Assembly: GCF_001866075.3 (NCBI RefSeq)
Contig: NZ_CP063356.1
Coordinates: 2,470,164 to 2,534,163 of the forward strand
DNA length: 64,000 bases
Direction of reading: 5' to 3'
Origin: Anaerobacillus isosaccharinicus
Lineage (GTDB): Bacteria > Bacillota > Bacilli > Bacillales > Anaerobacillaceae
The notes below the pieces were generated by a model. It had not been told where the DNA came from and did no database searches. It saw only the letters and a program-made list of their open reading frames with translations. The translations under genes and the position numbers were made by a program. Below, piece after piece: positions 1 through 64,000 of the stretch. Each line of letters starts with the position of its first letter. The first letter of the stretch is position 1.

Positions 1-591
1 GCCAATATCTACGTGAAAACGAAGAAAGCCGGAGAGCGCGTTATGAACTCAGTTACTGATTTCATTGAAACCAAACTTAAGCTTAAAGTAAATAAGAACA
101 AGTCAGCAGTAGATCGCCCTTGGAAACGTAAGTTTCTAGGTTTTAGTTTTACTGTCCAAAAAGACCCGAAAATTCGTATCTCAAACGAAAGTATTAAGAG
201 GCTGAAAGCCAAAATAAGGGAGATCACTTCAAGATCTAAACCGCTTTCTATGGATCAACGGATCAAACAGCTCAACCAGTATTTAACTGGATGGTGTGGA
301 TATTACGCACTAGCTGATACTCCTAGCAAATTCAAGGGTTTTGATGAATGGATTAGAACAAGACTTAGAATGTGTGAATGGAAACAATGGAAACTGCCTA
401 AAATGAGAGTAAGAAAACTCACGGGTTTAGGAGTCCCAAAACAAAAGGCATACGAATGGGGAAACACAAGGAAGAAATATTGTAGGATTTCTATTAGTCC
501 AATTCTAAAGAAAACCCTTAATAACGCCTATTGGAGTCATCAAGGGTTGAAAAGTTTATATCAACGATATGAATTTCTACGTCATACTTAA
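1..591 (+). CDS. ltrA: Group II intron reverse transcriptase/maturase, C-terminal part
   Basis: This is the C-terminal ~196 residues of an intron-encoded protein; the reading frame is open from base 1, so the real start lies upstream. What is visible is the end of the RT thumb and the maturase (GIIM, domain X) segment, with the typical LNQYLTGWCGYY and WIRTRLRMCEWKQW blocks and a late YWSHQGLKSL block. No HNH endonuclease domain follows; the protein stops just before domain V. Its role is splicing and retrohoming of the host intron RNA. It is clearly a different sequence from the RT at 7077-8405. Confidence 0.9.
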   Translation, partial: ANIYVKTKKAGERVMNSVTDFIETKLKLKVNKNKSAVDRPWKRKFLGFSFTVQKDPKIRISNESIKRLKAKIREITSRSKPLSMDQRIKQLNQYLTGWCGYYALADTPSKFKGFDEWIRTRLRMCEWKQWKLPKMRVRKLTGLGVPKQKAYEWGNTRKKYCRISISPILKKTLNNAYWSHQGLKSLYQRYEFLRHT

Positions 592-665
592 TTGAACCGC
601 CGTATACCGAACGGTACGTACGGTGGTGTGAGAGGTCGGGGGTTAATCACCCCCTCCTACTCGAT
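1..665 (+). mobile_element. Group II intron, 3' part (truncated by window edge)
   Basis: The intron-encoded maturase is followed directly by a domain V-like hairpin at about 594-628 and a domain VI-like GC-rich hairpin (638-655). The element ends CTACTCGAT at 665, matching the AY ending of group II introns and the TACTCGAC end of the second intron in this window. The 5' part lies outside the window. The lack of an endonuclease domain suggests a IIC-like intron, but the class is inferred. Confidence 0.85.
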
Positions 666-690
666 TTACTGATTGACCTATCCTCATTAC

Positions 691-706
691 TATAAGTATA
701 CTTATA
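691..706. promoter_or_regulatory. Perfect 16-bp palindrome, candidate operator
   Basis: TATAAGTATACTTATA is its own reverse complement and lies 35 bp before the start codon of the next gene, just after the intron end at 665. Position and symmetry suggest a dimeric repressor site for the 741-1160 gene. The regulator is not identifiable in the window. Confidence 0.45.
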
Positions 707-740
707 AAAGATACTAACGGTCACAAAGGAGGAAAGTAGA

Positions 741-1160
741 ATGCCTGCGAAAACGATCTATGTTCGGGATGAACATTTAGATATATTTAATCAGATCAAA
801 GAAGATGCTAAGAAAGAACCAGGTGACACTACACCTTTTGCATTTATTGTAAAAATGTATGAATTCTATCAACAGCATAAAGACTTCCGTAATGAGCCAT
901 TTGAAGAAAAAATCTTCACTATACTTCCTCATAAAAAAATTCGTTTTTTTGGTTGTTTACTTGCTCAAAAAAACCAATACTCCGTATTCTTAGGGGAAAA
1001 AGGAAAGTTTATCGTTATCATGAACCTTGATGATGACCTGCATTCCTATCAGGTGCAAACAACTTTGTCAGGCCTTAAAGAAACAATACCCGATGACATT
1101 TATCGTGGATGTGTTAAAGCCCTTGAGGGTATAGAGTATATCGAGTTCATTGAGTTATAA
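741..1160 (+). CDS. Small EXLDI-family-like protein
   Basis: A 139-residue soluble protein with no signal peptide or membrane segment, preceded by a strong AAAGGAGG site. The N-terminus (KTIYVRDEHLDIF) resembles small proteins annotated as EXLDI family, and the protein ends IEFIEL, which could be a diverged version of the C-terminal motif that names the family; this is a weak, memory-based assignment. Biochemical function is unknown. It stands alone between a group II intron and a terminator, behind a perfect palindrome, so it is probably autonomously regulated. Confidence 0.6.
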   Translation: MPAKTIYVRDEHLDIFNQIKEDAKKEPGDTTPFAFIVKMYEFYQQHKDFRNEPFEEKIFTILPHKKIRFFGCLLAQKNQYSVFLGEKGKFIVIMNLDDDLHSYQVQTTLSGLKETIPDDIYRGCVKALEGIEYIEFIEL

Positions 1161-1260
1161 GAGTTGAAAACGAAAGGTTTTATGTAGTCATTAATCTGGG
1201 GAAAGAAATCTCTAAAAGTTTTTCGGAAGTAGGAATTACCTATTTCACTATGAAAAATTA

Positions 1261-1300
1261 AACAACCATCTACCTCTAATTTAGTGTAGATGGTTGTTTA
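1261..1300. terminator. Rho-independent terminator
   Basis: A 13-bp perfect stem (1261-1273 with 1286-1298) and a 12-nt loop, A-rich before and T-rich after. It can act for the 741-1160 gene and, in reverse, for the remnant on the minus strand. Confidence 0.75.
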
Positions 1301-1602
1301 CTATTTGGGAGTTGTGCAGCAATAAATGGATCACAACTTTCTTCATATGGAAAAACACGTTTCTTATCAGCAATAAGCACTCTAAGGTAATTAGGCATTT
1401 GGTAAAATGAAACGGGAATTTCCTCTTCCATAACTCCAATTATTGGTTTTTTATGAGCCAACACTTGTCCCTCTTTGATTTTTCCTACTAATAAATAAAG
1501 CAATAGTTGAGCTTCTTCTACAGAAATAGGGTAATAGTGTAATAGAGTTCCAATTCTTGATGTCCGAAAGTTTGTTGTAGTAATTAACGTGCCTAGCCCG
1601 AT
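1276..1602 (-). pseudogene. Gene remnant, unknown family
   Basis: The frame is open for 109 codons without a good start: the only ATG (1503) lies inside apparent coding sequence (RIGTLLHYYPISVEEAQLLL just upstream). The composition is protein-like (EEAQLLLYLLVGKIKEGQ, PNYLRVLIADKKRVFPYEE). A stop precedes the open stretch and there is no ribosome site, so this looks like the C-terminal piece of a decayed gene. I do not recognise the family. Confidence 0.35.
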
Positions 1603-1745
1603 TTATGACGATTTTTGTCAATCGTCGAGTGGTGTCCGGCATTTTGCATTTAGTTTCATTCGCTTAGTATATAATACAGATTCTTGAAGCGTTGTATTCG
1701 ATCTAATCTAGTAAGGAATACTACTTATAATAAGGAGAGAATAGA

Positions 1746-2627
1746 ATGACAGTTAACTATAAAGAAAAGCATCGCCCTCAATTTCACTTTACACCTGAAG
1801 AAAAGTGGATGAATGATCCGAATGGAATGGTGTTTTTTAATGGTGAGTATCATCTTTTTTATCAATTTCATCCACATGGAACGACATGGGGACCGATGCA
1901 CTGGGGCCATGCTGTAAGTGAGGATCTCGTTCATTGGGAGCACCTTCCTATCGCGTTAGCACCTGATGAGCATGGAGCTATTTTCTCAGGGAGTGCGGTC
2001 GTTGACTGGAAGAATACATCTGGTTTTTTTGATGGAGAGCCAGGATTGGTGGCTATTTATACAAGTGCTGACAACTACCCGGATTCAGACAGACCGCGGC
2101 AACGACAAAGTATCGCTTACAGTAAGGACGATGGCAGAACATGGGTAACATATGAGGGGAATCCCGTCCTTTCTGATATTAGTATTACAGATTACCGTGA
2201 TCCAAAAGTGTTTTGGCATAGTGAGACAAGTAGATGGGTCATGGTGTTAGCAACTGGTCAATCAGTGACTATTTATACTTCGCCTAACTTAAAAGATTGG
2301 CAATTTGCAAGTGAATTTGGTAGTACTGCTGGTTCACATGACGGTGTGTGGGAATGTCCTGATTTGTTTAAACTGCCGATCGATGGTGATGAAAACAATC
2401 AAAAATGGGTAATGTTGCTAAGCATTGGTGATAATCCAGAATTTAAAGAAGGTTCAAGAACACAATATTTTGTTGGCGATTTCGATGGAACTACGTTTGT
2501 AAATGATCATTCTGACGAATCAATTCTCTGGTTAGATTATGGTCGTGATAATTATGCAGGAGTAAGCTGGTCGGATGTTCCTGACGGTGACGGGAGACGC
2601 ATTTACATTGGTTGGATGAGCAATTAG
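1746..2627 (+). pseudogene. GH32 fructanase (levanase/sucrase type), N-terminal module, ended by amber codon
   Basis: First catalytic module of a GH32 beta-fructosidase. It shows WMNDPNG with the Asp nucleophile at residue 24, the DYRDPK transition-state block and WECPDLF with the acid/base Glu, so this module is complete in catalytic residues. There is no signal peptide; the start follows AAGGAGAG. The frame ends at TAG (2625-2627) exactly where GH32 proteins have Trp in the GWMSNW-RYA block, and continues in frame as RYANQVPTEVW. A single TGG-to-TAG change therefore splits a 937-codon gene. The product would act on sucrose, inulin or levan. Confidence 0.85.
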
Positions 2628-4559
2628 CGCTATGCAAACCAAGTCCCAACAGAAGTGTGGCGCAGTGCAATGACATTGCCAAGGGAGTTATCGTTAACTA
2701 CAAGTAAAGACGGAGTCCGTGTCGTTCAAAAGCCAGTAGTAGAAATTGAAGCCCTTCGCACTGGTTCAGAAGTCTATGAAAACCTTACAATTGTAAGCAA
2801 TCAACAAACTTCTTACACGGTGCCTAGTAACTTACAGGAGGAACAATCAGCAGAAGCAGACATTGTTCCAGCTGAAGTAGACTTATTGATTGGGAAGAAT
2901 AATAACCCTTTTGTTGTTGCAAATTCATTTTCACTAAATATGTTTATTGGGCTAATTGATGAAGTAAGCATCTACAAGCGGGCATTGAGCGATGCAGAGA
3001 TTATTGAAGAGTACAACGCTCATCTACGTCCTTTTGCTGGGGCTGTGCCTGAGATTTCCGCCGAAAATATTAGAATTGACCGAAATGATTTTGCAGCTGA
3101 CAAGCATCGGCCACAGTTCCATGCAACTGCTATTGGGCATTGGATGAATGAGCCCCATGCGCCTCTCTATTTTAATGGGAAGTATCATCTTTTTTATCAG
3201 CATAATCCAATGGGACCTTATTGGGGAAATATCCATTGGGGTCACTGGGTTAGCGATGATTTGATTCATTGGAAAGATCAGCCTGTCGCATTAGCACCTA
3301 CGAAAGGTGAAGTAGATCCTGATGGAACATGGTCAGGTTGTGCCCACTATGATGAAAATGGCTTACCTGTTTTATTTTTTACCGCTGGAAACCACAGCTA
3401 TCTTCCTAATCAAATGATCGGTCTTGCTAGGACTACTTTTGAAAAAGATGGGGATTTAAACTTGGCAAGATGGGAGAAACACCTTGAACCTGTCATTTTC
3501 CAACCAGAGGGATTAAATCTCGATGACGATGGCTTTAGAGATCCACATGTTTGGAAAGAAAATGATACTTGGTATCAAATTGTTGGTTCTGGCATTAATG
3601 GCAAAGGTTGTACTGCGCTATTATTCGAGTCTACTAATACTATAGATTGGGAATTTAAAGGCTGCTTGTATGTGAGTGACTATCAAAAGTATCCGCAGCT
3701 CGGTCGGGTCTGGGAGCTGCCAATCCTTCTACCACTTGGAAAAGATAGCAATGGGGAAGAGAAGCATTTGTTTATCATTAGTCCAGTTGGTGAAGGGGCG
3801 GATGTGGAAGTATTTTATTGGGTTGGAACTTGGGATAAAGAGATTGGACGTTTTTCTCCAGACCAAGAAGACCCACAGCTCTTTGATCTAGGTGATTTCC
3901 ATTTTACTGGGCCAAGCGCCATGGTCGATCCAGTAACAAAAAAATTATTGTTGTTTACAATTGCTCAAGGAGAAAGACCACTAGTGTATGAAATTGCCAG
4001 TGGTTGGGCTCATAACGCTGGGATGCCTGTTGAAGTATATTTAGGAAATGATGATCGAATGAGAATTAAGCCGGTGGATCAAGTAGAAACGCTTCGTCGC
4101 GAAAAGCTAGTTGACTTAAAAAATATGACATTAGCAGAAGTGAACAAACAGTTAGAGACTATCTCAGGTGATATGATGGAAATTAAATTGAATTTTAGTG
4201 ATGCTAATGAAGGTAGTTATGGCATTTTTGTCAGACAAGCGAAGGATCGAAGCGAAGAAACGTTATTTTACTATGAGCGAACTACGGATAGCTTCTTTGT
4301 TGATCGCAATAAAACGACGTTAGATCCCCTTGAAAGAACGACTGGTATTCAAGGTGGAGAAGTGCAATTAGGAGAAGCGCCTTTAGAGTTGCGTTTGCTT
4401 TTAGATAAATCGTTGGTAGAGGCATATATAAATGAACTAAAAAGTTTAACAACCCGTGTCTACCCGAAAAATGATGAGTCTAAAGGGATGTCTTTATTTG
4501 GTGCGGACGATTTAATGATCGAGTCGCTTGAAATTTGGTCGATGAGTGGAGTTTATTAA
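2628..4559 (+). pseudogene. Continuation of the GH32 gene: short LamG-like piece and second, atypical GH32 module
   Basis: In frame with 1746-2627 after the amber codon; an internal GTG at 2655 could start a 634-residue product but has no good ribosome site. The MTLPRELSL block finishes module 1, whose C-terminal beta-sandwich is mostly missing. A short stretch then resembles only the end of a LamG/concanavalin domain (FIGLIDEVSIYKRALSDAEI). A second GH32 domain follows with WMNEPHAP where WMNDPNG is usual (Glu in the nucleophile position, about residue 469), then FRDPHVW and GRVWELP. The C-terminal sandwich of module 2 is intact to the stop. Domain order GH32-(LamG)-GH32 with an internal deletion is my inference. 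Confidence 0.8.
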
Positions 4560-4604
4560 AAGAGGTAGGGAAATTTTTGGAGCTGGGAGTGACATTCATT
4601 CAGC

Positions 4605-4650
4605 AACGACGCAGTATTTCGCATAAGCGGGAGCTGCGTCGTTTTTTTTT
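4605..4650 (+). terminator. Rho-independent terminator
   Basis: A 10-bp GC-rich stem, AACGACGCAG (4605-4614) with CTGCGTCGTT (4634-4643), followed by eight T. It ends the fructanase transcript. Confidence 0.85.
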
Positions 4651-4700
4651 ATGACTCAAAAGAGCCATTTACACATTGCTAGGTTTCTAGGTACGATTCA

Positions 4701-5225
4701 ATGGTTAGTATTAAGCAGAGGATGTGGTTAGATTTGAAATGGTTATATGGCTTTTTAGTATTAGTAGTTGGATTTATATCTTTTCAACATATAGGTGTAA
4801 CAGATAGCTTGCTCTCTTATGACATTAATTCTCCTGAAGTAAAAGAAATTGCCTCTAAGTTTTCGATGCAGGGGCATGCCGATCACGATATTTCTACCTG
4901 TTCAACTAAGCAGACGTACTATAATGAAATTGCTGAATTATTGAATGAAGGCAAAACAAAAGCTGAAATCTTTGATTATTATCTTAGTATGTACGGTGAG
5001 GAAGGTTTGAGGGTTCCGAAAAAAGAAGGCTTTAGCTTGTTAGCATGGACTACGCCCTTTATGGTGTTAACAATAGCCGGGGTAGGTTTGTTTATTGGAG
5101 TTGGAAATATGATTAATAAACAGGAAGCTAAAGAATTAGTAAGTCCTGAAAAAAATGAAGAAGATGCCGTTGAAGCAGAAATTACTAGTTCCTTCATTGA
5201 CGAAGAAAGAAAAAAGATGTTCTGA
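4701..5225 (+). CDS. CcmH/NrfF-like cytochrome c biogenesis protein, degenerate heme-ligation motif
   Basis: A 174-residue protein with an N-terminal hydrophobic helix (about 14-30), a middle helical domain (YYNEIAELLNEGKTKAEIFDYYLSMYGEEGLR), a conserved KEGFSLLAWTTPF block leading into a second membrane helix (about 113-135), and an acidic cytoplasmic tail. The helical block and P-x-x-G-F-x-LLAW pattern are typical of CcmH-type thioreductases used for apocytochrome c handling. The expected Cys-x-x-Cys pair is absent: the region reads SMQGHADHDISTC with one Cys. The start is uncertain because the ribosome site is weak. No other ccm gene is nearby. It may be a non-catalytic paralogue. Confidence 0.6.
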   Translation: MVSIKQRMWLDLKWLYGFLVLVVGFISFQHIGVTDSLLSYDINSPEVKEIASKFSMQGHADHDISTCSTKQTYYNEIAELLNEGKTKAEIFDYYLSMYGEEGLRVPKKEGFSLLAWTTPFMVLTIAGVGLFIGVGNMINKQEAKELVSPEKNEEDAVEAEITSSFIDEERKKMF

Positions 5226-5245
5226 GGTGTAGATCCGCTTACTTA

Positions 5246-5422
5246 CGGACATCAGTTCCGTTATTAAAGCGGATTTTTCAATTTTGGAACTTTATCGGAC
5301 ATGGGTTCCGTTATTCTTATAAAAGTAGCCTGTTTTTCTGCTTTTTTAAGCAAATAGCGGAACGTATGTCCGTTACCACCAAAAAAAGGACGATTTTTCA
5401 AAAATAGCGGAACACATGTCCG
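5246..5422. repeat. Four-arm intergenic repeat (direct, direct, inverted, inverted), copy A
   Basis: Two forward arms CGGACATNNGTTCCG (5246-5260, 5296-5310) and two inverted arms CGGAACNNATGTCCG (5358-5372, 5408-5422), each pair spaced 50 bp. The outer and inner arms can pair into a nested hairpin. It lies between convergent genes (4701-5225 plus; 5452-6177 minus). The same architecture occurs near 18.8, 33.7 and 58 kb. Confidence 0.9.
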
Positions 5423-5451
5423 ATAGCAGCCAAACCAATCATACTATGGTT

Positions 5452-6177
5452 TCACCATTGAAAGAAAAATTTTAACGACATAGTTACTGTCGTGTACGAT
5501 ACGACGCCGATCGCAAATGTCGGAAAATGTGCTTCATCATCGGGGGGTAATTCATATTTTAAGACATTTAAGATCATCGCGCCTGAGATAAAGGCAAAAA
5601 TAATCGACTCTATTAATGGTGATAAATGAACATTCATGCCCATAAACCATCCGGCGAGAATTCCGGTAGCAAGAACATATCGACCAACTTGATTATATAT
5701 ATCCTCATATTCTCTCCATAAGTCGTGAGCAACAGCAACGAAATGTAGCCCCACAGCAATTCCATAAAAAACAGCTTGTACGCCTAACACATCATGGGAA
5801 ATGATTGTATATGCTACTAGCATATTGTAAACACCAAAAAACAAGATTTGTAACCAAAATAACGCCCGCGCCTTACCTGGCTTTGAATTTAGCTGTGCTT
5901 TTCTAACAACCTTTTGAATTCCGTAAAACATGAGTAAACCTAATAACCCCACAAAGTATAATTCTGATTCCATCGTAAAATAATTAACATTTTGCTTAAC
6001 TAAAATTTGCTCTTTATGTAAAGAAGGTAGGACATAGACAAATACGTAGGATACAGCTAGCCCGCCAGAAAATGAGAACCACTTTAACCGTTGAATTCGA
6101 CCAGAAGGGATCAGTTCATTGGCAAGTAAATGAATCATAATAAATGCAAACCCCATAATAAAGGCATCAATGGACAT
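5452..6177 (-). CDS. Polytopic membrane protein of unknown function
   Basis: A 241-residue integral membrane protein with about seven hydrophobic helices, a short charged loop after helix 4 (RKAQLNSKPGKAR), and a conserved-looking C-terminal block ILNVLKYELPPDDEAHFPTF before the last helix. I chose the ATG at 6177 (MSIDAFIMGF) because TAGGAG lies about 9 nt upstream; a longer start at 6243 adds 22 residues with no ribosome site. The general look (HLLANELIPSG near the first helix, acidic C-terminal loop) recalls ZIP-type metal transporter relatives, but the metal-binding helix motif is not evident. Function not assigned. Confidence 0.65.
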   Translation of the reverse strand: MSIDAFIMGFAFIMIHLLANELIPSGRIQRLKWFSFSGGLAVSYVFVYVLPSLHKEQILVKQNVNYFTMESELYFVGLLGLLMFYGIQKVVRKAQLNSKPGKARALFWLQILFFGVYNMLVAYTIISHDVLGVQAVFYGIAVGLHFVAVAHDLWREYEDIYNQVGRYVLATGILAGWFMGMNVHLSPLIESIIFAFISGAMILNVLKYELPPDDEAHFPTFAIGVVSYTTVTMSLKFFFQW

Positions 6178-6391
6178 GGGAGATACTCCTAACAGTAGTA
6201 AAATTTTAATTTTAGGGTATCCAATCGTTGGAAAAATTAGCAAAAAAATTTATAAAATCCATTACACTGTTATAGGAGTTAGTTTATAGAGTAATTTTAA
6301 AGCATCCACTAATCACACTTCACTACTAGATGAATAAAACTATAAGTAAGTGGATGAGTCCACAATAAAGGAAAAAGAGGTGTTTTCTAAT

Positions 6392-6487
6392 ATGTCTCAC
6401 GCACACGGAATGGGTAGCGGTTTTGCGTTAGTCTTAGTGTTGTTTATTCTATTAGTAATTATCGGAGCTTCATATGTAGGTTACTAA
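6392..6487 (+). CDS. YjcZ-family sporulation miniprotein
   Basis: A 31-residue peptide: a His/Gly-rich N-terminus (MSHAHGMGSG), one long hydrophobic helix, and the C-terminal GASYVGY signature of YjcZ/YczN-type small proteins of Bacillus. An AGAGGTG site is about 9 nt upstream. Members of this family are associated with sporulation and are expected to insert in a membrane. A close paralogue sits at 62717-62818 with nearly the same leader spacing and a terminator of similar type. Confidence 0.85.
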   Translation: MSHAHGMGSGFALVLVLFILLVIIGASYVGY

Positions 6488-6499
6488 TATGTTTTTACC

Positions 6500-6536
6500 A
6501 AGGGTGTCCTATTTTATTTAGGGCACTCTTTTCATT
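6500..6536 (+). terminator. Rho-independent terminator
   Basis: AAGGGTGTCC (6500-6509) pairs with GGGCACTCTT (6521-6530, one G-U), then a T-rich run. It ends the YjcZ transcript. Confidence 0.75.
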
Positions 6537-6569
6537 TTGTAAAAATTTCTAACTAAGTGGTGTCAGACA

Positions 6570-8507
6570 GAGCGACCGAGCCTAGGTTGCAACATATAGT
6601 GGGTGGAATTCCCACCGAGCAAGAACTAGCCATTCACTCGTAGCGAGTCTTGGAGGATGTGGAGTAATTCATGTCTTTAAGCGTAGACAGTTAGATAATG
6701 GGCCGTAAGCCAATTGGTTGAAGGGATTGAGCTCCGAAATACCAAGTCAAGAGGGCTGATGTAATTGTCTGTACAGAAAGCAATACTTCTACTAACGTAA
6801 TGGCAAGATAGTAGAAGCCTCTTCGGAGTCGATGACCTCGGCACGTTATACATTGATATGTTGCAGCAACTCGGGAGATCCTATCGGTCTTTCTAGAACA
6901 ATTTATAGAGAGTATGGCAAAACAAGTGATAAAAAATGAGTAAGCCAAACGCCGCATAGGAAGTCGGATAACTGCGTAGTACCAATGAAGTTAGGTAATT
7001 CTGATGGAGGAAAGGCAGTTACCTTATCATTGCCCTTATGGGGAAACATTTACTACACACAGAGGTAGGCGATTAAATGGAAACAAAACTAGTAAGGATA
7101 GCAGAATTAGCAAAATCTCAACCAAAAATGAAGTTTACATCACTAGCACATCTTCTTGATGTAGAGGCACTCAAACAGTGTCATTATGAGTTACCTAGTA
7201 GAAAAGCACCTGGTATACATCAAACCACAAAAGAAGAATACGAACTAGACTTAGAAACTAATATTTCTGATTTAGTAAAACGCATGAAACAGAAAAGTTA
7301 CCGACCTATACCGGTTCGAAGAACCTATATAAGTAAACCGGGGACGAAGATTAAAAGACCACTAGGTATTCCCGAACATGAGGACAAAATTGTCCAAAGA
7401 GGGATAGCTAAAATCTTAAATGCTATATATGAACAAGATTTCATGGATAGTTCCTTTGGTTTTCGCCCGAAACGAAGCTGTCATGATGCCTTGAAAATAC
7501 TGAACGTCTATATCAATACGAAATATACTAACTATGTTGTAGACGCAGATATTAAAGGGTTCTTTAATAATGTCGACCATACATGGATGATGAGTTTCCT
7601 AAAACACCGAATTGAAGATCCGAATATTTTGAGAATTATAGCTAGATTCTTAAAAGGTGGATATATGGAAGAAGGAAAACTATTTAAAACCGAAGATGGG
7701 ACCCCTCAAGGAGGGATCATTTCTCCAATTCTAGCAAACATCTATCTCCATTATGTACTAGACTTATGGTTTGATAAGGTTGTAAGAAAACAATGTAAGG
7801 GGCAAGCGTACATTGTTAGGTACGCAGACGACTATGTATGTTGTTTTCAAAACAAAGACGATGCAGAAGCATTTTATCGAGCATTAATTAAACGCTTGGA
7901 GAAATTTAACTTGGAACTAGCAGAAGATAAAACGAAGATCATACCATTTGGGCGATATGCGGAGGAAAACTGCAAGAAGAACGGTGGAACAAAACCGCCT
8001 ACCTTTGACTTCCTAGGATTTACTCATTACTGTAGTAAAGACCAAAAGGGGAAATTCCGAGTAAAGCTTAAATCAAGTAGTAAGAAAATGCGAGCGAAGC
8101 TCAAAGAGTGTAAAGAGTGGTTGAAGGCTAGTCGAACAACCAATATTCATGATGTAAAGAGCAGGTTAGACCGCTCATTGGTAGGATACTACAACTACTA
8201 TTGTGTAACGGACAACATAAAACATGTGAGTAACTTCAAAGACAAAGTTAGAAGACTATTCTTTAAATGGATGAACAGAAGAAGCCAGAAGAAGTCATTC
8301 AACTGGGATAAATATGTACTTTTCCTAAAGAAATTTCCATTCCCAGTGCCAAGAACAAAAGTCAGTATTTTCGAACTGAAAAGAGAGATTAACTATATTT
8401 TGTAAGATGATAGGGAGGAGCCGTGTGCGGTAGTTCCGCAAGCACGGTTCTGAGAGGGGTACGGAACACAATCTGCCGAAAGGCAGAAAGGTTCCCTCCT
8501 ACTCGAC
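6570..8507 (+). mobile_element. Complete group II intron (1938 nt)
   Basis: The 5' end begins GAGCGACCGAG at 6570 and the 3' end is TACTCGAC at 8507. Both boundaries follow from an empty-site comparison: left flank GTCAGACA plus right flank CC(A)ATGAAAGTTCAC rebuilds the uninterrupted repeat seen at 33297-33320 (GTCAGACACCGATGAAAG). About 500 nt of structured leader (domains I-III) precede the maturase at 7077; a domain V hairpin (8418-8450, AGCCGTG...CACGGTT) and domain VI (8461-8503) follow it. It is intact and potentially mobile. Confidence 0.9.
7077..8405 (+). CDS. ltrA: Group II intron reverse transcriptase/maturase
   Basis: A 442-residue intron-encoded protein. In order: N-terminal RT0/1 segment (PSRKAPGIHQTT), RT2 (KIKRPLGIPEHEDKIVQR), RT3/4 (FGFRPKRSCHDAL, VVDADIKGFFNNVDH with a catalytic Asp), RT block GTPQGGIISPILANIYLH, the YADD catalytic box at about residue 253, thumb, and maturase domain X (SRLDRSLVGYYNYYCV). 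There is no C-terminal HNH domain. It promotes splicing and reverse transcription of the intron it sits in. The frame is full length, with all catalytic Asp residues present. Confidence 0.95.
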   Translation: METKLVRIAELAKSQPKMKFTSLAHLLDVEALKQCHYELPSRKAPGIHQTTKEEYELDLETNISDLVKRMKQKSYRPIPVRRTYISKPGTKIKRPLGIPEHEDKIVQRGIAKILNAIYEQDFMDSSFGFRPKRSCHDALKILNVYINTKYTNYVVDADIKGFFNNVDHTWMMSFLKHRIEDPNILRIIARFLKGGYMEEGKLFKTEDGTPQGGIISPILANIYLHYVLDLWFDKVVRKQCKGQAYIVRYADDYVCCFQNKDDAEAFYRALIKRLEKFNLELAEDKTKIIPFGRYAEENCKKNGGTKPPTFDFLGFTHYCSKDQKGKFRVKLKSSSKKMRAKLKECKEWLKASRTTNIHDVKSRLDRSLVGYYNYYCVTDNIKHVSNFKDKVRRLFFKWMNRRSQKKSFNWDKYVLFLKKFPFPVPRTKVSIFELKREINYIL

Positions 8508-8671
8508 CCAATGAAAGTTCACTTTCACCAAGGCCTTTTTAATGTGAATGTTTCCGAAATGTATTATGAAAACTGTACGACATACCGATATGCGCCTCTT
8601 ATGTAAACCCGTTAGCAGATTGATGGTTTTTGTTTTAAATAACTTTTTATTATAACTGTCATAAATAAACG

Positions 8672-8700
8672 TTTACAAATTAACTTATCTATAATAAAAT
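8672..8700 (+). promoter_or_regulatory. Candidate sigma-A promoter
   Basis: TTTACA (8672-8677), a 17-bp spacer and TAAAAT (8695-8700), 45 bp before the GTG start of the rhodanese lipoprotein gene, in an AT-rich leader downstream of the intron. Confidence 0.5.
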
Positions 8701-8744
8701 GTTCAGTGTTATGAAATTGCTACAAAGAAAATGGGGGAAGTTAA

Positions 8745-9668
8745 GTGAAACTTGTACAATTGAAAGTTTTGTTGTTGCTACTATTAAGCTTTGTTCTATT
8801 AACTGCTTGTTCAAATAATGAAGAAACGACACAAACAAATGAAGATTTTAAACCTTATCATAATGATCATTTATTAGTTTCTGTAGATTGGTTAAAAGAT
8901 AACTTAAACAATGAGGAGTTACTTATTCTTGATGCCCGTGGCGAAGATGAATACTTAAAAGGTCATGTTCCTGGATCGATTCCTGTTAGCTGGCAACAGT
9001 TAAGTAATATGGAGGGAAGTCCTGGAGATGAGGATTGGGGAGTTGTGTTAGACGCTGCTCAATTATCTGAACGATTGAGTACTCTTGGTGTTTCTGCAGA
9101 TAAAACGATCGTTGTTTATGGTAATCCGAATTCTTGGGGTGAAGATGGACGAATTATTTGGATGCTTCAACTAGCAGGTGTTCAAGGGAAAATGCTTAAT
9201 GGTGGATGGACAGCATGGGAAGCTGTAGGAGAGGTTACGAAGGAGGTAACTGAGCCAGTACCTAGTAATTTTAGCGTAGCTGAGTTAGACTTATCGCTGT
9301 TTGCATCTACAGATTGGTTAAGTGAAAACTATGAACAATTAGTAGTTGTTGATACAAGAACGAAAAAAGAATTCGATGGAGCGACTGATTTTGGTGAAGC
9401 AAGAGGTGGACATATTCCAGGGTCAATTAATTTACCTTTTAAGGAGTTATATAATAATGACTCAACGATAAAATCTCAAGCCGAAATTGAAAAAGTTATG
9501 GAAGACTTAGGAATTAATAAGGAAGATACAGTTGTTACGTATTGTACTGCGGGAATTCGTTCTGCTCATATGACCTTGATTTTGAAGATGGCAGGATATG
9601 AAAACGTAAAAAATTACGATGCATCGATTTATGAATGGGCTAAAAATGATGCACTACCTCTTGATTAA
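8745..9668 (+). CDS. Two-domain rhodanese lipoprotein (thiosulfate sulfurtransferase, YnjE-like)
   Basis: A 307-residue exported lipoprotein: signal peptide with lipobox LTAC (Cys22), a Ser/Asn/Thr-rich linker, then two rhodanese domains. Domain 1 (about 45-165; DARGEDEYLKGHVPGSIPV) lacks the loop Cys (VVYGNPNSWGEDGR). Domain 2 (about 185-305; VDTRTKKEFDG, GGHIPGSINLP) carries the active loop TYCTAGIRSAH with catalytic Cys. The expected reaction is transfer of sulfane sulfur from thiosulfate to an acceptor, outside the membrane. The start is GTG after GGGGGAAG. It opens the 8.7-18.6 kb locus; in E. coli ynjE likewise neighbours ynjBCD and ynjF. Confidence 0.9.
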   Translation: MKLVQLKVLLLLLLSFVLLTACSNNEETTQTNEDFKPYHNDHLLVSVDWLKDNLNNEELLILDARGEDEYLKGHVPGSIPVSWQQLSNMEGSPGDEDWGVVLDAAQLSERLSTLGVSADKTIVVYGNPNSWGEDGRIIWMLQLAGVQGKMLNGGWTAWEAVGEVTKEVTEPVPSNFSVAELDLSLFASTDWLSENYEQLVVVDTRTKKEFDGATDFGEARGGHIPGSINLPFKELYNNDSTIKSQAEIEKVMEDLGINKEDTVVTYCTAGIRSAHMTLILKMAGYENVKNYDASIYEWAKNDALPLD

Positions 9669-9679
9669 TTCAAGGTAAA

Positions 9680-10147
9680 ATGAAAAAGAAATTAATAATT
9701 AGTGTGATTGTAGGAATAGGGGCTATAGCTTTCTATTCCTTTTTACTAGATATAGCCTTTCTTCGTAAAGCTGTATCGTCTTGGTATATGGAAGATAGTA
9801 AAGGAATGCAAATGCTATTAGTAAGTAAAGGTTCAACAGCCCATCTCCTTTCTTTATTTCTAGTTATGCTAGAAAGTTTTATTTCACCTTTACATGGTTT
9901 ATTTATGTTTCAAGTAGTCAAAGATTTGTATGGATTATTTGTTGGCTCACTATATTTTGGTGGCGGCATTGTATTGATTGGATTACCTTTTTACTTGATT
10001 AGTAAGAGGTTTGTAATTGTAAAATTAGGACCAGTTCTATTGTTTATATTATTTTCGATAAGTTGGTTTTTACTGCCAGTACCTACAGTTGTTTTATTCA
10101 CGGCTTATATTGTTAAAAGTCAATCGAAACATTTTTCTTACTATTAG
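9680..10147 (+). CDS. Small polytopic membrane protein, unknown
   Basis: A 155-residue protein with four predicted membrane helices (about 5-24, 55-73, 83-107, 115-145) and a basic tail. It begins 11 nt after the rhodanese lipoprotein gene, so the two are very probably co-transcribed. I do not recognise the family. The context suggests a partner in the same sulfur-handling unit, but nothing in the sequence shows this directly. Confidence 0.7.
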   Translation: MKKKLIISVIVGIGAIAFYSFLLDIAFLRKAVSSWYMEDSKGMQMLLVSKGSTAHLLSLFLVMLESFISPLHGLFMFQVVKDLYGLFVGSLYFGGGIVLIGLPFYLISKRFVIVKLGPVLLFILFSISWFLLPVPTVVLFTAYIVKSQSKHFSYY

Positions 10148-10198
10148 GCACTGTTTGGATAGTCTTGAAAAATAAATGAATTGAGGAGGGAATCTAAA

Positions 10199-10939
10199 TT
10201 GAGTTTAAAAAGTCTTGTTCACACTTATTTCCGTTTTAAAGCAAAATTAATGGTAAAGAAAAATACGAACGATCGATCTTTCTATCGCCCTAGCAAGCCA
10301 ATGAATACATGGACGGTCGCCTTTTTAACGACAGCCGGTGTTCATTTGAAGACACAGCCAATTTTTGATGTAGAAGCAGGAGATCATACTATTCGAAAAC
10401 TACCAGATACTGCAACAAAACAGGAGTTAATGATTACCCACACTCACTATGATACAACAGATGCAAATGAAGATATAAATTGTGTCTATCCAATCGATAT
10501 CCTACATCAGTTAAAAGAAGAAGGCATTATTGGGGACACTGCGAAAACTCATTACGGATTGATGGGATATATACCAAATACGAAACCTTTGATAGAAGAA
10601 TCGATCCCCCTTATCATTCAACAACTAAAAGAAGATGGTGTTGATATCTTGTTAGCTTCACCAGGCTGATATATTTGTCATCAATCCGTGGGATTGATAC
10701 AAAAAGCTGTTGAAAAAGCAGGTATATCGACAATTTTAATCACTCATCTTCCTGAATTAACAGAGAAAGTTGATCCCCCAAGGGCACTTCATTTAAAGTT
10801 TCCACTAGGAAGAAGTTTTGGTGCGGCCAATAGGAACGATTTACAACGGAAGATTGTTGTTGATATGCTAAATGCCATTGTAGAAATGGATGAAACTGAA
10901 AAAATTCGTAAACTCCCATATCGGTGGAGGAGAGATTAA
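10199..10939 (+). CDS. Probable selenoprotein: glycine/betaine/sarcosine/D-proline reductase selenoprotein B family
   Basis: Two ORFs join into one 246-codon frame interrupted only by UGA (10667-10669, codon 157). Read as selenocysteine, the UGA gives SPG-U-YICHQSVGLIQKAVEKAGI, a U-x-x-C redox motif placed where family members carry Sec or Cys, followed by the expected helix and a TILITHLPE strand. A 13-bp hairpin starts 4 nt after the UGA (separate entry). The N-terminal half (THTHYDTTDANEDINCVYPID, HYGLMGY) is typical of the GrdB/PrdB-like superfamily. The start is TTG at 10199, 8 nt after GAGGAGGG; an earlier TTG at 10181 overlaps that site. The alternative is a simple nonsense mutation, but motif and hairpin argue against it. 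Substrate unknown; the family uses Sec for reductive cleavage or thiol-type chemistry. Confidence 0.82.
10674..10703 (+). promoter_or_regulatory. Candidate bacterial SECIS hairpin for UGA at 10667
   Basis: ATCAATCC (10680-10687) pairs perfectly with GGATTGAT (10691-10698) around a GTG loop. A lower stem TTTGT (10674-10678) / ACAAA (10699-10703) continues past one bulged C. The loop starts 19 nt after the UGA and its first base is G, both within the known pattern for bacterial SECIS elements. Confidence 0.75.
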
Positions 10940-10993
10940 AGGCTTTATTGTTAGAAACAGTGGAAACTTTCCTCTGAAATATTTAACCAGTGA

Positions 10994-11033
10994 AAAAAGC
11001 CAACAATATCTGTATAGATATGTTGGCTTTTGA
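10994..11033 (+). terminator. Rho-independent terminator
   Basis: AAAGCCAACA (10996-11005) pairs with TGTTGGCTTT (11021-11030), with an inner AT stem and a following T. It closes the 8745-10939 operon. Confidence 0.75.
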
Positions 11034-11139
11034 GCGTTTGGCAACCTATGTATGCTTTATTTTTTTTGTTTTATGAAGGTAGTCGACGTTTTCTGTAAAC
11101 CTTCAAATCAATGGCTGGATAGCTAACTTGTTATCGATG

Positions 11140-11547
11140 TTAATTCCCTGAAACCACAGGACCCTTCCAACTAGAGACACCGCCTTGAACAATTGTAATG
11201 TTAGTAGGGCTGAAGCCATATTCACTGACCAACAATTCCCCAACCGCTTTACTTCGATTTTGGGTATTGCAGATAATAACTAAATCTTTTTCCTCTTCTG
11301 ATATCTCTTCAACGAGGCACTCGATAATGCTTTTTGGAAATACTTCAAACCCCTCAATGTGACGATCAGTAAATTCATTTTTTTCACGAACATCAATGTA
11401 CATGACTTCTTCATGGTTAAATCCGGTTGTTTCATAGATTTCTAGAAGTTCATCAACGGTTATTTCGTTTAGCTTCATCGTAGAATTTGAGCAACCAATG
11501 ATAACTACACTCATCAAAAGTAATAAACTAAATAATAGTTTTTTCAT
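11140..11547 (-). CDS. Rhodanese-domain lipoprotein
   Basis: A 135-residue lipoprotein with lipobox VIIGC (Cys19) and a single rhodanese domain (about 30-130): DVREKNEFTDRHIEG, then the active loop VIICNTQNRSKA with catalytic Cys, and the closing VQGGVSSWKG. It is expected to handle sulfane sulfur at the outer face of the membrane. It is transcribed against the preceding selenoprotein operon, with a ribosome site GGGAGG upstream. This is the second of three rhodanese lipoproteins within 3.4 kb. Confidence 0.9.
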   Translation of the reverse strand: MKKLLFSLLLLMSVVIIGCSNSTMKLNEITVDELLEIYETTGFNHEEVMYIDVREKNEFTDRHIEGFEVFPKSIIECLVEEISEEEKDLVIICNTQNRSKAVGELLVSEYGFSPTNITIVQGGVSSWKGPVVSGN

Positions 11548-11697
11548 TTAAAAACCTCCCACGTAAAATCTTTTTAAAATTCATTGTCCAATAGGATGAG
11601 AGAGGTCATACAACTAAGTAATGTGTCCCGTAAGCCATTCAGCTTTTGTGGGTATCAAAACTAGTTGCAAGTCTTTGTTTGAACAAAATCTTTTGAA

Positions 11698-12141
11698 TTA
11701 TTTATCCGCTAGTAAATCCTTATGTGGCCAATTTTTTTGACCTTTTTCAAGAATAATTAAACGTTCAGATGGGATGCCTTGCTCTTCATAGTAATCAATA
11801 GTCCCTTTTGCGCCACTACCACCACCTGGGCATACAATGACAATTGGATGTTCCGAATTTTTAAGATCAGTCACTAACGGTTCAAGTTTTGCATGGTCTT
11901 CTGCTGATTTAGCTGGATAAGCGTATGTAGGTATTGCGCCTACAATGTGATGACTATTAAACTCTTCTTCGGGTTGAATATCTAGTAAGATCATGTCTTC
12001 ATTATTTTCAATTTTTTGCTTTACCTCATCAGCTGAAATATAGTTGTACTGCTTTTCCTCGGCATTACTATTATCTGATGAACATGCTGCCAAACCTACT
12101 GCTACTAAAGCTGTAAACATCATTAAAACTAATTTTTTCAT
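11698..12141 (-). CDS. Rhodanese-domain lipoprotein with Gly-rich active loop
   Basis: A 147-residue lipoprotein with lipobox LAAC (Cys20), a rhodanese domain (about 33-142) with LLDIQPEEEFNSHHIVGAI, and the active loop VIVCPGGGSGAKG. The loop keeps the Cys but is unusually Gly-rich. The gene has GGAGG upstream and reads in the same direction as 11140-11547, with a 150-nt gap, so it may have its own promoter. Likely role: sulfane sulfur carrier or transferase outside the cell. Confidence 0.88.
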   Translation of the reverse strand: MKKLVLMMFTALVAVGLAACSSDNSNAEEKQYNYISADEVKQKIENNEDMILLDIQPEEEFNSHHIVGAIPTYAYPAKSAEDHAKLEPLVTDLKNSEHPIVIVCPGGGSGAKGTIDYYEEQGIPSERLIILEKGQKNWPHKDLLADK

Positions 12142-12486
12142 TTTTAAATTCCTCCAAAATAAATTAATATTTAATACCTACGCAGGTAATTATAGCTTAA
12201 ACAACTTCAAAAGTGAATAACTTTTTTTAATTATTATCATTACTATTTATTATTTAAATTAAAAGTTTATAATTAGTGTGTTGTGGACAACTAATTGTTT
12301 TGAGGGAAAAATTAAAGGGAAGGCAGAAAAGTTCGATATAACTAAAACTTCTGTTTACTATAAAATTAAATTATATTACAATCGACAAAGATGAAAAGTA
12401 TACAAAGAGATTAGAAGCGTAGTAGTGGCGTATTAAAACAATATTCGAAAATAAGGATAGTTCTTAATTTAGAGGGGGAATGTTTT
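12142..12486. other. Divergent intergenic region (345 nt)
   Basis: AT-rich control region between the minus-strand rhodanese lipoprotein and the plus-strand TVP38 operon. It must hold both promoters, but I see no clear consensus pair, palindrome or RNA element in it. Confidence 0.4.
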
Positions 12487-13194
12487 TTGGAAAGAGATGC
12501 ACGAAAAAAAATACATATGTTAATCATGTTTAGTTTGTTAGTTGTTGCTATTGCCTTGTATTTAATTATTCCTAGTTTGAGGGATGGAGTTAATGAAGCG
12601 GCAAGAAAATTGGTAGAGGCCGATATTGAGGCTTTCAGAGATTATTTATTGTCATTCGGTGTCTGGGCTCCAGTCGTTTCATTTTTTCTGATGATCTTCA
12701 CGTTAATTGTTGCGCCATTGCCGGCTTTTGTCGTTACATTTTCTAATGGATTATTATTCGGTGCATTTTGGGGTGGAATTCTATCATGGACTAGTGCAAT
12801 GGTAGGTGCTGCTATTTGTTTTTACATAGCCAGAAGTCTAGGAAGACCAGTTGTTGAAAAAATTGTAAGTAAAACGGCACTTAATTGGACAGATAAGTTT
12901 TTTGAACGGTACGGGATGCATTCAGTTTTACTCGCCAGACTAATTCCAGTCGTTTCTTTCGCACTTATTAGCTATGCATCAGGGTTAACAGCAATTCGAT
13001 TTATGGTGTTTTTTATTGCAACTGGGGTTGGTCAATTACCAGCAACGATTCTTTATTCAATCTTAGGTCAAAATGCAAATAAATCTGTTTTAGTTGTGTT
13101 TTGGGCGTTCATTGCAGTTATTTGCTTTGGGGTTTTAGGGGCAGCTTTCAAGCCTTGGTTTGAGAAAAAATTTAAAAAAGGTGAAGTAGCTTAA
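12487..13194 (+). CDS. TVP38/TMEM64 (DedA-superfamily) membrane protein
   Basis: A 235-residue membrane protein with an N-terminal helix, a re-entrant SNARE-associated core (APLPAFVVTFSNGLLFGAFWGGILSWTSAMVGA) followed by FYIARSLGRP, and LLARLIPVVSFALISYASGLT near helix 5. These are the family hallmarks. The start is TTG, 7 nt after AGAGGGGGA. The gene begins a tightly packed unit: one nucleotide separates it from the next gene. TVP38-type proteins are implicated in lipid or small-molecule movement; rhodanese/TVP38 neighbourhoods are known in bacteria. The substrate here is unknown. Confidence 0.88.
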   Translation: MERDARKKIHMLIMFSLLVVAIALYLIIPSLRDGVNEAARKLVEADIEAFRDYLLSFGVWAPVVSFFLMIFTLIVAPLPAFVVTFSNGLLFGAFWGGILSWTSAMVGAAICFYIARSLGRPVVEKIVSKTALNWTDKFFERYGMHSVLLARLIPVVSFALISYASGLTAIRFMVFFIATGVGQLPATILYSILGQNANKSVLVVFWAFIAVICFGVLGAAFKPWFEKKFKKGEVA

Positions 13195-13195
13195 A

Positions 13196-14128
13196 ATGAA
13201 CACAGAATTGAAGCAACAGGCTCGGCTTGGTGGCATTAGTAAAAAATTTGTTTTACGTTTATTCATTTCAAGTTTTGCATGTTTATTTTTAGCATATAAG
13301 ATTGACTGGAGCGAATTTGCTAATCAACTAAAGGATCTTCATTTGATGTATTTGTTTTTAGCATTTGCTGCTGTTATTACTTGTATTGTTATAAGCGCTT
13401 ATAAATGGTTTTTGCTATGTCGTTTAAACGGTGAAGTGACTTTTTATCAATGCTTTCGTTGGTATTATATCGGATTCTTTTTCAACAATTTTCTACCGGG
13501 AAGTATTGGTGGAGACGTAAGTAGAATTATTTATGCTAGTAAGGTGCTTGGATCACAACAAGCCGTTGCCTCTGTTTCTGTAGAGAGACTTTTTGCAGGA
13601 ATTGCATTAATAGTAACTACCGTGACTGGAATCCTCTCTATTAATGAGGGGGCATCTCTTTTGGGGCAAGTAAGTATATTTGTGATGATGATAAGTTTTT
13701 TTATTGCTGTCATTTTTTTTAAGCCCTTCGAAAAATTCATGATCCGTATATTTGGAGAGAAGATTACCTCGTTTTACAAGGCGATTGAACAATATAAACA
13801 AAAGAGCCAAATTTTATGGTTGCTATTATTTTACTCGATTCTTTTCCAGATTTTTTTCGTCTTTGTGACTACATATCTCTTTAAAGCAATGGGTGTTTCG
13901 GTACCATTCATGGCACAAGTAGCATTTGTATCAATTATATCAATCCTAACCATGATCCCCATTTCCATTAATGGTATTGGGGTTCGTGAAGGTGCTTATG
14001 CCTATTTGTTTGCTCTAGTTGGCGTTGCGGAGTTTATTTCAATTACAGTATCATTGTTATTTTTTATTTTGGTTTTAGTAGGAACATCGATTGGTGGTCT
14101 ATTTTGGATAACGGAAAAAAATAGATAG
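13196..14128 (+). CDS. Lysylphosphatidylglycerol synthase TM-region/UPF0104 flippase-like protein
   Basis: A 310-residue protein with eight or so membrane helices and the family blocks YKWFLLCRLNG, YYIGFFFNNFLPGSIGGDVSRIIYA, ERLFAGIALI and the late MIPISINGIGVREGAYAYLF. These mark the membrane domain found in MprF and in stand-alone flippase-like proteins. It lacks the soluble synthase domain. Placed between a TVP38-like protein and the YnjB-type importer, one nucleotide downstream of the former, it may move a lipid or lipid-linked product; this is inference. Confidence 0.85.
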   Translation: MNTELKQQARLGGISKKFVLRLFISSFACLFLAYKIDWSEFANQLKDLHLMYLFLAFAAVITCIVISAYKWFLLCRLNGEVTFYQCFRWYYIGFFFNNFLPGSIGGDVSRIIYASKVLGSQQAVASVSVERLFAGIALIVTTVTGILSINEGASLLGQVSIFVMMISFFIAVIFFKPFEKFMIRIFGEKITSFYKAIEQYKQKSQILWLLLFYSILFQIFFVFVTTYLFKAMGVSVPFMAQVAFVSIISILTMIPISINGIGVREGAYAYLFALVGVAEFISITVSLLFFILVLVGTSIGGLFWITEKNR

Positions 14129-14158
14129 ATTTTCAATATTGAAACATTGGAGGAGAAA

Positions 14159-15382
14159 ATGAGAAAATTATTATTATTGTTAGTTTCATTGATCGTACTT
14201 ATTCTTGTAACTGCTTGTGGAAATTCAAATGAACAAGCTGAAAATGTTAATGTGTTAGCACTTCCATGGGAGGAAGTAGAACAATTGGCAGAAGATACTG
14301 AAGTTAAGATCTTTATGTGGGGTGGAGACGAAGGGATCAATTCCTATATTGATCATTGGGTTGCTCCCCGCCTAAAAGAAACTCACGGAATTAAGCTTGT
14401 TAGAACGCCTATGGATATTCAAGAAGTATTACAAAAGCTGTTAACTGAAAAAGAAGTAAATCAGCAGTCAGGTACAATGGATATCATTTGGTTGAACGGT
14501 GAGAACTTCAAAAATGCGAAAAATAATCAATTACTTTGGGATTCTTTCAGTGCGTCGCTACCTAATTTCCAATCATTTATTGATGAAAGTCAATATGAAT
14601 TTGACTTTGGCACAAAGGTTGATGGCCTAGAAGCACCGTGGGGGAAAGTCCAATTTGTCCTGAACTATAATTCAGAAAAAATGAGTGAACCACCAACATC
14701 TTTAACTGATCTTAAAGAATGGGTGAAGCTAAATCCGGGGAAGTTTACTTATCCCCAAGCAGATGACTTTACGGGTAATGCATTTTTACGTCATTTGTTT
14801 TATGAATTTATCGGTGAGGATCTACTTTTTACTGAGGATGTAGACTTAGATGAAGTAAGTGCAGAAGTGTGGACGTACTTAAATGAGTTGAAACCATATC
14901 TTTGGAGAAATGGCGAAACATATCCACAAACTCTTGCGCAGCTTGACCAGCTTTATAGCCAAGGAGAGGTTTACATGACAATGGGCTATAATGAAGCAAG
15001 GGCAGAAAGCTTAATTGAAAATGGTACTTTTCCAGCTTCAACAAGAAGTTTTGTGCTTGATGTAGGGTCTATAGGTAATAGTCACTTTCTATCAATACCA
15101 TTCAATAGTCCAAATAAAGCAGGGGCGCTAGTCGCAATTAATAAATTATTATCCCCTGAAGCTCAGCTTAAAAAAATGGATTCTTCGATGTGGGGAGAGA
15201 GTTCAGTTCTAGATATTAGTAGACTTTCTGATGAAATGAAAAATCAATTTGAAACGATGGACCGAGGCTTATCTGTATTAACGCCAGAGGAGTTACAGGA
15301 AGCGTTCTTAGCTGAATTGCCGACGGATTACGTGGAATTTATAAAGGAGAAATGGCTTATTGAAGTTGTTCAATCAAAGTAA
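14159..15382 (+). CDS. ynjB: YnjB-type ABC transporter substrate-binding lipoprotein
   Basis: A 407-residue lipoprotein with lipobox VTAC (Cys19). The mature N-terminus KIFMWGGDEGINSYIDHWVAP and the later MDIIWLNGENFKNAK and DGLEAPWGKVQFVLNY blocks are the signature of E. coli YnjB-like binding proteins rather than generic sugar or iron binders. I start at 14159 because GGAGG is 5 nt upstream; the ATG at 14147 overlaps that site. The end overlaps the permease gene by 23 nt. The ligand is not established for this family. Confidence 0.9.
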   Translation: MRKLLLLLVSLIVLILVTACGNSNEQAENVNVLALPWEEVEQLAEDTEVKIFMWGGDEGINSYIDHWVAPRLKETHGIKLVRTPMDIQEVLQKLLTEKEVNQQSGTMDIIWLNGENFKNAKNNQLLWDSFSASLPNFQSFIDESQYEFDFGTKVDGLEAPWGKVQFVLNYNSEKMSEPPTSLTDLKEWVKLNPGKFTYPQADDFTGNAFLRHLFYEFIGEDLLFTEDVDLDEVSAEVWTYLNELKPYLWRNGETYPQTLAQLDQLYSQGEVYMTMGYNEARAESLIENGTFPASTRSFVLDVGSIGNSHFLSIPFNSPNKAGALVAINKLLSPEAQLKKMDSSMWGESSVLDISRLSDEMKNQFETMDRGLSVLTPEELQEAFLAELPTDYVEFIKEKWLIEVVQSK

Positions 15383-16223
15383 CTCGTTTCGATTAACAGT
15401 TTTTTTATTACCAAGTGTTGCAATAACTTTGTTACTTACAGGGTATGGAATTTTATATGCTTTATCTAATAGTTTACAAAATGATGGGATTGGAGCGTAT
15501 GCCTCTGTTGTGGGGCATACAATGTTCCAATCTTCCCTTGTTTTCAGCTTAAAGGTAACAAGCATATCTACCGGTGTCTCTTTATTACTTGGGATTTTGG
15601 TAGCAAAAATCATTTATAGCTATTTTAAGACTTCCTCACTGAAACTTGTCATTTGGGTACCGATGCTCATTCCTCATTTTGTGGCTGCGTATCTTGTTTT
15701 GATCCTTTTATCGCAAAGTGGTCTTTTTTCAAGTGCTTTTTTTCACTTAGGCATCATCTCGGATCGGATGCAGTTTCCGATTTTAGTTTTTGATCAAGCG
15801 GGAGTTGGCATTATCGTTACCTACGTATGGAAGTCTATCCCTTTTGTTGTTCTCATGCTTTTGCCTGTTTTCTACGAAATTGACCGGAGGTTTGTTCAAG
15901 TTGTTCAAACCCTTGGTGGTGGACAATTTGAAGTGTTTAAAATGGTCGAATGGCCATGGCTTTTTCCAGTGTTGATTGAAGTGGGATTAATCTTGTTTGC
16001 ATTTATAATTGCTGCGTTCGAGGTACCTTATTTACTTGGAGTTACTGACCCAAAAATGATCTCGGTTCTAGCTTACCAATGGTTTTATACAGGTGATTGG
16101 TCATTTCGTTCAATGTCGATGGCGTTAATGATTTTACTAACTCTTTTTATACTATTGTTTTCAGTGGTTATCTTTCAAATAACCAAGAAACGCCGATTTA
16201 TCATGATGAAGGGGCGTATGTAA
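15360..16223 (+). CDS. ABC transporter permease, first YnjC-type subunit
   Basis: A 287-residue membrane protein with six helices and the binding-protein-dependent permease loop (about 195-215; VVQTLGGGQFEVFKMVEWP, an EAA-like motif with Gly). The start is TTG at 15360 inside the ynjB reading frame, preceded by AAAGGAGA. E. coli YnjC is one long double permease; here the two halves are separate genes, and this is the N-terminal equivalent. It partners with 16223-16999. Confidence 0.88.
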   Translation: MKLFNQSNSFRLTVFLLPSVAITLLLTGYGILYALSNSLQNDGIGAYASVVGHTMFQSSLVFSLKVTSISTGVSLLLGILVAKIIYSYFKTSSLKLVIWVPMLIPHFVAAYLVLILLSQSGLFSSAFFHLGIISDRMQFPILVFDQAGVGIIVTYVWKSIPFVVLMLLPVFYEIDRRFVQVVQTLGGGQFEVFKMVEWPWLFPVLIEVGLILFAFIIAAFEVPYLLGVTDPKMISVLAYQWFYTGDWSFRSMSMALMILLTLFILLFSVVIFQITKKRRFIMMKGRM

Positions 16224-16999
16224 TGAAGAAAAAAATATATTTTACGCTCTTTTCATTTGTGTTCTTATTTCCTATTTTCTTTTTATTGCCACAGAGCTTT
16301 GCGTGGAATTGGCGCTGGCCACAAATGGTCCCTGACACCTTTCAACTTAGGGCGTGGAACGCTCTGTTTCAGGAACCGAGATTAATCGAAGCTTTATTAG
16401 TAACGATTTTAATAGGAATTGTTGTCGTTGTGGTTAACCTAGTTCTTGGTTTTTTGTCGGGAAAGGGTCTTTCACATCATCAATTTAAAGGCAAAACGAT
16501 CATTGAAATGATTTTAATGGCCCCAATATTAGTCCCAAGCTTAGCGATTGCTTTAGGTTTGCATGTAACCTTTATAAAAATAGGATTAGCCAACCACTGG
16601 CTAGGTGTCGTATTAGTACACTTAGTTCCTACACTTCCGTACACGATTCGAATTTTTCGTAGTGGCTATGATAGGCTAGGAAAAAGAATACTAGAGCAAG
16701 GCATGACGCTAGGGGTTAGTAAGTGGAAGATTTTTTGTTCGATTGAACTGCCTCTTCTTCTTCCAACGATAAGAAGCGCAGTAATGTTAACGTTTATCAT
16801 ATCTCTAAGTCAATACGCATTAACAGCGATTATTGGTGGTGGGACCGTTGTGACATTAGCAATGATTTACTATCCTTTTTTCCAAAGCTCTAATCCTACA
16901 GTTTTGGCTAGTTTTTCATTCGTCTTTTTTTTATTGCCGATTTTGTTTTTGCTACTATTTGAGGTAGGTGTCAAGCTCTTAAAGAAATGGGCGGGTTAG
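16223..16999 (+). CDS. ABC transporter permease, second YnjC-type subunit
   Basis: A 258-residue membrane protein with six helices and the EAA loop LEQGMTLGVSKWKIFCSIELP. The ATG at 16223 overlaps the previous stop as TAATG, the usual translational coupling, with GAAGGGG upstream. A longer frame from 16097 runs through the previous gene and is not credible. It forms the channel with 15360-16223. Confidence 0.9.
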   Translation: MKKKIYFTLFSFVFLFPIFFLLPQSFAWNWRWPQMVPDTFQLRAWNALFQEPRLIEALLVTILIGIVVVVVNLVLGFLSGKGLSHHQFKGKTIIEMILMAPILVPSLAIALGLHVTFIKIGLANHWLGVVLVHLVPTLPYTIRIFRSGYDRLGKRILEQGMTLGVSKWKIFCSIELPLLLPTIRSAVMLTFIISLSQYALTAIIGGGTVVTLAMIYYPFFQSSNPTVLASFSFVFFLLPILFLLLFEVGVKLLKKWAG

Positions 17000-17012
17000 A
17001 ATAGGAGGAAAC

Positions 17013-17993
17013 ATGAATAATTCAATCATCGATTGTCAACAATTGAGCAAGAGTTTTAATGAAAAAATCGTAATCAACAATGTGAACTTCGCCCTAAATG
17101 AAGGTGAAATATTATGTATTGTTGGTCCTTCAGGCTGTGGAAAAACGACACTGTTGAGATGTATAGCAGGGCTTGAGCCCGTAACAAGTGGAAAAATTTT
17201 TATTGAAGATCATGAGATGAATCATTTAAGTGCACAAGCCCGGCCGGTTGTTATGATGTTTCAACAACCGTTGTTATTCCCGCACTTATCTGTGCTAGAT
17301 AACACGAGCTACGGATTAAAAATGCAAAAAATGACGAAAAGTTTACGAATTGAGAAGGCCATGGCAATGCTTAAGAGTATGGAGATTGAGGATTTGGCAA
17401 ATGTATTTCCACATGAAATTTCAGGCGGTCAACAACAACGGGTTGCTCTTGCCAGAGCTTTAATGGTACAACCTAAATTACTATTATTAGATGAACCATT
17501 TAGTAGTTTAGATCCAGAATTGCGGAGCTCTTTACGTGGTTGGGTAAAAAAGAAGTTAAAGGAATGGAATACAACTGCGATTTTTGTTACACATGACAAA
17601 GAAGAAGCAATGGTTCTTGCCGATTCTATTGCTGTTATGAAGGAAGGCTCTATTCTTCAAATGGGAACACCTGATGAGTTATATGAAAATCCGACTTCTC
17701 TATATGTTGCAAATTATATTTCTGAAGGATTTTCCTTGGACGAAACATTTATACCACTCAGTAAAATAAAAGTGTATAAGAATGAACATGGAACAAAGGA
17801 TCACAGTGATCGCTATTTTACAGCGAAGATCCTGGCGATATTTTTTAAAGGTGGGCAGCGATTTATTCAAATAGAGTTACTAGAAATTTGTACAGAGATA
17901 ACAATTGCCTGTCATTTAGATGTATCGAAGAATGATACAGTATGTATTGGTGTAAGTATAGATGATATGCTTTCTTTTACTAAAGGAGACTAA
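17013..17993 (+). CDS. ynjD: ABC transporter ATP-binding protein, YnjD-type
   Basis: A 326-residue ATPase. Walker A GPSGCGKTT (about 39-47), Q-loop FQQP, signature ISGGQQQR, Walker B LLLLDEPF, D-loop SSLD and switch His in VTHDKEEA are all present. A C-terminal ~90-residue extension (from YISEGF) resembles the regulatory OB-type tails of importer ATPases. It starts 13 nt after the permease, behind AGGAGG. Completes a binding protein + two permeases + ATPase importer. Confidence 0.92.
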   Translation: MNNSIIDCQQLSKSFNEKIVINNVNFALNEGEILCIVGPSGCGKTTLLRCIAGLEPVTSGKIFIEDHEMNHLSAQARPVVMMFQQPLLFPHLSVLDNTSYGLKMQKMTKSLRIEKAMAMLKSMEIEDLANVFPHEISGGQQQRVALARALMVQPKLLLLDEPFSSLDPELRSSLRGWVKKKLKEWNTTAIFVTHDKEEAMVLADSIAVMKEGSILQMGTPDELYENPTSLYVANYISEGFSLDETFIPLSKIKVYKNEHGTKDHSDRYFTAKILAIFFKGGQRFIQIELLEICTEITIACHLDVSKNDTVCIGVSIDDMLSFTKGD

Positions 17994-17998
17994 TTGAT

Positions 17999-18580
17999 AT
18001 GTTAGATACACATGCAAGGAAGTATGTAGAGCCATTTATAGTGAAAACTGCGAAATTTTTACTACGGAGGAAGCTCTCGGCTAATCAAGTAACTGTTCTA
18101 GCTTTTCTAATTGGCTGTTCTTCAGGCCTATTTATCTATTTAGGACAACCAATCATTGCAGTCATTGTTCTCTGGATCTCTGGATTTTTAGACGCGGTCG
18201 ATGGATCTATGGCGCGTTTAACAAAAACAAGTGAGTTTGGAACCGTGTTAGATGTAACGTTTGATCGTATCGTTGAAATTAGCGTAATTATTGGCTTAGC
18301 ACTTACTTTCCCTCAACTTATGTTTCCTTTGTTACTTTTAAGTGTTGCTATTATTGTTTCAATTACCGTTTTTTTAACTGTTGGAGCAGTCGCAGATAAA
18401 AAGGGAATGAAGTCATTTTATTATCAAGCCGGCGTTGCCGAACGGACAGAAGGTTTCATTTTATTTAGTCTTATTATACTTTTGCCATCAATCAACGTTT
18501 TCCTAACCTTTCTTTATGCGGCAGTTGTAGTTTTTACGGCAATTCAAAGAATGTTAGAAGCAAGAAAAATATTAAACTGA
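17999..18580 (+). CDS. ynjF: CDP-alcohol phosphatidyltransferase, YnjF-type
   Basis: A 193-residue membrane enzyme with the full family motif: DAVDGSMARLTKTSEFGTVL followed by D and D (D-x2-DG-x2-AR-x8-G-x3-D-x3-D), at about residues 65-87. It transfers a phosphatidyl group from CDP-diacylglycerol to an alcohol. It lies 5 nt after ynjD, the same neighbour relation as ynjD-ynjE-ynjF in E. coli. The acceptor alcohol is unknown; the importer next door might supply it. Confidence 0.9.
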   Translation: MLDTHARKYVEPFIVKTAKFLLRRKLSANQVTVLAFLIGCSSGLFIYLGQPIIAVIVLWISGFLDAVDGSMARLTKTSEFGTVLDVTFDRIVEISVIIGLALTFPQLMFPLLLLSVAIIVSITVFLTVGAVADKKGMKSFYYQAGVAERTEGFILFSLIILLPSINVFLTFLYAAVVVFTAIQRMLEARKILN

Positions 18581-18684
18581 TGATCGTTCAACTAGAAGTA
18601 CATTGCTTAATACTGGCGAAACAAATTATTCGGCGGTTGGGGTGCACAGGCTACGAAGAAATATATTCAATGGTTTAGCTAAGC

Positions 18685-18695
18685 GGGGGGGGGGG
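18685..18695 (+). repeat. Homopolymer of 11 G
   Basis: A run of eleven G in the AT-rich intergenic stretch after ynjF. Such runs are slippage-prone; the length may also be a sequencing uncertainty. No gene reads across it. Confidence 0.7.
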
Positions 18696-18718
18696 AACGT
18701 CCATGGGTACCTAGCTTA

Positions 18719-18973
18719 TAGGACACCAGATCCGTTATTTTAGAAAAAAACGTTATTTTTTCAAATTAACGGACATGAGGTACGCTATTTGCTTTAAAAA
18801 GTGCTAAAAATTGAGGTTTTCATAGATTTAACGGAACTGGTGTCCGATAACCCTTCAAAACTAGTCTTCTATCATTAAATAACGGAACGTATGTCCGATA
18901 AACCATCAGAACTATCCGATAACACCTCATAACTAGCCAACTACCCTTAAACAACGGATCATATCCGATAAAC
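18719..18973. repeat. Four-arm intergenic repeat, copy B (with an extra arm)
   Basis: Forward arms near 18719-18734 (degenerate) and 18770-18784, inverted arms 18832-18846 and 18883-18897, plus a fifth weak inverted arm near 18953-18967. The direct-direct-inverted-inverted order is the same as at 5246, and it again lies between convergent genes (ynjF plus; uspA fragment minus). Confidence 0.8.
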
Positions 18974-18994
18974 TGTCACCTTCCAACCAACAAT

Positions 18995-19249
18995 TTACTT
19001 TACAATCAACACCGGGCACTGCACATATTTTGCAACCTTATGACTAACGCTACCTAGCACCATTTCTTGAAGCCCATTTAAGCCACGACTTCCAATCACA
19101 ACAAGATCAAAGTCATTTTCGTTGGCGTATTTTATGATTGTTGGGGCGGGTTCACCGCGCAAAAACTTAATTTCATAATCGACACCAGCATTTTTTGCCT
19201 TTTCAGCCGTATCTTTTAACCTTGCTTCTCTTTTTTCTATTCCATGCAT
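18995..19249 (-). pseudogene. Universal stress protein, N-terminally truncated
   Basis: 84 residues matching only the second half of an UspA-type protein: DYEIKFLRGEPAPTIIKYA, DLVVIGSRGLNGLQEMVLGS (G-x2-G-x9-G(S/T) nucleotide loop) and the end VAKYVQCPVLIVK. Family members are usually 140-150 residues; the first beta strand and Asp are missing, and the next gene begins 62 nt upstream. An AAGGAG lies 4 nt before the ATG, so a short product might still be made. Confidence 0.75.
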
Positions 19250-19311
19250 AGTTCTCCTTAATTAGAAAAAAATATCTTTGAACGTGAGAAAGAATAAGGA
19301 GATGAAAATTA

Positions 19312-20184
19312 GTGATTAACAAATCTTTTAAGTTTCTATTAATCCTAACACTAGTCGTCGTTACGCAATTTTCTGGATTTTCAAATGTTTCTTCTGCTAC
19401 AGAAATAGCGAATGGAGATGTCGAACAACAATGGTGGTGGAAAAAGGATCATCCAAAAGAGGACGAAGACTTACCTCGGTTAGGTGGAGGTTCAGAAAAT
19501 CCAGAACGTAATCGCGAGCAACCAATATCGAACATCATTCTCCAACAGCGCTACCCAGAGACAGTTGTATTACAAGGCCCAGCTACAGAAAATAAAATCG
19601 CGTTAACTTTTGATGATGGACCAGATCCGCGTTTTTCAGAGCAAGTATTAGATGTATTGGCAGAGTATAATGTTCCCGCCACATTTTTTGTGATGGGTTC
19701 ACGAGCAATCGCGTATCCAGAAATTGTGAAGCGTATGGATGCTGAAGGTCACATCATCGGTAACCATACATATTTTCATCCTAATTTAGTTAAGGAAGCT
19801 GATTTAGCAACACTTGAAAGAGAAGTTACGAGAACCGAAGATACGCTTAACGATATTCTCGGGTATCGAACGAAGTTATTTCGTGCACCTTATGGATTTT
19901 TATACAATGAGTTAGTTGAAAAGCTCGCACAGCTAGATTATTCAGTGATCGTCTGGTCAGTTGACTCTTTAGATTGGCAAGAGGATCCTCCGACTGAGAT
20001 TGCTGCTAATGTATTAAATGATGTTCAACCAGGGGCAATCATTTTAATGCATGATGGAGGAGATTGGGACGCTGATCGAACAAATACAATCGCGTCACTT
20101 CGCCAAATTATCCCGGCCCTCAAAGAGCAAGGCTATGAGTTTGTGACTGTTCCTGATCTGTTAGGCATTCCTTATAATAAGTAA
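19312..20184 (+). CDS. Polysaccharide deacetylase (NodB/CE4), exported
   Basis: A 290-residue exported enzyme: N-terminal signal (about 1-30), a Trp-rich and acidic linker (QQWWWKKDHPKEDED), then a NodB domain (about 98-285). Metal and catalytic motifs are complete: TFDDGPD, GNHTYFHPN (His-x3-His), RAPYG, WSVDSLDW and ILMHDGG. It removes acetyl groups from N-acetyl sugars in peptidoglycan or other polymers, using a divalent metal. The start is GTG, 8 nt after AAGGAGA. It is monocistronic; a terminator follows. Confidence 0.92.
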   Translation: MINKSFKFLLILTLVVVTQFSGFSNVSSATEIANGDVEQQWWWKKDHPKEDEDLPRLGGGSENPERNREQPISNIILQQRYPETVVLQGPATENKIALTFDDGPDPRFSEQVLDVLAEYNVPATFFVMGSRAIAYPEIVKRMDAEGHIIGNHTYFHPNLVKEADLATLEREVTRTEDTLNDILGYRTKLFRAPYGFLYNELVEKLAQLDYSVIVWSVDSLDWQEDPPTEIAANVLNDVQPGAIILMHDGGDWDADRTNTIASLRQIIPALKEQGYEFVTVPDLLGIPYNK

Positions 20185-20223
20185 TTTATGTAAAAATAAA
20201 CTTTAATTAGTTTCATCATTGTT

Positions 20224-20275
20224 AGCTTGAGTAAAAAGGTTGATAGAATTTCAACCTGTTTCTCAAGCTTTTTTC
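20224..20275 (+). terminator. Rho-independent terminator with inner hairpin
   Basis: AGCTTGAG (20224-20231) pairs with CTCAAGCT (20262-20269), followed by a T run. Inside, GGTTGA and TCAACC form a second stem. Confidence 0.75.
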
Positions 20276-20280
20276 ATTGA

Positions 20281-20527
20281 AATGTTGGAACAGTTACTAG
20301 TAAAAGAAATCGAAGAGCAGTCCAAAAATATCATTTCAAAAATGCAAAATGAGTATTTTTGTGATCCATTTGATTTTTTATCGAAAATAAAACAGAAGAA
20401 TTATTCTTATTGGGAAAAAATGAAGGATGGATGGGAAGGTGATGGCGGGAGATTTCAAAACGCAATGTTTCATGTAACTGCTCAAGTTAAGATTAGACAA
20501 TATATGAATAAGGAACGGATGCTTTAA
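20281..20527 (+). pseudogene. Ger(x)C-family germination lipoprotein, C-terminal remnant
   Basis: About 80 residues resembling only the C-terminal end of GerC-type spore germination proteins: a helix ending in CDPFDFLSKIKQKNYSYWEKM, then W-x-G and VTAQVKIRQY. The signal peptide, lipobox and first 250 residues are absent, and a terminator sits right upstream. It precedes a broken gerA, so a germinant receptor operon has decayed here. Confidence 0.65.
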
Positions 20528-20552
20528 AATAATGTTTAGTTGGTGAGAGACC

Positions 20553-22079
20553 TTGTTTAAAAAGTTGTTAAGGAAGCTAAATGAAGAACCAATCAGAGTT
20601 AGTGGTGAATATCAACTGGAACTAACGACAGAATTATCAAAAAATGTACAATTAATTCAATCTATCATTGGTGAAAGCAGTGATGTCGTTCAAAAAGATA
20701 TTAAGATAGCTCAAAAAATTAAGGCGACGTTATTTTACATTGATGGTTTATGTAACAAGGAACTATTTAATGAAGATGTCATTAAACCACTTACTACTTC
20801 AACTATTAATGAAAATGTTTGGTTAGATAAAAAGGATATCTTGTCTTATTTAAATGAAAATTACATTAGTCCACCGGTAAGTATTTTTGAGACAATTGAT
20901 GAAGCAATACTACCATTAATGTCAGGGGACACTTTACTTTTAATAGATGGTAGTATGAAGCTGATAATTATCTCTACACAAGGGTTTGAACATCGTGGAA
21001 TTGAGGAACCGCAAAGTGAAGTTGTCATTCGTGGACCTCGTGATGGTTTTGTAGAAACGATTAAAACGAATATGATTTTGATACGGAGAAGATTTTCAGA
21101 CCCAAATTTAGTTCTTCAAGTTGGTGAATTAGGACGTCGTTCCAAAAAGAAATTTTGTATCGCTTATTTAAAAGGGGTTGCAAATGAAGATCTAATTGAA
21201 GAAGTTCGTTATCGAATTGCTTGCGTAGACACTGATATCGTCTTAGAAACTGGAATATTAGAACAGTTAATAGAGGATAATACGTTATCACCCTTTCCGC
21301 AACTTTCAGAAAGTGAGCGACCAGATCGTGTATGTGCAGCAATTGCCAATGGACAAATCGCGATTATTGTTGATGGGACTCCGTTTGTTTTAATGGCACC
21401 GACCACATTCCAACAGCTCTTTAAGACTCCTGAGGATTATTACTCGAGGTGGCATATTGGATCACTTATTCGCTCTTTAAGATACTTAGCCGCCTTTATT
21501 GCTTTGTTCTTGCCATAATTGTACATTGCTTTGGCTACTTTTCATCAAGGGATGATCCCAACCACGTTAGTTTTCTCAATTGCAGCCGCTAGGGAAGGTG
21601 TAGCATTCCCAGCATTTGTTGAGGCGCTCCTCATGGAAATAACAATTGAAATGCTCCGTGAAGCCGGAGTTCGTTTGCCACGCGCGGTTGGGCAAACGAT
21701 TGGGATTGTTGGGGGAATTGTTATTGGTGAAGCAGCTGTTAGAGCAGGTTTTGTCAGTCCAATCATGGTCATTGTTGTAGCAACGACAGCAATTGCTTCA
21801 TTTATACTGCCAGCATATAGTTTGAGTATTACATTACGAATGCTAAGGTTTGGAATGATGTTTTCTGCTGCAGTGTTTGGTATCGCAGGTATTATCTTGG
21901 TTTATATATTTATTAATATCCATTTAGTTGGTTTACGCAGTTTTGGTAGCTTCTACACGTCACCTTTTGCTCCATATCGTTTTGCTGATTGGTTAGATTT
22001 AATATTTAGGGCACCCCTTTCATTACACAAAACAAGGACAGATGAACCAAGGACATTAGATAATGATAAACAAAGTTAA
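20553..22079 (+). pseudogene. GerA-family germinant receptor A subunit, split by an ochre codon
   Basis: A 508-codon frame interrupted only by TAA at 21516-21518. The first part (321 residues) holds the soluble N-terminal domain with SGDTLLLIDG and PQSEVVIRGPRDGFVE and the first membrane helix. The second part continues in frame with LYIALATFHQGMIPTTL, the membrane domain and MEITIEMLREAGVRLPRAVG. The stop replaces a residue in the normally continuous FLP-x-LYIAL helix; one base change (for example TCA to TAA) explains it. Not a Sec candidate, as it is UAA. GerA proteins recognise germinants in the spore inner membrane with B and C subunits; no intact gerB is present here. Confidence 0.85.
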
Positions 22080-22179
22080 TTACTGTAAATACAACAAAAA
22101 TGATTTTTTCTAAGCCTAGTTGACAACTTCCAAAATAGGATTATAGAGTGAACGAATTTTGACAAACTTCGGTTAACTG

Positions 22180-22208
22180 TTGCATTTTATTAAAAGTATT
22201 GATATTCT
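22180..22208 (+). promoter_or_regulatory. Candidate promoter of the pts operon
   Basis: TTGCAT (22180-22185), a 17-bp spacer and TATTCT (22203-22208), about 25 bp before the RAT leader. Confidence 0.4.
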
Positions 22209-22231
22209 ATTTTCAGTAAAATATTTATTTG

Positions 22232-22343
22232 CACTTCACGTGTTACTGATACGATCAGGCATGAGTGAATGGGTGTTTAGTTTGCATACAGATAGGGGTA
22301 TATCTGTGTAATAACTTTACCTTTTTCTCATGCCTTTTTTGTG
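22232..22343 (+). promoter_or_regulatory. RAT antiterminator / terminator leader of ptsH
   Basis: A segment with CGTGTTACTGATACGATCAG is a close match to the ribonucleic antiterminator of B. subtilis ptsG-type leaders. It overlaps the 5' arm of a terminator, AGGCATGAG (22257-22265), which pairs with CTCATGCCT (22327-22335) before a T run. A BglG-type protein binding the RAT would prevent termination. The antiterminator encoded at 25081-25908 is the obvious candidate regulator. Confidence 0.85.
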
Positions 22344-22492
22344 TTTTTTTTCATAAATACACAAATACTAAACAAAATTACTAATTGAGTAAATTTCATT
22401 TTACTGATTAGCAAAAACGACCCATATCAAACCTATTGGAGAGAATATTGAGTTATGAAATTTATTAAATCGCAAAAAGGAGATTGATTAAA

Positions 22493-22759
22493 ATGATGGA
22501 AAAAAACTTTACTGTTATAAGCAAAGCGGGATTACACGCACGCCCAGCGACATTACTTGTTCATGCTGCTGGAGGTTTCGAAGCGGATATTCAATTAGAG
22601 TTTAAGGGAAAATCAGTAAACTTAAAATCGATAATGGGTGTTATGTCGCTTGGTATCCCAGAAGGTTCTCAAATCAAAATTACTGCAGACGGAAACGATG
22701 CGGCCGAAGCGTTAAAGAAACTAGAAGATGTATTAAAAACTGAAGGATTAGCTGAATAA
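22493..22759 (+). CDS. ptsH: HPr phosphocarrier protein
   Basis: An 88-residue HPr. The active His sits in [11 protein letters not shown] (phosphorylated by EI) and the regulatory Ser46 in [13 protein letters not shown] (HPr kinase site), so both PTS transfer and CcpA signalling functions are predicted. I start at ATG 22493, 10 nt after AAAGGAG. Its stop overlaps the ptsI start as TAATG. No ptsG lies upstream, unlike B. subtilis. Confidence 0.97.
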
Positions 22760-24483
22760 TGGCAAATAATGAAACAATGATCATTAATGGAATTGCTGCT
22801 TCTAGTGGAATTGTGATCAGCAAGGCGTACCGTCTTGAAAATGTAACGCTAGATGTAGAGAAAAAATCCGTAACCGATCTTAAATCAGAAGTAGAACGTT
22901 TCGAAACTGCTCTTTTGAAATCGAAAACAGAATTAACGCAAATTAAGGACCATGCGAAACGAGAGTTAGGTGAAGATAAGGCGGCTATTTTTGCTGCACA
23001 CTTACTTGTTTTATCTGACCCTGAGTTAGTAAAACCGATCAAAGACAAAATTGTTAGTGAAAAAGTAAATGCTGAATTCGCACTTAATGAAATAAGCCAG
23101 ATGTTTATCACGATGTTTGAACAAATGGATAACGAGTATATGAAGGAGCGCGCGGCAGATATTCGTGATGTTGTGCAACGAGTATTATCCCATTTACTAG
23201 GAGTGAAAATATCAAATCCTAAAGAAATTTCTGAGGAAGTCATTGTTGTCGCAACGGACTTAACTCCTTCTGACACAGCGCAATTAGATCGTAACTTTGT
23301 TAAAGGCTTTGTAACAGACATTGGCGGACGGACTTCACACTCGGCAATCATGGCTAGGTCAATGGAAATTCCAGCAGTTGTTGGTACTCAGTCAATTATG
23401 GCTAATGTTTCAAACGGCGAAATCGTTATTCTTGATGGAATTGAAGGGAAAATTATTATCAATCCAGATCAAGAAACATTAGCACAATATACTGATAAGA
23501 AAAAGCGCTTTGAAGAACAAAAGCTAGAGTGGGCAAAGTTAGTAAATGAAAAAACGGTCACAAATGATCAGCATCATGTTGAGCTAGCAGCTAATATCGG
23601 TACGCCAAACGATGTTAAGGGCGTATTGGAAAATGGTGCTGAAGGTATTGGGCTTTACCGAACGGAGTTTCTCTATATGGGAAGAAGTGATTTCCCATCA
23701 GAAGAAGAACAATACAATGCTTATAAAACGGTTTTAGAGAGCATGGAAGGAAAACCGGTTGTTGTCCGAACGCTTGATATTGGCGGAGATAAAGAACTGT
23801 CTTACTTGAGTCTGCCTCATGAATTAAACCCATTTCTAGGATTTCGAGCAATCCGTTTATGTCTTGAAGAAACAGCGATTTTTAGAACTCAACTTCGAGC
23901 TTTGCTACGAGCAAGTAAATTTGGCAATTTGAAAATCATGTTTCCGATGATTGCTACATTAGATGAATTTAGACAAGCTAAAGCGATTTTACTTGAAGAA
24001 AAAGGAAAGCTAGTAAATGAAGGCATTGAAGTCCTAGAAAAAATCGAAATTGGCATCATGGTCGAAATTCCATCAACAGCGATAATGGCGAATGTATTTG
24101 CCAAGGAAGTTGATTTCTTTAGTATCGGTACAAACGATTTAATTCAGTATACGATGGCAGCCGATCGCATGAATGAAAAAGTAAGTTATTTATACCAACC
24201 GTACAATCCTGCAATTTTACGATTAGTTGATATGGTTATCAAAGCAGCACACGGCGAAAATAAATGGGTTGGCATGTGTGGGGAGATGGCCGGAGACGAA
24301 ATTGCGATACCGCTACTTCTAGGGTTAGGCCTTGATGAATTTAGTATGAGTGCAACTAGTATTTTACCGGCACGTAGTCAGTTAAAACAGTTGACTAAAA
24401 CTGAAGCTAAAACATTGGCCCAAAAAGCACTGTTGATGAATACTGCAGAGGAAGTCATGACTTTAGTGAAGGAGGTATTTTAA
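22759..24483 (+). CDS. ptsI: Phosphoenolpyruvate-protein phosphotransferase (enzyme I)
   Basis: 574 residues, normal length. The N-terminal HPr-binding and phospho-His domain carries [21 protein letters not shown]. The C-terminal PEP-binding domain has [42 protein letters not shown] and MCGEMAGD with the catalytic Cys. It is cytosolic and starts the phosphorelay PEP to EI to HPr. Translationally coupled to ptsH. Confidence 0.98.
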
Positions 24484-24486
24484 TTC

Positions 24487-24996
24487 ATGTTTAAAAAATT
24501 ATTTGGTAAAAGTCCAAAACAAACAAAACAAACAGAAGAAACATTTATTGCGCCACTAACGGGTACTGTTAGGAACATTGAAGATGTGCCTGATCCAGTT
24601 TTTTCTCAAAAAATGATGGGTGATGGAATTGCAATTGAGCCAACAAATGGGGAAGTTGTTTCTCCTGTTGACGGTGAGATCATCCAATTTTTCCATACTA
24701 AGCATGCAATTGGCATTCGTTCAAAAACAGGTTTAGAAATTTTAATTCATGTTGGCTTAGAGACAGTCACAATGAACGGCGAAGGTTTTACCGGTCATGT
24801 TAAAGAGGGAGATAAGGTTAAGGTTGGTGACAAATTAATATCCTTTGATTTGGAGCTAATTAAGGAAAAAGCAACTAGTACCATCACTCCAGTAGTGATA
24901 ACAAATGGCGACATTTTAGAATCCCTTGAAAAACTTAATGAAATACAATGCACTAAAGGAGTAACACCGCTTATTCAAACAAAGGTTAAATCGTAA
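24487..24996 (+). CDS. crr: PTS glucose-type EIIA protein
   Basis: 169 residues. The EIIA-Glc fold shows [17 protein letters not shown], the [22 protein letters not shown] block with the two active-site His residues, and [13 protein letters not shown]. It lies 3 nt after ptsI, behind AAGGAGG. The sucrose EII at 25943 lacks an A domain, so this protein most likely supplies it. Confidence 0.95.
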
Positions 24997-25003
24997 GGAT
25001 AGT

Positions 25004-25050
25004 GACTCTGCCTTTTAAAAAACAAATTTCGTTTTCTAATGAGCAGAGTC
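25004..25050 (+). terminator. Weak hairpin between crr and sacT
   Basis: GACTCTGC (25004-25011) can pair with GCAGAGTC (25043-25050) before a T-rich stretch, with a long 31-nt loop. It may be an attenuator or partial terminator. Confidence 0.4.
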
Positions 25051-25080
25051 TTGCTTCTCTTTTGCTAAGGAGTTGAAGTA

Positions 25081-25908
25081 GTGAAGATAAAAAAAGTATT
25101 AAATAATAATACAGTTGTTGTCAGTGATGATCATCTTGAAAAAATCGTCATGGGTTCTGGAATTGGTTTTAATAAGCGAAAAGGCGATGAAATTCAAAAA
25201 GATAAAGTAGAAAAAATTTTTGTTATGGCTGAGGAGAACGAACGATTCCAGGAATTATTGAAAACGTTGCCAGTTAGTCATATAGAAGTGGCTGAGGAAA
25301 TTATTAGTTATGCGGAAGTAAGTCTAGGTGTTCCGCTAAATACACATATCCATATTGCCTTAACTGATCATCTTTCTTTCGCGATTGAGAGAATCGAGAA
25401 AGGCTTTACGATCGAAAATAAACTACTTAATGAAATTAAAGCTTTATATCAGAAAGAATATGAAATAGGACAGTGGGCGCAGAAGCTGATCAAAGAACGC
25501 TTAAATATTGCAATTCCAGACGATGAAATTGGCCATATTGCACTTCATATTCACACAGCAAAAGAGCAGTCTAATTCAATGGAAAGTACGATTAAACAGG
25601 CGGCAATTTTAAAAGAAATTATAGAAATTATTGAAAATCATTTACATGTAAAAGTGCAGTATGAATCGATTTCTTACCAAAGATTAATTGCTCATATCCG
25701 TTTTGCCATCCAAGCGCTAGAAACAGGAGATCCACTCCATACGATTGATGGAGAAATGCTCTCCTTAATTAAACTGAAATATCATGATTCTTACATTTGT
25801 GCTTTGAAAATAAAGGAACACTTGAAGAAAGAATATGGTCTTGAATTTCCTGAATCTGAATTAGCTTATATATCGCTTCACGTACAAAACATTTTTAACA
25901 ATTTGTAA
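25081..25908 (+). CDS. sacT: BglG/SacT-family transcription antiterminator
   Basis: 275 residues: RNA-binding CAT domain (1-60; KIKKVLNNNTVVVSDD, GSGIGFNKRKGD), PRD1 (about 65-170; NTHIHIALTDHLSFAIER, HIALHIHTA) and PRD2 (about 175-275; RLIAHIRFAIQAL, ELAYISLHVQNIF), with the conserved PRD His residues. It binds RAT hairpins and is controlled by PTS phosphorylation. The gene order antiterminator, sucrose EIIBC, sucrose-6-P hydrolase equals sacTPA of B. subtilis. The start is GTG after AAGGAG. The clear RAT in the window is upstream of ptsH, not of sacP. Confidence 0.93.
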   Translation: MKIKKVLNNNTVVVSDDHLEKIVMGSGIGFNKRKGDEIQKDKVEKIFVMAEENERFQELLKTLPVSHIEVAEEIISYAEVSLGVPLNTHIHIALTDHLSFAIERIEKGFTIENKLLNEIKALYQKEYEIGQWAQKLIKERLNIAIPDDEIGHIALHIHTAKEQSNSMESTIKQAAILKEIIEIIENHLHVKVQYESISYQRLIAHIRFAIQALETGDPLHTIDGEMLSLIKLKYHDSYICALKIKEHLKKEYGLEFPESELAYISLHVQNIFNNL

Positions 25909-25942
25909 AAAAGAAAATCAGTATGGATTGAGAGGGAATTTT

Positions 25943-27319
25943 ATGACAAATGAAGAAATAGCGAAACAGCTTGTCCCGCTGTTAGGTGGAAAAGAAAATA
26001 TTCTAAGTGCAACACATTGTGCCACTCGTTTAAGGCTTGTTATTGACGATGAAAGTAAAATTAACAAAAGTGAGATTGAGAAACTTGATCAAGTTAAAGG
26101 CGCTTTTTCTAGTGCAGGTCAGTTCCAAGTAATTTTTGGTACAGGAATTGTTAATAAAGTGTATGCAGCGTTTGCTATTGAAACGGGATTAGGTAATCAG
26201 GATACGAATAAACATAGTGAAGCAATGAAAAAGAAGATGAACCCATTTGCAAGACTAGCAAGAACATTATCTAACATCTTTGTTCCAATTATTCCTGCCA
26301 TCGTAGCAAGTGGACTTTTAATGGGGCTGCTTGGCATGTTGCGGGCATTTGGTTGGGTAGAGCCTGATAGCTCTTGGATTGTGTTACTTGATATGTTTTC
26401 AAGTGCAGCTTTCATCATTTTACCTATTTTAATTGGAATTAGTGCTTCGAAGGAGTTTGGGGCTAATCCGTATTTAGGGGCAGTCATTGGTGGAATTATG
26501 ACGCATCCTATTTTACTTAACCCATGGATATTAGGTAATACAGAGCCTGAATTTTTAAACTTCATTGGTTTGAATGTCGCACTAATTGGCTATCAAGGAA
26601 CGGTCATTCCAATTTTATTAGCCATTTATATTATGAGTAAAATTGAAAAGGGCTTGAGAAAAGTAGTACCAAATGCAATTGATCTACTTGTGGTCCCATT
26701 TGTAACGATTATCCTAACTGGTTTTATTGCAATTTTAGCCATTGGTCCACTTGGTCTTTTCTTAGGAGATCTTTTAACCACAACATTAAACTTTGTTTAT
26801 AATAATGCTGGCTTTTTAGCAGGTATTATCTTCGGTGGAACGTATTCCTTAATTGTTCTAACAGGAGTTCACCACTCATTTCATGCGATTGAAGCAGGCT
26901 TACTCGCTTCAATTGGAATAAATTATTTACTACCAATTTGGTCGATGGCGAACATTGCTCAAGGTGGTGCTGGACTAGCCGTATTTTTTAAATCGAAGAA
27001 GGCTAAAACAAAGGAAATTGCTTTACCATCATCACTATCTGCATTTTTAGGAATTACAGAGCCGATCATTTTTGGGGTCAATTTAAAATACCGAAAACCA
27101 TTTATTGCGGCTTTAATTGGTGGAGCAATCGGTGGGGGCTATGTTGTCTTCATGAATGTTGCCGCGAATGCATTTGGATTAACGGGTATTCCAATGATCG
27201 CCATTGTTGCACCACTAGGAGCAACTAATCTACTTAATTATTTAGTTGGTTTCGCTTTATCCTTAACAACAGCCTTTGTCTTAACATGGGTACTTGGATT
27301 TAAAGAAGAAACAGAATAA
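25943..27319 (+). CDS. sacP: PTS sucrose-specific EIIBC
   Basis: 458 residues. The N-terminal EIIB domain (about 1-85) has the phospho-Cys in ATHCATRLRL. The EIIC membrane domain follows with about ten helices and substrate-site blocks GVHHSFHAIEAGL and FLGITEPIIFGVNL. No EIIA domain, so Crr is the likely donor. The ATG at 25943 follows GAGAGGGA; the upstream TTG is less likely. It imports sucrose as sucrose-6-phosphate for the hydrolase downstream. Confidence 0.93.
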   Translation: MTNEEIAKQLVPLLGGKENILSATHCATRLRLVIDDESKINKSEIEKLDQVKGAFSSAGQFQVIFGTGIVNKVYAAFAIETGLGNQDTNKHSEAMKKKMNPFARLARTLSNIFVPIIPAIVASGLLMGLLGMLRAFGWVEPDSSWIVLLDMFSSAAFIILPILIGISASKEFGANPYLGAVIGGIMTHPILLNPWILGNTEPEFLNFIGLNVALIGYQGTVIPILLAIYIMSKIEKGLRKVVPNAIDLLVVPFVTIILTGFIAILAIGPLGLFLGDLLTTTLNFVYNNAGFLAGIIFGGTYSLIVLTGVHHSFHAIEAGLLASIGINYLLPIWSMANIAQGGAGLAVFFKSKKAKTKEIALPSSLSAFLGITEPIIFGVNLKYRKPFIAALIGGAIGGGYVVFMNVAANAFGLTGIPMIAIVAPLGATNLLNYLVGFALSLTTAFVLTWVLGFKEETE

Positions 27320-27333
27320 AGATATGGCTGGAA

Positions 27334-27370
27334 AAAATCAGGTCAGTTCCTTAGAACGCCTGATTTTCCT
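27334..27370 (+). terminator. Hairpin terminator between sacP and sacA
   Basis: AAAATCAGG (27334-27342) pairs with CCTGATTTT (27359-27367). It may only partly stop transcription into sacA. Confidence 0.6.
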
Positions 27371-27451
27371 TATATACGAAAATTACGAAAAGGGTATGCT
27401 CGGGAATTTTCGAAATGAGATCGATTAGAAAAAAAGAAAAAGGAGTAAGTT

Positions 27452-28897
27452 ATGGAAGGTAAACAAGTGGAGTTGATTCGACTGGCAAATGAAGAGGTTG
27501 AAAAGCAGAAACAAACCGTAGAAATGGATCATTATCGTTTGCGTTATCATTTAATGCCGCCAGTTGGTCTTTTAAATGATCCAAATGGATTTATTCAGTG
27601 GAATAAAACCTATCATTTATTTTATCAATGGATGCCATTTAAAACAGGACACGGAGCAAAGTTTTGGGGGCATTATAGCTCTACAGATCTCGTGACGTGG
27701 GTAACTGAACCAATTGCCCTTGCTCCGAGTGATTGGTATGACAAAAATGGCTGTTACTCAGGCAGTGCAATTGTTGACGACAATAAACTAAAATTATTTT
27801 ATACCGGTAATGTCAAAGATGAACATGGAAACCGAGAGACATACCAGTGTGCTGCTCAATCCCGGGATGGAAGAGAGTTTGAAAAATTAGGCGTTGTCGC
27901 ATCTTTACCAAAAGGATATACGGCACATTTCCGTGATCCAAAAGTTTGGAAGAAAGACAATACGTGGTATATGATTGTTGGCGCTCAAAGTATAGATGAA
28001 CAAGGAAAAGTGGTTCTCTTTCGCTCAAACAATTTGGTTGACTGGGTACATTTAGGGGTTATTGCCGGCTCTAATGAAAACGATCTAGGCTATTTCGGAT
28101 ATATGTGGGAATGTCCAGACTTATTTGAATTGAATGGTGAGGATGTCCTACTTGTGTCTCCCCAAGGTCTTATACCTAGTGGATATCTATATCAAAATAA
28201 ATATCAAGCGGGCTATTTCATAGGTAAGCTTGATTATGAACAAGCAGTATTTTCTCATGGAGACTTTACAGAACTTGATCGTGGCTTTGAGTTTTATGCA
28301 CCGCAAACAACATTAGACGAACAGGGGCGCAGACTAATGTTCGCGTGGATGGGTGTACCTGAGCAAAATGAGGAAGCTCATCCTACGATTAAACACAACT
28401 GGATCCATGCAATGACCTTACCTCGAGAATTAAAAATCCAAAATGGAAAACTATATCAAGTTCCAGTGGAAGAGCTAAAGTTACTGCGAACACAGGAGAT
28501 TAAGTTTGAGAATCAAAAATTTGATCGTGACGAAATTACCTTAGATGGAATTAGTGGCGATAGCCTAGAATTGCAACTAGATTTTAGCAGTAACGATTAT
28601 GAACATTTTTCAATTTTTTTTAGGGACTACGCAACGTTTAGTTTCGAACCGAAAAAGAAATTAGTAACACTAGAGCGAGTAAGCTTTGCAAACGGAAAGA
28701 AAGAGAAAAGGCAATGTGTCCTTGAAAAACTAGATAGTTTAAACATATATTTAGATACTTCATCAATTGAAATCTTCTTAAATGGAGGCGAAGAAGTTTT
28801 CTCGGCCCGGATTTTTCCACTAGAAGAGAACAAAGAGATGATCTTTTCAGCTCGTGGTGAATGTATCTGTCATATTAAGAAGTGGGACTTAGACTGA
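27452..28897 (+). CDS. sacA: Sucrose-6-phosphate hydrolase (GH32)
   Basis: 481 residues, cytosolic. GH32 motifs: LLNDPNG with the Asp nucleophile (about residue 45), HFRDPKVW, and YMWECPDLF with the acid/base Glu, followed by the C-terminal beta-sandwich. Length and lack of signal match SacA/ScrB. It splits imported sucrose-6-P to glucose-6-P and fructose. AAAGGAG precedes the ATG by 8 nt. It is intact, in contrast to the GH32 gene at 1746. Confidence 0.95.
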   Translation: MEGKQVELIRLANEEVEKQKQTVEMDHYRLRYHLMPPVGLLNDPNGFIQWNKTYHLFYQWMPFKTGHGAKFWGHYSSTDLVTWVTEPIALAPSDWYDKNGCYSGSAIVDDNKLKLFYTGNVKDEHGNRETYQCAAQSRDGREFEKLGVVASLPKGYTAHFRDPKVWKKDNTWYMIVGAQSIDEQGKVVLFRSNNLVDWVHLGVIAGSNENDLGYFGYMWECPDLFELNGEDVLLVSPQGLIPSGYLYQNKYQAGYFIGKLDYEQAVFSHGDFTELDRGFEFYAPQTTLDEQGRRLMFAWMGVPEQNEEAHPTIKHNWIHAMTLPRELKIQNGKLYQVPVEELKLLRTQEIKFENQKFDRDEITLDGISGDSLELQLDFSSNDYEHFSIFFRDYATFSFEPKKKLVTLERVSFANGKKEKRQCVLEKLDSLNIYLDTSSIEIFLNGGEEVFSARIFPLEENKEMIFSARGECICHIKKWDLD

Positions 28898-28931
28898 AGG
28901 GGCTAAAAATAGTTTAGAAGTGAATAAAAAT

Positions 28932-28956
28932 GGATGGCGGATGTCATCCTTTTTTC
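28932..28956 (+). terminator. Short Rho-independent terminator
   Basis: GGATG (28932-28936) and CATCC (28945-28949) with flanking A/T pairs, then six T. Confidence 0.5.
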
Positions 28957-29000
28957 AATATAGTTGCCTTTTACAACTCTTAGCTATTAATAAAACGAAG

Positions 29001-29084
29001 TTACCCACATTTATTTACACATATACACAGGTTATCAACAAATAATCAACAGAATATATGTATTTATTCACAAAATTATCCACA
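29001..29084 (+). promoter_or_regulatory. DnaA-box-like cluster, helically phased
   Basis: Seven same-strand 9-mers close to TTATCCACA begin at 29001 (TTACCCACA), 29011 (TTATTTACA), 29021 (ATATACACA), 29032 (TTATCAACA), 29043 (TAATCAACA), 29064 (TTATTCACA) and 29076 (TTATCCACA, perfect). Spacings are 10, 10, 11, 11, 21 and 12 bp, about one or two helical turns. No dnaA or dnaN nearby, so it is not the usual oriC; a DnaA-binding cluster is likely. Confidence 0.65.
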
Positions 29085-29255
29085 TAATTTGGCAACTTTA
29101 CAGTTTATAGAATATACAAATCAATATTAAGCTAGGCTTAAACAAACGTTAATATGTATAGATTATACTTTTCCAATAATTACTCGGGCTATGTCCTGCA
29201 ATAAAAGTAAATAGTTAATATATTGAACGATAATTTATTTAGGTGGGATAATAAG

Positions 29256-30344
29256 ATGAAGAAAGTAATCGTCATGATATGTTTGTTTATGTTGCTACCG
29301 TGGCTAACCTCTAGTACTGATGCCCAAGATGTTGAACGTAAAATTTCATTTTTAGTAAAATCATCTAGTCAATCACTGTTTCAATCCGTTTTAACAGTTG
29401 AATCTGATCAATTGATTCAGTCACTAATACATTCAAAATCACTGGATGTAGTAACGGACTTACCTCATTCAAACAATTACATATTAATTGAAGATGCCAA
29501 TGGGATTAGAACATTATTAGTGGATGAGATTGGAGAAATTTATGATCTCTATCGTAAGGAAAAACTTCAGTTATCAGCTTCTACTGCAAAAAAAATAAAA
29601 ACATATTTCAAAGTGTTAGCAGGAAAACATTTTGGTGAGTTAACTAATTGGGAAGAGGTAGATAAACGAATTCCGAAATATTCACTATTTAAAATTACCG
29701 ATTTAGAAACGGGTTCTAGTTTTTATGCTCAACGAAGAGCAGGCAAAAGCCATGCGGATGTACAGCCTCTAACGATACACGATACCAGGATCATGAAAAA
29801 GATTTTTGAAGGAGAATGGAGTTGGAAAAGAAGAGCAATTCTTGTTCATGTAAACGAGGATACATTTGCAGCGTCAATGCACGGAATGCCACATGGTGGC
29901 GGAGCATTAGCAAACGGGTTTCCAGGTCATTTTTGTATCCATTTTAAAGGAAGTGTTACACATAAGACAAAAATGAGTGACTTATCTCATCAAGTAATGG
30001 TCAACAAAGCAGGGGGAGTTCTAAATCAATTTGTAAGCCAACTGAACGCTAAGGAAGTTACCGAACTATTTTTCATTTCCTTAAACCAAAAAGATCTTGA
30101 TCTCTTGAAACTGATTTATAGTGGAGATGTACGAGCTTTGCAAAACAAAGTTGAGCAAATTGAAAGTGTGAGAATGATTACTAAGGAACCTATGCCTACT
30201 ATCAATGGAACACTTGTTTTTGAACTGCCAATAACTTATAAAATGAAGGAAAAAGATAAGGCTGAAGTAGAAAAGACATATGTGTTTAAAGTTACAAGAG
30301 ATGCTCCTACTGGTCGCTGGAGATTACACGATGTCCCATTATAA
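29256..30344 (+). CDS. Exported protein of conserved Firmicute type, unknown function
   Basis: 362 residues with a signal peptide (about 1-23). The middle holds a conserved-looking block, FYAQRRAGKSHADVQPLT, IMKKIFEGEWSWKRRAILV, ASMHGMPHGGGALANGFPGH and FCIHFKGSVTH, rich in His and Gly. I recall this block from exported wall-associated proteins of Bacillus and Clostridium, and the His/Asp pattern hints at a metal-dependent or transpeptidase-like enzyme, but no function is assigned. The ATG at 29256 has AGGTGGG 8 nt upstream; the earlier TTG does not. It lies just downstream of the DnaA-box cluster. Confidence 0.7.
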   Translation: MKKVIVMICLFMLLPWLTSSTDAQDVERKISFLVKSSSQSLFQSVLTVESDQLIQSLIHSKSLDVVTDLPHSNNYILIEDANGIRTLLVDEIGEIYDLYRKEKLQLSASTAKKIKTYFKVLAGKHFGELTNWEEVDKRIPKYSLFKITDLETGSSFYAQRRAGKSHADVQPLTIHDTRIMKKIFEGEWSWKRRAILVHVNEDTFAASMHGMPHGGGALANGFPGHFCIHFKGSVTHKTKMSDLSHQVMVNKAGGVLNQFVSQLNAKEVTELFFISLNQKDLDLLKLIYSGDVRALQNKVEQIESVRMITKEPMPTINGTLVFELPITYKMKEKDKAEVEKTYVFKVTRDAPTGRWRLHDVPL

Positions 30345-30350
30345 TAGAGA

Positions 30351-30388
30351 AAAACTAAGATTATCCAAAGAGGAAATCTTAGTTTTTT
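30351..30388. terminator. Bidirectional Rho-independent terminator
   Basis: AAAACTAAGATT (30351-30362) pairs with AATCTTAGTTTT (30375-30386), flanked by A and T runs, between convergent genes. Confidence 0.8.
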
Positions 30389-30411
30389 ATATTATATATT
30401 CTAGCCTGATC

Positions 30412-31812
30412 TTATTGAGCTGATGAAGTAACAACTTCTTGATAAGGAAGTGGTTCAACAATTTCATCTTCACGAAGAATGATTTTTCGATTACGATAAA
30501 GAAGAACGGCTGCTAAGGCAAATGATAAACCGTCAGCAATTGGAAAGGCTAACCAAACGCCATTGACACCAAAAAGATGTGGCAATGTTAATACTAAAGG
30601 AATTAAGAATAAAATTTGTCGAGACATCGATAATATGAGAGATTCCTTTACTTTACCCAAAGCTTGGAAAATGCCTCCACAAACAACGGGAACACCAATA
30701 AAAAAGGCCGTTGCAAATAAAATTCGGATTGCATCGGAACCAGCTTTAATGACTTCTGGATCAGATGAAAAAAGGATCATAAAATATTTTGGAAAAATCA
30801 TCATCACGACAAATATCCCTGTAGATAAGATAGTAGACGACTTTAAGCCTAACCAAACAGTTTCTTTTAAACGAGAAAAATTATTCGCACCAAAATTGTA
30901 CCCAACAATGGGTTGCATACCTTGCATAATTCCAACTAAAGGCATAAGCATAAACATCGAAATGCGTTGAACAATTCCAAATAAACCGACGTGGAATTCA
31001 CTACCGAAACGAAGCAGCATCGCATTTATCGAAATAACCATTATTCCTCCGGCCGCCTGTTGCATAAAGCCTGGAAGTCCTACAGAGAATACTTCTTTAA
31101 TAATAGCGAACTTCGGTTTAAGATCTGCAATGCTAAGGGTAAGTGAACTTCTTCCTGTTAAAAAATATCTCAGTAAAAGAACGGTAACAACGCCTTGAGA
31201 CAGGAGTGTTGCATAAGCGGCACCACTTATCCCCATTTTTAGGCCGAAGATAAAGACGGCATCTAAAATAATGTTTAAAACGGAGGAGATAATCATAATA
31301 TTCATTGAAAAACGAGCATTTCCCTCTGAACGAACAATACTATTTGTAGCAAATCCAAACGAAAATAAAAACGTTCCAAGTAAGATCGGAAACATATAAT
31401 CATAGGAATAGCCAAGAATATCTGGTGTTGCCCCAAATAAAATTAAAAGTGGTTCTAAAATCGTAAACGCACCTATTATTCCGATAATACTAACGATAAT
31501 GATCATCGTGACAATATTACCAAATACCTGATTTGCTTCGTTTTCCCGCTTTGCTCCTAGTCGCCTTGAGATAACAGAAGCCCCACCAATCCCCATCGCA
31601 ACCGAGATGGCCATAATAATCATAAGTACAGGAAAAGAGATCATTAACCCTGCGACTGCAGTAATTCCCATGGCATAAGAAATGAAAATTGTATCAACAA
31701 TGTTATATAAAGCCATGACGAACATCCCGACCATAGCAGGAATTGATAAATTTCTTAGTAGCTTAGGAATCGGCTCAATTCCTAAACGTTCACTCTGATA
31801 TTTTTGTTGCAT
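30412..31812 (-). CDS. MATE-family multidrug/Na+ efflux transporter
   Basis: 466 residues with twelve membrane helices in two homologous halves: LLRNLSIPAMVGMFVMALYNIVDTIFI in the first and SVGLPGFMQQAAGGIMV in the second, plus GMQPIVGYNFGA. This is the DinF/NorM-like MATE pattern. The ATG at 31812 (MQQKYQ) has AGAGGGG 7 nt upstream. The gene starts inside the end of the MarR gene (23-nt overlap), so regulator and pump form one operon. Confidence 0.93.
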   Translation of the reverse strand: MQQKYQSERLGIEPIPKLLRNLSIPAMVGMFVMALYNIVDTIFISYAMGITAVAGLMISFPVLMIIMAISVAMGIGGASVISRRLGAKRENEANQVFGNIVTMIIIVSIIGIIGAFTILEPLLILFGATPDILGYSYDYMFPILLGTFLFSFGFATNSIVRSEGNARFSMNIMIISSVLNIILDAVFIFGLKMGISGAAYATLLSQGVVTVLLLRYFLTGRSSLTLSIADLKPKFAIIKEVFSVGLPGFMQQAAGGIMVISINAMLLRFGSEFHVGLFGIVQRISMFMLMPLVGIMQGMQPIVGYNFGANNFSRLKETVWLGLKSSTILSTGIFVVMMIFPKYFMILFSSDPEVIKAGSDAIRILFATAFFIGVPVVCGGIFQALGKVKESLILSMSRQILFLIPLVLTLPHLFGVNGVWLAFPIADGLSFALAAVLLYRNRKIILREDEIVEPLPYQEVVTSSAQ

Positions 31813-32257
31813 ATTCATTCCCCTCTTTGTGTTCAATTAGATTTTTTTTGATTCTTTTTAAGCAAACAAGTAATACCTGTTTTTCATCTTCAGTAAAGCC
31901 CTTCATTAACTCTTCGTCCATGTCCTGGGTTCCAAGCCACAGATTTTCCTCTAATGCTCTGCCCTTTTCAGTAAGAATAATCAACTTTGAGCGACGATCA
32001 ATGTCGCTATCCTCTTTGTCTATTAACTTCTTTTTAAGCATCGACTCAATTATTCCGTTCATTGTAGAACCTTTTATATAAAGTCGATTTTGTAGTTCTG
32101 ATTGCAGTTGATTTCCATGATTGACCAGCATGTATAATACTTTTGCTTGAGCGACTGTTAAGTCATACTCTGAAAGCTTTTGATTATAGCTATTTTGAAT
32201 AATATGGGCTGCGACACCAATGTGATAACCAACTCTTTCATCTATATTTCGAATCAT
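31790..32257 (-). CDS. MarR-family transcriptional regulator
   Basis: 155 residues. Winged-helix core: LTVAQAKVLYMLVNHG, LQNRLYIKGSTMNGIIESMLKKKLIDKE (recognition helix) and DIDRRSKLIILTEKG (wing with the DxR motif). It probably represses or tunes the MATE gene it overlaps and its own promoter, possibly in response to the exported compound. An AGGAGG site precedes the ATG. Confidence 0.93.
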   Translation of the reverse strand: MIRNIDERVGYHIGVAAHIIQNSYNQKLSEYDLTVAQAKVLYMLVNHGNQLQSELQNRLYIKGSTMNGIIESMLKKKLIDKEDSDIDRRSKLIILTEKGRALEENLWLGTQDMDEELMKGFTEDEKQVLLVCLKRIKKNLIEHKEGNEYATKISE

Positions 32258-32533
32258 GAAATGTTAGCCTCCTAAGTAATATGTTTTTTATTGTATCAAA
32301 CTTACAAGCTAAGAATCAAATATTATAGAAAACTATTATTGGAATTTAGACCTGAATTTTGACTTACAATCTTTTTAAGCAAGAAGAATCGTCGGTTTGA
32401 TCCCTCTAATAAAGGTATTTAATTTAGTTGTAATATTACTGAAATTTTTTTGTAACTTTTTTATTTTGGTGGCGACTAAGTTTTTGAAAGCAAAACAAAA
32501 TAAAAAACTAATAAAATTTTGGAGGAAAATACA

Positions 32534-33265
32534 ATGAAAAAATATTGGAAAGTTTTATCAGGAATTACATTAGCGGCTTTACTTGTGACAGCGTGTGGAA
32601 CAGAAGATACGAAGGAAAAAGAGGTTGGAGGTAGTCCTGATACAGGTTATGAAGAACCAACAGAAGAGCAACCAGAAATTACAATTATTGAAGAAGGTGC
32701 CATCGCTGTTGAGCTAGTTGCGAAGGAAAATGCAGATATGAAGTATTTATTTAAATTAGTTAATACAACAGATAAGGATATTGACCTATCTTTCGCAAGC
32801 TTACAAGAGTTTGACTATATTATTAAGTCTCACGCTGGTGAGAAGGTATATCAATACTCGGACGATATGGCATTTGGAGAAGCCTTTGTTGAAAAAACAA
32901 TCAAAGCTAACGATTTCATTGTTAGTGAAGTTGATTTAACAGATGTCATCCCAACGTTAGAAAGCGGCTTATATTCAATAGAAATTTGGTCTTCAGCTAG
33001 AGAAAGCGATGGTTTTCGAACTGAGATCAACCTAGAAATCACTACAGACGCTAAAGTGGGTGTAACAACTCTAGTAGTATCCCTAGTTGGAATTGTTGAC
33101 AACAATTCTGTGGAAATCAAAGATGAAGCAGGAAAGGTGAAAGTTTACCGTATTACAGAGGAAGTGAAAAGTTACCTCAGTAGCATTCCAGAAAACGAAC
33201 CTGTCACAATAAACTTTTACGAAGAAAATGGCCAGTTAGTCATTTCAAGTATTATAGTAGATTAA
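32534..33265 (+). CDS. Lipoprotein with BsuPI-like (intracellular proteinase inhibitor) domain
   Basis: 243 residues with lipobox VTAC (Cys21), an acidic Pro/Glu linker, then a beta-rich domain (about 55-155) resembling BsuPI: KYLFKLVNTTDKDIDLSFASLQEFDYIIK and YQYSDDMAFGEAF, followed by a second small beta domain. The ATG at 32534 follows GGAGGAAA. Location is the outer face of the membrane, so an intracellular-protease role does not fit; surface protein of unknown ligand. Confidence 0.75.
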   Translation: MKKYWKVLSGITLAALLVTACGTEDTKEKEVGGSPDTGYEEPTEEQPEITIIEEGAIAVELVAKENADMKYLFKLVNTTDKDIDLSFASLQEFDYIIKSHAGEKVYQYSDDMAFGEAFVEKTIKANDFIVSEVDLTDVIPTLESGLYSIEIWSSARESDGFRTEINLEITTDAKVGVTTLVVSLVGIVDNNSVEIKDEAGKVKVYRITEEVKSYLSSIPENEPVTINFYEENGQLVISSIIVD

Positions 33266-33290
33266 CAGTCATTGCATCAGCCGTGCCGAA

Positions 33291-33459
33291 CAGTGTTGTC
33301 AGACACCGATGAAAGTTCACTTTCCAGTAGTTTCTATTTATATGGTAGACACCGATGAAAGTTCACTTTCACCAACATGGATGTAAATATGATCGGCATG
33401 AAATTATTATATAGAAGAAAGTGAACTTTCCAGTAGTTTCTATTTATATGGTAGACACC
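33291..33459. repeat. Palindromic repeat cluster (target-type of the group II intron)
   Basis: GTCAGACACCGATGAAAGTT at 33297 and TAGACACCGATGAAAGTTC at 33345 match the exon flanks of the intron at 6570-8507. TGAAAGT-TC-ACTTTCA forms a small hairpin. A 35-bp direct repeat occurs at 33319-33353 and 33425-33459. A GAGGC-TTCC-GCCTC hairpin follows near 33476. No transposase is present. Confidence 0.75.
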
Positions 33460-33513
33460 CTTCGCCGACACTTTGAGGCTTCCGCCTCACTGGACATTTT
33501 AAGGATATTAAAT

Positions 33514-33582
33514 AAAAACAAGTGTATTGTCCACCCCACGTGGAAAATGCACTTGTTTTGTCTTTTTATGGGGTCTGACCCC
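33514..33582. repeat. Hairpin repeat with GGGGTCTGACCCC palindrome, copy 1
   Basis: CAAGTGTATTGTCCAC pairs with GTGGAAAATGCACTTG, followed by a T-rich terminator-like tail and the perfect palindrome GGGGTCTGACCCC. The near-identical copy 2 is at 34414-34483. Confidence 0.85.
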
Positions 33583-33601
33583 AATTTAGAAGAATGCCAA
33601 C

Positions 33602-33780
33602 TAGGACATTGGTTCCGCTATTTGATGTAATATTGCACTTTGAGAGAGTTTGAGGACATGAGATCCGCTATTCAGTTAAAAATAGGATATTTTTCATCTA
33701 TATTCGCATTATAACGGAACTGATGTCCGATAAAGTCTAAATTCTCTAGAATTTCACGATATAACGGAACTGATGTCCAG
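33602..33780. repeat. Four-arm intergenic repeat, copy C
   Basis: Forward arms at about 33603-33617 and 33653-33667, inverted arms at about 33714-33728 and 33765-33779. The order and roughly 50-bp arm spacing equal copies A and D. It lies between convergent genes (32534-33265 plus; 33826-34303 minus). Confidence 0.85.
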
Positions 33781-33825
33781 CTAGTGAACTGCGAGCTGTT
33801 AAAAGCTCATGCTCAGGGGATCCAA

Positions 33826-34303
33826 CTAAAATACTGGGATTGTATTTGTTTGGACTGTTTCGATATTTTTAAGTAACCATTTTTGGTTATCTTCAATTGT
33901 GACCTTCTTGGCTGTCTGTTTAGCCAACTGCATATGTTTGTCAAATTCAATTTTATTCTCTTGCACAGCATATGCCCGTGCCATTGCTTCATAAGCAAAG
34001 CCTAAGTCAAAATCACCAAGTTCATTTTTAATGCAGAGTGCTAAAGATTTCTCGGCATGATAGAGTGCAGGTTCAGATCTGCCTAACAAAGCATACACCC
34101 TTGCTATTTGCCATTCACCCCTAGCAAAATTCAATGGTGTACCGACAAATCCCCAATGAAAACGTGAGGCATTTGCGCCATAAAGCATCGTCTCATTCTC
34201 TTCTTCTGTCCGGTCATTTTTTTTCGATTAAATCCCAAGTGAGATTAAATAAATCTTTTGCTAATTTTGTATGACTATTCTGATCAATTCCCGTTATTTC
34301 CAT
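33826..34303 (-). pseudogene. TPR-like conserved hypothetical protein, frameshifted in a poly-A run
   Basis: A good start at 34303 with AGGAGGT upstream gives MEITGIDQNSHTKLAKDLF and runs to a stop inside a run of eight A on the coding strand (34217-34224). Removing one A continues the frame as EKNDRTEEENETMLYGANAS and on to the end at 33826 (about 158 residues). The C-terminal part is helical with Ala-rich repeats like TPR units (WQIARVYALLGRSEPALYHAEKSL). Function unknown. Slippage in the run could restore expression in some cells. Confidence 0.75.
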
Positions 34304-34413
34304 TATGTACGTACCTCCTGTATAACAAAATTCCTATAACTATAGAATAATGGATTGAGCAAAAAATACAAGGGATCGATAAATGATATCTCTAGGAGAA
34401 CTATAGGAAACAA

Positions 34414-34483
34414 ACAAAACAAGTGCATTGTCCACCTCACGTGGAAAATGCACCTTTTTTGTCTTTTTATGGGGTCTGACCCC
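34414..34483. repeat. Hairpin repeat with GGGGTCTGACCCC palindrome, copy 2
   Basis: Same architecture as 33514-33582: CAAGTGCATTGTCCAC arm, complementary arm, T-rich tail, then GGGGTCTGACCCC. The two copies flank the frameshifted hypothetical gene as direct repeats 900 bp apart. Confidence 0.85.
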
Positions 34484-34513
34484 TTCAGATGACCCCTTCT
34501 CAATAAAATCACT

Positions 34514-35074
34514 CTACTCCTCATAACTTGGGACGAAGCGTCCTCGTTTTTCAAATTCACTCTCGTAATTTGTCACTTCCCTCAACGCATTCTCTTCAAC
34601 TCTAATACGAATGGAAAGTATGATAGCATTTAAGATCGTGAAAATGACAGCTGTCCAATATGCCTGAAAGACAAGGGGGAACACTAATATTTCCGTAATC
34701 ACAATCGCGTAATTCGGATGGCGAATAAAGCGATATGGTCCTTTTGCAACCACTTTTGCGCCAGGTAAAACCATAATTCTTGTATTCCAAAACCTACCCA
34801 ATGATGTTAACGCCCAAATTCTACCGACCTGGGCAATCAAAAAAATAACAAAAGGTATAGCAATCCAAGTGGCAAAGGTAGGGGGACGCACCGTAACCTC
34901 AATTAATAGTGAGACAAAGAATAAAGTATGGAGCAAGACAAGATAACGGTAATGCTCTCGTCCGACTTCATATCCTCCTTGGCTTTTAATCCAACTCGCA
35001 TTTTGATTTGCGATGATCACTTCCACAAGCCTTTGGGCAATAACAATGAAAATTAATAAGTAAATTGCGATCAT
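34514..35074 (-). CDS. bpsB: Isoprenylcysteine carboxyl methyltransferase-family O-methyltransferase (BpsB/YpbQ)
   Basis: 186 residues, four to five membrane helices, with the ICMT-family C-terminal block GPYRFIRHPNYAIVITEILVF and a final RIRVEENAL. The 4-nt overlap with the polyketide synthase gene (35071-35074) and order match B. subtilis bpsA-bpsB, where BpsB methylates alkylpyrones to methyl ethers. Same role inferred here. Confidence 0.9.
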   Translation of the reverse strand: MIAIYLLIFIVIAQRLVEVIIANQNASWIKSQGGYEVGREHYRYLVLLHTLFFVSLLIEVTVRPPTFATWIAIPFVIFLIAQVGRIWALTSLGRFWNTRIMVLPGAKVVAKGPYRFIRHPNYAIVITEILVFPLVFQAYWTAVIFTILNAIILSIRIRVEENALREVTNYESEFEKRGRFVPSYEE

Positions 35075-36171
35075 TGATAAACCTCATTCCATTGAAGTAG
35101 TAACAATTCTGAAGAAAAACCAGGTCCAAGTGCTGCCATGAGCCCAAAGTCTCCATGAGCGTGTTCTTTCCTCATGATTTCCTCAAGGACGTAAAGCACA
35201 GTCGGCGATGACATATTACCGTGCTGATTTAAAATACGTTGACTTTCAATAATCATCTTTGGATCAATTCCAAGGGCCGCAACATAGGATTCAAGTACTT
35301 TTTTCCCTCCAGGATGAGCGACAAACTCAGTCAACTCTGAAAAAGGGATATTTTGCGATTTTAAAAATCCTTCGACATTAGGACGGAGCCAATTTTTAAT
35401 AATGTTGGGGATATCTCTTGAAAAAACGACGTGCAAGCCGCTATCTTTTAATTCCCAGCCCATGACATCTTCAGAATGTGGCATTAACGTCGATTGGGTC
35501 GCTATGATCATTGGTTTAACTACCTGTTTTGCTACATGATTTAAAGAAGATTCATCTCCCACTAGTAATGCGCAAGCAACACCATCAGCAAAAAGAGAAG
35601 TGCCAATTAAATTACTTTTAGATCGATCATTCCTTTGAAACGTCAAGCTACATAATTCAACACAAACGACTAAGACGTTCGCTTTTGGATAGGCTTTGCA
35701 ATACTCAAAACCTCGAGATATCCCCGCAGCTCCTCCAGCACAACCAAGTCCCCAAAGTGGAATGCGGTTTGTATGTTTAGAAAATGGGAGCTTGTTCATG
35801 ATCCTTGCATCTAAGCTAGGTGTTGCAACTCCCGAACTTGATACAAAAATAATTGCATCTATATCACTTACGTCAACCTCTTCTTTTAAAAAAGTTGGAT
35901 TTTCCAAGCACAGCTTAATGACTTCAGCACCAAATTGTGTAGCTAAATCAATATATAAATCATTCCGTTCCTGAAATGTATGCTCTGTTTTAAACCATTC
36001 CAACGGCACACCAAATTGTCTTTCTACGATTTGACCATTAGAAAAAACAGTGAGAAGGCGCTCGATATCTTGATAACTCTCACTAAATAACTCGCGAGCA
36101 AATTCCATGGCAACTTCTTGTTTTAATGAATGAGGTGGGTTAAATGTACTAACTGAAACAATACTAGGCAT
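35071..36171 (-). CDS. bpsA: Type III polyketide synthase (alkylpyrone synthase BpsA)
   Basis: 366 residues, thiolase fold. The catalytic triad is visible: Cys in GLGCAGGAAGISRG, His in EFVAHPGGKKVLE and Asn in NQHGNMSSPTVLY. Product-end block GLMAALGPGFSSELLLLQW is typical of chalcone-synthase relatives. It uses fatty acyl-CoA and malonyl-CoA to form alkylpyrones, with the next gene methylating them. It heads the two-gene operon. Confidence 0.95.
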   Translation of the reverse strand: MPSIVSVSTFNPPHSLKQEVAMEFARELFSESYQDIERLLTVFSNGQIVERQFGVPLEWFKTEHTFQERNDLYIDLATQFGAEVIKLCLENPTFLKEEVDVSDIDAIIFVSSSGVATPSLDARIMNKLPFSKHTNRIPLWGLGCAGGAAGISRGFEYCKAYPKANVLVVCVELCSLTFQRNDRSKSNLIGTSLFADGVACALLVGDESSLNHVAKQVVKPMIIATQSTLMPHSEDVMGWELKDSGLHVVFSRDIPNIIKNWLRPNVEGFLKSQNIPFSELTEFVAHPGGKKVLESYVAALGIDPKMIIESQRILNQHGNMSSPTVLYVLEEIMRKEHAHGDFGLMAALGPGFSSELLLLQWNEVYQ

Positions 36172-36249
36172 GTAAACCTCTCCAATATTTTAATACTGTT
36201 ATCATTTCCAAAATTTGTTTATCCATTCCTGAAAACCAAGTGCTAGATG

Positions 36250-36264
36250 TGAAATAAAATTTCA
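36250..36264. promoter_or_regulatory. Candidate operator, perfect 15-bp palindrome
   Basis: TGAAATAAAATTTCA, about 115 bp before the DapA-family gene. The pattern GAAAT-N3-ATTTC recurs at 45040-45052 upstream of the TRAP operon. The RpiR-type regulator at 44038-44886 is a plausible binder. Confidence 0.5.
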
Positions 36265-36378
36265 TAAAATATAAAAAATAAGAAAATAAATTCGAAATAA
36301 CAGTAGATTTATGAAATTTTTTTTCGTATAATTTAGCTATAATAAAAATATTTTTTCGAAAATAGGAGGCCGCAAAAA

Positions 36379-37260
36379 ATGATACACGGTGTTATTCCAG
36401 CAGTACTCACCCCTTTTACAATGAACGGAGAAGTAAAAGAAAAAGGGCTTCGTCATTATGTGAATTTTTTAATTGAAAAAGGGGTACACGGTTTATTCCC
36501 TCTAGGAACGAATGGTTCAGGTCCACTAATGTCGGTAGAAGATCGCAAAAAAGTAATTACAATTGTTGTTGAAGAAACGAACAACCGCATCCCAGTTATC
36601 GTTCATACAGGAGCTATTTCTACAGCAGAGACGATTGAAGTTACGAATCATGCTGCAAGGGTAGGAGCAAGTGCGGCAGCCATTGTAACGCCTTGGTATT
36701 TTCCACACGATGATATTTCTCTTGAGCTGCATTTTTCAGCAGTAGCAGAAGCAGTCCCGAATCTTCCTTTGTATTTATATAACATTCCTGGTAATGCAAA
36801 AAATGAGTTAAAACCAAAGCTTGTTCGTAAATTAGTTGAAAAGCATTCAAATATTAAAGGGATTAAAGATAGCTCTAAAGATTTATCGCGCTTACAAGAT
36901 TACATTTGGACTTTAGGAGATGGATATGATGTGGTTGTCGGTACAGATGCGTTGGTGTATCCAGCATTAGCGATGGGGGCAACAGGAGTTGTATCTGCAG
37001 TCGGGAATTGTTTCCCCGAAGTGATGGTTGAATTGTATGATGCTTGTCAATCAGGGGATATGGCAAAAGCGAAAGAACTTCAATACCGTGCCAATCAAGT
37101 TCGAGATGTTTTAAAGTTAGGTTCTTACATTACTCCGTACTATGAAGCGTTAAAACTTCGCGGAATTGATGTAGGAGAAGTGAAACTCCCACTTCGGCCA
37201 TTAACTGAAACAGAAAAAGGGAACTTAAAATTAGGATTAGAGAAATTAAATCTACTATAA
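36379..37260 (+). CDS. Dihydrodipicolinate synthase-family aldolase (sugar-acid type)
   Basis: 293 residues, TIM barrel. Motifs: GLFPLGTNGSGPLMS, the catalytic Tyr in LPLYLYNIPG and the Schiff-base Lys in IKGIKDSSKD. It sits 15 nt before an IlvD/Edd-family dehydratase, the classic pair for dehydration of a sugar acid to a 2-keto-3-deoxy acid and its retro-aldol cleavage. So I favour a keto-deoxy-sugar-acid aldolase over lysine-pathway DapA. AGGAGG precedes the ATG. Confidence 0.88.
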   Translation: MIHGVIPAVLTPFTMNGEVKEKGLRHYVNFLIEKGVHGLFPLGTNGSGPLMSVEDRKKVITIVVEETNNRIPVIVHTGAISTAETIEVTNHAARVGASAAAIVTPWYFPHDDISLELHFSAVAEAVPNLPLYLYNIPGNAKNELKPKLVRKLVEKHSNIKGIKDSSKDLSRLQDYIWTLGDGYDVVVGTDALVYPALAMGATGVVSAVGNCFPEVMVELYDACQSGDMAKAKELQYRANQVRDVLKLGSYITPYYEALKLRGIDVGEVKLPLRPLTETEKGNLKLGLEKLNLL

Positions 37261-37275
37261 AAGGGGATCTTAATT

Positions 37276-38910
37276 ATGGAAAACAAACTATCTGAAATTG
37301 CTCCATTTACTAGAGCTATCTTAAAAGCACACCTATGCTCATGTGGTGTCGATTATAAAAATATGGATAAACCTATCATTGCGATTGCTAACTCTTGGAA
37401 CGAAGTTGTTCCTGGACATGTACATTTGCGCGAACTTTCTGAGCGTGTAAAAAAAGGTGTTCGTGAGGCAGGTGGCTTACCACTAGAATTTAATACAATC
37501 GCTGTTTGTGATGGAATTGCTCAAGGGCACGAAGGAATGAGATATTCACTGCCAAGTCGTGAAACCATAGCCGATAGCGTTGAAATTATGGTAAAAGGCC
37601 ATGGGATGTTTGATGGAATGGTAGCCCTCAGCTCATGTGATAAAATTGTTCCAGGGATGATGATGGCTGCTGGTCGTTTGAACTTACCTTCTGTAGTCGT
37701 TCTTGGTGGAGTTATGCCAAACCATATTAAGCCTTATGAATCAAAAGCGGCCAGAAAAGATTTTTTAGCAGGGAAACTGGATGAAGAAGGTTTAGTTAAA
37801 ATTACGAATCAGTATTATCCAAGCGCAGGAGCTTGTCCATTCCTTGGTACTGCCAATACGATGCAGGGTCTATCAGAGGCTCTTGGTATGGCGTTACCAA
37901 AAACATCTTGGATGCAAGCCTTATCTGATGAACAGCTGGACGCTGCTGAAGAAGCAGGTCGCCAAGTTGTAGAGCTTGTTAAAAAGGGGATTACTCCGAA
38001 ACAAATTATGACGCAAGAGGCGTTTGAAAATGCGATTTCAGTTCTTTTAGCCATGGGTGGATCTTTAAATGCATGTTTACACTTACCGGCAATTGCTCAT
38101 GAAGTAGGTCTTGAGCTTCCATTTGATTTATTTGACGAAATTAGCCGTAAAGTTCCATTTTTAGCTGGTGTAACGCCAAATAATAATGAATATACAACAA
38201 ATGACTTACAGCGTGCAGGTGGAATGCCAGCGTTAATGCAAGAATTACGCTCATTACTCCATTTAGATGCAATCACTGTGAACGGTAAAACAATTGGAGA
38301 AAACATTGAAGGACATGATGTTCTAGACCGTGAGATCATTTATCCACTTGAAAAACCAATCGATCAAGAAGGTGGAATTGCTGTCTTAAAAGGTAATTTA
38401 GTAGAGGATGGTGCTTTAATTAAGCAATCGGCGGTATCAAAAGACCTGCTTACGTTTTCAGGTCCAGCAAAAGTGTTTAATTCTGAGGAAGATTTCGTAG
38501 CTGCATATGAACAAGATCAAATTTTTGAAGGAGACTCTGTCGTAATACGGTATGAAGGTCCTAAAGGTGGACCGGGAATGCGAGAATTACATCGTTGTAC
38601 AGAGGTACTAGGAAAGTTTGAGCGAGTAGCTCTAATTACAGATGGACGTTTCTCGGGGGCAAGTGCAGGTCTTTCGATCGGTTATGCTAGTCCAGAAGCT
38701 GCTGAAGGTGGAACACTGGCACTTGTAAAAGATGGAGATATCATTGAAATTGATATCCCAAATCGTTCTATTAATTTAGTTGTTTCAGATGCTGAGTTAG
38801 CCAAACGTGCTGAAAATTTAGAAATCCTTAAACGTGAAGCTAGTAAGTATCTACGTATGTATGCAAACAATGCTTCGTCAGCTGCTACTGGAGGTATTAG
38901 AAAGCTATAG
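37276..38910 (+). CDS. IlvD/Edd-family dehydratase (probable sugar-acid dehydratase)
   Basis: 544 residues, normal length. Fe-S/dehydratase motifs: Cys in HLCSCGVDYKNMDKP, IAVCDGIAQGHEGMRYSLPS, SSCDKIVPGMMMAAGRLN, SAGACPFLGTANTM, and the C-terminal GPKGGPGMRELH and TDGRFSGASAG. The operon partner and the sugar-acid genes around suggest a gluconate/xylonate-like substrate rather than dihydroxy acids of branched-chain amino acid synthesis, but IlvD cannot be excluded. Confidence 0.88.
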   Translation: MENKLSEIAPFTRAILKAHLCSCGVDYKNMDKPIIAIANSWNEVVPGHVHLRELSERVKKGVREAGGLPLEFNTIAVCDGIAQGHEGMRYSLPSRETIADSVEIMVKGHGMFDGMVALSSCDKIVPGMMMAAGRLNLPSVVVLGGVMPNHIKPYESKAARKDFLAGKLDEEGLVKITNQYYPSAGACPFLGTANTMQGLSEALGMALPKTSWMQALSDEQLDAAEEAGRQVVELVKKGITPKQIMTQEAFENAISVLLAMGGSLNACLHLPAIAHEVGLELPFDLFDEISRKVPFLAGVTPNNNEYTTNDLQRAGGMPALMQELRSLLHLDAITVNGKTIGENIEGHDVLDREIIYPLEKPIDQEGGIAVLKGNLVEDGALIKQSAVSKDLLTFSGPAKVFNSEEDFVAAYEQDQIFEGDSVVIRYEGPKGGPGMRELHRCTEVLGKFERVALITDGRFSGASAGLSIGYASPEAAEGGTLALVKDGDIIEIDIPNRSINLVVSDAELAKRAENLEILKREASKYLRMYANNASSAATGGIRKL

Positions 38911-38919
38911 TTAAACTTG

Positions 38920-38957
38920 AACTCCCTCTCTGTAGACTAGCAGAGAGGGAGTTTTAT
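38920..38957 (+). terminator. Rho-independent terminator
   Basis: AACTCCCTCTCTG (38920-38932) pairs perfectly with CAGAGAGGGAGTT (38941-38953), then a T-rich tail. Confidence 0.9.
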
Positions 38958-39042
38958 TTTAATAATATGAAATTAGTAATAAGCCTATTATAATCTCTAT
39001 ATACTCTACTTTTTAGGTGGAATTTAAAGGGGATCATATTAC

Positions 39043-39522
39043 ATGAACATTACAATTAAAAAAGCAGCCTTAAATGAAAAAGAACGGATCAAAAATCTGA
39101 TGCAATTTTACTTTTACGATTTTTCAGAGTATGTTGAAGCGCATCTTGAAGAGAATGGAAAATTCGGTGCTTATCCTTATTTAGATGATTATTGGACCGA
39201 CCCGGCGAGATATCCATATTTAGTTGACATGGATGGAAAACTTGCAGGTTTTGCTTTAGTAAGGTTAATAGAAGAAAATGACCAACGGTACTTTTCAATC
39301 GCTGAATTTTTTGTAATGAAAAAATATCGTCGCACTGGATTAGGAAAGGTTCTTGCCAATGAGGTCTTTAATTTACACCAGGGACAGTGGGAAGTTTTTC
39401 AAATGGAGAATAATATACCAGCACAACATTTTTGGAGAAAAGTGATATCAGACTATACAAATGGAGAATATAGAGAGCATATCAAAGACAAAAGAGTTAT
39501 TCAAACGTTTATAAGTAAGTAG
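39043..39522 (+). CDS. GNAT-family N-acetyltransferase
   Basis: 159 residues. The acetyl-CoA loop is FVMKKYRRTGLGKVLANEVF (V-x5-R-x2-G-x-G pattern) at about 92-110, preceded by the SIAEFFV strand. Substrate unknown. It follows a terminator and starts a run of four small genes with acetyltransferase or accessory character. A ribosome site AAGGGGAT precedes the ATG. Confidence 0.85.
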   Translation: MNITIKKAALNEKERIKNLMQFYFYDFSEYVEAHLEENGKFGAYPYLDDYWTDPARYPYLVDMDGKLAGFALVRLIEENDQRYFSIAEFFVMKKYRRTGLGKVLANEVFNLHQGQWEVFQMENNIPAQHFWRKVISDYTNGEYREHIKDKRVIQTFISK

Positions 39523-39553
39523 ATTTTGAAAATGAAATGAGGAGAGATTAAAT

Positions 39554-39958
39554 ATGTCTGGTGAGCAAGATAAAAAAAGAATACATGAAACAATAGAACA
39601 ATTTTACAATATTATTTCTGGAAATAAAGAAGAAGTAAGAGATTGGGACAAATTTAGATCCCTATTTCTTTCAGACAACTCATCTTTAGCTCCTATTAAG
39701 AGTAATTCAGAAAAGAAATCTTTTAATGTTAACTCATTCATTAGTAGACAGGAAAACTTTTTAAGAAAGAATAACTTTTACGAATACGGATTAAGTTACA
39801 AAATTGAAATATTTGGAGAAATTGCACATGTTTATAGTCAGTATGAAGCAAAGAAGAATAAGGAGGATATCGAATTAATTAAACAAGGCGTTACTCTTGT
39901 ACAAATGGTTAAAGATAATCAAGCATGGAAAATACATAGTATGATTTGGCAAAGTTAG
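39554..39958 (+). CDS. NTF2/SnoaL-like small protein
   Basis: 134 residues, cytosolic. N-terminal helix (IHETIEQFYNIISGN), then WDKFRSLFLSDNSSLAP and C-terminal strands with AHVYSQYEA and GVTLVQMVKDNQAWKIHSMIWQ. This is the cone-shaped NTF2-like layout used for hydrolase or binding roles. Function unknown. 31 nt after the GNAT gene; a terminator follows. Confidence 0.7.
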   Translation: MSGEQDKKRIHETIEQFYNIISGNKEEVRDWDKFRSLFLSDNSSLAPIKSNSEKKSFNVNSFISRQENFLRKNNFYEYGLSYKIEIFGEIAHVYSQYEAKKNKEDIELIKQGVTLVQMVKDNQAWKIHSMIWQS

Positions 39959-39986
39959 ATTAGACAACGTGTATGGATATTCCTAA

Positions 39987-40026
39987 CAGGTAAAAATCAA
40001 TTGCACTTGATTTTTACCTGTTTTTT
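39987..40026 (+). terminator. Rho-independent terminator
   Basis: CAGGTAAAAATCAA (39987-40000) pairs with TTGATTTTTACCTG (40007-40020), then six T. Confidence 0.9.
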
Positions 40027-40071
40027 CTATTTAGCAAATGGGATAATGAAACTAGTAAAAGAGGTGATGAC

Positions 40072-40983
40072 ATGAAACGAATAACTAGAGAAAATTTTTT
40101 TGAGTATAAAGAAAAAATAGAGATTGGAAAATGTCATTTTATTCCGATGCTGCCTTTTGTTAAATTGGACGATCATGATTTTGATATATACATGACTTAT
40201 AGTGAAAAAGGCATTTATTTAATCGACTATTTGGATGACGGTTTGTATTGTCTTTATCATTTATATCAATTAACTAGTGGTGATGAAACGTTAAGAGCAA
40301 CGTTATTATTGCCTTCACATTGGGAAAATAGATTTGAAATTATCGAAAAATCTATCTCTAATCTTAAACATTGGTTTAGGGTGGAGGAGATTTCCACAAA
40401 GTTAATCATTCAATCATTAGAGTATGGAGAAATTGAATATTACCCAACTCTTTCTCATTACATTATTCCTACCCTAATAAGAAATGGTTTTTTACCTAAA
40501 TATCGAATGTATATGAGAAGAGTCCCTCAACCGCTTCAAACAAAAATGAAAACACCTGAGGGTTACAAGATTATTAACTATACAGACGACTTGCTCCCTG
40601 ACTTACTCCAATTTTATTTTAAAAATAAAGAAATAAAGGAATTTCACTATTTTTCAAACTTAACAGAAACACAGTTTAAAGAGAAATTCATGAACAACTT
40701 TACTAGAACATATACGAAAATTATGAAAGATCCAAAAGGAGGTATAATTGCGGCTATTATACCAGGAAATGATCGAGGTGAAATTTGGATCGACAATTTT
40801 ACGGTCCATCCCAAAGTACATGGCATTAGCGAGTTTCTACTTAATCAAATGTTGAATGACATTGCCACTACTGATGATGTGTACGTATATGTTAATCGCG
40901 ATTGTAAAGGGGAAGTAGATGCTTGTGAAAAGCATAATTTTCAACCGTTTGAATTTTGGACTGACTTGATCCTTGAAAAATAG
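40072..40983 (+). CDS. Large GNAT-fold acetyltransferase-like protein
   Basis: 303 residues, with an N-terminal region of unknown fold and a C-terminal GNAT-like half (about 165-300): GYKIINYTDDLLPDL, GEIWIDNFTVHPKVHGISEF and EKHNFQPFEFWTDLIL. The acetyl-CoA loop is not canonical (HPKVHGISEFLLNQML), so activity is uncertain. AAGAGGTG precedes the ATG. The next gene follows after 11 nt. Confidence 0.6.
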   Translation: MKRITRENFFEYKEKIEIGKCHFIPMLPFVKLDDHDFDIYMTYSEKGIYLIDYLDDGLYCLYHLYQLTSGDETLRATLLLPSHWENRFEIIEKSISNLKHWFRVEEISTKLIIQSLEYGEIEYYPTLSHYIIPTLIRNGFLPKYRMYMRRVPQPLQTKMKTPEGYKIINYTDDLLPDLLQFYFKNKEIKEFHYFSNLTETQFKEKFMNNFTRTYTKIMKDPKGGIIAAIIPGNDRGEIWIDNFTVHPKVHGISEFLLNQMLNDIATTDDVYVYVNRDCKGEVDACEKHNFQPFEFWTDLILEK

Positions 40984-40994
40984 GAGGGGGAGCT

Positions 40995-41264
40995 TTGAGT
41001 TATAAAAATGCAAAAAATATTCTACCTCCGAAGTTATTAGAAGAACTGCAAAACTATGTTCAAGGAGAAACGATATATATTCCTCAGAAGGAAGATATGA
41101 GAGCTCAGTGGGGGAGAAAAAGTGGCACAAGAGAGGTTATTTCGTTTCGAAATAAAGAAATTTTCCAAAAGTACAATGAAGGTTTAACGATTGAAGAGTT
41201 AACGGAACTTTTCTGCTTAAGTCACGAATCAATTAGAAAAATTATCTATAAGCTGAAAATATGA
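40995..41264 (+). CDS. CD3324-family small HTH protein
   Basis: 89 residues. The N-terminal half (NAKNILPPKLLEELQNYVQG, YIPQKED) and the C-terminal helix-turn-helix (GLTIEELTELFCLSHESIRKIIYKL) match small proteins of the CD3324 type. A DNA-binding regulatory role is likely. TTG start after GGAGGGGG; between two acetyltransferase genes and probably co-transcribed with them. Confidence 0.75.
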   Translation: MSYKNAKNILPPKLLEELQNYVQGETIYIPQKEDMRAQWGRKSGTREVISFRNKEIFQKYNEGLTIEELTELFCLSHESIRKIIYKLKI

Positions 41265-41279
41265 AGAGGAGTGTAATGA

Positions 41280-42104
41280 ATGAGCATTTACGTAACAAAA
41301 GGGGAGAAAAAAAACGAATACCACGCCATCAATGAACAAAAACAGGTAGTAGGGAAGGGCTGGATTTTTCCAAGTGTTCCTTCTGACATATTTGGCTACC
41401 CTAGGCTAAATGTTTTTATTGAAATGAAAGTAGAACAATGTGACGACCAACTAGCCATTAAAGACCTATTATTTGCCACGTTACTTGAGAAGGCAAAGGA
41501 AATTAGAAGCGAAAATCGAGAAAAAAAAGTACGGGTCTATCATTGCTGCTTTTCTCATGATCAAGAAGCTATTAAGTATTATTCCGAGAAAAGCGGTTTT
41601 CAACACGACGAAGGGATGTACATTATTCGAAAAGTGATGAGTGATACACCTCCACAAGTAACTGATACTCCAGAAGTTAACTATGAGGCTTTACCACTGA
41701 GTAGTGAAGAGGATATTGTACAATTAATCAATGCTCATCAAACAGTATTTCGCTCGGGGTATAGTGTGGAAGGAATTAAAGAATTACAAGAAAAATTTGG
41801 TTGGAAATCTATTGCAGCTATTCATAACGGTGAAATTGTTGGAAACATTATGCTTTGGGTTAATGAAGAAAATCCAAACCATCCATTTGGGTGGGTAGAG
41901 GATTTATTTGTAACGAAAGATGTTCGACATAAAGGGATTGGAAAAAATTTAGTGGCACAAGCATTAGCTCATTTTCGTGATCTACATGTACCAGAGATAA
42001 GAATTGAGGTTTGGAGTGCCAACGAAAGAGCTATGAATTTGTACAAACAATTCGGCTTTTCCTTTTATGAAGAAACAGAATCTTCGATTGGGATGTTTTT
42101 ATAG
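41280..42104 (+). CDS. Tandem GNAT-domain N-acetyltransferase
   Basis: 274 residues with two GNAT-like domains. The first (about 1-120) is degenerate; the second (about 135-274) is canonical: WVEDLFVTKDVRHKGIGKNLVAQAL (acetyl-CoA loop) and VWSANERAMNLYKQFGF. Substrate unknown. It begins 15 nt after the CD3324-like gene, behind AGAGGAG. Confidence 0.85.
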   Translation: MSIYVTKGEKKNEYHAINEQKQVVGKGWIFPSVPSDIFGYPRLNVFIEMKVEQCDDQLAIKDLLFATLLEKAKEIRSENREKKVRVYHCCFSHDQEAIKYYSEKSGFQHDEGMYIIRKVMSDTPPQVTDTPEVNYEALPLSSEEDIVQLINAHQTVFRSGYSVEGIKELQEKFGWKSIAAIHNGEIVGNIMLWVNEENPNHPFGWVEDLFVTKDVRHKGIGKNLVAQALAHFRDLHVPEIRIEVWSANERAMNLYKQFGFSFYEETESSIGMFL

Positions 42105-42138
42105 TTGTAAGTAACACAGGGTAAATCGTTTCGAGTAG

Positions 42139-42381
42139 TGAATACTCTCTTAATAAGCAAATTGACACAATCGATAAGTTATATAAAAACGGAGACTTTA
42201 GGGTAGGACAAGAGAAGACATTCAGGCTATTCAAATTATATACCTAAAAGAGTGGTGTTATAAAAATTACCAAATCCCAATTTGTGGATGTTGGTATTAT
42301 AATACAAATTCAAAAATGACACTAGAAAGTGCAGGTATGGTTACTAAAACAAGATTATTAAATGTGAAGTTTTTAGACTAA
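42139..42381 (+). pseudogene. Acetyltransferase-like remnant, frameshifted
   Basis: No intact frame, but two adjacent frames read protein-like: NEYSLNKQIDTIDKLYKNGD first, then IQIIYLKEWCYKNYQIPICG continuing to SAGMVTKTRLLNVKFLD and a stop at 42379-42381. The second part resembles the C-terminal end of GNAT-like proteins. It follows the acetyltransferase cluster and is interpreted as its decayed member. Confidence 0.45.
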
Positions 42382-42431
42382 ATGGCTAACCGATAAACCT
42401 TCAAATAAAACACATAAACTGACAAAACTAT

Positions 42432-42478
42432 TAGGCAACTTGAACCTGTTTCAACGCAGGGACAGTTGCCTATTTTTA
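42432..42478. terminator. Rho-independent terminator between convergent genes
   Basis: TAGGCAACT (42432-42440) pairs with AGTTGCCTA (42464-42472), then TTTTTA; an inner CCTGTTTC segment may extend it. It can serve the gluconokinase gene in reverse. Confidence 0.65.
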
Positions 42479-42496
42479 TGGTAACAATGTCTTTTT

Positions 42497-44020
42497 TTAA
42501 TGCTTTCGCTGAAAATTAGCTAACGTCGTAAAGTGCGGCTTTAAAGCCATATATAATTCTCGGTAAGTCTCGTATAGTTCTTTGTATACTTTATGTGATT
42601 CACCGTTAGGTTCATATGTTTGTTTCATCGGAATCGACTCTTTAATCCCTTCTAAAGAAGAAGCTTCACCAACTGCGAGTAAAGCAAACCAAGCAGCACC
42701 CCAAGCGGAACTTTGGTGGCTTTCAGGTACTTGCACTGGATGACCAAAAATATCGGCAACCATTTGTAACCAGAGTGGAGAGCGAGCAAAGCCACCACTA
42801 GCAAATAAATTAACAGGTTGTCCAGCAAGTCGCTCCAATGCCTCGCCGACACTATAGAGGCTATACACAACTCCCTCTAATCCGGCTCGAATTATATGCT
42901 CTTTCTTATGAGACAAAGTTAGTCCAATTAAGCTTCCACGGGCATTCGCATCCCAGTAAGGTGCGCGTTCTCCGTTTAAAAATGGTAAGAAGAGAAGGCC
43001 GTTTGACCCAGGAGTAACATCAGATGCTAATTTTGTTAAAAGGTCATAAGCATTGCCACCTTGTTGCAATACAAGAGCTACTTCTTTTTCTCCTAGAACA
43101 TCGCGTAACCATTGAAAAACAATCCCGCCATTGTTTGTAGGGCCACCCATTATCCAACGATCCTCTGTAACAGCGTAACAAAAAATTTCTTGTAGTTCGT
43201 CTGTTTTCGGCTTTGCTGACATTTGACGGATCGCTCCACTCGTTCCAACGGTTAAAGCGACATCGCCAGGGGCAATGGCACCGATCCCTAGATTTGCTAA
43301 TGGTCCATCACTTCCACCAAGAACAAACGGAGTATTGGTCTCTAGTCCCATTTCACTCGCAAGCTCTTTACTTAACCCTTGGCACATCGTTGTGGGCGCG
43401 ACTGGCTTAGATAATTGTTCTCTTTTAATCCCTGCAACTAAAAGAACTTCTTTATCCCAGTCAAACGTGTGGATATTAAATAAACCGGTTGCAGAGGCAA
43501 CAGAATAATCTACAACAGCTTCACCAAACCAGCTTAATAACAAAAACTCTTTAATAGAAACGAATTTACTCGCATTTTTATATGGTTCATAATTGTTTTC
43601 TTTCATCCAAACCAATTTACAAAGTGGGGACATCGGATGAATAGGTGTCCCAGTTTTTAAATAAATGTCTGTCTGTAATCGAAGCCGGTCAGCTTGATCG
43701 ACACTTCTTCCGTCAGCCCAAATGATCGACGGAGAGAGTGGTTGGTTATTGTTATCAACGCAAATAAGAGAGTGCATCGCTGTTGATAGACCGACAGCCG
43801 TCACTTGAGACTTATCAGCATTAGCATTTTTAATAACAGATCGAATTGCTTTAATAGCTGCTTTTTCTATGACAATAGGGTCTTGCTCTGCCCAAGAAGG
43901 GTGTGGGTGGAAAACAGGGTAATGGCTTTCACTTTCTCCGACAACAAGACCATTTTTTCGAAATAAAACTGCTTTCGCACTCGTAGTTCCAATATCTAAT
44001 CCGATAACGTATTTTTCCAT
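42497..44020 (-). CDS. gntK: Gluconokinase (FGGY family)
   Basis: 507 residues, the usual FGGY length. N-terminal phosphate loop GLDIGTTSAKAVLF, substrate-region FHPHPSWAEQDP and GLSTAMHSL, and C-terminal ATP-site blocks GGSDGPLANLGIGA, TVGTSGAIRQMS, FLNGERAPYWDANARG and ASGGFARSPLW. The HPHPSWAEQ block is what I associate with gluconokinases; xylulokinase is the alternative. Phosphorylates a sugar acid to its 6-phosphate. Its gene follows the RpiR regulator by 17 nt in one operon. Confidence 0.88.
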   Translation of the reverse strand: MEKYVIGLDIGTTSAKAVLFRKNGLVVGESESHYPVFHPHPSWAEQDPIVIEKAAIKAIRSVIKNANADKSQVTAVGLSTAMHSLICVDNNNQPLSPSIIWADGRSVDQADRLRLQTDIYLKTGTPIHPMSPLCKLVWMKENNYEPYKNASKFVSIKEFLLLSWFGEAVVDYSVASATGLFNIHTFDWDKEVLLVAGIKREQLSKPVAPTTMCQGLSKELASEMGLETNTPFVLGGSDGPLANLGIGAIAPGDVALTVGTSGAIRQMSAKPKTDELQEIFCYAVTEDRWIMGGPTNNGGIVFQWLRDVLGEKEVALVLQQGGNAYDLLTKLASDVTPGSNGLLFLPFLNGERAPYWDANARGSLIGLTLSHKKEHIIRAGLEGVVYSLYSVGEALERLAGQPVNLFASGGFARSPLWLQMVADIFGHPVQVPESHQSSAWGAAWFALLAVGEASSLEGIKESIPMKQTYEPNGESHKVYKELYETYRELYMALKPHFTTLANFQRKH

Positions 44021-44037
44021 AATAAAGGCACATCCTT

Positions 44038-44886
44038 TTATAGACGTTTTAATGAAATAGCAGATCTAATTTTCTGTAACGTGTTTTTCACTAAGTCTTT
44101 TCTCGCAATACTAATGTTTACATAGAGTGCATCGATAATACTTAATTGTGCAAGTCTTGATGATAAAGCTTCTGAACGGTATTCTGTTTCATCACTGACG
44201 GTAAAAAGAGTTATATCGGCGCCTTGGCTCAGAGGTGATTTAGCTAAAGTAGTAATAGCAATCGTAAGTGCCCCTGCATTTTTCGCGACCTCAAGCGCTT
44301 CGAGCATGTCCTTGTTTGAGCCAGAATGTGAAATTAACACAGCGACATCATTTTTGTTGAGTAAGGCAGCGGACATGATTTGTAAGTGCGAATCACTATA
44401 GGCGTAGCTGTTCAGACCTGTTCGTAAAAATTTATGATGAGCATCTTCAGCTACCGAGCCTGAACCACCATTTCCGTAAAATTCAATTCTATTAGCTTTT
44501 AAAATGGCTTGAACGGCTTCTTTAAAATGGTCTTTATCAATAATTCGTAATGTTTCTTCTAGTGTACGAATATTTGCCTTGAAAACCTTCTCCGCTACTT
44601 CTTTTTCGCTATCGCCAATCTTAATTTTCTCATGAATATCATCCATTAAAGTGACTACTTCAGAAGCTAATGCAATTTTCATCGCCTGATAGCCTTTAAA
44701 ACCGATTCGCTTACAAAATCGAAAAACAGTTGCTTCAGCTAAACCTAAATCTTCAGCTACTTGGCTAATTGTGGAATGAACAATTTTTTGGGGATTACTC
44801 ATCACATAATCGGCAATTTGTTTTTCTTTATCACTGAAATCTGTATAGGAAGATTTAATACGGGCAATGCAATGTGTTTGAACCAT
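44038..44886 (-). CDS. RpiR/MurR-family transcriptional regulator (HTH + SIS)
   Basis: 282 residues: N-terminal HTH_6 domain (about 1-75; DFSDKEKQIADYVMSNPQKI, DLGLAEATVFRFCKRIGFKG) and a SIS sugar-phosphate-binding domain (about 120-255; FYGNGGSGSVAEDA, LISHSGSNKDMLE, AITTLAKSPLSQGADI). The ATG at 44886 follows AGGAGTGAGG; a GTG at 44898 lies inside that site. It precedes gluconokinase and is divergent to the TRAP operon, so a phosphorylated sugar acid is the likely effector. Confidence 0.93.
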   Translation of the reverse strand: MVQTHCIARIKSSYTDFSDKEKQIADYVMSNPQKIVHSTISQVAEDLGLAEATVFRFCKRIGFKGYQAMKIALASEVVTLMDDIHEKIKIGDSEKEVAEKVFKANIRTLEETLRIIDKDHFKEAVQAILKANRIEFYGNGGSGSVAEDAHHKFLRTGLNSYAYSDSHLQIMSAALLNKNDVAVLISHSGSNKDMLEALEVAKNAGALTIAITTLAKSPLSQGADITLFTVSDETEYRSEALSSRLAQLSIIDALYVNISIARKDLVKNTLQKIRSAISLKRL

Positions 44887-45038
44887 TCTTATCCTCACTC
44901 CTAAGAAAAGTAATATCTACTTTCTATAATATATGATAAAAGCAAAGAAAAAAATATTTTTTCATAAAAAGTGTTGAAAAAGAAATAATTTATCATATAA
45001 TAAGTCTTGTAAGGAATTTTCTTTCAAACAATAAAAAA

Positions 45039-45053
45039 TGAAATAATATTTCT
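45039..45053. promoter_or_regulatory. Candidate RpiR operator
   Basis: GAAATAATATTTC (45040-45052), same GAAAT-N3-ATTTC symmetry as 36251-36263, in the 400-bp divergent region between the regulator and dctP. Confidence 0.5.
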
Positions 45054-45222
45054 AAAGTGCTTGTAATAAGAAATGGAAATTATGCAGATAGTAAACCAGA
45101 GCATAGTTTCTAGAAATGGAAGTATTTAAGGGGGGAGAAGAAAACTTCGAATTGTAGACCTTTGAAAAAATGTTATTGCGTAAAGAAATGGATTTGGTAG
45201 TATCATACTTTTTGGAATTACA

Positions 45223-45236
45223 TGTAAACGCTAACA
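45223..45236. promoter_or_regulatory. CcpA cre site
   Basis: TGTAAACGCTAACA fits the B. subtilis cre consensus TGWAANCGNTNWCA at every position. It lies 66 bp before dctP, indicating carbon catabolite repression of the TRAP operon through HPr-Ser-P and CcpA. Confidence 0.75.
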
Positions 45237-45301
45237 TAGTTACAACTGAACTAATTATATTTCAGTTTAATAAATGAGAAAATCAAGGAGGCAATTAAAA
45301 A

Positions 45302-46357
45302 ATGAAAAAGAAATTAGGATTACTATTTAGTACAGCTATTTTAGCACTTGGTATTGTTGGTTGTGGTGGGGGAGATACGACTACTCCAGACACACCTCAA
45401 ACTGGTGGAGATACAGCAGCACCAACAGAAGTAAAAACTATGCGTGCAGGGATTGGACTAAATGATCAGCATCCACAGTACAAAGGATTAGTAAAATTTA
45501 AGGAACTTGTAGAAGAGCAAACAAACGGTGCGATCATTGTAGAAACTTATCATAGTGGACAGCTTGGTGATGACCGTACAATGACTGAAGCTCTACAACT
45601 TGGTTCACAAGAAATTACAATTCCTTCTACAGCAGTAATCGCAAACTTCATTCCAGAATTTAGTGTATTTGATATCCCGTTCTTATTCCCTAATGAGGAA
45701 GTAGCAGATGCTGTACTAGGTGGAGAAGTAGGGGAAGACTTATTGGAAAGATTAGCTGATCAAAGACTTGTCGGTTTAGGTTACTGGGAAAATGGGTTCC
45801 GTGATTTAACAAACAGTGTTCGTCCAGTTGCAACAATTGATGACTTTAAAGGTTTAAAGATCCGTACAATGGAAAACCAATTACATTTAGAAGCATTCCG
45901 TGCATTAGGAGCAAATCCAACACCAATGGCATTCACTGAGTTATTCGCAGCAATGCAACAAGGCACAGTTGATGGACAAGAAAACCCTTATGCAACAATT
46001 TATTTACAAAAATTCTTTGAAGTTCAAGATCATGTATCTGATACTCATCACATTTACAGCCCATGGGTATTCTTAGTGAGCAAAGCGTTTTTTGATGGTT
46101 TAACTCCTGAGCAACAAGAGATTGTTACAAACGCAGCTTATGAAGCAGGGGCTTATCAACGTAATATGAACCGTGAGACTGCGGCTGAGTATTTAGCGAA
46201 CCTACAAGCTGAAGGAATGACATTCACTGAAATCACTCCAGAAGCTCGTCAAGAAATGGTTGATGCAGTTAAACCTGTAATTGACAGATTTGCTGACCAA
46301 ATCGGAAGAGATGTAGTAGATGCAGTATTCCAAGCAGTAGCAGAAGCACAACAATAA
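45302..46357 (+). CDS. dctP: TRAP transporter solute-binding lipoprotein (DctP)
   Basis: 351 residues with lipobox IVGC (Cys21) and a Gly/Thr/Pro linker, then a DctP fold: NDQHPQYKGLVKFKELVEEQ, DIPFLFPNEEVADAVL, LGYWENGFRDLTNS, and FKGLKIRTMENQLHLEAFRALGANPTPMAF with the ligand-carboxylate Arg. It captures an organic or sugar acid outside the cell for DctQM. It is under the cre site and near the RpiR palindrome; sugar-acid genes around suggest a gluconate-type substrate. Confidence 0.95.
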   Translation: MKKKLGLLFSTAILALGIVGCGGGDTTTPDTPQTGGDTAAPTEVKTMRAGIGLNDQHPQYKGLVKFKELVEEQTNGAIIVETYHSGQLGDDRTMTEALQLGSQEITIPSTAVIANFIPEFSVFDIPFLFPNEEVADAVLGGEVGEDLLERLADQRLVGLGYWENGFRDLTNSVRPVATIDDFKGLKIRTMENQLHLEAFRALGANPTPMAFTELFAAMQQGTVDGQENPYATIYLQKFFEVQDHVSDTHHIYSPWVFLVSKAFFDGLTPEQQEIVTNAAYEAGAYQRNMNRETAAEYLANLQAEGMTFTEITPEARQEMVDAVKPVIDRFADQIGRDVVDAVFQAVAEAQQ

Positions 46358-46366
46358 TATGAAAAA

Positions 46367-46396
46367 TAAGAGAGGGTGCCCTGGCACCTTCTCTTA
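46367..46396 (+). terminator. Intra-operon hairpin between dctP and dctQ
   Basis: TAAGAGAGGGTGCC (46367-46380) pairs with GGCACCTTCTCTTA (46383-46396) around a CT loop, with one mismatch. No long T run, so it more likely stabilises dctP mRNA or attenuates transcription, giving more binding protein than permease. Confidence 0.65.
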
Positions 46397-46634
46397 CTAA
46401 TAAGTTAGGAAAGCACAAGTGTTTATCTGTTTGTAGTTTAGAAAAGGATAAGGCAAACTGGGGTACATGCTCGTTCATTGGAGACAAACCAATTCTACTA
46501 TAGGTAAACAGTTTTGCTTTCCTTAAATAAAAACCGAGTGAAGTTTCATAATTCCAATCAAGCTATGGTCATGCAAAGTAGGATTTATGATTTTCACTTT
46601 AGAGGATAAAAATTTGTAAAAGGAGAGGAAAAAG

Positions 46635-47159
46635 ATGAAAGTATTGAAGTGGTTTGATGATCATACTGAAGAAGTCATTCTTGTTGTCTTTTCAGCAATA
46701 ATGGTTTCTGTTATTTTCTTACAAGTTATTATGCGTTATGTCTTTGATGCGTCACTTTCATGGTCTGAGGAATTAGCTCGTTATAGTTTCATTTGGCTTG
46801 TATATATAGGAATAAGTTACGGGGTTAAGAAACAACGCCATATTAAAGTCGATGTTCTTTTACTGTTATTTAAAGAAAAAGGAAGATTAATCTTGACGAT
46901 CATTTCAAACCTACTGTTTTTGTTTTTCTGTTTGTTTGTTATTCGTTATGGATCAGGTATTGCAATGACAATACTTGAATTAGGGCAAAAATCGCCTGCA
47001 AATCAAATTCCAATGGGCTTCGTTTATTTAGCAGCACCAATTGGAATGGGACTTACTGCCATTCGTATTATCCAACACTTAATTAAACAATTTAAGGCAC
47101 TGTTCGGTGATGATGAATTGGAAATAAAGACAACACAAGAAAAACTACAGGAAGAGTAG
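46635..47159 (+). CDS. dctQ: TRAP transporter small permease (DctQ)
   Basis: 174 residues with four membrane helices and the DctQ signature LQVIMRYVFDASLSWSEELARYSFIWLVYIG. It couples to the large permease DctM encoded 13 nt downstream. AAAGGAGAGG precedes the ATG. A 277-nt gap with a hairpin separates it from dctP. Confidence 0.95.
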   Translation: MKVLKWFDDHTEEVILVVFSAIMVSVIFLQVIMRYVFDASLSWSEELARYSFIWLVYIGISYGVKKQRHIKVDVLLLLFKEKGRLILTIISNLLFLFFCLFVIRYGSGIAMTILELGQKSPANQIPMGFVYLAAPIGMGLTAIRIIQHLIKQFKALFGDDELEIKTTQEKLQEE

Positions 47160-47172
47160 GGAGGGCTAAAAG

Positions 47173-48441
47173 ATGGTAGCAGCAGTTTTATTTATTTCAT
47201 TTGCATTATTTCTACTATTAAGTGTTCCAATTGGTATCGCTCTTGGTTTATCCACACTTGTGACAATTGTCTATTCCGGTTCACTCCCATTAGAATTTTT
47301 AGCAAAAGAATTAGTTACATCAGTTGATTCATTTCCTTTAATGGCCGTACCGTTTTTTATTTTAGCTGGTGAAATTATGGGGAAAGGTGGAATTTCAGAA
47401 CGCCTATTCCGTGTTGCAAACTCCCTAGTTGGGAATAAGACAGGTGGTTTTGCGATTGCGACAATCATTACTTGTATGTTTTTCGCAGCAATTTCTGGTT
47501 CGGGTCCTGCAACAGTTGCAGCTATCGGTGGAATAATGATTCCTGCAATGGTACGTCAAGGTTATGACAAGCGTTTTGCCACTGCTGTTGTTTGTGCCGC
47601 TGGATCATTAGGAGTAATTATTCCGCCAAGTATTCCAATGGTTATCTATGGTGTAGTTGGTAACGTTTCAATTGCTAATATGTTTATTGCTGGTATTTTA
47701 CCAGGGATATTGGTTGGTATAGCGTTAATGATTTATGCCTACTTTCATTCGAAAAAGATGGGTTATACAGGATTAGATGAAAAAACATCATTGAGTAGTA
47801 TTGCTAAATCGGTTTGGGATGCCAAGTGGGCGTTATTAATTCCCATAATTATTTTAGGCGGGATTTATGGTGGTGTCTTTACACCAACGGAAGCGGCTGT
47901 AATCGCAGTTGTTTATGGTTTAGTTGCAGGCTTACTCTTATATAGAGAATTAAAAATCAAAGATTTACCAAGTATTCTTGCAAATTCTGCCTTAACTACG
48001 GCTACGATTTTAATTATCGTTGGAACTGCTACAGCATTTGGACGTCTGTTAACCATTCAACAAATTCCAAATCAAGTAGCCCAAGCAATGCTATCGGTTT
48101 CAGAAAGTCCAATTGTAATTATCCTATTAATTACATTATTACTCCTAATCGTAGGATGCTTTATGGATACGTTAGCAGCGATTATTATTTTAACACCAAT
48201 CTTATTACCAATTGCAATCAACATTGGCTATGATCCAGTTCATTTTGGAATTATTATGGTGTTAAACTTGGCGATTGGTTTTATTACACCACCACTCGGA
48301 GTAAATTTATTTGTTGGTTCAGGTATATCAGGATTATCAATCGAAGCTTTATCAAAAGCAATCGTACCGTTTTTCTTTGTCATGCTATTTACATTATTTA
48401 TTGTAATTTTCTTGCCTCAAATTTCGCTGTTTTTCTTATAA
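47173..48441 (+). CDS. dctM: TRAP transporter large permease (DctM)
   Basis: 422 residues, about twelve helices. Family motifs include LMAVPFFILAGEIMGKGGIS, AISGSGPATVAAIGGIMIPAM, IPPSIPMVIYGVVGNVSI, TPTEAAVIAV and GFITPPLGVNLFVG. It catalyses Na+-driven uptake of the acid delivered by DctP. Directly follows dctQ. Confidence 0.96.
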   Translation: MVAAVLFISFALFLLLSVPIGIALGLSTLVTIVYSGSLPLEFLAKELVTSVDSFPLMAVPFFILAGEIMGKGGISERLFRVANSLVGNKTGGFAIATIITCMFFAAISGSGPATVAAIGGIMIPAMVRQGYDKRFATAVVCAAGSLGVIIPPSIPMVIYGVVGNVSIANMFIAGILPGILVGIALMIYAYFHSKKMGYTGLDEKTSLSSIAKSVWDAKWALLIPIIILGGIYGGVFTPTEAAVIAVVYGLVAGLLLYRELKIKDLPSILANSALTTATILIIVGTATAFGRLLTIQQIPNQVAQAMLSVSESPIVIILLITLLLLIVGCFMDTLAAIIILTPILLPIAINIGYDPVHFGIIMVLNLAIGFITPPLGVNLFVGSGISGLSIEALSKAIVPFFFVMLFTLFIVIFLPQISLFFL

Positions 48442-48471
48442 AAATATAATAAAGAAGGATTGAAGCTGAAA

Positions 48472-48732
48472 ATGGAGAAAGAATGTACGAAAGAAATTAT
48501 TGTCAACATTTCTGAAGACCAAACAATTACTGATTTAAGCAAGTCAATTCAACCACTTAAATCTGAAATTTTTCTAAAAAAACAGGTAAGAGGAATGATT
48601 GTTGAAGTTAATTTAAAAAGTTTCCTCGGTTTAATTACACTACAACTGCAAAATGGGGATAAACTATTTATTAAGGCTGTTGGAGAAGATTGTGACCAAG
48701 CAGTAGCAGAAATCGAAAAATATCTAACGTAA
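48472..48732 (+). CDS. HPr/Crh-like protein without the active histidine
   Basis: 86 residues. The C-terminal half, VNLKSFLGLITLQLQNGDKL and KAVGEDCDQAVAEIEKYL, aligns well with the Ser46 region and last helix of HPr (ptsH here has [13 protein letters not shown]). The HPr active block GLHARPA is replaced by QTITDLSKS, so it cannot be a PTS phosphocarrier. B. subtilis Crh likewise lacks His15 but keeps Ser46. It lies 30 nt after dctM, so it may link the TRAP operon to CcpA-type control. The ATG at 48472 is preferred; a TTG at 48460 is possible. Confidence 0.65.
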   Translation: MEKECTKEIIVNISEDQTITDLSKSIQPLKSEIFLKKQVRGMIVEVNLKSFLGLITLQLQNGDKLFIKAVGEDCDQAVAEIEKYLT

Positions 48733-48738
48733 TTGACG

Positions 48739-48771
48739 GAAAACGGTGGGGTCATTCCAGCCGTTTTCTTT
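48739..48771 (+). terminator. Rho-independent terminator
   Basis: GAAAACGG (48739-48746) pairs with CCGTTTTC (48761-48768), with further TGG/CCA pairing inside, then T. It ends the TRAP operon. Confidence 0.7.
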
Positions 48772-48834
48772 TCATACTTCCTTTAATATAAAGCCTTGAT
48801 AAAGACTATAACCTAAAAGTGGGGGAGAGAATTT

Positions 48835-49059
48835 ATGGATGTTGTAACAATAGGAGAGACGATGGTGCTATTAACCCCAGTAAGCATTGGACAAATGCGC
48901 TATACTCAACAATTTTCAAGAAGCTTTGGTGGGTCAGAGTCAAATTTCGCCATCTGTTTATCGCGCCTTGATCATGAAGTCGGTTGGATTAGCCGTATTG
49001 GAAATGATGAATTCAAAAAAGGGCTAGTAATTTATACCGATGAAGATGTGATGAGGTAG
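48835..49059 (+). pseudogene. PfkB-family 2-keto-3-deoxygluconate kinase, N-terminal fragment
   Basis: 74 residues only; KdgK enzymes have about 320. The start is intact (GGGGGAGAG upstream; VVTIGETMVLLTP, FGGSESNFAICLSRLDHEVGWISRIGNDEF) and includes the GG substrate motif. After EF the sequence changes to KKGLVIYTDEDVMR and stops. The ATP-binding C-terminal part is gone, so an internal deletion is likely. The next gene starts 2 nt later. Confidence 0.8.
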
Positions 49060-49061
49060 TT

Positions 49062-49958
49062 ATGGAAATTTTCTTTCAAGTAGTACTACCTGTGATCTTA
49101 GTGTTTTTATTCGGTTACTTAGTTCAAATTTGGAAAAGGCTCGACATTAAATCGATATCAACCGTAGCCATTTACGTCATGACACCATGCTTAGTTTTCC
49201 GTGTTTTTTATTCAGCTGAATTAGATATGCAATATTTCTATATGGTTATTTTTTCTGCTATTTTATTAATTTCGATTATAGTCATCAATGTGATTTATGC
49301 AAAAATACGAAAGTATAACCAATCCGTTGAGAGTGGTCTTATCCTTTCTACTGCTTTTATGAATTCTGGAAACTACGGGGCACCAATTATTTTATTTGCT
49401 TATGGAGAAATCGGTTTTGCCTATTCGGTATCATTTTTAGTTTTGCAAGCCATTATTATGAATTTTTTCGGGGTTTATTATGCTGCAAGGGGAAAAGCTA
49501 CCATTGGAGTAGCGATAAAATCAGTTTTTGAAATGCCAGCTACGTATGCCGTCATTATTGCGCTTTTGTTAAAAAGTTTGCAATTAGAAATCCCAAGTAA
49601 TCTTTTTCAGACCATCGATATTATCGCAGATGCAACCATTCCTACAGTAATGATCATCTTAGGGATGCAACTAGCTAATATTAAGTGGACGAAGTTTGAA
49701 TGGGGGCATATATCATACGGAGTGATTGTTAGATTAATCCTTTCACCAGTCATTGCTTATCTGATTACACTGCTATTCCCGTTTGACCCGTTACTTGCAA
49801 AAGTACTTATTGTGTCTGCAGCAATGCCTTCTGCAGCGACAATTGTTATGTATGCCGTTCAATTCAATGCACAGCCAAGACTCGTATCCGCCATTACATT
49901 AATGACAACCCTTGTTAGTATTTTTACAATAACGATATTACTAGCTATTCTAGGCTAA
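49062..49958 (+). CDS. AEC-family (auxin efflux carrier/malonate-like) transporter
   Basis: 298 residues, ten helices in two inverted halves, with LILSTAFMNSGNYGAPIILFAYGE and the late AAMPSAATIVMYAVQFN block typical of AEC permeases. Substrate is probably a small organic acid. It sits between the truncated kinase and a hydroxyacid dehydrogenase, apparently in one transcript. Confidence 0.9.
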   Translation: MEIFFQVVLPVILVFLFGYLVQIWKRLDIKSISTVAIYVMTPCLVFRVFYSAELDMQYFYMVIFSAILLISIIVINVIYAKIRKYNQSVESGLILSTAFMNSGNYGAPIILFAYGEIGFAYSVSFLVLQAIIMNFFGVYYAARGKATIGVAIKSVFEMPATYAVIIALLLKSLQLEIPSNLFQTIDIIADATIPTVMIILGMQLANIKWTKFEWGHISYGVIVRLILSPVIAYLITLLFPFDPLLAKVLIVSAAMPSAATIVMYAVQFNAQPRLVSAITLMTTLVSIFTITILLAILG

Positions 49959-49970
49959 GGAGTGAACGAT

Positions 49971-50951
49971 ATGTTTAAAGTAGTAGTGACCGATTATGAA
50001 TATAAAAGCTTAGCTACTGAACAAGAAGTACTTAAAACAATTGGAGTAGAATTAACTACAGCCCAGTGTCGGACAGAGGAAGACGTCATTGAAGCGTGTA
50101 AAGACGCAGATGGGTTATTAAATCAATATGCACCGATTACAAGAAAGGTTATAGAGAACCTTAAGAACTGTAAAGTTATCGCCCGCTATGGAGTGGGAGT
50201 GAACACCATTGACGTTGCTGCAGCGACTGAAAAAGGAATTATTGTTAGTAATGTAACAGACTATTGTATAGATGAAGTTTCAGATCATGCGTTTGCCCTC
50301 TTAATGAGCGCAGCAAGAAAAGTAGTTCGCTTAAATCAAGCAGTAAAAGAAGGGGTATGGGATTTTAATGTAGGCGTTCCAATCTATCGTTTAAGAGGAA
50401 GAGTGTTGGGCTTAGTTGGGTTCGGTCAAATTCCGCAAGCATTGGCAAAAAAAGCTCAAGCCTTTGGTTTACAAGTAGTTGCGTTCGATCCGTTTGTTCA
50501 TGAAGAATTGGCCAAGCAACTAAACGTTCAATTAGTAAGCTTAGAAGAGCTTTGTAAACAAGCAGATTATATTTCCGTTCATGCTCCACTTAACGAGAAA
50601 ACAACTGGAATGATTACTACTGCCCAATTTAATGTAATGAAACAAGAAGCATTTATTATAAATACTGCAAGAGGTCCTGTTATTGATGAGAAAGCCTTAA
50701 TTAAAGCGCTACAAGAAGGGAAAATTGCAGGGGCGGCAATGGACGTTGTCGAAAAAGAACCGATACAAAAAGACAATCCGCTCCTTAAAATGGATAATGT
50801 TATCCTTAATCCACATATCGGATGGTACTCAGAAGAAGCGCAAGAGGAACTGAAGCGCAAAACAGCTCAAAATGTCGTTGATGTATTAAGTGGATATTAT
50901 CCTAAGTATTTTGTTAATCACTCCTTAAAAGAACAGTTGGAACTTAAATAA
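49971..50951 (+). CDS. D-isomer-specific 2-hydroxyacid dehydrogenase
   Basis: 326 residues. NAD(P)-binding LGLVGFGQIPQALA (Rossmann G-x-G-x2-x pattern), catalytic Arg in NTARGPVIDEKAL, Glu in VVEKEPIQ and His in NPHIGWYS. The N-terminal ARYGVGVNTID block is standard. It reduces a 2-keto acid (or oxidises a 2-hydroxy acid), possibly 2-ketogluconate-type given neighbours. The ATG at 49971 is 8 nt after AAGGAG, which overlaps the AEC stop. Confidence 0.92.
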   Translation: MFKVVVTDYEYKSLATEQEVLKTIGVELTTAQCRTEEDVIEACKDADGLLNQYAPITRKVIENLKNCKVIARYGVGVNTIDVAAATEKGIIVSNVTDYCIDEVSDHAFALLMSAARKVVRLNQAVKEGVWDFNVGVPIYRLRGRVLGLVGFGQIPQALAKKAQAFGLQVVAFDPFVHEELAKQLNVQLVSLEELCKQADYISVHAPLNEKTTGMITTAQFNVMKQEAFIINTARGPVIDEKALIKALQEGKIAGAAMDVVEKEPIQKDNPLLKMDNVILNPHIGWYSEEAQEELKRKTAQNVVDVLSGYYPKYFVNHSLKEQLELK

Positions 50952-50994
50952 ACTTCAAACCGTTGTTTTTAAAAGACTCATAAATAAACAGAGA

Positions 50995-51032
50995 CAAAGC
51001 CGATCGGAAAATACTGATCGGCTTTGTTTGAG
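50995..51032. terminator. Rho-independent terminator
   Basis: CAAAGCCGATC (50995-51005) pairs with GATCGGCTTTG (51016-51026), then TTTG. Between convergent genes. Confidence 0.85.
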
Positions 51033-51087
51033 TATTATCAAAAATTAATGACTTTTATTAGTCAAACAATTGTATTGCTTGGCTTTC

Positions 51088-52461
51088 TTATGAGAATAGA
51101 CTTTTAATTAAATCCAAAAGCCCAGTTGACGCCAAGAAGATAAGGAAAATCGCAATTGGAGCGAAATATCGTAATGTGAAAATCCACGCATGACCTATAG
51201 CCGTATCGCCAAAGTCTGATTCTGCAAGAGCGTCAGTTTTCTTCCAGCCCCAACCCATAAATAAGGCAATAATTAAACCACCTAATGGAAGTAAAATATT
51301 TGAAGCGATAAAGTCCATGCTATCAAGAATATCTTTTCCAAAGAACGTGATGTCTGATAATGGGCCGATACCTAAAGATGAAGGAATTCCTAATAGGAAA
51401 ATAATCCCTCCAACAATTAGAGATGCCTTTTGACGTGACCAGCTAAACTTTCGAATAAAGTAAGCAACTGCAACTTCTAATAATGAAACAGCAGATGATA
51501 AAGCAGCTGCAGCTAATAAGAAGAAAAAGGCTAAGCCAAATAATGTTCCAAAAGCAATGCTATCAAAAATACCTGGTAATGTAATAAATACTAGTCCGGG
51601 ACCAAACCCAGGCTCAATCCCAAAAGCAAATACTGCTGGGAAAATCATTAGACCAGCAATGATCGCAAATCCAGTATCTAAAGCGGCAACACCAAGAGCT
51701 GCACCAGGTAATTGTTCTTTTTTAGATAAATAACTTCCGTAAGTGATTAAAGCACCCATCCCAAGACTTAAAGAGAAGAACGCTTGACCAAGTGCTGCTA
51801 AATAAACATTTGGATCTGCTAGTTTACTCCAGTCTGGAGTAAATAAGAATGAAAGTGCTTCACTTGCTCCACCTAAGGATAAACTATAACCTGCAAGAAT
51901 AACAACTAAAATAGCTAATAATGGCATTAAGATTTTGTTTGTAGCTTCAATTCCTTTTTTAACTCCTACAAAAACAATTCCGACTGTAATTGCCATGAAC
52001 GCAAATTGCCAGAATAGCGGCTCATACGTACTTGTAATAAAACCAACAAAGACATCCGCATAAGCTTCATCATTTTGAACTGAAAATCCACCTGTTAAAT
52101 AACTAAAGAAATACTTAACTGTCCAACCTGCGATAACTCCATAGAAAGATAGAATAATAAATGCAGAGGCAACCCCCATGAACCCGGCTAGTATCCAAGG
52201 TTTCCCCGGTGCAAGTTTCTCAAAAGATCCGACAGCGTCGCTTTGAGCTTTTCGACCAATTGTGAACTCAGCCATAATGATTGGAATACCTATTGCGATG
52301 ATACATAGAAGATAGACGAGTAAAAATGCAGCTCCTCCATTTTCTCCGGTAACATATGAGAAGCGCCAAATGTTACCTAAACCTACTGCGGAGCCCATCG
52401 CTGCTAAAATAAAACCTAAGCGTGATCCCCATTGTTCTCGATTTGAATTTAATTGATCCAT
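51088..52461 (-). CDS. Neurotransmitter:sodium symporter (NSS/SNF) family transporter
   Basis: 457 residues, eleven to twelve helices with the LeuT-type fold. The Na+ and ligand site in helix 1 is clear: GSRLGFILAAMGSAVGLGNIWRF, followed by NGGAAFLLVYLL and IPIIMAEFTIGR. Helix 6 (GQAFFSLSLGMGALITYGSYL) is typical. Probably imports an amino acid with Na+. ATG at 52461 or GTG at 52464, both behind AAAGGAGG. Confidence 0.95.
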   Translation of the reverse strand: MDQLNSNREQWGSRLGFILAAMGSAVGLGNIWRFSYVTGENGGAAFLLVYLLCIIAIGIPIIMAEFTIGRKAQSDAVGSFEKLAPGKPWILAGFMGVASAFIILSFYGVIAGWTVKYFFSYLTGGFSVQNDEAYADVFVGFITSTYEPLFWQFAFMAITVGIVFVGVKKGIEATNKILMPLLAILVVILAGYSLSLGGASEALSFLFTPDWSKLADPNVYLAALGQAFFSLSLGMGALITYGSYLSKKEQLPGAALGVAALDTGFAIIAGLMIFPAVFAFGIEPGFGPGLVFITLPGIFDSIAFGTLFGLAFFFLLAAAALSSAVSLLEVAVAYFIRKFSWSRQKASLIVGGIIFLLGIPSSLGIGPLSDITFFGKDILDSMDFIASNILLPLGGLIIALFMGWGWKKTDALAESDFGDTAIGHAWIFTLRYFAPIAIFLIFLASTGLLDLIKSLFS

Positions 52462-52668
52462 CACTGATTTCCTCCTTTAAAACGTTAAACTATGTTAGCA
52501 TTAATAATACTATATCACAATTTTCTGATATTTCTATATATTTTTTTGTTATCAAAAAAAAGTTTTATGATAATAATAGTTGTGGAGAATTGTTCACTTT
52601 CTATCTAATTTCTTCAAACTTTCTTCATAAATAGATACTATAATTACAGTGGAAAAGGGGGAATTGAA

Positions 52669-53898
52669 ATGAAAAAAATACTAGCAATTACTATAGCAAT
52701 ATTGTCTCTTAGTTTATTTGTTGGTTGCTCTACTGATCATGGTGATGATCATAGTAAATCAAATGAAGAGGACACGGAAAAACAACATGAGGGGCACAAC
52801 AGTTCAGAAATAAAGACTGAGGGCTTACTTCATCTAAACACGAAAAATGTTTCAAGATTAAATAGCCATGATGCCCTTGAAATATCTGTGATGACTTCGC
52901 AAATGATATGGCCAGCAACACATGAAGCCAATCAACCAGGCACAATTATGTTAGCGCCGATTGAAAACTGGCAACTTGCTCTAGCGAGTTTAAACTTAGT
53001 CCACCATCCAAATGATGGTCCACTGTTATTTACGAAGAATGGAGAAATCCCTGCATTAATTCTTGCAGAAATTGAAAGACTTCAACCAAAAGGGAATCTA
53101 AATGGAACTCAAATTATGGTGATGGGTGACTTAGTTGAAGCCGAACTTGAAAAACTAAGTGGTTATGAAATGATTACAATCACAGAAACTGAACCAGCAG
53201 CATTTGCTACTGAGATTGATCGTCTTTATGGAGAATTAACGAATAATACTCCAAGTAGTGTTATTATCGGATCAATGGAAGATAAAGGAAAGCTTTTCTC
53301 AATTCCGGCTGGAAGTTGGATTACCCATATGGATGAGCCTATCCTGTATGTAACTGAAAATGAAATTCCACAAGCTACAATTACTGCACTGCAAAAAAGA
53401 AATGGAAATGCAGCGATTTATGTAGTTGGACCACAAAGCGTGATTTCAAATGAAGTAGTAGAACAATTAGCTGAATACGGAACAGTTACTCGCATCGATG
53501 GAGAAACTCCTGAACAAATTTCTATTGAATTTGCTAAGTTTAGAGATCACACAACGAATTTTGGCTGGGAGGTAGTTGGTCCAGGTCATGGATTAGTGAT
53601 GGTTAGCACAGAACTTCCAGAACTGGCAATCACAGCTGCGCCTTTTGCTCATTTAGGAAAACATGCACCAATGGTTTGGTTAGCTGAAGGAAACTTCTCA
53701 GAAGCGATGCATAACTATCTAGGAGAGTTAAAACCAACATTTGAAAACGAACCTACAGAAGGGCCTTACAACCACGCCTACTTAATTGGCGGCGAGGACT
53801 TAGTTCCTTTTAAAGTGCAAGGATTTATCGATGAAATGCTAGAAATAGTACCTGCAAGTGGCGGCGGTCATGGCGGTCACGGTAGTCATAATCATTAA
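52669..53898 (+). CDS. Cell wall-binding repeat 2 (CWB2) lipoprotein, His-rich
   Basis: 409 residues with lipobox LFVGC (Cys20), a His/Asp/Glu-rich linker (STDHGDDHSK, EKQHEGHNSS), then three CWB2-like units: WPATHEANQPGTIMLAPIEN, KGKLFSIPAGSW with YVTENEIPQATI and VVGPQSVISNEVVEQLAEYG, and AYLIGGEDLVPF. The C-terminus is GGGHGGHGSHNH. CWB2 modules bind anionic wall polymers; the His-rich ends could bind metal. It is monocistronic, with TATAAT about 30 bp upstream. Confidence 0.85.
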   Translation: MKKILAITIAILSLSLFVGCSTDHGDDHSKSNEEDTEKQHEGHNSSEIKTEGLLHLNTKNVSRLNSHDALEISVMTSQMIWPATHEANQPGTIMLAPIENWQLALASLNLVHHPNDGPLLFTKNGEIPALILAEIERLQPKGNLNGTQIMVMGDLVEAELEKLSGYEMITITETEPAAFATEIDRLYGELTNNTPSSVIIGSMEDKGKLFSIPAGSWITHMDEPILYVTENEIPQATITALQKRNGNAAIYVVGPQSVISNEVVEQLAEYGTVTRIDGETPEQISIEFAKFRDHTTNFGWEVVGPGHGLVMVSTELPELAITAAPFAHLGKHAPMVWLAEGNFSEAMHNYLGELKPTFENEPTEGPYNHAYLIGGEDLVPFKVQGFIDEMLEIVPASGGGHGGHGSHNH

Positions 53899-54013
53899 AA
53901 TTTAATTTTGAAGTTAATGTGTCCGTATTCGATGCAAAATCATAAATTACAGTTAAATGTAGGTGAGATTGTACCTGTATTTGCACCGGAATTACGACTA
54001 TTTAAAAAATATA

Positions 54014-54049
54014 AAATGGCTCAGTTCAATTTTGAACTAAGCCATTTTT
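54014..54049 (+). terminator. Rho-independent terminator
   Basis: AAATGGCTCAGTTCAA pairs with TTGAACTAAGCCATTT (one mismatch) around a short T loop, then T-rich. Confidence 0.75.
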
Positions 54050-54118
54050 ACATTTTCTTATTTTTGCTAGTTGTACTAAAGATTTAGCGCAATAAGAACT
54101 TTTATAATTATGATATTA

Positions 54119-54225
54119 GCCCGAATAACTCCCCAAAAGCTTTGGTTTGTTGATTATGGGTAACTAAAGGCTGGAATAACTCCCTAATAGCTACGTTTTT
54201 CTGATTAGGGTAACTAATATTCAGT
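54119..54225 (+). repeat. Two ~50-bp imperfect direct repeats
   Basis: Units beginning CGAATAACTCCCCAAAAGCT and GGAATAACTCCCTAATAGCT each end in GATTA(T)GGGTAACTAA. The AACTCCC and GGGTAACT ends of each unit are complementary in part (GTTACCC/GGGTAAC type), so each could form a hairpin. Confidence 0.65.
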
Positions 54226-54622
54226 TCTCAAATTAAACTTGCATGTAAATTAGTATTTTATGGTAAAAAATATAGAGAATTATACTGAATTTGAGAAGGG
54301 GTGAAACGAATCGGATTGTTCCATTAGATATAGTTAAGTTAAATTGTGATTGTATGTTGATTAGCACCTTACTTGCTCTAGGAGTTTAATGTTAAGGCAC
54401 TCTTTTGGATAATTTGTAAAATTATCTAGCTAGTACGATAAACTAGGATATCCGTCAATATGAAAGAACGAAGATGATGGTCATGTTTACATACACCCTT
54501 AAAGCTTCTTATAGTTGAAAACGGTAGTTTCCACCACTTGAGGTTGTCCGTACCTTTTGTTAGGCTAATACTAGTAGTCAATTAGACTACTATGGTTACT
54601 AGTTAGGAGTGTAAAGCTTGGT
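54226..54622. other. Intergenic stretch without recognised gene
   Basis: About 400 nt before the transglycosylase gene. All frames are broken by stops and nothing coding-like is seen. It includes GTTAGGAGTG, the ribosome site of the next gene, at its end. Confidence 0.4.
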
Positions 54623-55309
54623 ATGTATAATAAAACTAAAATAGCAATGTTTCTTGGCTTACTTTTTCTTTGTGTCGGTATCGCCATAGAGAATTACTTG
54701 TTAAAGAAGGAACTTGCAAATTCAATAGAAGATTATGAAGATATTCATGAGGAAATTGAAGAAATTAAGCAAATTCTGACATTTGAAGAACGCAGTGTTT
54801 CAACAGAAACATCCTATCATTCCTGGGAGAATTCGAAAGAGTTAGCTAAAAACTTTACGATCGAAAGTGATGGTCAATTTCCAAAGGAGTGGGGCTTATT
54901 TTTATCTGAAAAAGCAAAAGAGAGATCTGTTGACCCATATATTTTATTTGAATTAATTAGAGTAGAAACAGGTGGGACGTTTAATCCAGACACAGTCGGT
55001 CCAAAAACAAGATATGGGAGAGCTTATGGGCTCACTCAATTTATGGAAAATACAGGACCATGGATTGCAAATATGGCAGACTTACCTTATGAAAAGGAAC
55101 TTCTGTATAACCCTTACTATGCAATTGAACTAGCGGTTATTTACTTAGATTTCCTTTATGAACGCTATGGTGATTGGGACCATGCACTAACTGCTTATCA
55201 CCGTGGAATGTATGGACTCGAACAGTTTAAAAATAGCCGTGGGCATGCAAAGAGCTGGTATTCAGAAGAAATTCAACAAAAAGCGAAAGAACTGAAATGG
55301 TTGTTGTAA
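54623..55309 (+). CDS. Membrane-anchored lytic transglycosylase (SLT domain)
   Basis: 228 residues: N-terminal anchor helix (about 6-25), a short acidic coiled coil (EDYEDIHEEIEEIKQIL), then an SLT goose-lysozyme-like domain (about 95-220). The catalytic Glu is in ELIRVETGGTFNPDTVGP, followed by GLTQFMENTG and ALTAYHRGMYG. It cleaves peptidoglycan glycan strands outside the cell. Monocistronic. Confidence 0.9.
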   Translation: MYNKTKIAMFLGLLFLCVGIAIENYLLKKELANSIEDYEDIHEEIEEIKQILTFEERSVSTETSYHSWENSKELAKNFTIESDGQFPKEWGLFLSEKAKERSVDPYILFELIRVETGGTFNPDTVGPKTRYGRAYGLTQFMENTGPWIANMADLPYEKELLYNPYYAIELAVIYLDFLYERYGDWDHALTAYHRGMYGLEQFKNSRGHAKSWYSEEIQQKAKELKWLL

Positions 55310-55334
55310 CGAATTAGCAAAACGGAGAAATCAA

Positions 55335-55374
55335 AAAGAAGGTGACACTTCGCTTACAAGTCACCTTCTTTTTA
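55335..55374. terminator. Bidirectional Rho-independent terminator
   Basis: AAAGAAGGTGAC (55335-55346) pairs with GTCACCTTCTTT (55360-55371), A before and T after, between convergent genes. Confidence 0.9.
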
Positions 55375-55378
55375 CTAG

Positions 55379-56905
55379 TTAATAGTCAACTTTTTTCAAC
55401 GACAGCTCTGACGGACCTTCGATGACATCGCCATTTATGGAGTATCTGGAACCGTGACATGGGCAATCCCATGATTTATCGCCATCATTCCACTCGACTT
55501 CACAGCCTAAATGTTTGCAAGTGGCATCAACGACATGTAGTTGGCCGTCTTCATCTCGGTAAGCACCGCATTTTTGCCCATCAATTCTGACATGGGCACC
55601 TTCACCAACAGCTATATCTTCAAGTTGTTTATGAGTCATACCTATTTTGCCTTTGACTAGCTGATAGGCTACATCAGCATTATGCTCAACAAACCGTTTA
55701 ATGTCAGGGTCAGCATTAAACCTTGATGGCGTATAAAGCTCTGCATAAGGGCTCGTCCCTTTGGTAATCAAGTCTGTTAAGAGCGTTGCTGCCGCAGTAC
55801 CGTTTGTCATCCCCCATTTGCGGTACCCAGTAGCAATATAAATGTTTTTTGAACTAGATGTAAACTGACCGATATATGGAAGCTTATCAAGAGTGTAGAT
55901 ATCTTGAGCTGACCAACGATAATGAATGTCCGTGAGACCTAGAACTTCACTTCCGAAATTGGCAAGAGCTTCATAATGCTTCATCGTATTAATTCCATGC
56001 CCTGTTTTGTGACCCTCTCCACCAAGGAGCAGTAAGTGATCATCCCCAATTGGCGTGGTACGAACTGAGCGTGTAGGTGTTTCAGCGCTTAAATACATTC
56101 CGCCTGGATAGGGTTCATGACTTTTTACTGCAACAACATAAGATCTTTCCTGATACATTCTTGCAAAATAAAATCCAGCAGCATCATAAAAAGGATAATG
56201 GGAACAACAAATAACATGGTTACTTGTTATTGTTTTTCCGTTTCGAGTCATTACTTTCGGATTAGTTCCTTCTATGATATCGACAGCCGTTGTTTTTTCA
56301 AAAATTTGTCCGCCGTGCTTGACGATGCTTTCTACAAGTTGAGCTAAATATTTTATTGGATGGAATTGCGCTTGACCTTCCATCACCAACGCTTTTTTCA
56401 TTGGTAAGGATTTTAGTGGCATTGAATCGACTAATTTCCCTGGAATTTTAAGTATCTCATACGCTTTCGCTTCTTTTTCAAGCTTGTTTAATTCTTTTTC
56501 CGAGTTCGTATAAATATAGGCGTCGTGCTCTTCATAGTCGCAATCAATGCTTAGTTCTTCAATCGTACTTTTGATAAAGGCACGAGCGCTGTCGGAAGCA
56601 TTGTAATACAGCTTTGCTTTTTCTTCACCAAAATGGTTTATAAATTCATCATAAATAATTCCATGCTGTGCTGTTACTTTCGCTGTCGTGTGTCCAGTTG
56701 TTCCGTTCAATATAGAACCAGCATCAATAATGGTTACCTTTAAACCTTGTTTGGAAAGGAGATAGCCTGCAGTAATTCCTGTAATACCACCGCCAATGAT
56801 CGTAACATCAGTTGTGATATCCTGGTCTAAACTTGGAAAAGAGGGTAGACTTAAATTTTTTCGCCAATACGGTTCTGGAAATTGAGGCCATTGTCTTTGT
56901 GTCAT
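55379..56905 (-). CDS. yhfW: FAD-dependent oxidoreductase with C-terminal Rieske domain (YhfW-like)
   Basis: 508 residues. The N-terminal DAO-type FAD domain has DVTIIGGGITGITAGYLLSK and GTTGHTTAKVTAQHG; the C-terminal ~75 residues are a Rieske [2Fe-2S] domain with CKHLGCEVEW and CPCHGSRYSINGDVIEGP, giving the full C-x-H...C-x2-H ligand set. Architecture matches B. subtilis YhfW. Substrate unknown; a cytosolic electron-transfer oxidation of an amine or amino acid is plausible. Confidence 0.92.
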   Translation of the reverse strand: MTQRQWPQFPEPYWRKNLSLPSFPSLDQDITTDVTIIGGGITGITAGYLLSKQGLKVTIIDAGSILNGTTGHTTAKVTAQHGIIYDEFINHFGEEKAKLYYNASDSARAFIKSTIEELSIDCDYEEHDAYIYTNSEKELNKLEKEAKAYEILKIPGKLVDSMPLKSLPMKKALVMEGQAQFHPIKYLAQLVESIVKHGGQIFEKTTAVDIIEGTNPKVMTRNGKTITSNHVICCSHYPFYDAAGFYFARMYQERSYVVAVKSHEPYPGGMYLSAETPTRSVRTTPIGDDHLLLLGGEGHKTGHGINTMKHYEALANFGSEVLGLTDIHYRWSAQDIYTLDKLPYIGQFTSSSKNIYIATGYRKWGMTNGTAAATLLTDLITKGTSPYAELYTPSRFNADPDIKRFVEHNADVAYQLVKGKIGMTHKQLEDIAVGEGAHVRIDGQKCGAYRDEDGQLHVVDATCKHLGCEVEWNDGDKSWDCPCHGSRYSINGDVIEGPSELSLKKVDY

Positions 56906-57037
56906 TTGAATTCCTCCATTATTAATAAATACAAACCTATTTTTTCCAATAACAAAAAAATTATTAAGATTCGATTTTAAAGGTGAATAACAGTAGAATA
57001 GAATAATACTTTTGAATAAAGAGAGGTAAGAAATAAT

Positions 57038-57802
57038 ATGATTTTCTTTGATATAGATGGGACATTGTTAAATGAGGAAAAGGAGTTACCGAACTCTACG
57101 AAAGAGGCAATTGCAAAATTAAAGAAAGCCGGCCATCAAGTTGCCATCGCAACCGGACGAGCCCCGTTTATGTTTAAAGAGTTACGTGAAGAGCTAGAAA
57201 TCGATACTTACATTTCATTTAACGGGCAATACGTAGTTGCTGACGGTGAAGTCATTTATAAAAATCCGTTGCATAAGGAAACGTTAAAGTCTTTAATCGA
57301 TTTTGCTGGAACAAATGAACATAGCCTTGTTTTCATGGATCATGAAGATATGCGCGCAAGTAAAGAGTACGATGCTTATATAGAGGAAAGCATCGGAACG
57401 CTGAAAATCTCCCATCCAATGCATGACGTTACGTATATGGATGAAAGAGAAATTTACCAAACGCTATTATTTTGTAAAGTTGAAGCTGAACAAGCTTATA
57501 TTGATACGTTTAATCAGTTTCAATTTGTTCGCTGGCACCCAGTTTCGACGGATATATTACCTGCAGGTGGCTCAAAGGCAAAGGGAATTAACGAAGTGAT
57601 TAAACATTTTGGTTTGGCTAATGATCAAGTGTATGCTTTTGGAGATGGGTTAAATGATATTGAAATGCTTTCATTTGTGAAAAATAGTGTAGCAATGGGC
57701 AATGCCCATGATGAAGTCAAAAAAGTAGCAAAACATGTCACGAAGCATGTTAACGAGGATGGAATTTTGCATGGCTTGAGGCTAGTTGGGCTGCTGAAGT
57801 AA
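57038..57802 (+). CDS. HAD-superfamily phosphatase, Cof/YidA-like
   Basis: 254 residues. Motif I FFDIDGTLLNEE with nucleophile Asp, motif II in AIATGRAPFM, motif III Lys in GGSKAKGINEVIKHFG, motif IV YAFGDGLNDIEML. A type IIB cap lies between. Hydrolyses sugar phosphates or a related phosphoester in the cytosol. AGAGGT precedes the ATG. Repeat copy D follows the gene. Confidence 0.93.
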   Translation: MIFFDIDGTLLNEEKELPNSTKEAIAKLKKAGHQVAIATGRAPFMFKELREELEIDTYISFNGQYVVADGEVIYKNPLHKETLKSLIDFAGTNEHSLVFMDHEDMRASKEYDAYIEESIGTLKISHPMHDVTYMDEREIYQTLLFCKVEAEQAYIDTFNQFQFVRWHPVSTDILPAGGSKAKGINEVIKHFGLANDQVYAFGDGLNDIEMLSFVKNSVAMGNAHDEVKKVAKHVTKHVNEDGILHGLRLVGLLK

Positions 57803-57906
57803 TAGGGTGGTTTTGTGCAGAAACTAGATTGGGCTGGCGCACAAAGGTTGGAATTTGGAGCATAACGAGTATAAACAGGCTCAGAACCGTTGAGCTCTTA
57901 ACAGAT

Positions 57907-58274
57907 CGGACATGAGTTCCGTTATTTTCAAAAAACATCATATTTCCAAAGCTAACGGACATGAGTTCCGTTATTTGCCCAAACCCGTGCCTAAAATAGG
58001 TACTTTTGGTAAAATAGCGGAACACATGTCCGATAAATTTTCCCAAAATATAAAATCAACATAATTAGCGGAACGTATGTCCGATAGATTTTCGTATCGG
58101 ACATCAGTTCCGTTATTTTCAAAAAAACGTCATAATTCTAAAGCTAACGGACATGAGTTCCGTTATTTGCTCAAACCCGTGCCTAAAATAGGTACTTTTG
58201 GTAAAATAGCGGAACACATGTCCGAAAAATTTTCCAAAATATAAAATCAACATAATTAGCGGAACGTATGTCCG
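57907..58274. repeat. Four-arm intergenic repeat, copy D, present as a tandem of two units
   Basis: Unit 1: forward arms 57907-57921 and 57956-57970, inverted arms 58018-58032 and 58069-58083. Unit 2: forward 58098-58112 and 58148-58162, inverted 58210-58224 and 58260-58274. The units, including the spacer with ACCCGTGCCTAAAATAGGTA, are nearly identical over ~180 bp. They lie between convergent genes. Confidence 0.93.
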
Positions 58275-58413
58275 GTAATTTTCCTTTCCCTAAACTACAT
58301 ATTGGTGAACAGCCATTCAAAAAACAATTGGAACAACGGGGATGAACTGCAGCTCGAGTTCTAGACACAACTAACAATTGGGCTGCGGTTCAACAACTTC
58401 AATGCGTAACATT

Positions 58414-59397
58414 TTACATGATCCTCTGCCACTCATTATCTTTTGGATGGCGTAATGCTTCTAACGCCAACTGAGCGTTATATCCTACAGAAAAGTCGTA
58501 AAGCTCAGCTTCTTCCCCGTGAACGGCTTTCACAAATTCAGAAATTAAATTCCGAGCACTGCCTTCAGTTACAGTTAGCTCCTCTAAATCATTACCAGTC
58601 TTTGCACCTACTAATTGCCGCCAATTTTTAAGCTGCAAAGTTCCTTCCGTGCCATATGCAGCAAACTCAAGCTGCTCTTCACCACCTATGTTACTTAAAC
58701 CATCAATTAAAACAGATATTCCGCTCTCCAGTTTCATTTCAGCGATAATCCCGTTTTCGCAAAGGGAAGGATCATTTGGAAACTGTAATTGTGAGCGTAC
58801 TTCTTTAATTGGGCCAAAAATTCGTTGAATCGCCTGGATCCAATGAACACCAACTTCTAATACATAGCCACCTTGCTCGCGCCCAGCTACCCAGTCACTT
58901 TGCTGCCAAAGCCTAGGCCAATGAGGGAAATGCATTTTTAAATTAATACGGCGAAGTTCTCCTATGAAACCCTCGTTAATGAAAGCTTCAAACTGCTGCA
59001 AACTAGCTTGATAATTTAATGGGAAATGCATCGCATGAACAAGTTCCGTTTTCTTAACGGCTGTTAACATCCGATCAGCTTCCTCGATGGAATTTGCTAA
59101 TGGCTTTTCACACAAAATATGTTTTCCTGCCTCAATCGCGGCTAAGACAATCTCCTCATGAAATTTAGGCGGTACAGCCACATAGACCGCATCAAGCTCT
59201 TCACATGCCAATAACTCTTGATAATCCGTAAAAACTTTTTTAACGTTATAAGTTGCAGCCATTTCCTTTAAACGAGTCTCTGACGCATCGCAAAAAGCAG
59301 AAACTAGAATGTCTTCTCGTCCTTTAAATATATTCATTAATCTCTCGCCAATAGCGCCTAACCCTATAATGCCGATATGTATGATTTTTTTTGACAT
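58414..59397 (-). CDS. Gfo/Idh/MocA-family oxidoreductase
   Basis: 327 residues. N-terminal Rossmann domain GIIGLGAIGERLMNIF, with AVYVAVPPKFHEEIVLAAIEAGKHILCEKPLAN including the conserved E-K-P. The C-terminal alpha/beta sugar-binding domain has QQSDWVAGREQGGYVLEVGVHWIQ (D/H catalytic region). NAD(P)-dependent dehydrogenation of a sugar or cyclitol is expected; substrate unknown. Confidence 0.92.
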   Translation of the reverse strand: MSKKIIHIGIIGLGAIGERLMNIFKGREDILVSAFCDASETRLKEMAATYNVKKVFTDYQELLACEELDAVYVAVPPKFHEEIVLAAIEAGKHILCEKPLANSIEEADRMLTAVKKTELVHAMHFPLNYQASLQQFEAFINEGFIGELRRINLKMHFPHWPRLWQQSDWVAGREQGGYVLEVGVHWIQAIQRIFGPIKEVRSQLQFPNDPSLCENGIIAEMKLESGISVLIDGLSNIGGEEQLEFAAYGTEGTLQLKNWRQLVGAKTGNDLEELTVTEGSARNLISEFVKAVHGEEAELYDFSVGYNAQLALEALRHPKDNEWQRIM

Positions 59398-59752
59398 ATA
59401 AAATCGCTCCTTTTCAAGATTAGTTTATCTTTTTACGTACAGTTTTACTAGTAAAGTATTTCGGTTTACGTAATTGTGAAATAACTATCTAAAAGGAAAG
59501 GGCTAAACTCAGAAAAATAAAAAAAATCCGAACTAACTCGATTTTTTTCTACGCGTAATTCGTTTTTTCTTTTGACTAAAGCACTTATCCCCGAATTTGT
59601 AGCACAGAGAGGGATAAATTTTACAATTTTTTGATTTTTTCATGTCACAAATTCGCCTCATTTAATTGTAGTTTTTGTAATGCTTTACACATTTTTAAAA
59701 TTCAGATCATTGTAAGCTAAGGATAAATATAGAAGTTTAAGAGGTGCTCAAT
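59398..59752. other. Intergenic region upstream of the chemoreceptor gene
   Basis: 355 nt, AT-rich, with several T runs. It must hold the promoters of both divergent genes. I see no convincing sigma-D or sigma-A pair and no structured RNA. Confidence 0.4.
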
Positions 59753-61861
59753 ATGAAAGTGATATTCAATCCGGCAAAGGCAATTTTAAATAAACTATCA
59801 TTTTTTAAGAAGTTTCTATTTATTTTTGTGATCATCTTTATTCCAATGACTATTTTAGCGTTTTCTTATAGTGGGGAATTAAACAAGACAGTTGTTGTTT
59901 CAAAGCAGCAGCATATAGGTCTTGAATATGTTGACCAATTACGGGGTTTGGTACAGTTAACTCAACAACATCGTGGCCTATCATCAGGGTATTTAGGGGG
60001 AAATACTGAATCAAAGCCGTTAATCATGAAAAAACAAGAGGAAATAAGAGGAACATTGGCAGTCATCGAAAGAAAAATTACAGATGACGACGATGAATTA
60101 GGAATTAAAACGTATGTTACCCAGGTGAATTCAGAATTAAATCATTTGTTTACTGAAGTATTTAGTTATAGTACGAAAAAATCATTCGATACACACACCG
60201 AGATCATCCAAACACAATTATATTTATTGAGCACAATCGGTGATTATTCTTCGTTATCTCTAGATAATACTGTAGTAATATATAGCTTAGCAGATATGGT
60301 TGTCGTAAGACTTCCTTATATAACTGAACTAATGGGACAAGCCCGGGCACTGGGGTCAGGAATTGCGGCATCTGGTGATATGTCTGAGCAGCAGGAATTT
60401 CAGCTTTTATATATAAAAGAAGCCCTAATCCAACAAATTAGAGATGTGGAACGTTCTTTACAAACAGTTTTTCATGAAAGTGAGAACTTAAAAGAACTAT
60501 TACACGGAAAAAGCAACCAATCAGTAGAAAATGTGTACAGATTAATTGAAATTCTAGAAAAAGAATTTTTAGCGACCGACACAATTTCTCTAGATTCAAT
60601 TATCTATTTCAATTCTACAACTGAAGCTATAGATGGGTATTATGACTTTATTTCAGCTCAATCAGAAACGCTAGCTTCACTTATAACTGATCGAATTGAT
60701 CATGGAACCTTTTTAAGAAGCTCGATCTTCATCTTTATGATGGTTGTCTCTCTTTTTGTAATTTATATTTTTATTTCATTTTATTTAGCCGTAAAAGAAA
60801 ATATCGATGAGGTAGTAATAGCTACGTCGAGAATTGCGAACGGCGATTTAACGAAAAATGTAAAAGTGTACTCGCAAGATGAGATGAAGAATATTTCGTT
60901 ATCACTGAATGAAATGATTTTATCTGTAAAAAACATCATTCAATCAAGTCAAAATGTAGCCCATGATTTATCCCAGTCTTCTACTGAATTATCGAAGGTC
61001 ATTGAAGAAACAACAGCTGCAACTGAACAAATTACATTTTCAATGGAGGATTTATCGAGGGATGTTGATCAACAGCTACAAAGAACAGAGGAAGCCGAAC
61101 AATCAGTGCAAGAAATCGTTCAAAATTTAGCAAATGTTACGAACACTTCAAATGAAGTTGCGAAATTTTCTAAAGATGCAACGAAACACGCCGAAAATGG
61201 TCATGATTTAGTGATTGGTACAGTTGAACAGATGACAACCATAAGTAACTCAATTGACGATACATTTGCTGTCATTGATGAGTTAAATAAGAAGTCCGAA
61301 AGTATCGGGGTGATTATTGAGGCGATTACGAGTATATCTAATCAAACGAACTTATTAGCACTAAACGCAGCAATTGAAGCAGCACGTGCCGGTGAACAAG
61401 GAAAAGGATTTTCTGTAGTTGCCGCAGAAGTAAGGAAATTAGCAGAACAATCAGCAGTATCATCCGAACAAATAGCCCAATTAATAGGTGAGGTCCAGAC
61501 AGATACAGCAAAGGCAAAACTAGCAATGGGAACGGTCCTAAATGATGCGAAGAAAGGAATAGAAATTGTTACAGCTACTGGCGACGGTTTTACGCATATT
61601 TTAAGTGCTTCAAAAGAAGTAGAAATACAAATTAATGACGTCGCTTCTTTAACTGCGGTCATGCAAACAAGCATTACTAATCTTGCTAACATCATTACCA
61701 ACACTACTGAGATTGCAAAAAAATCAGAAACTAATGCTCAAACTGCAGCAGCCGCATCTGAAGAACAATTAGCTACAATGGAAGAGATTACATCATCGAC
61801 CGTTGTTTTGAACCAAAGAGCCAAAGACTTAGAAAAATCTATCGTGCAATTTCGAGTATAG
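59753..61861 (+). CDS. Methyl-accepting chemotaxis protein with NIT-like sensor domain
   Basis: 702 residues. TM1 (about 18-38), a long helical extracellular domain (about 40-320) with [16 protein letters not shown], resembling nitrate/nitrite-sensing NIT domains, TM2 (about 324-346), a HAMP domain ([14 protein letters not shown]), and a cytoplasmic coiled coil with the hairpin tip [20 protein letters not shown] then [20 protein letters not shown]. It signals to CheA/CheW. The ATG at 59753 is preferred, 6 nt after AAGAGGTG. Confidence 0.92.
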
Positions 61862-62018
61862 CACCAGACTATTCGAAAAAAACATATGACAAAAATAGTA
61901 ACATAGTTGTTAAAGAAGAAGAAAAAAGTTATAGTCCATATAGAGGTATTTTCAAGAAAAGTACAATCTTTCATAGAAAATCGATACTAGTATAATTACT
62001 TAATAAGGGGAAGGTAAA

Positions 62019-62555
62019 ATGCGAAAAATATTAGCAGTAACTTTTCTTGTTTTCTTAGTGAGCTTAGTAGGCTGTGGATCAGAAGAAGACAAAAAAGAAG
62101 TTGTCCTTGATGGGGGAAGCCAGTATAATCAGGCAAATTTTGATTTGGCGCTTTTAGATACAAACGGCAATGTACAAACGATTACTCCAGACGGAAAAAC
62201 AATTTATGCTTATTTTACAGGGATTGGCTGACAAATTTGCATTACTCAGCTAGTTGAGCTGAACAATAATATTGATAAATTTCCTGGTGTTAAGATATAC
62301 GCAATTAGCTTGTCTTCTCCAGATGAGCACAGCCAATTACAAGAAGCATATAAGCAACAGTTAGAACACTTTGAATTTTTTACTGACTACCAAGGTGAAT
62401 TTGGTGAACGGTTTGGTTTTATTGATTTAGAGGCAAACAAAGTTTATCGCGGATATGTAGGTGTAAATCCAGCCACAACAAATATGGTCATTGAAATTGA
62501 TTATCTAATTGGTGACAATCTTAAAAAAGTGATAAAGGTAATGGAAGAATTGTAA
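62019..62555 (+). CDS. Probable selenoprotein: redoxin (AhpC/TSA-thioredoxin-like) lipoprotein with U-x-x-C motif
   Basis: Two ORFs form one 178-codon frame broken only by UGA (62229-62231, codon 71). Read as Sec it gives IYAYFTGIG-U-QICITQLVELN, where thioredoxin-like lipoproteins have strand, then C-x-x-C, then helix. The rest fits the fold: VKIYAISLSSPDEHSQL, FEFFTDYQGEFGERFGF and YVGVNP. A signal peptide with lipobox LVGC (Cys19) places it outside the membrane. A SECIS-like hairpin follows the UGA (separate entry). GGGGAAGG precedes the ATG. The alternative, a nonsense mutation exactly at the redox Cys, is less likely. Confidence 0.78.
62246..62262 (+). promoter_or_regulatory. Candidate bacterial SECIS hairpin for UGA at 62229
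   Basis: TCAGCT (62246-62251) pairs with AGCTGA (62257-62262) around the 5-nt loop AGTTG. The loop begins 21 nt after the UGA and has G as its second base, as in the bacterial SECIS pattern. The stem is short, so support is moderate. Confidence 0.6.
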
Positions 62556-62560
62556 AGAAA

Positions 62561-62603
62561 AATCTCTTCAGGCTATCTAAGTAGCCTTGAAGAGATTTTT
62601 TAT
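62561..62603 (+). terminator. Rho-independent terminator
   Basis: AATCTCTTCAGGCTA (62561-62575) pairs with TAGCCTTGAAGAGATT (62582-62597, one bulge), then T run. Confidence 0.9.
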
Positions 62604-62716
62604 TTTTATAAAAAAACTTAAAATATCAGCAAACGTCTAATCACATTAAGTAAGAACTGAATATAGTGATCTTAAGTGGTGGATACCACAATAAATAAAA
62701 AGGAGTGTATGTAAAC

Positions 62717-62818
62717 ATGGCTCACGCTCACGGATTAGGTGCAGGATTTGCGTTAATCGTAGTATTGTTTATCCTTTTAGTAATTATTGGGGCTTCATAC
62801 GTAGGTTACGGCTACTAA
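62717..62818 (+). CDS. YjcZ-family sporulation miniprotein, second copy
   Basis: 33 residues: MAHAHGLGAG, a hydrophobic helix identical in most positions to the 6392-6487 peptide, then GASYVGYGY. AAAGGAGTG is 9 nt upstream. It likely inserts in a spore membrane. The two copies differ by an extra GY at the end and a few core substitutions, so they are diverged paralogues. Confidence 0.85.
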   Translation: MAHAHGLGAGFALIVVLFILLVIIGASYVGYGY

Positions 62819-62830
62819 TATGATGCTTCA

Positions 62831-62869
62831 AAAAGGATGTCCATTCATTTGGGCATCCTTTTGTTTTTT
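62831..62869 (+). terminator. Rho-independent terminator
   Basis: AAAAGGATGTCC (62831-62842) pairs with GGGCATCCTTTT (62851-62862, one G-U), then seven T. Confidence 0.9.
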
Positions 62870-63019
62870 TATAGGTGAGTTTTAATGATCGAGCAAATTA
62901 CATACTTCCATCGAGGTTGTTTTTAATGTAAGTAAAAATAGAAATACAGATAAAACCCTCAAACAAGTTATTCAAATCTAATTATAATAAGGCTTAAACT
63001 ATGAAGTATTTGTGATAAC

Positions 63020-63034
63020 GGATAACGATTATCA
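63020..63034. promoter_or_regulatory. Fur-box-like palindrome
   Basis: GGATAACGATTATCA matches the Bacillus 7-1-7 Fur consensus TGATAATNATTATCA at all but two positions. It lies about 300 bp before tatA. Binding is not proven. Confidence 0.4.
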
Positions 63035-63147
63035 AATAGCATCAAATCCCGACACATGAAACGTTGATTTATCAACATTTTCGAGTGTAGGGATTTTTTC
63101 TTTCACAATTACGTGTTTTCCCTACAAGAACTACCACAATTTCCGAT

Positions 63148-63163
63148 AGTGAAAAAGATCACA
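63148..63163. promoter_or_regulatory. CRP/FNR-type site 1
   Basis: AGTGA-AAAAGA-TCACA, one mismatch from TGTGA-N6-TCACA. Confidence 0.5.
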
Positions 63164-63236
63164 AATGATGCATTATAGAGATAGAAAAACAAGCAAATAG
63201 TTTACACCACTTACCATGTATAGAATTAGACACATT

Positions 63237-63252
63237 TGTTCAGTTTTTCACA
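63237..63252. promoter_or_regulatory. CRP/FNR-type site 2
   Basis: TGTTC-AGTTTT-TCACA, two mismatches from TGTGA-N6-TCACA, 75 bp before tatA. Its position would suit an activator site upstream of a promoter near 63275. Confidence 0.4.
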
Positions 63253-63326
63253 AAGGTACCTTTTAGCGTGCTAGGTTATTTTGGCGAAAGGGGGAAGATA
63301 AAGTTAATTTAAGGAGGAGATGAAAG

Positions 63327-63527
63327 ATGTTAACAAACGTTGGTATTCCAGGTTTAATTTTAATTTTAGTTATTGCTCTAATTATTTTTGGTCCAAAAAG
63401 GTTACCAGAAATGGGAAGAGCAATTGGTCAAACTTTGAAGGAATTTAAAAAGTCAACTCGCCAACTAACAGAAGGCGATGATGACAAACCACTAGAAAAA
63501 ACGCAAGAGGCAAGTAACAATCTTTAA
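63327..63527 (+). CDS. tatA: Twin-arginine translocase subunit TatA
   Basis: 66 residues: one membrane helix (about 6-20), the [14 protein letters not shown] hinge and amphipathic helix ([14 protein letters not shown]), and an acidic tail. This is the TatA/E pattern. AAGGAGG precedes the ATG. It is followed 21 nt later by an nrfD-like gene, so it probably serves export of a folded cofactor-bearing subunit of that respiratory complex. Confidence 0.93.
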
Positions 63528-63548
63528 TTTAAAAGGAGGTAAATAATA

Positions 63549-64000
63549 TGATCGGAAGTGCAATTTGGGATATTCGAGTATCCATTGACTTGTTTTTAGG
63601 TGGTATTGGTATCGCCCTATTTTTATTCTCAGTAATTTTAAGCTTCTACAACCCAGCTCGTTATGAGAAATTAATCAAAATTTCAGCATACCTTGCACCA
63701 ATAACAGCTGGAGTTGGATTATTCACTCTAGTAACTGAGTTGGGAAAACCATTCAGAATGGTGATCACTTATTTTTATGTAAACCCTCAATCAGTAACAT
63801 CATGGGGTGGATTTATTCAAGGGGCGTTTTTAGCAGTATCAGCGATTTACGCAGTAATGCTATTTTTAAACAAAACTGTTTCTTCATTAAAGGTTGTACA
63901 ATTAATTGGGTCGTTCCTAGCAGTTGCTGTTGGTATGTACCATGGGTTACTTTTAACATCAATCAGTCTTCCACTTTGGGCAGACGGTTCTGTGGCTGTA
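63549..64000 (+). CDS. nrfD: NrfD/PsrC-like membrane subunit of a respiratory oxidoreductase (partial)
   Basis: The frame is open from ATG 63549 to the window edge (150 residues seen). It reads MIGSAIWDIRVSIDLFLGGI, then a helix with LFLFSVILSFYNP, TELGKPFRMVITYFYVNPQS and WGGFIQGAFLA, the layout of NrfD/PsrC quinol-binding subunits. AAGGAGG precedes the start. With tatA in front, a molybdopterin or Fe-S partner outside the window is expected (polysulfide, tetrathionate, nitrite or similar). Its catalytic partner is not visible. Confidence 0.85.

Follow-up and report, generated by a model that had tools for sequence, protein, structure and literature searches.

We analysed a 64-kb stretch of DNA from Anaerobacillus isosaccharinicus (hereafter the window), which sits within a single 5.23-Mb contig. 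The frame at 62019-62555 is broken by a single internal stop, a UGA at codon 71 in the context FTGIG-U-QIC (Table 1). The original prediction had taken this frame for a selenoprotein gene with the UGA at the first residue of a U-Q-I-C motif, and the frame, its limits and the position of the UGA were all correctly described. A chemotaxis-receptor-like gene on the same strand ends about 157 bases upstream of the start of the gene. The terminator-like hairpin that follows the gene was recognized by its fold, and a consensus scanner listed no terminator at this place. Further downstream, a very small hydrophobic ORF at 62718-62820 (+), which begins MAHAHGLGAGFALIVVLFILL, resembles by eye the YjcZ-type small proteins of bacilli. 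Elsewhere in the window, group II intron matches occupy 6606-8507 (+), with RF02005 (6606-6838) and RF00029 (8416-8507) flanking an ORF at 7077-8405.

Table 1. Features of the candidate selenoprotein gene (positions in the 64-kb window).
Feature	Position	Strand	Basis
Ribosome binding site AAGGGGAAGG ahead of ATG 62019	62005..62014	+	Sequence
Candidate selenoprotein gene, 178 codons plus TAA (62553-62555), one in-frame UGA	62019..62555	+	Orthologs; PF00578, 33.3 bits
Predicted signal peptide with the lipobox LVGC at its end; lipid modification predicted at Cys19	62019..62075	+	Sequence; lipobox conservation
Putative active-site motif F-T-G-I-G-U-Q-I-C, codons 66-74; TxxxUxxC replaces the peroxiredoxin PxxxT/SxxC	62214..62240	+	Residue conservation; alignment
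UGA, read as selenocysteine 71 (predicted)	62229..62231	+	One internal TGA in 80/80 strong matches; place read in 67
SECIS-like hairpin, 6 bp, loop AGTTG, within the QLVEL codons	62246..62262	+	Conserved pairing in 67 members
Arg144 codon, aligning with the peroxiredoxin catalytic Arg	62448..62450	+	Invariant in 30/30; alignment to solved peroxiredoxins
Intrinsic-terminator-like hairpin with T-rich tail, just 3' of the gene	62558..62606	+	Fold -23.1 kcal/mol, z -8.0

The surroundings of the gene include, by eye, a TatA-like small protein (63327-63527) and, past the window end (L012:1712-6639), genes for an NrfD-like protein, an ArrA-like molybdoenzyme and an FeS subunit, which score under their cut-offs, and for a TorD-like chaperone; the ArrA-like protein scores 1109 bits against a cut-off of 1600. 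This TatA-like/ArrA-like cluster is perhaps a respiratory oxyanion reductase. The ArrA-like operon lies within about 4 kb downstream of the gene in four of six genomes of the genus (its own, G001, G003 and G006); the sequence retrieved around the gene in the other two and in related genera did not show it. For this reason, a functional tie to this operon was not used as evidence. Beyond the genus, the fetched stretches revealed no conserved neighbourhood, and the surroundings therefore point to no electron donor or substrate.

It had also been argued that two UGA-x-x-Cys genes within one window make chance nonsense mutations unlikely. Both genes are indeed present, but our scan of long read-through frames in the 64 kb returned 19 frames split by UGA, of which 4 have a Cys close by and 2 the UGA-x-x-Cys form (UGAs at 10667 and 62229), so that their co-occurrence is by itself only a modest argument against chance. 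The other gene (10181-10939, +) is, judging from its domain match, of a known selenoprotein kind, GRDB: its read-through product matches PF07355 at 38.7 bits against a threshold of 22, in the part before the UGA. The folded stretch around this UGA has a z of -2.69.

The selenocysteine reading was said to stand or fall with a decoding system, and the genome was found to carry one. It has genes for SelB and SelA, a SelD-like protein with AIRS domains and its own in-frame UGA in the motif GG-U-GCK, and two tRNA-Sec genes that are identical over 97 bases (L010:9085-9181 and L011:7719-7815). The set that characterizes selenoprotein-making bacteria (SelA, SelB, SelD and tRNA-Sec) is complete, SelD being assigned by its AIRS domains and motif. 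The SelD-like gene begins upstream of the listed ORF L010:15664-16626 (minus). The tRNA-Sec gene is usually present in one copy; here the copies lie 137 kb apart, each at the end of a 291-base repeat (95% identity), and one is about 2 kb from selB. The same genome holds a further UGA redoxin (L115; G000:C1:316674-316913, minus) with the motif FLRGTF-U-PNC, in which no lipobox was seen; from its sequence it looks like a cytoplasmic Prx-like UxxC type.

We then collected the relatives of the gene. Six of the seven genomes of the genus, its own included, have it with one TGA each; the seventh genome is 62% complete. Searching 397 genomes of the order with the single protein turned up 71 places, spread over 66 genomes, with E no higher than 1e-5. 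The sequence was read at 70 of these places: 67 have U-x-x-C with the UGA and three are other redoxins (L062, L083 and L075). We did not count as members four places that lack a stop and belong to other redoxins: G126, G345, and a second place each in G365 and G241. Three of the four are those just named, and the one in G241 was judged from its table row. The 67 members, all of which have U-x-x-C, are the basis for the motif, lipobox, hairpin and tree counts given below. A profile made from 30 members and run against the same 397 genomes gave 80 matches in 76 genomes at E of 4.6e-35 or less, each with exactly one internal TGA; these were counted from the table of matches, and the letter-by-letter reading covers the 67. 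Among the matches listed, the next one stands at 1.3e-18 and has no stop. A weaker match of this search (G241:C10:827712, E 1.1e-15) contains a TGA plus a TAA. When all 135 candidates of the gene's own genome were scored, 62019-62555 was the one strong match.

No Cys ortholog was seen among the matches listed for the 397 genomes, at a depth of 9 scored candidates per genome, where weak Cys relatives could be missed. In more distant homologues, a Cys stands by eye at the place of the UGA (CQAC in L111, WCPVC in L075 and L083). The expectation that homologues have a redox residue at codon 71 is thereby borne out, with TGA in all the strong matches and Cys in these distant ones. SelB is encoded in 76 of the 76 genomes with the family and in 180 of the 397 genomes of the order overall; the chance of such a co-occurrence is 1.3e-31, a figure that ignores kinship and serves as a guide only. 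The tree of the 67 members mostly tracks the GTDB family codes (17 changes, the minimum possible being 15). Because bias from the query had to be avoided, we also searched named genomes with a profile that starts after the UGA. It gave 20 loci, all 20 with a UGA at that place: 16 come from Bacillales (Anaerobacillus, Evansella, Salipaludibacillus, Alkalicoccus and bins of Bacillus sp. and Alkalicoccus sp.) and 4 from actinobacterial bins; 8 duplicate members already among the 67 and 12 are new. The protein of the actinobacterial loci (L100-L103, from two Candidatus Microthrix, one Actinomycetes and one Acidimicrobiia bins) is larger and contains WUPPC and QLVEL; it is another UGA-containing relative. 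In a sample of the phylum (398 genomes, 9 candidates scored in each), matches at E up to 1e-18 came only from the genome of the gene itself and from a second one within the order. A first scan of genome contigs with the single protein as query gave no match. Two weak matches were found on plasmids, both with less than 30% identity, and the Metabacillus one is a Cys form. Within the genus, dN downstream of the UGA is 0.14-0.39 and lies below upstream dN in 15 of 15 pairs of genomes; dS exceeds 1 in all 15 and is near saturation.

A hairpin of 6 bp with the loop AGTTG had been noticed 14 nt past the UGA, and it is present as described, with TCAGCT at 62246-62251, the loop at 62252-62256 and AGCTGA at 62257-62262. 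Taken from a single sequence, it counts for little (z of -2.69 over 23 nt and -0.95 over 48 nt); the argument comes from its conservation. The hairpin is built of the codons for Q-L-(V/G)-(E/Q/K)-L and occupies the same place without gaps in the 67 members, where the inner five pairs are possible in 67/67 and all six in 60/67; 98.1% of the hairpin cells are paired. When 54 nt are folded, the inner five pairs appear in the minimum-energy structure of 61 members, and the hairpin is missing from that of the other 6. The Gln and last Leu codons covary synonymously: CAG goes with CTG in 47 members, CAA with TTG in 16 and CAG with TTG, a G-U pair, in 4, while CAA with CTG is never found. Elsewhere in these genes, 54% of Leu codons are TTA or CTT, neither of which occurs at the two Leu positions of the hairpin. 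For the 61 distinct rows, none of 500 shuffles attained the observed number of paired cells, that of cells changed on both sides, or the covariation score; the two remaining pair measures were unexceptional (pairs changed on both sides, 500/500 shuffles; further pair types, 383/500). Slid controls of the pair count were far lower. Mapped on a quick tree, the changes number 7 for the Gln codon and 8 for the Leu codon. A tree-aware sign test, which used starred branches and this quick tree with its long-branch warnings, had 5 independent pairs, too few to get to 0.05 (median p 0.0625, with 4.5 in the same and 0 in the opposite direction).

Bacterial SECIS elements are hairpins close 3' of the UGA with a G among the first two loop bases. 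The present hairpin agrees with this rule, its loop lying 20 nt past the UGA and its second loop base being G in 67/67 members; the Rfam SECIS families gave no match up to E 10. In L115, the corresponding hairpin reads GCAGTT-AGTTC-AACTGC and adds one more compensated pair; in all four actinobacterial loci it reads GCAGCT-GGTCG-AGCTGC. In 54-nt minimum-energy folds of these five sequences, the hairpin formed only in L102 (1/5).

We next considered the protein itself. The proposal of an extracytoplasmic lipoprotein is supported by the lipobox, detected by motif in 66 of the 67 members and by eye in the last (L032, LQAC). Pfam AhpC-TSA (PF00578) matches at 33.3 bits against a gathering score of 26, and is also over this score in 6/6 relatives. 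No NCBIfam model reached its cut-off for the 62019-62555 protein or the six relatives, and the protein itself had no NCBIfam match at 1e-3; among 30 members, models matching at E up to 1e-3 were thiol peroxidase (26 members), AhpC (24), SelL-related (17) and ResA (9). Invariant in 30/30 are Cys19, Thr67, Sec71, Cys74, Q77-L78-V79, L81, S97, D123, R144-G145 and G165; in the set of 67, residue 79 is Gly rather than Val in two members. Cys19 and Cys74 are the only Cys residues of the 62019-62555 protein. When aligned to solved peroxiredoxins, Cys74 falls on the peroxidatic Cys, Sec71 on the Thr/Ser three residues before it, Thr67 on the Pro and Arg144 on the catalytic Arg of the peroxiredoxin active site. 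The typical signature PxxxT/SxxC is absent, TxxxUxxC standing in its place, and the catalytic Arg is kept. In an AlphaFold2 model (17 sequences, Sec folded as Cys; mean pLDDT 85.6, 142 residues at 90 or above, residues 1-32 below 50), a helix at 72-83 starts right past residue 71. All of the best 50 PDB matches listed belong to the peroxiredoxin family (PrxQ/Bcp, AhpC-type and others), with TM by query of 0.55-0.68, the top match being a PrxQ (E 3.6e-8, TM by query 0.67). The motif had been called thioredoxin-like; the U-x-x-C is there, but both sequence and fold are nearer to peroxiredoxins.

Several other readings of the UGA have to be weighed against selenocysteine. A nonsense mutation in a dead gene, or a sequencing error, would also leave a frame with one stop, and G306, among the 80 strong matches, is only a partial one; yet a single internal TGA recurs in every strong match from 76 genomes, at the same place in the 67 read, and the sequence downstream of it is under purifying selection and forms a compensated hairpin, so that a pseudogene can be practically dismissed. 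Only slightly more credible is a short secreted peptide that ends at the UGA, the remainder being rarely made: the upstream 70 codons with their lipobox could be made alone, but it is the downstream part that is the more conserved (lower dN in all genus pairs) and that carries Cys74 and Arg144. The UGA might instead be decoded by near-cognate read-through to Trp or Cys, giving a selenium-free redox protein, for which the Cys of distant homologues speaks. We consider this highly unlikely in view of the presence of SelB in every genome with the gene, a comparison that ignores kinship, and of the tRNA-Sec, selA and selD-like genes; moreover, TGA closes 7 of the 50 window frames that are 150 codons or longer, in a mechanical list to which the split frame at 10181 also belongs. 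We rejected all three of these readings.

A fourth reading is compatible with selenocysteine and concerns what the protein does: it may be mainly a protein-disulfide reductase or isomerase, ResA/StoA-like, and not a peroxidase. A UxxC at the start of a helix is the arrangement of TlpA and ResA, the PxxxT/SxxC signature is lost, the NCBIfam ResA model matches some members and the next gene in G006 encodes a WCPPC redoxin. The ResA scores are however far below the cut-off, more members are matched by the thiol peroxidase and AhpC models, the fold search puts peroxiredoxins first and Arg144-Gly145 stands at the place of the peroxiredoxin Arg. We regard this function as a serious possibility, somewhat short of an even chance.

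UGA 71 is thus very probably read as selenocysteine and, as the related sequences suggest, kept with the same codon in many related bacteria. Leaving the substrate aside, we are confident that the product is a lipoprotein with selenocysteine in a Prx-like redox site. From the Sec gene set, the conserved UGA, the hairpin, the lipobox, the predicted fold and the peroxiredoxin-type Arg, all of which are computed, we infer Sec insertion, export and a catalytic cycle. SelB with Sec-tRNA would decode UGA 71, aided by the hairpin directly downstream, and the protein would be exported and lipid-anchored via Cys19, which would place its peroxiredoxin-like domain outside, at the membrane surface. Its only redox pair would be Sec71 with Cys74, switching from selenol and thiol to a selenenylsulfide and back. 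A peroxide or a disulfide would be attacked by the selenolate or, with help from Arg144, by Cys74; a U71-C74 selenenylsulfide would form, and an extracytoplasmic thiol reductase would reset the pair. That the main substrate is a peroxide is a guess with roughly even chances, favoured because of the invariant Arg and the fold. Protein disulfides are a plausible but less than even candidate for this role, kept in consideration because the UxxC is present and PxxxT/SxxC is lost. More speculatively, and rather doubtfully, the family could be a Sec-obligate lineage of extracytoplasmic seleno-peroxiredoxins in Bacillales, occurring in 76 of the 180 sampled genomes of the order that have SelB. Sec at the former Thr place would have become so necessary that no Cys form survived, and the proteins might protect the outer side of the membrane while the cell respires with metalloids or oxygen as acceptors.

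If the selenocysteine reading is true, many Bacillales gain a selenium-dependent enzyme outside the cell membrane, and a clade seen in the Sec form only makes the question of why selenium is used, and not sulphur, a testable one. Gene-finding programs that treat every UGA as a stop would break the 62019-62555 gene in two or miss it. Almost all selenoproteins have numerous Cys homologues, and gene finders that filter by these may miss families without them (PMC12013277). In Bacillales, a survey of 2006 counted 3 selenoproteins in 3 families (PMC1794560), and the main text of a 2025 paper on Anaerobacillus and selenate (PMC11944866) does not contain the word selenocysteine. In the literature searched, as far as titles and abstract openings go, the protein is not described; a prior mention in a supplementary table is possible.

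With PrxQ/Bcp and AhpC, the protein shares the predicted fold, PF00578, the catalytic Arg and a Cys at the peroxidatic position (Cys74). It differs from them in having Thr67 and Sec71 in place of the Pro and the Thr/Ser of PxxxT/SxxC, and no Cys besides Cys19 and Cys74. The SelL-related model (NF040769), despite its matches among the 30 members, stays at 23-36 bits in the 4 of 6 members that it matched, where the cut-off is 120, and leaves the 62019-62555 protein unmatched. ResA and StoA of Bacillus are extracytoplasmic thiol-disulfide oxidoreductases, and the family would have in common with them a membrane-anchored, thioredoxin-fold redox protein outside the cell. The scores are low in both cases (ResA, 17-28 bits against a cut-off of 170, 4 of 6 members matched; StoA, 19-23 bits against 210, 2 of 6 members matched), and, unlike ResA and StoA, the family protein has the peroxiredoxin-type Arg-Gly (Arg144-Gly145).

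The closest counterpart is a predicted selenoprotein family that appears as 'Prx-like thiol:disulfide oxidoreductase' (PF00578, UxxC/UxxU) in passages of PMC9312934 and PMC13188914, and as 'Prx-like 1' (pfam00578, UxxC) in those of PMC2398784. As far as these passages describe it, this family has in common with the 62019-62555 protein the PF00578 domain and a UxxC with the Sec first. The word lipoprotein is absent from the main text of PMC9312934 and PMC13188914, and their passages name no Prx-like member from Bacillales. Compared with the family as presented there, the protein stands apart by its predicted lipoprotein anchor, the TGA in 80/80 matches with no Cys ortholog seen among the 397 genomes, and TxxxUxxC combined with the peroxiredoxin Arg. 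By domain and motif, the protein is thus to be placed with the Prx-like kind, and what seems new, within the literature searched, is its lipid anchor, the lack of a Cys ortholog in the sampled genomes and its spread in Bacillales.
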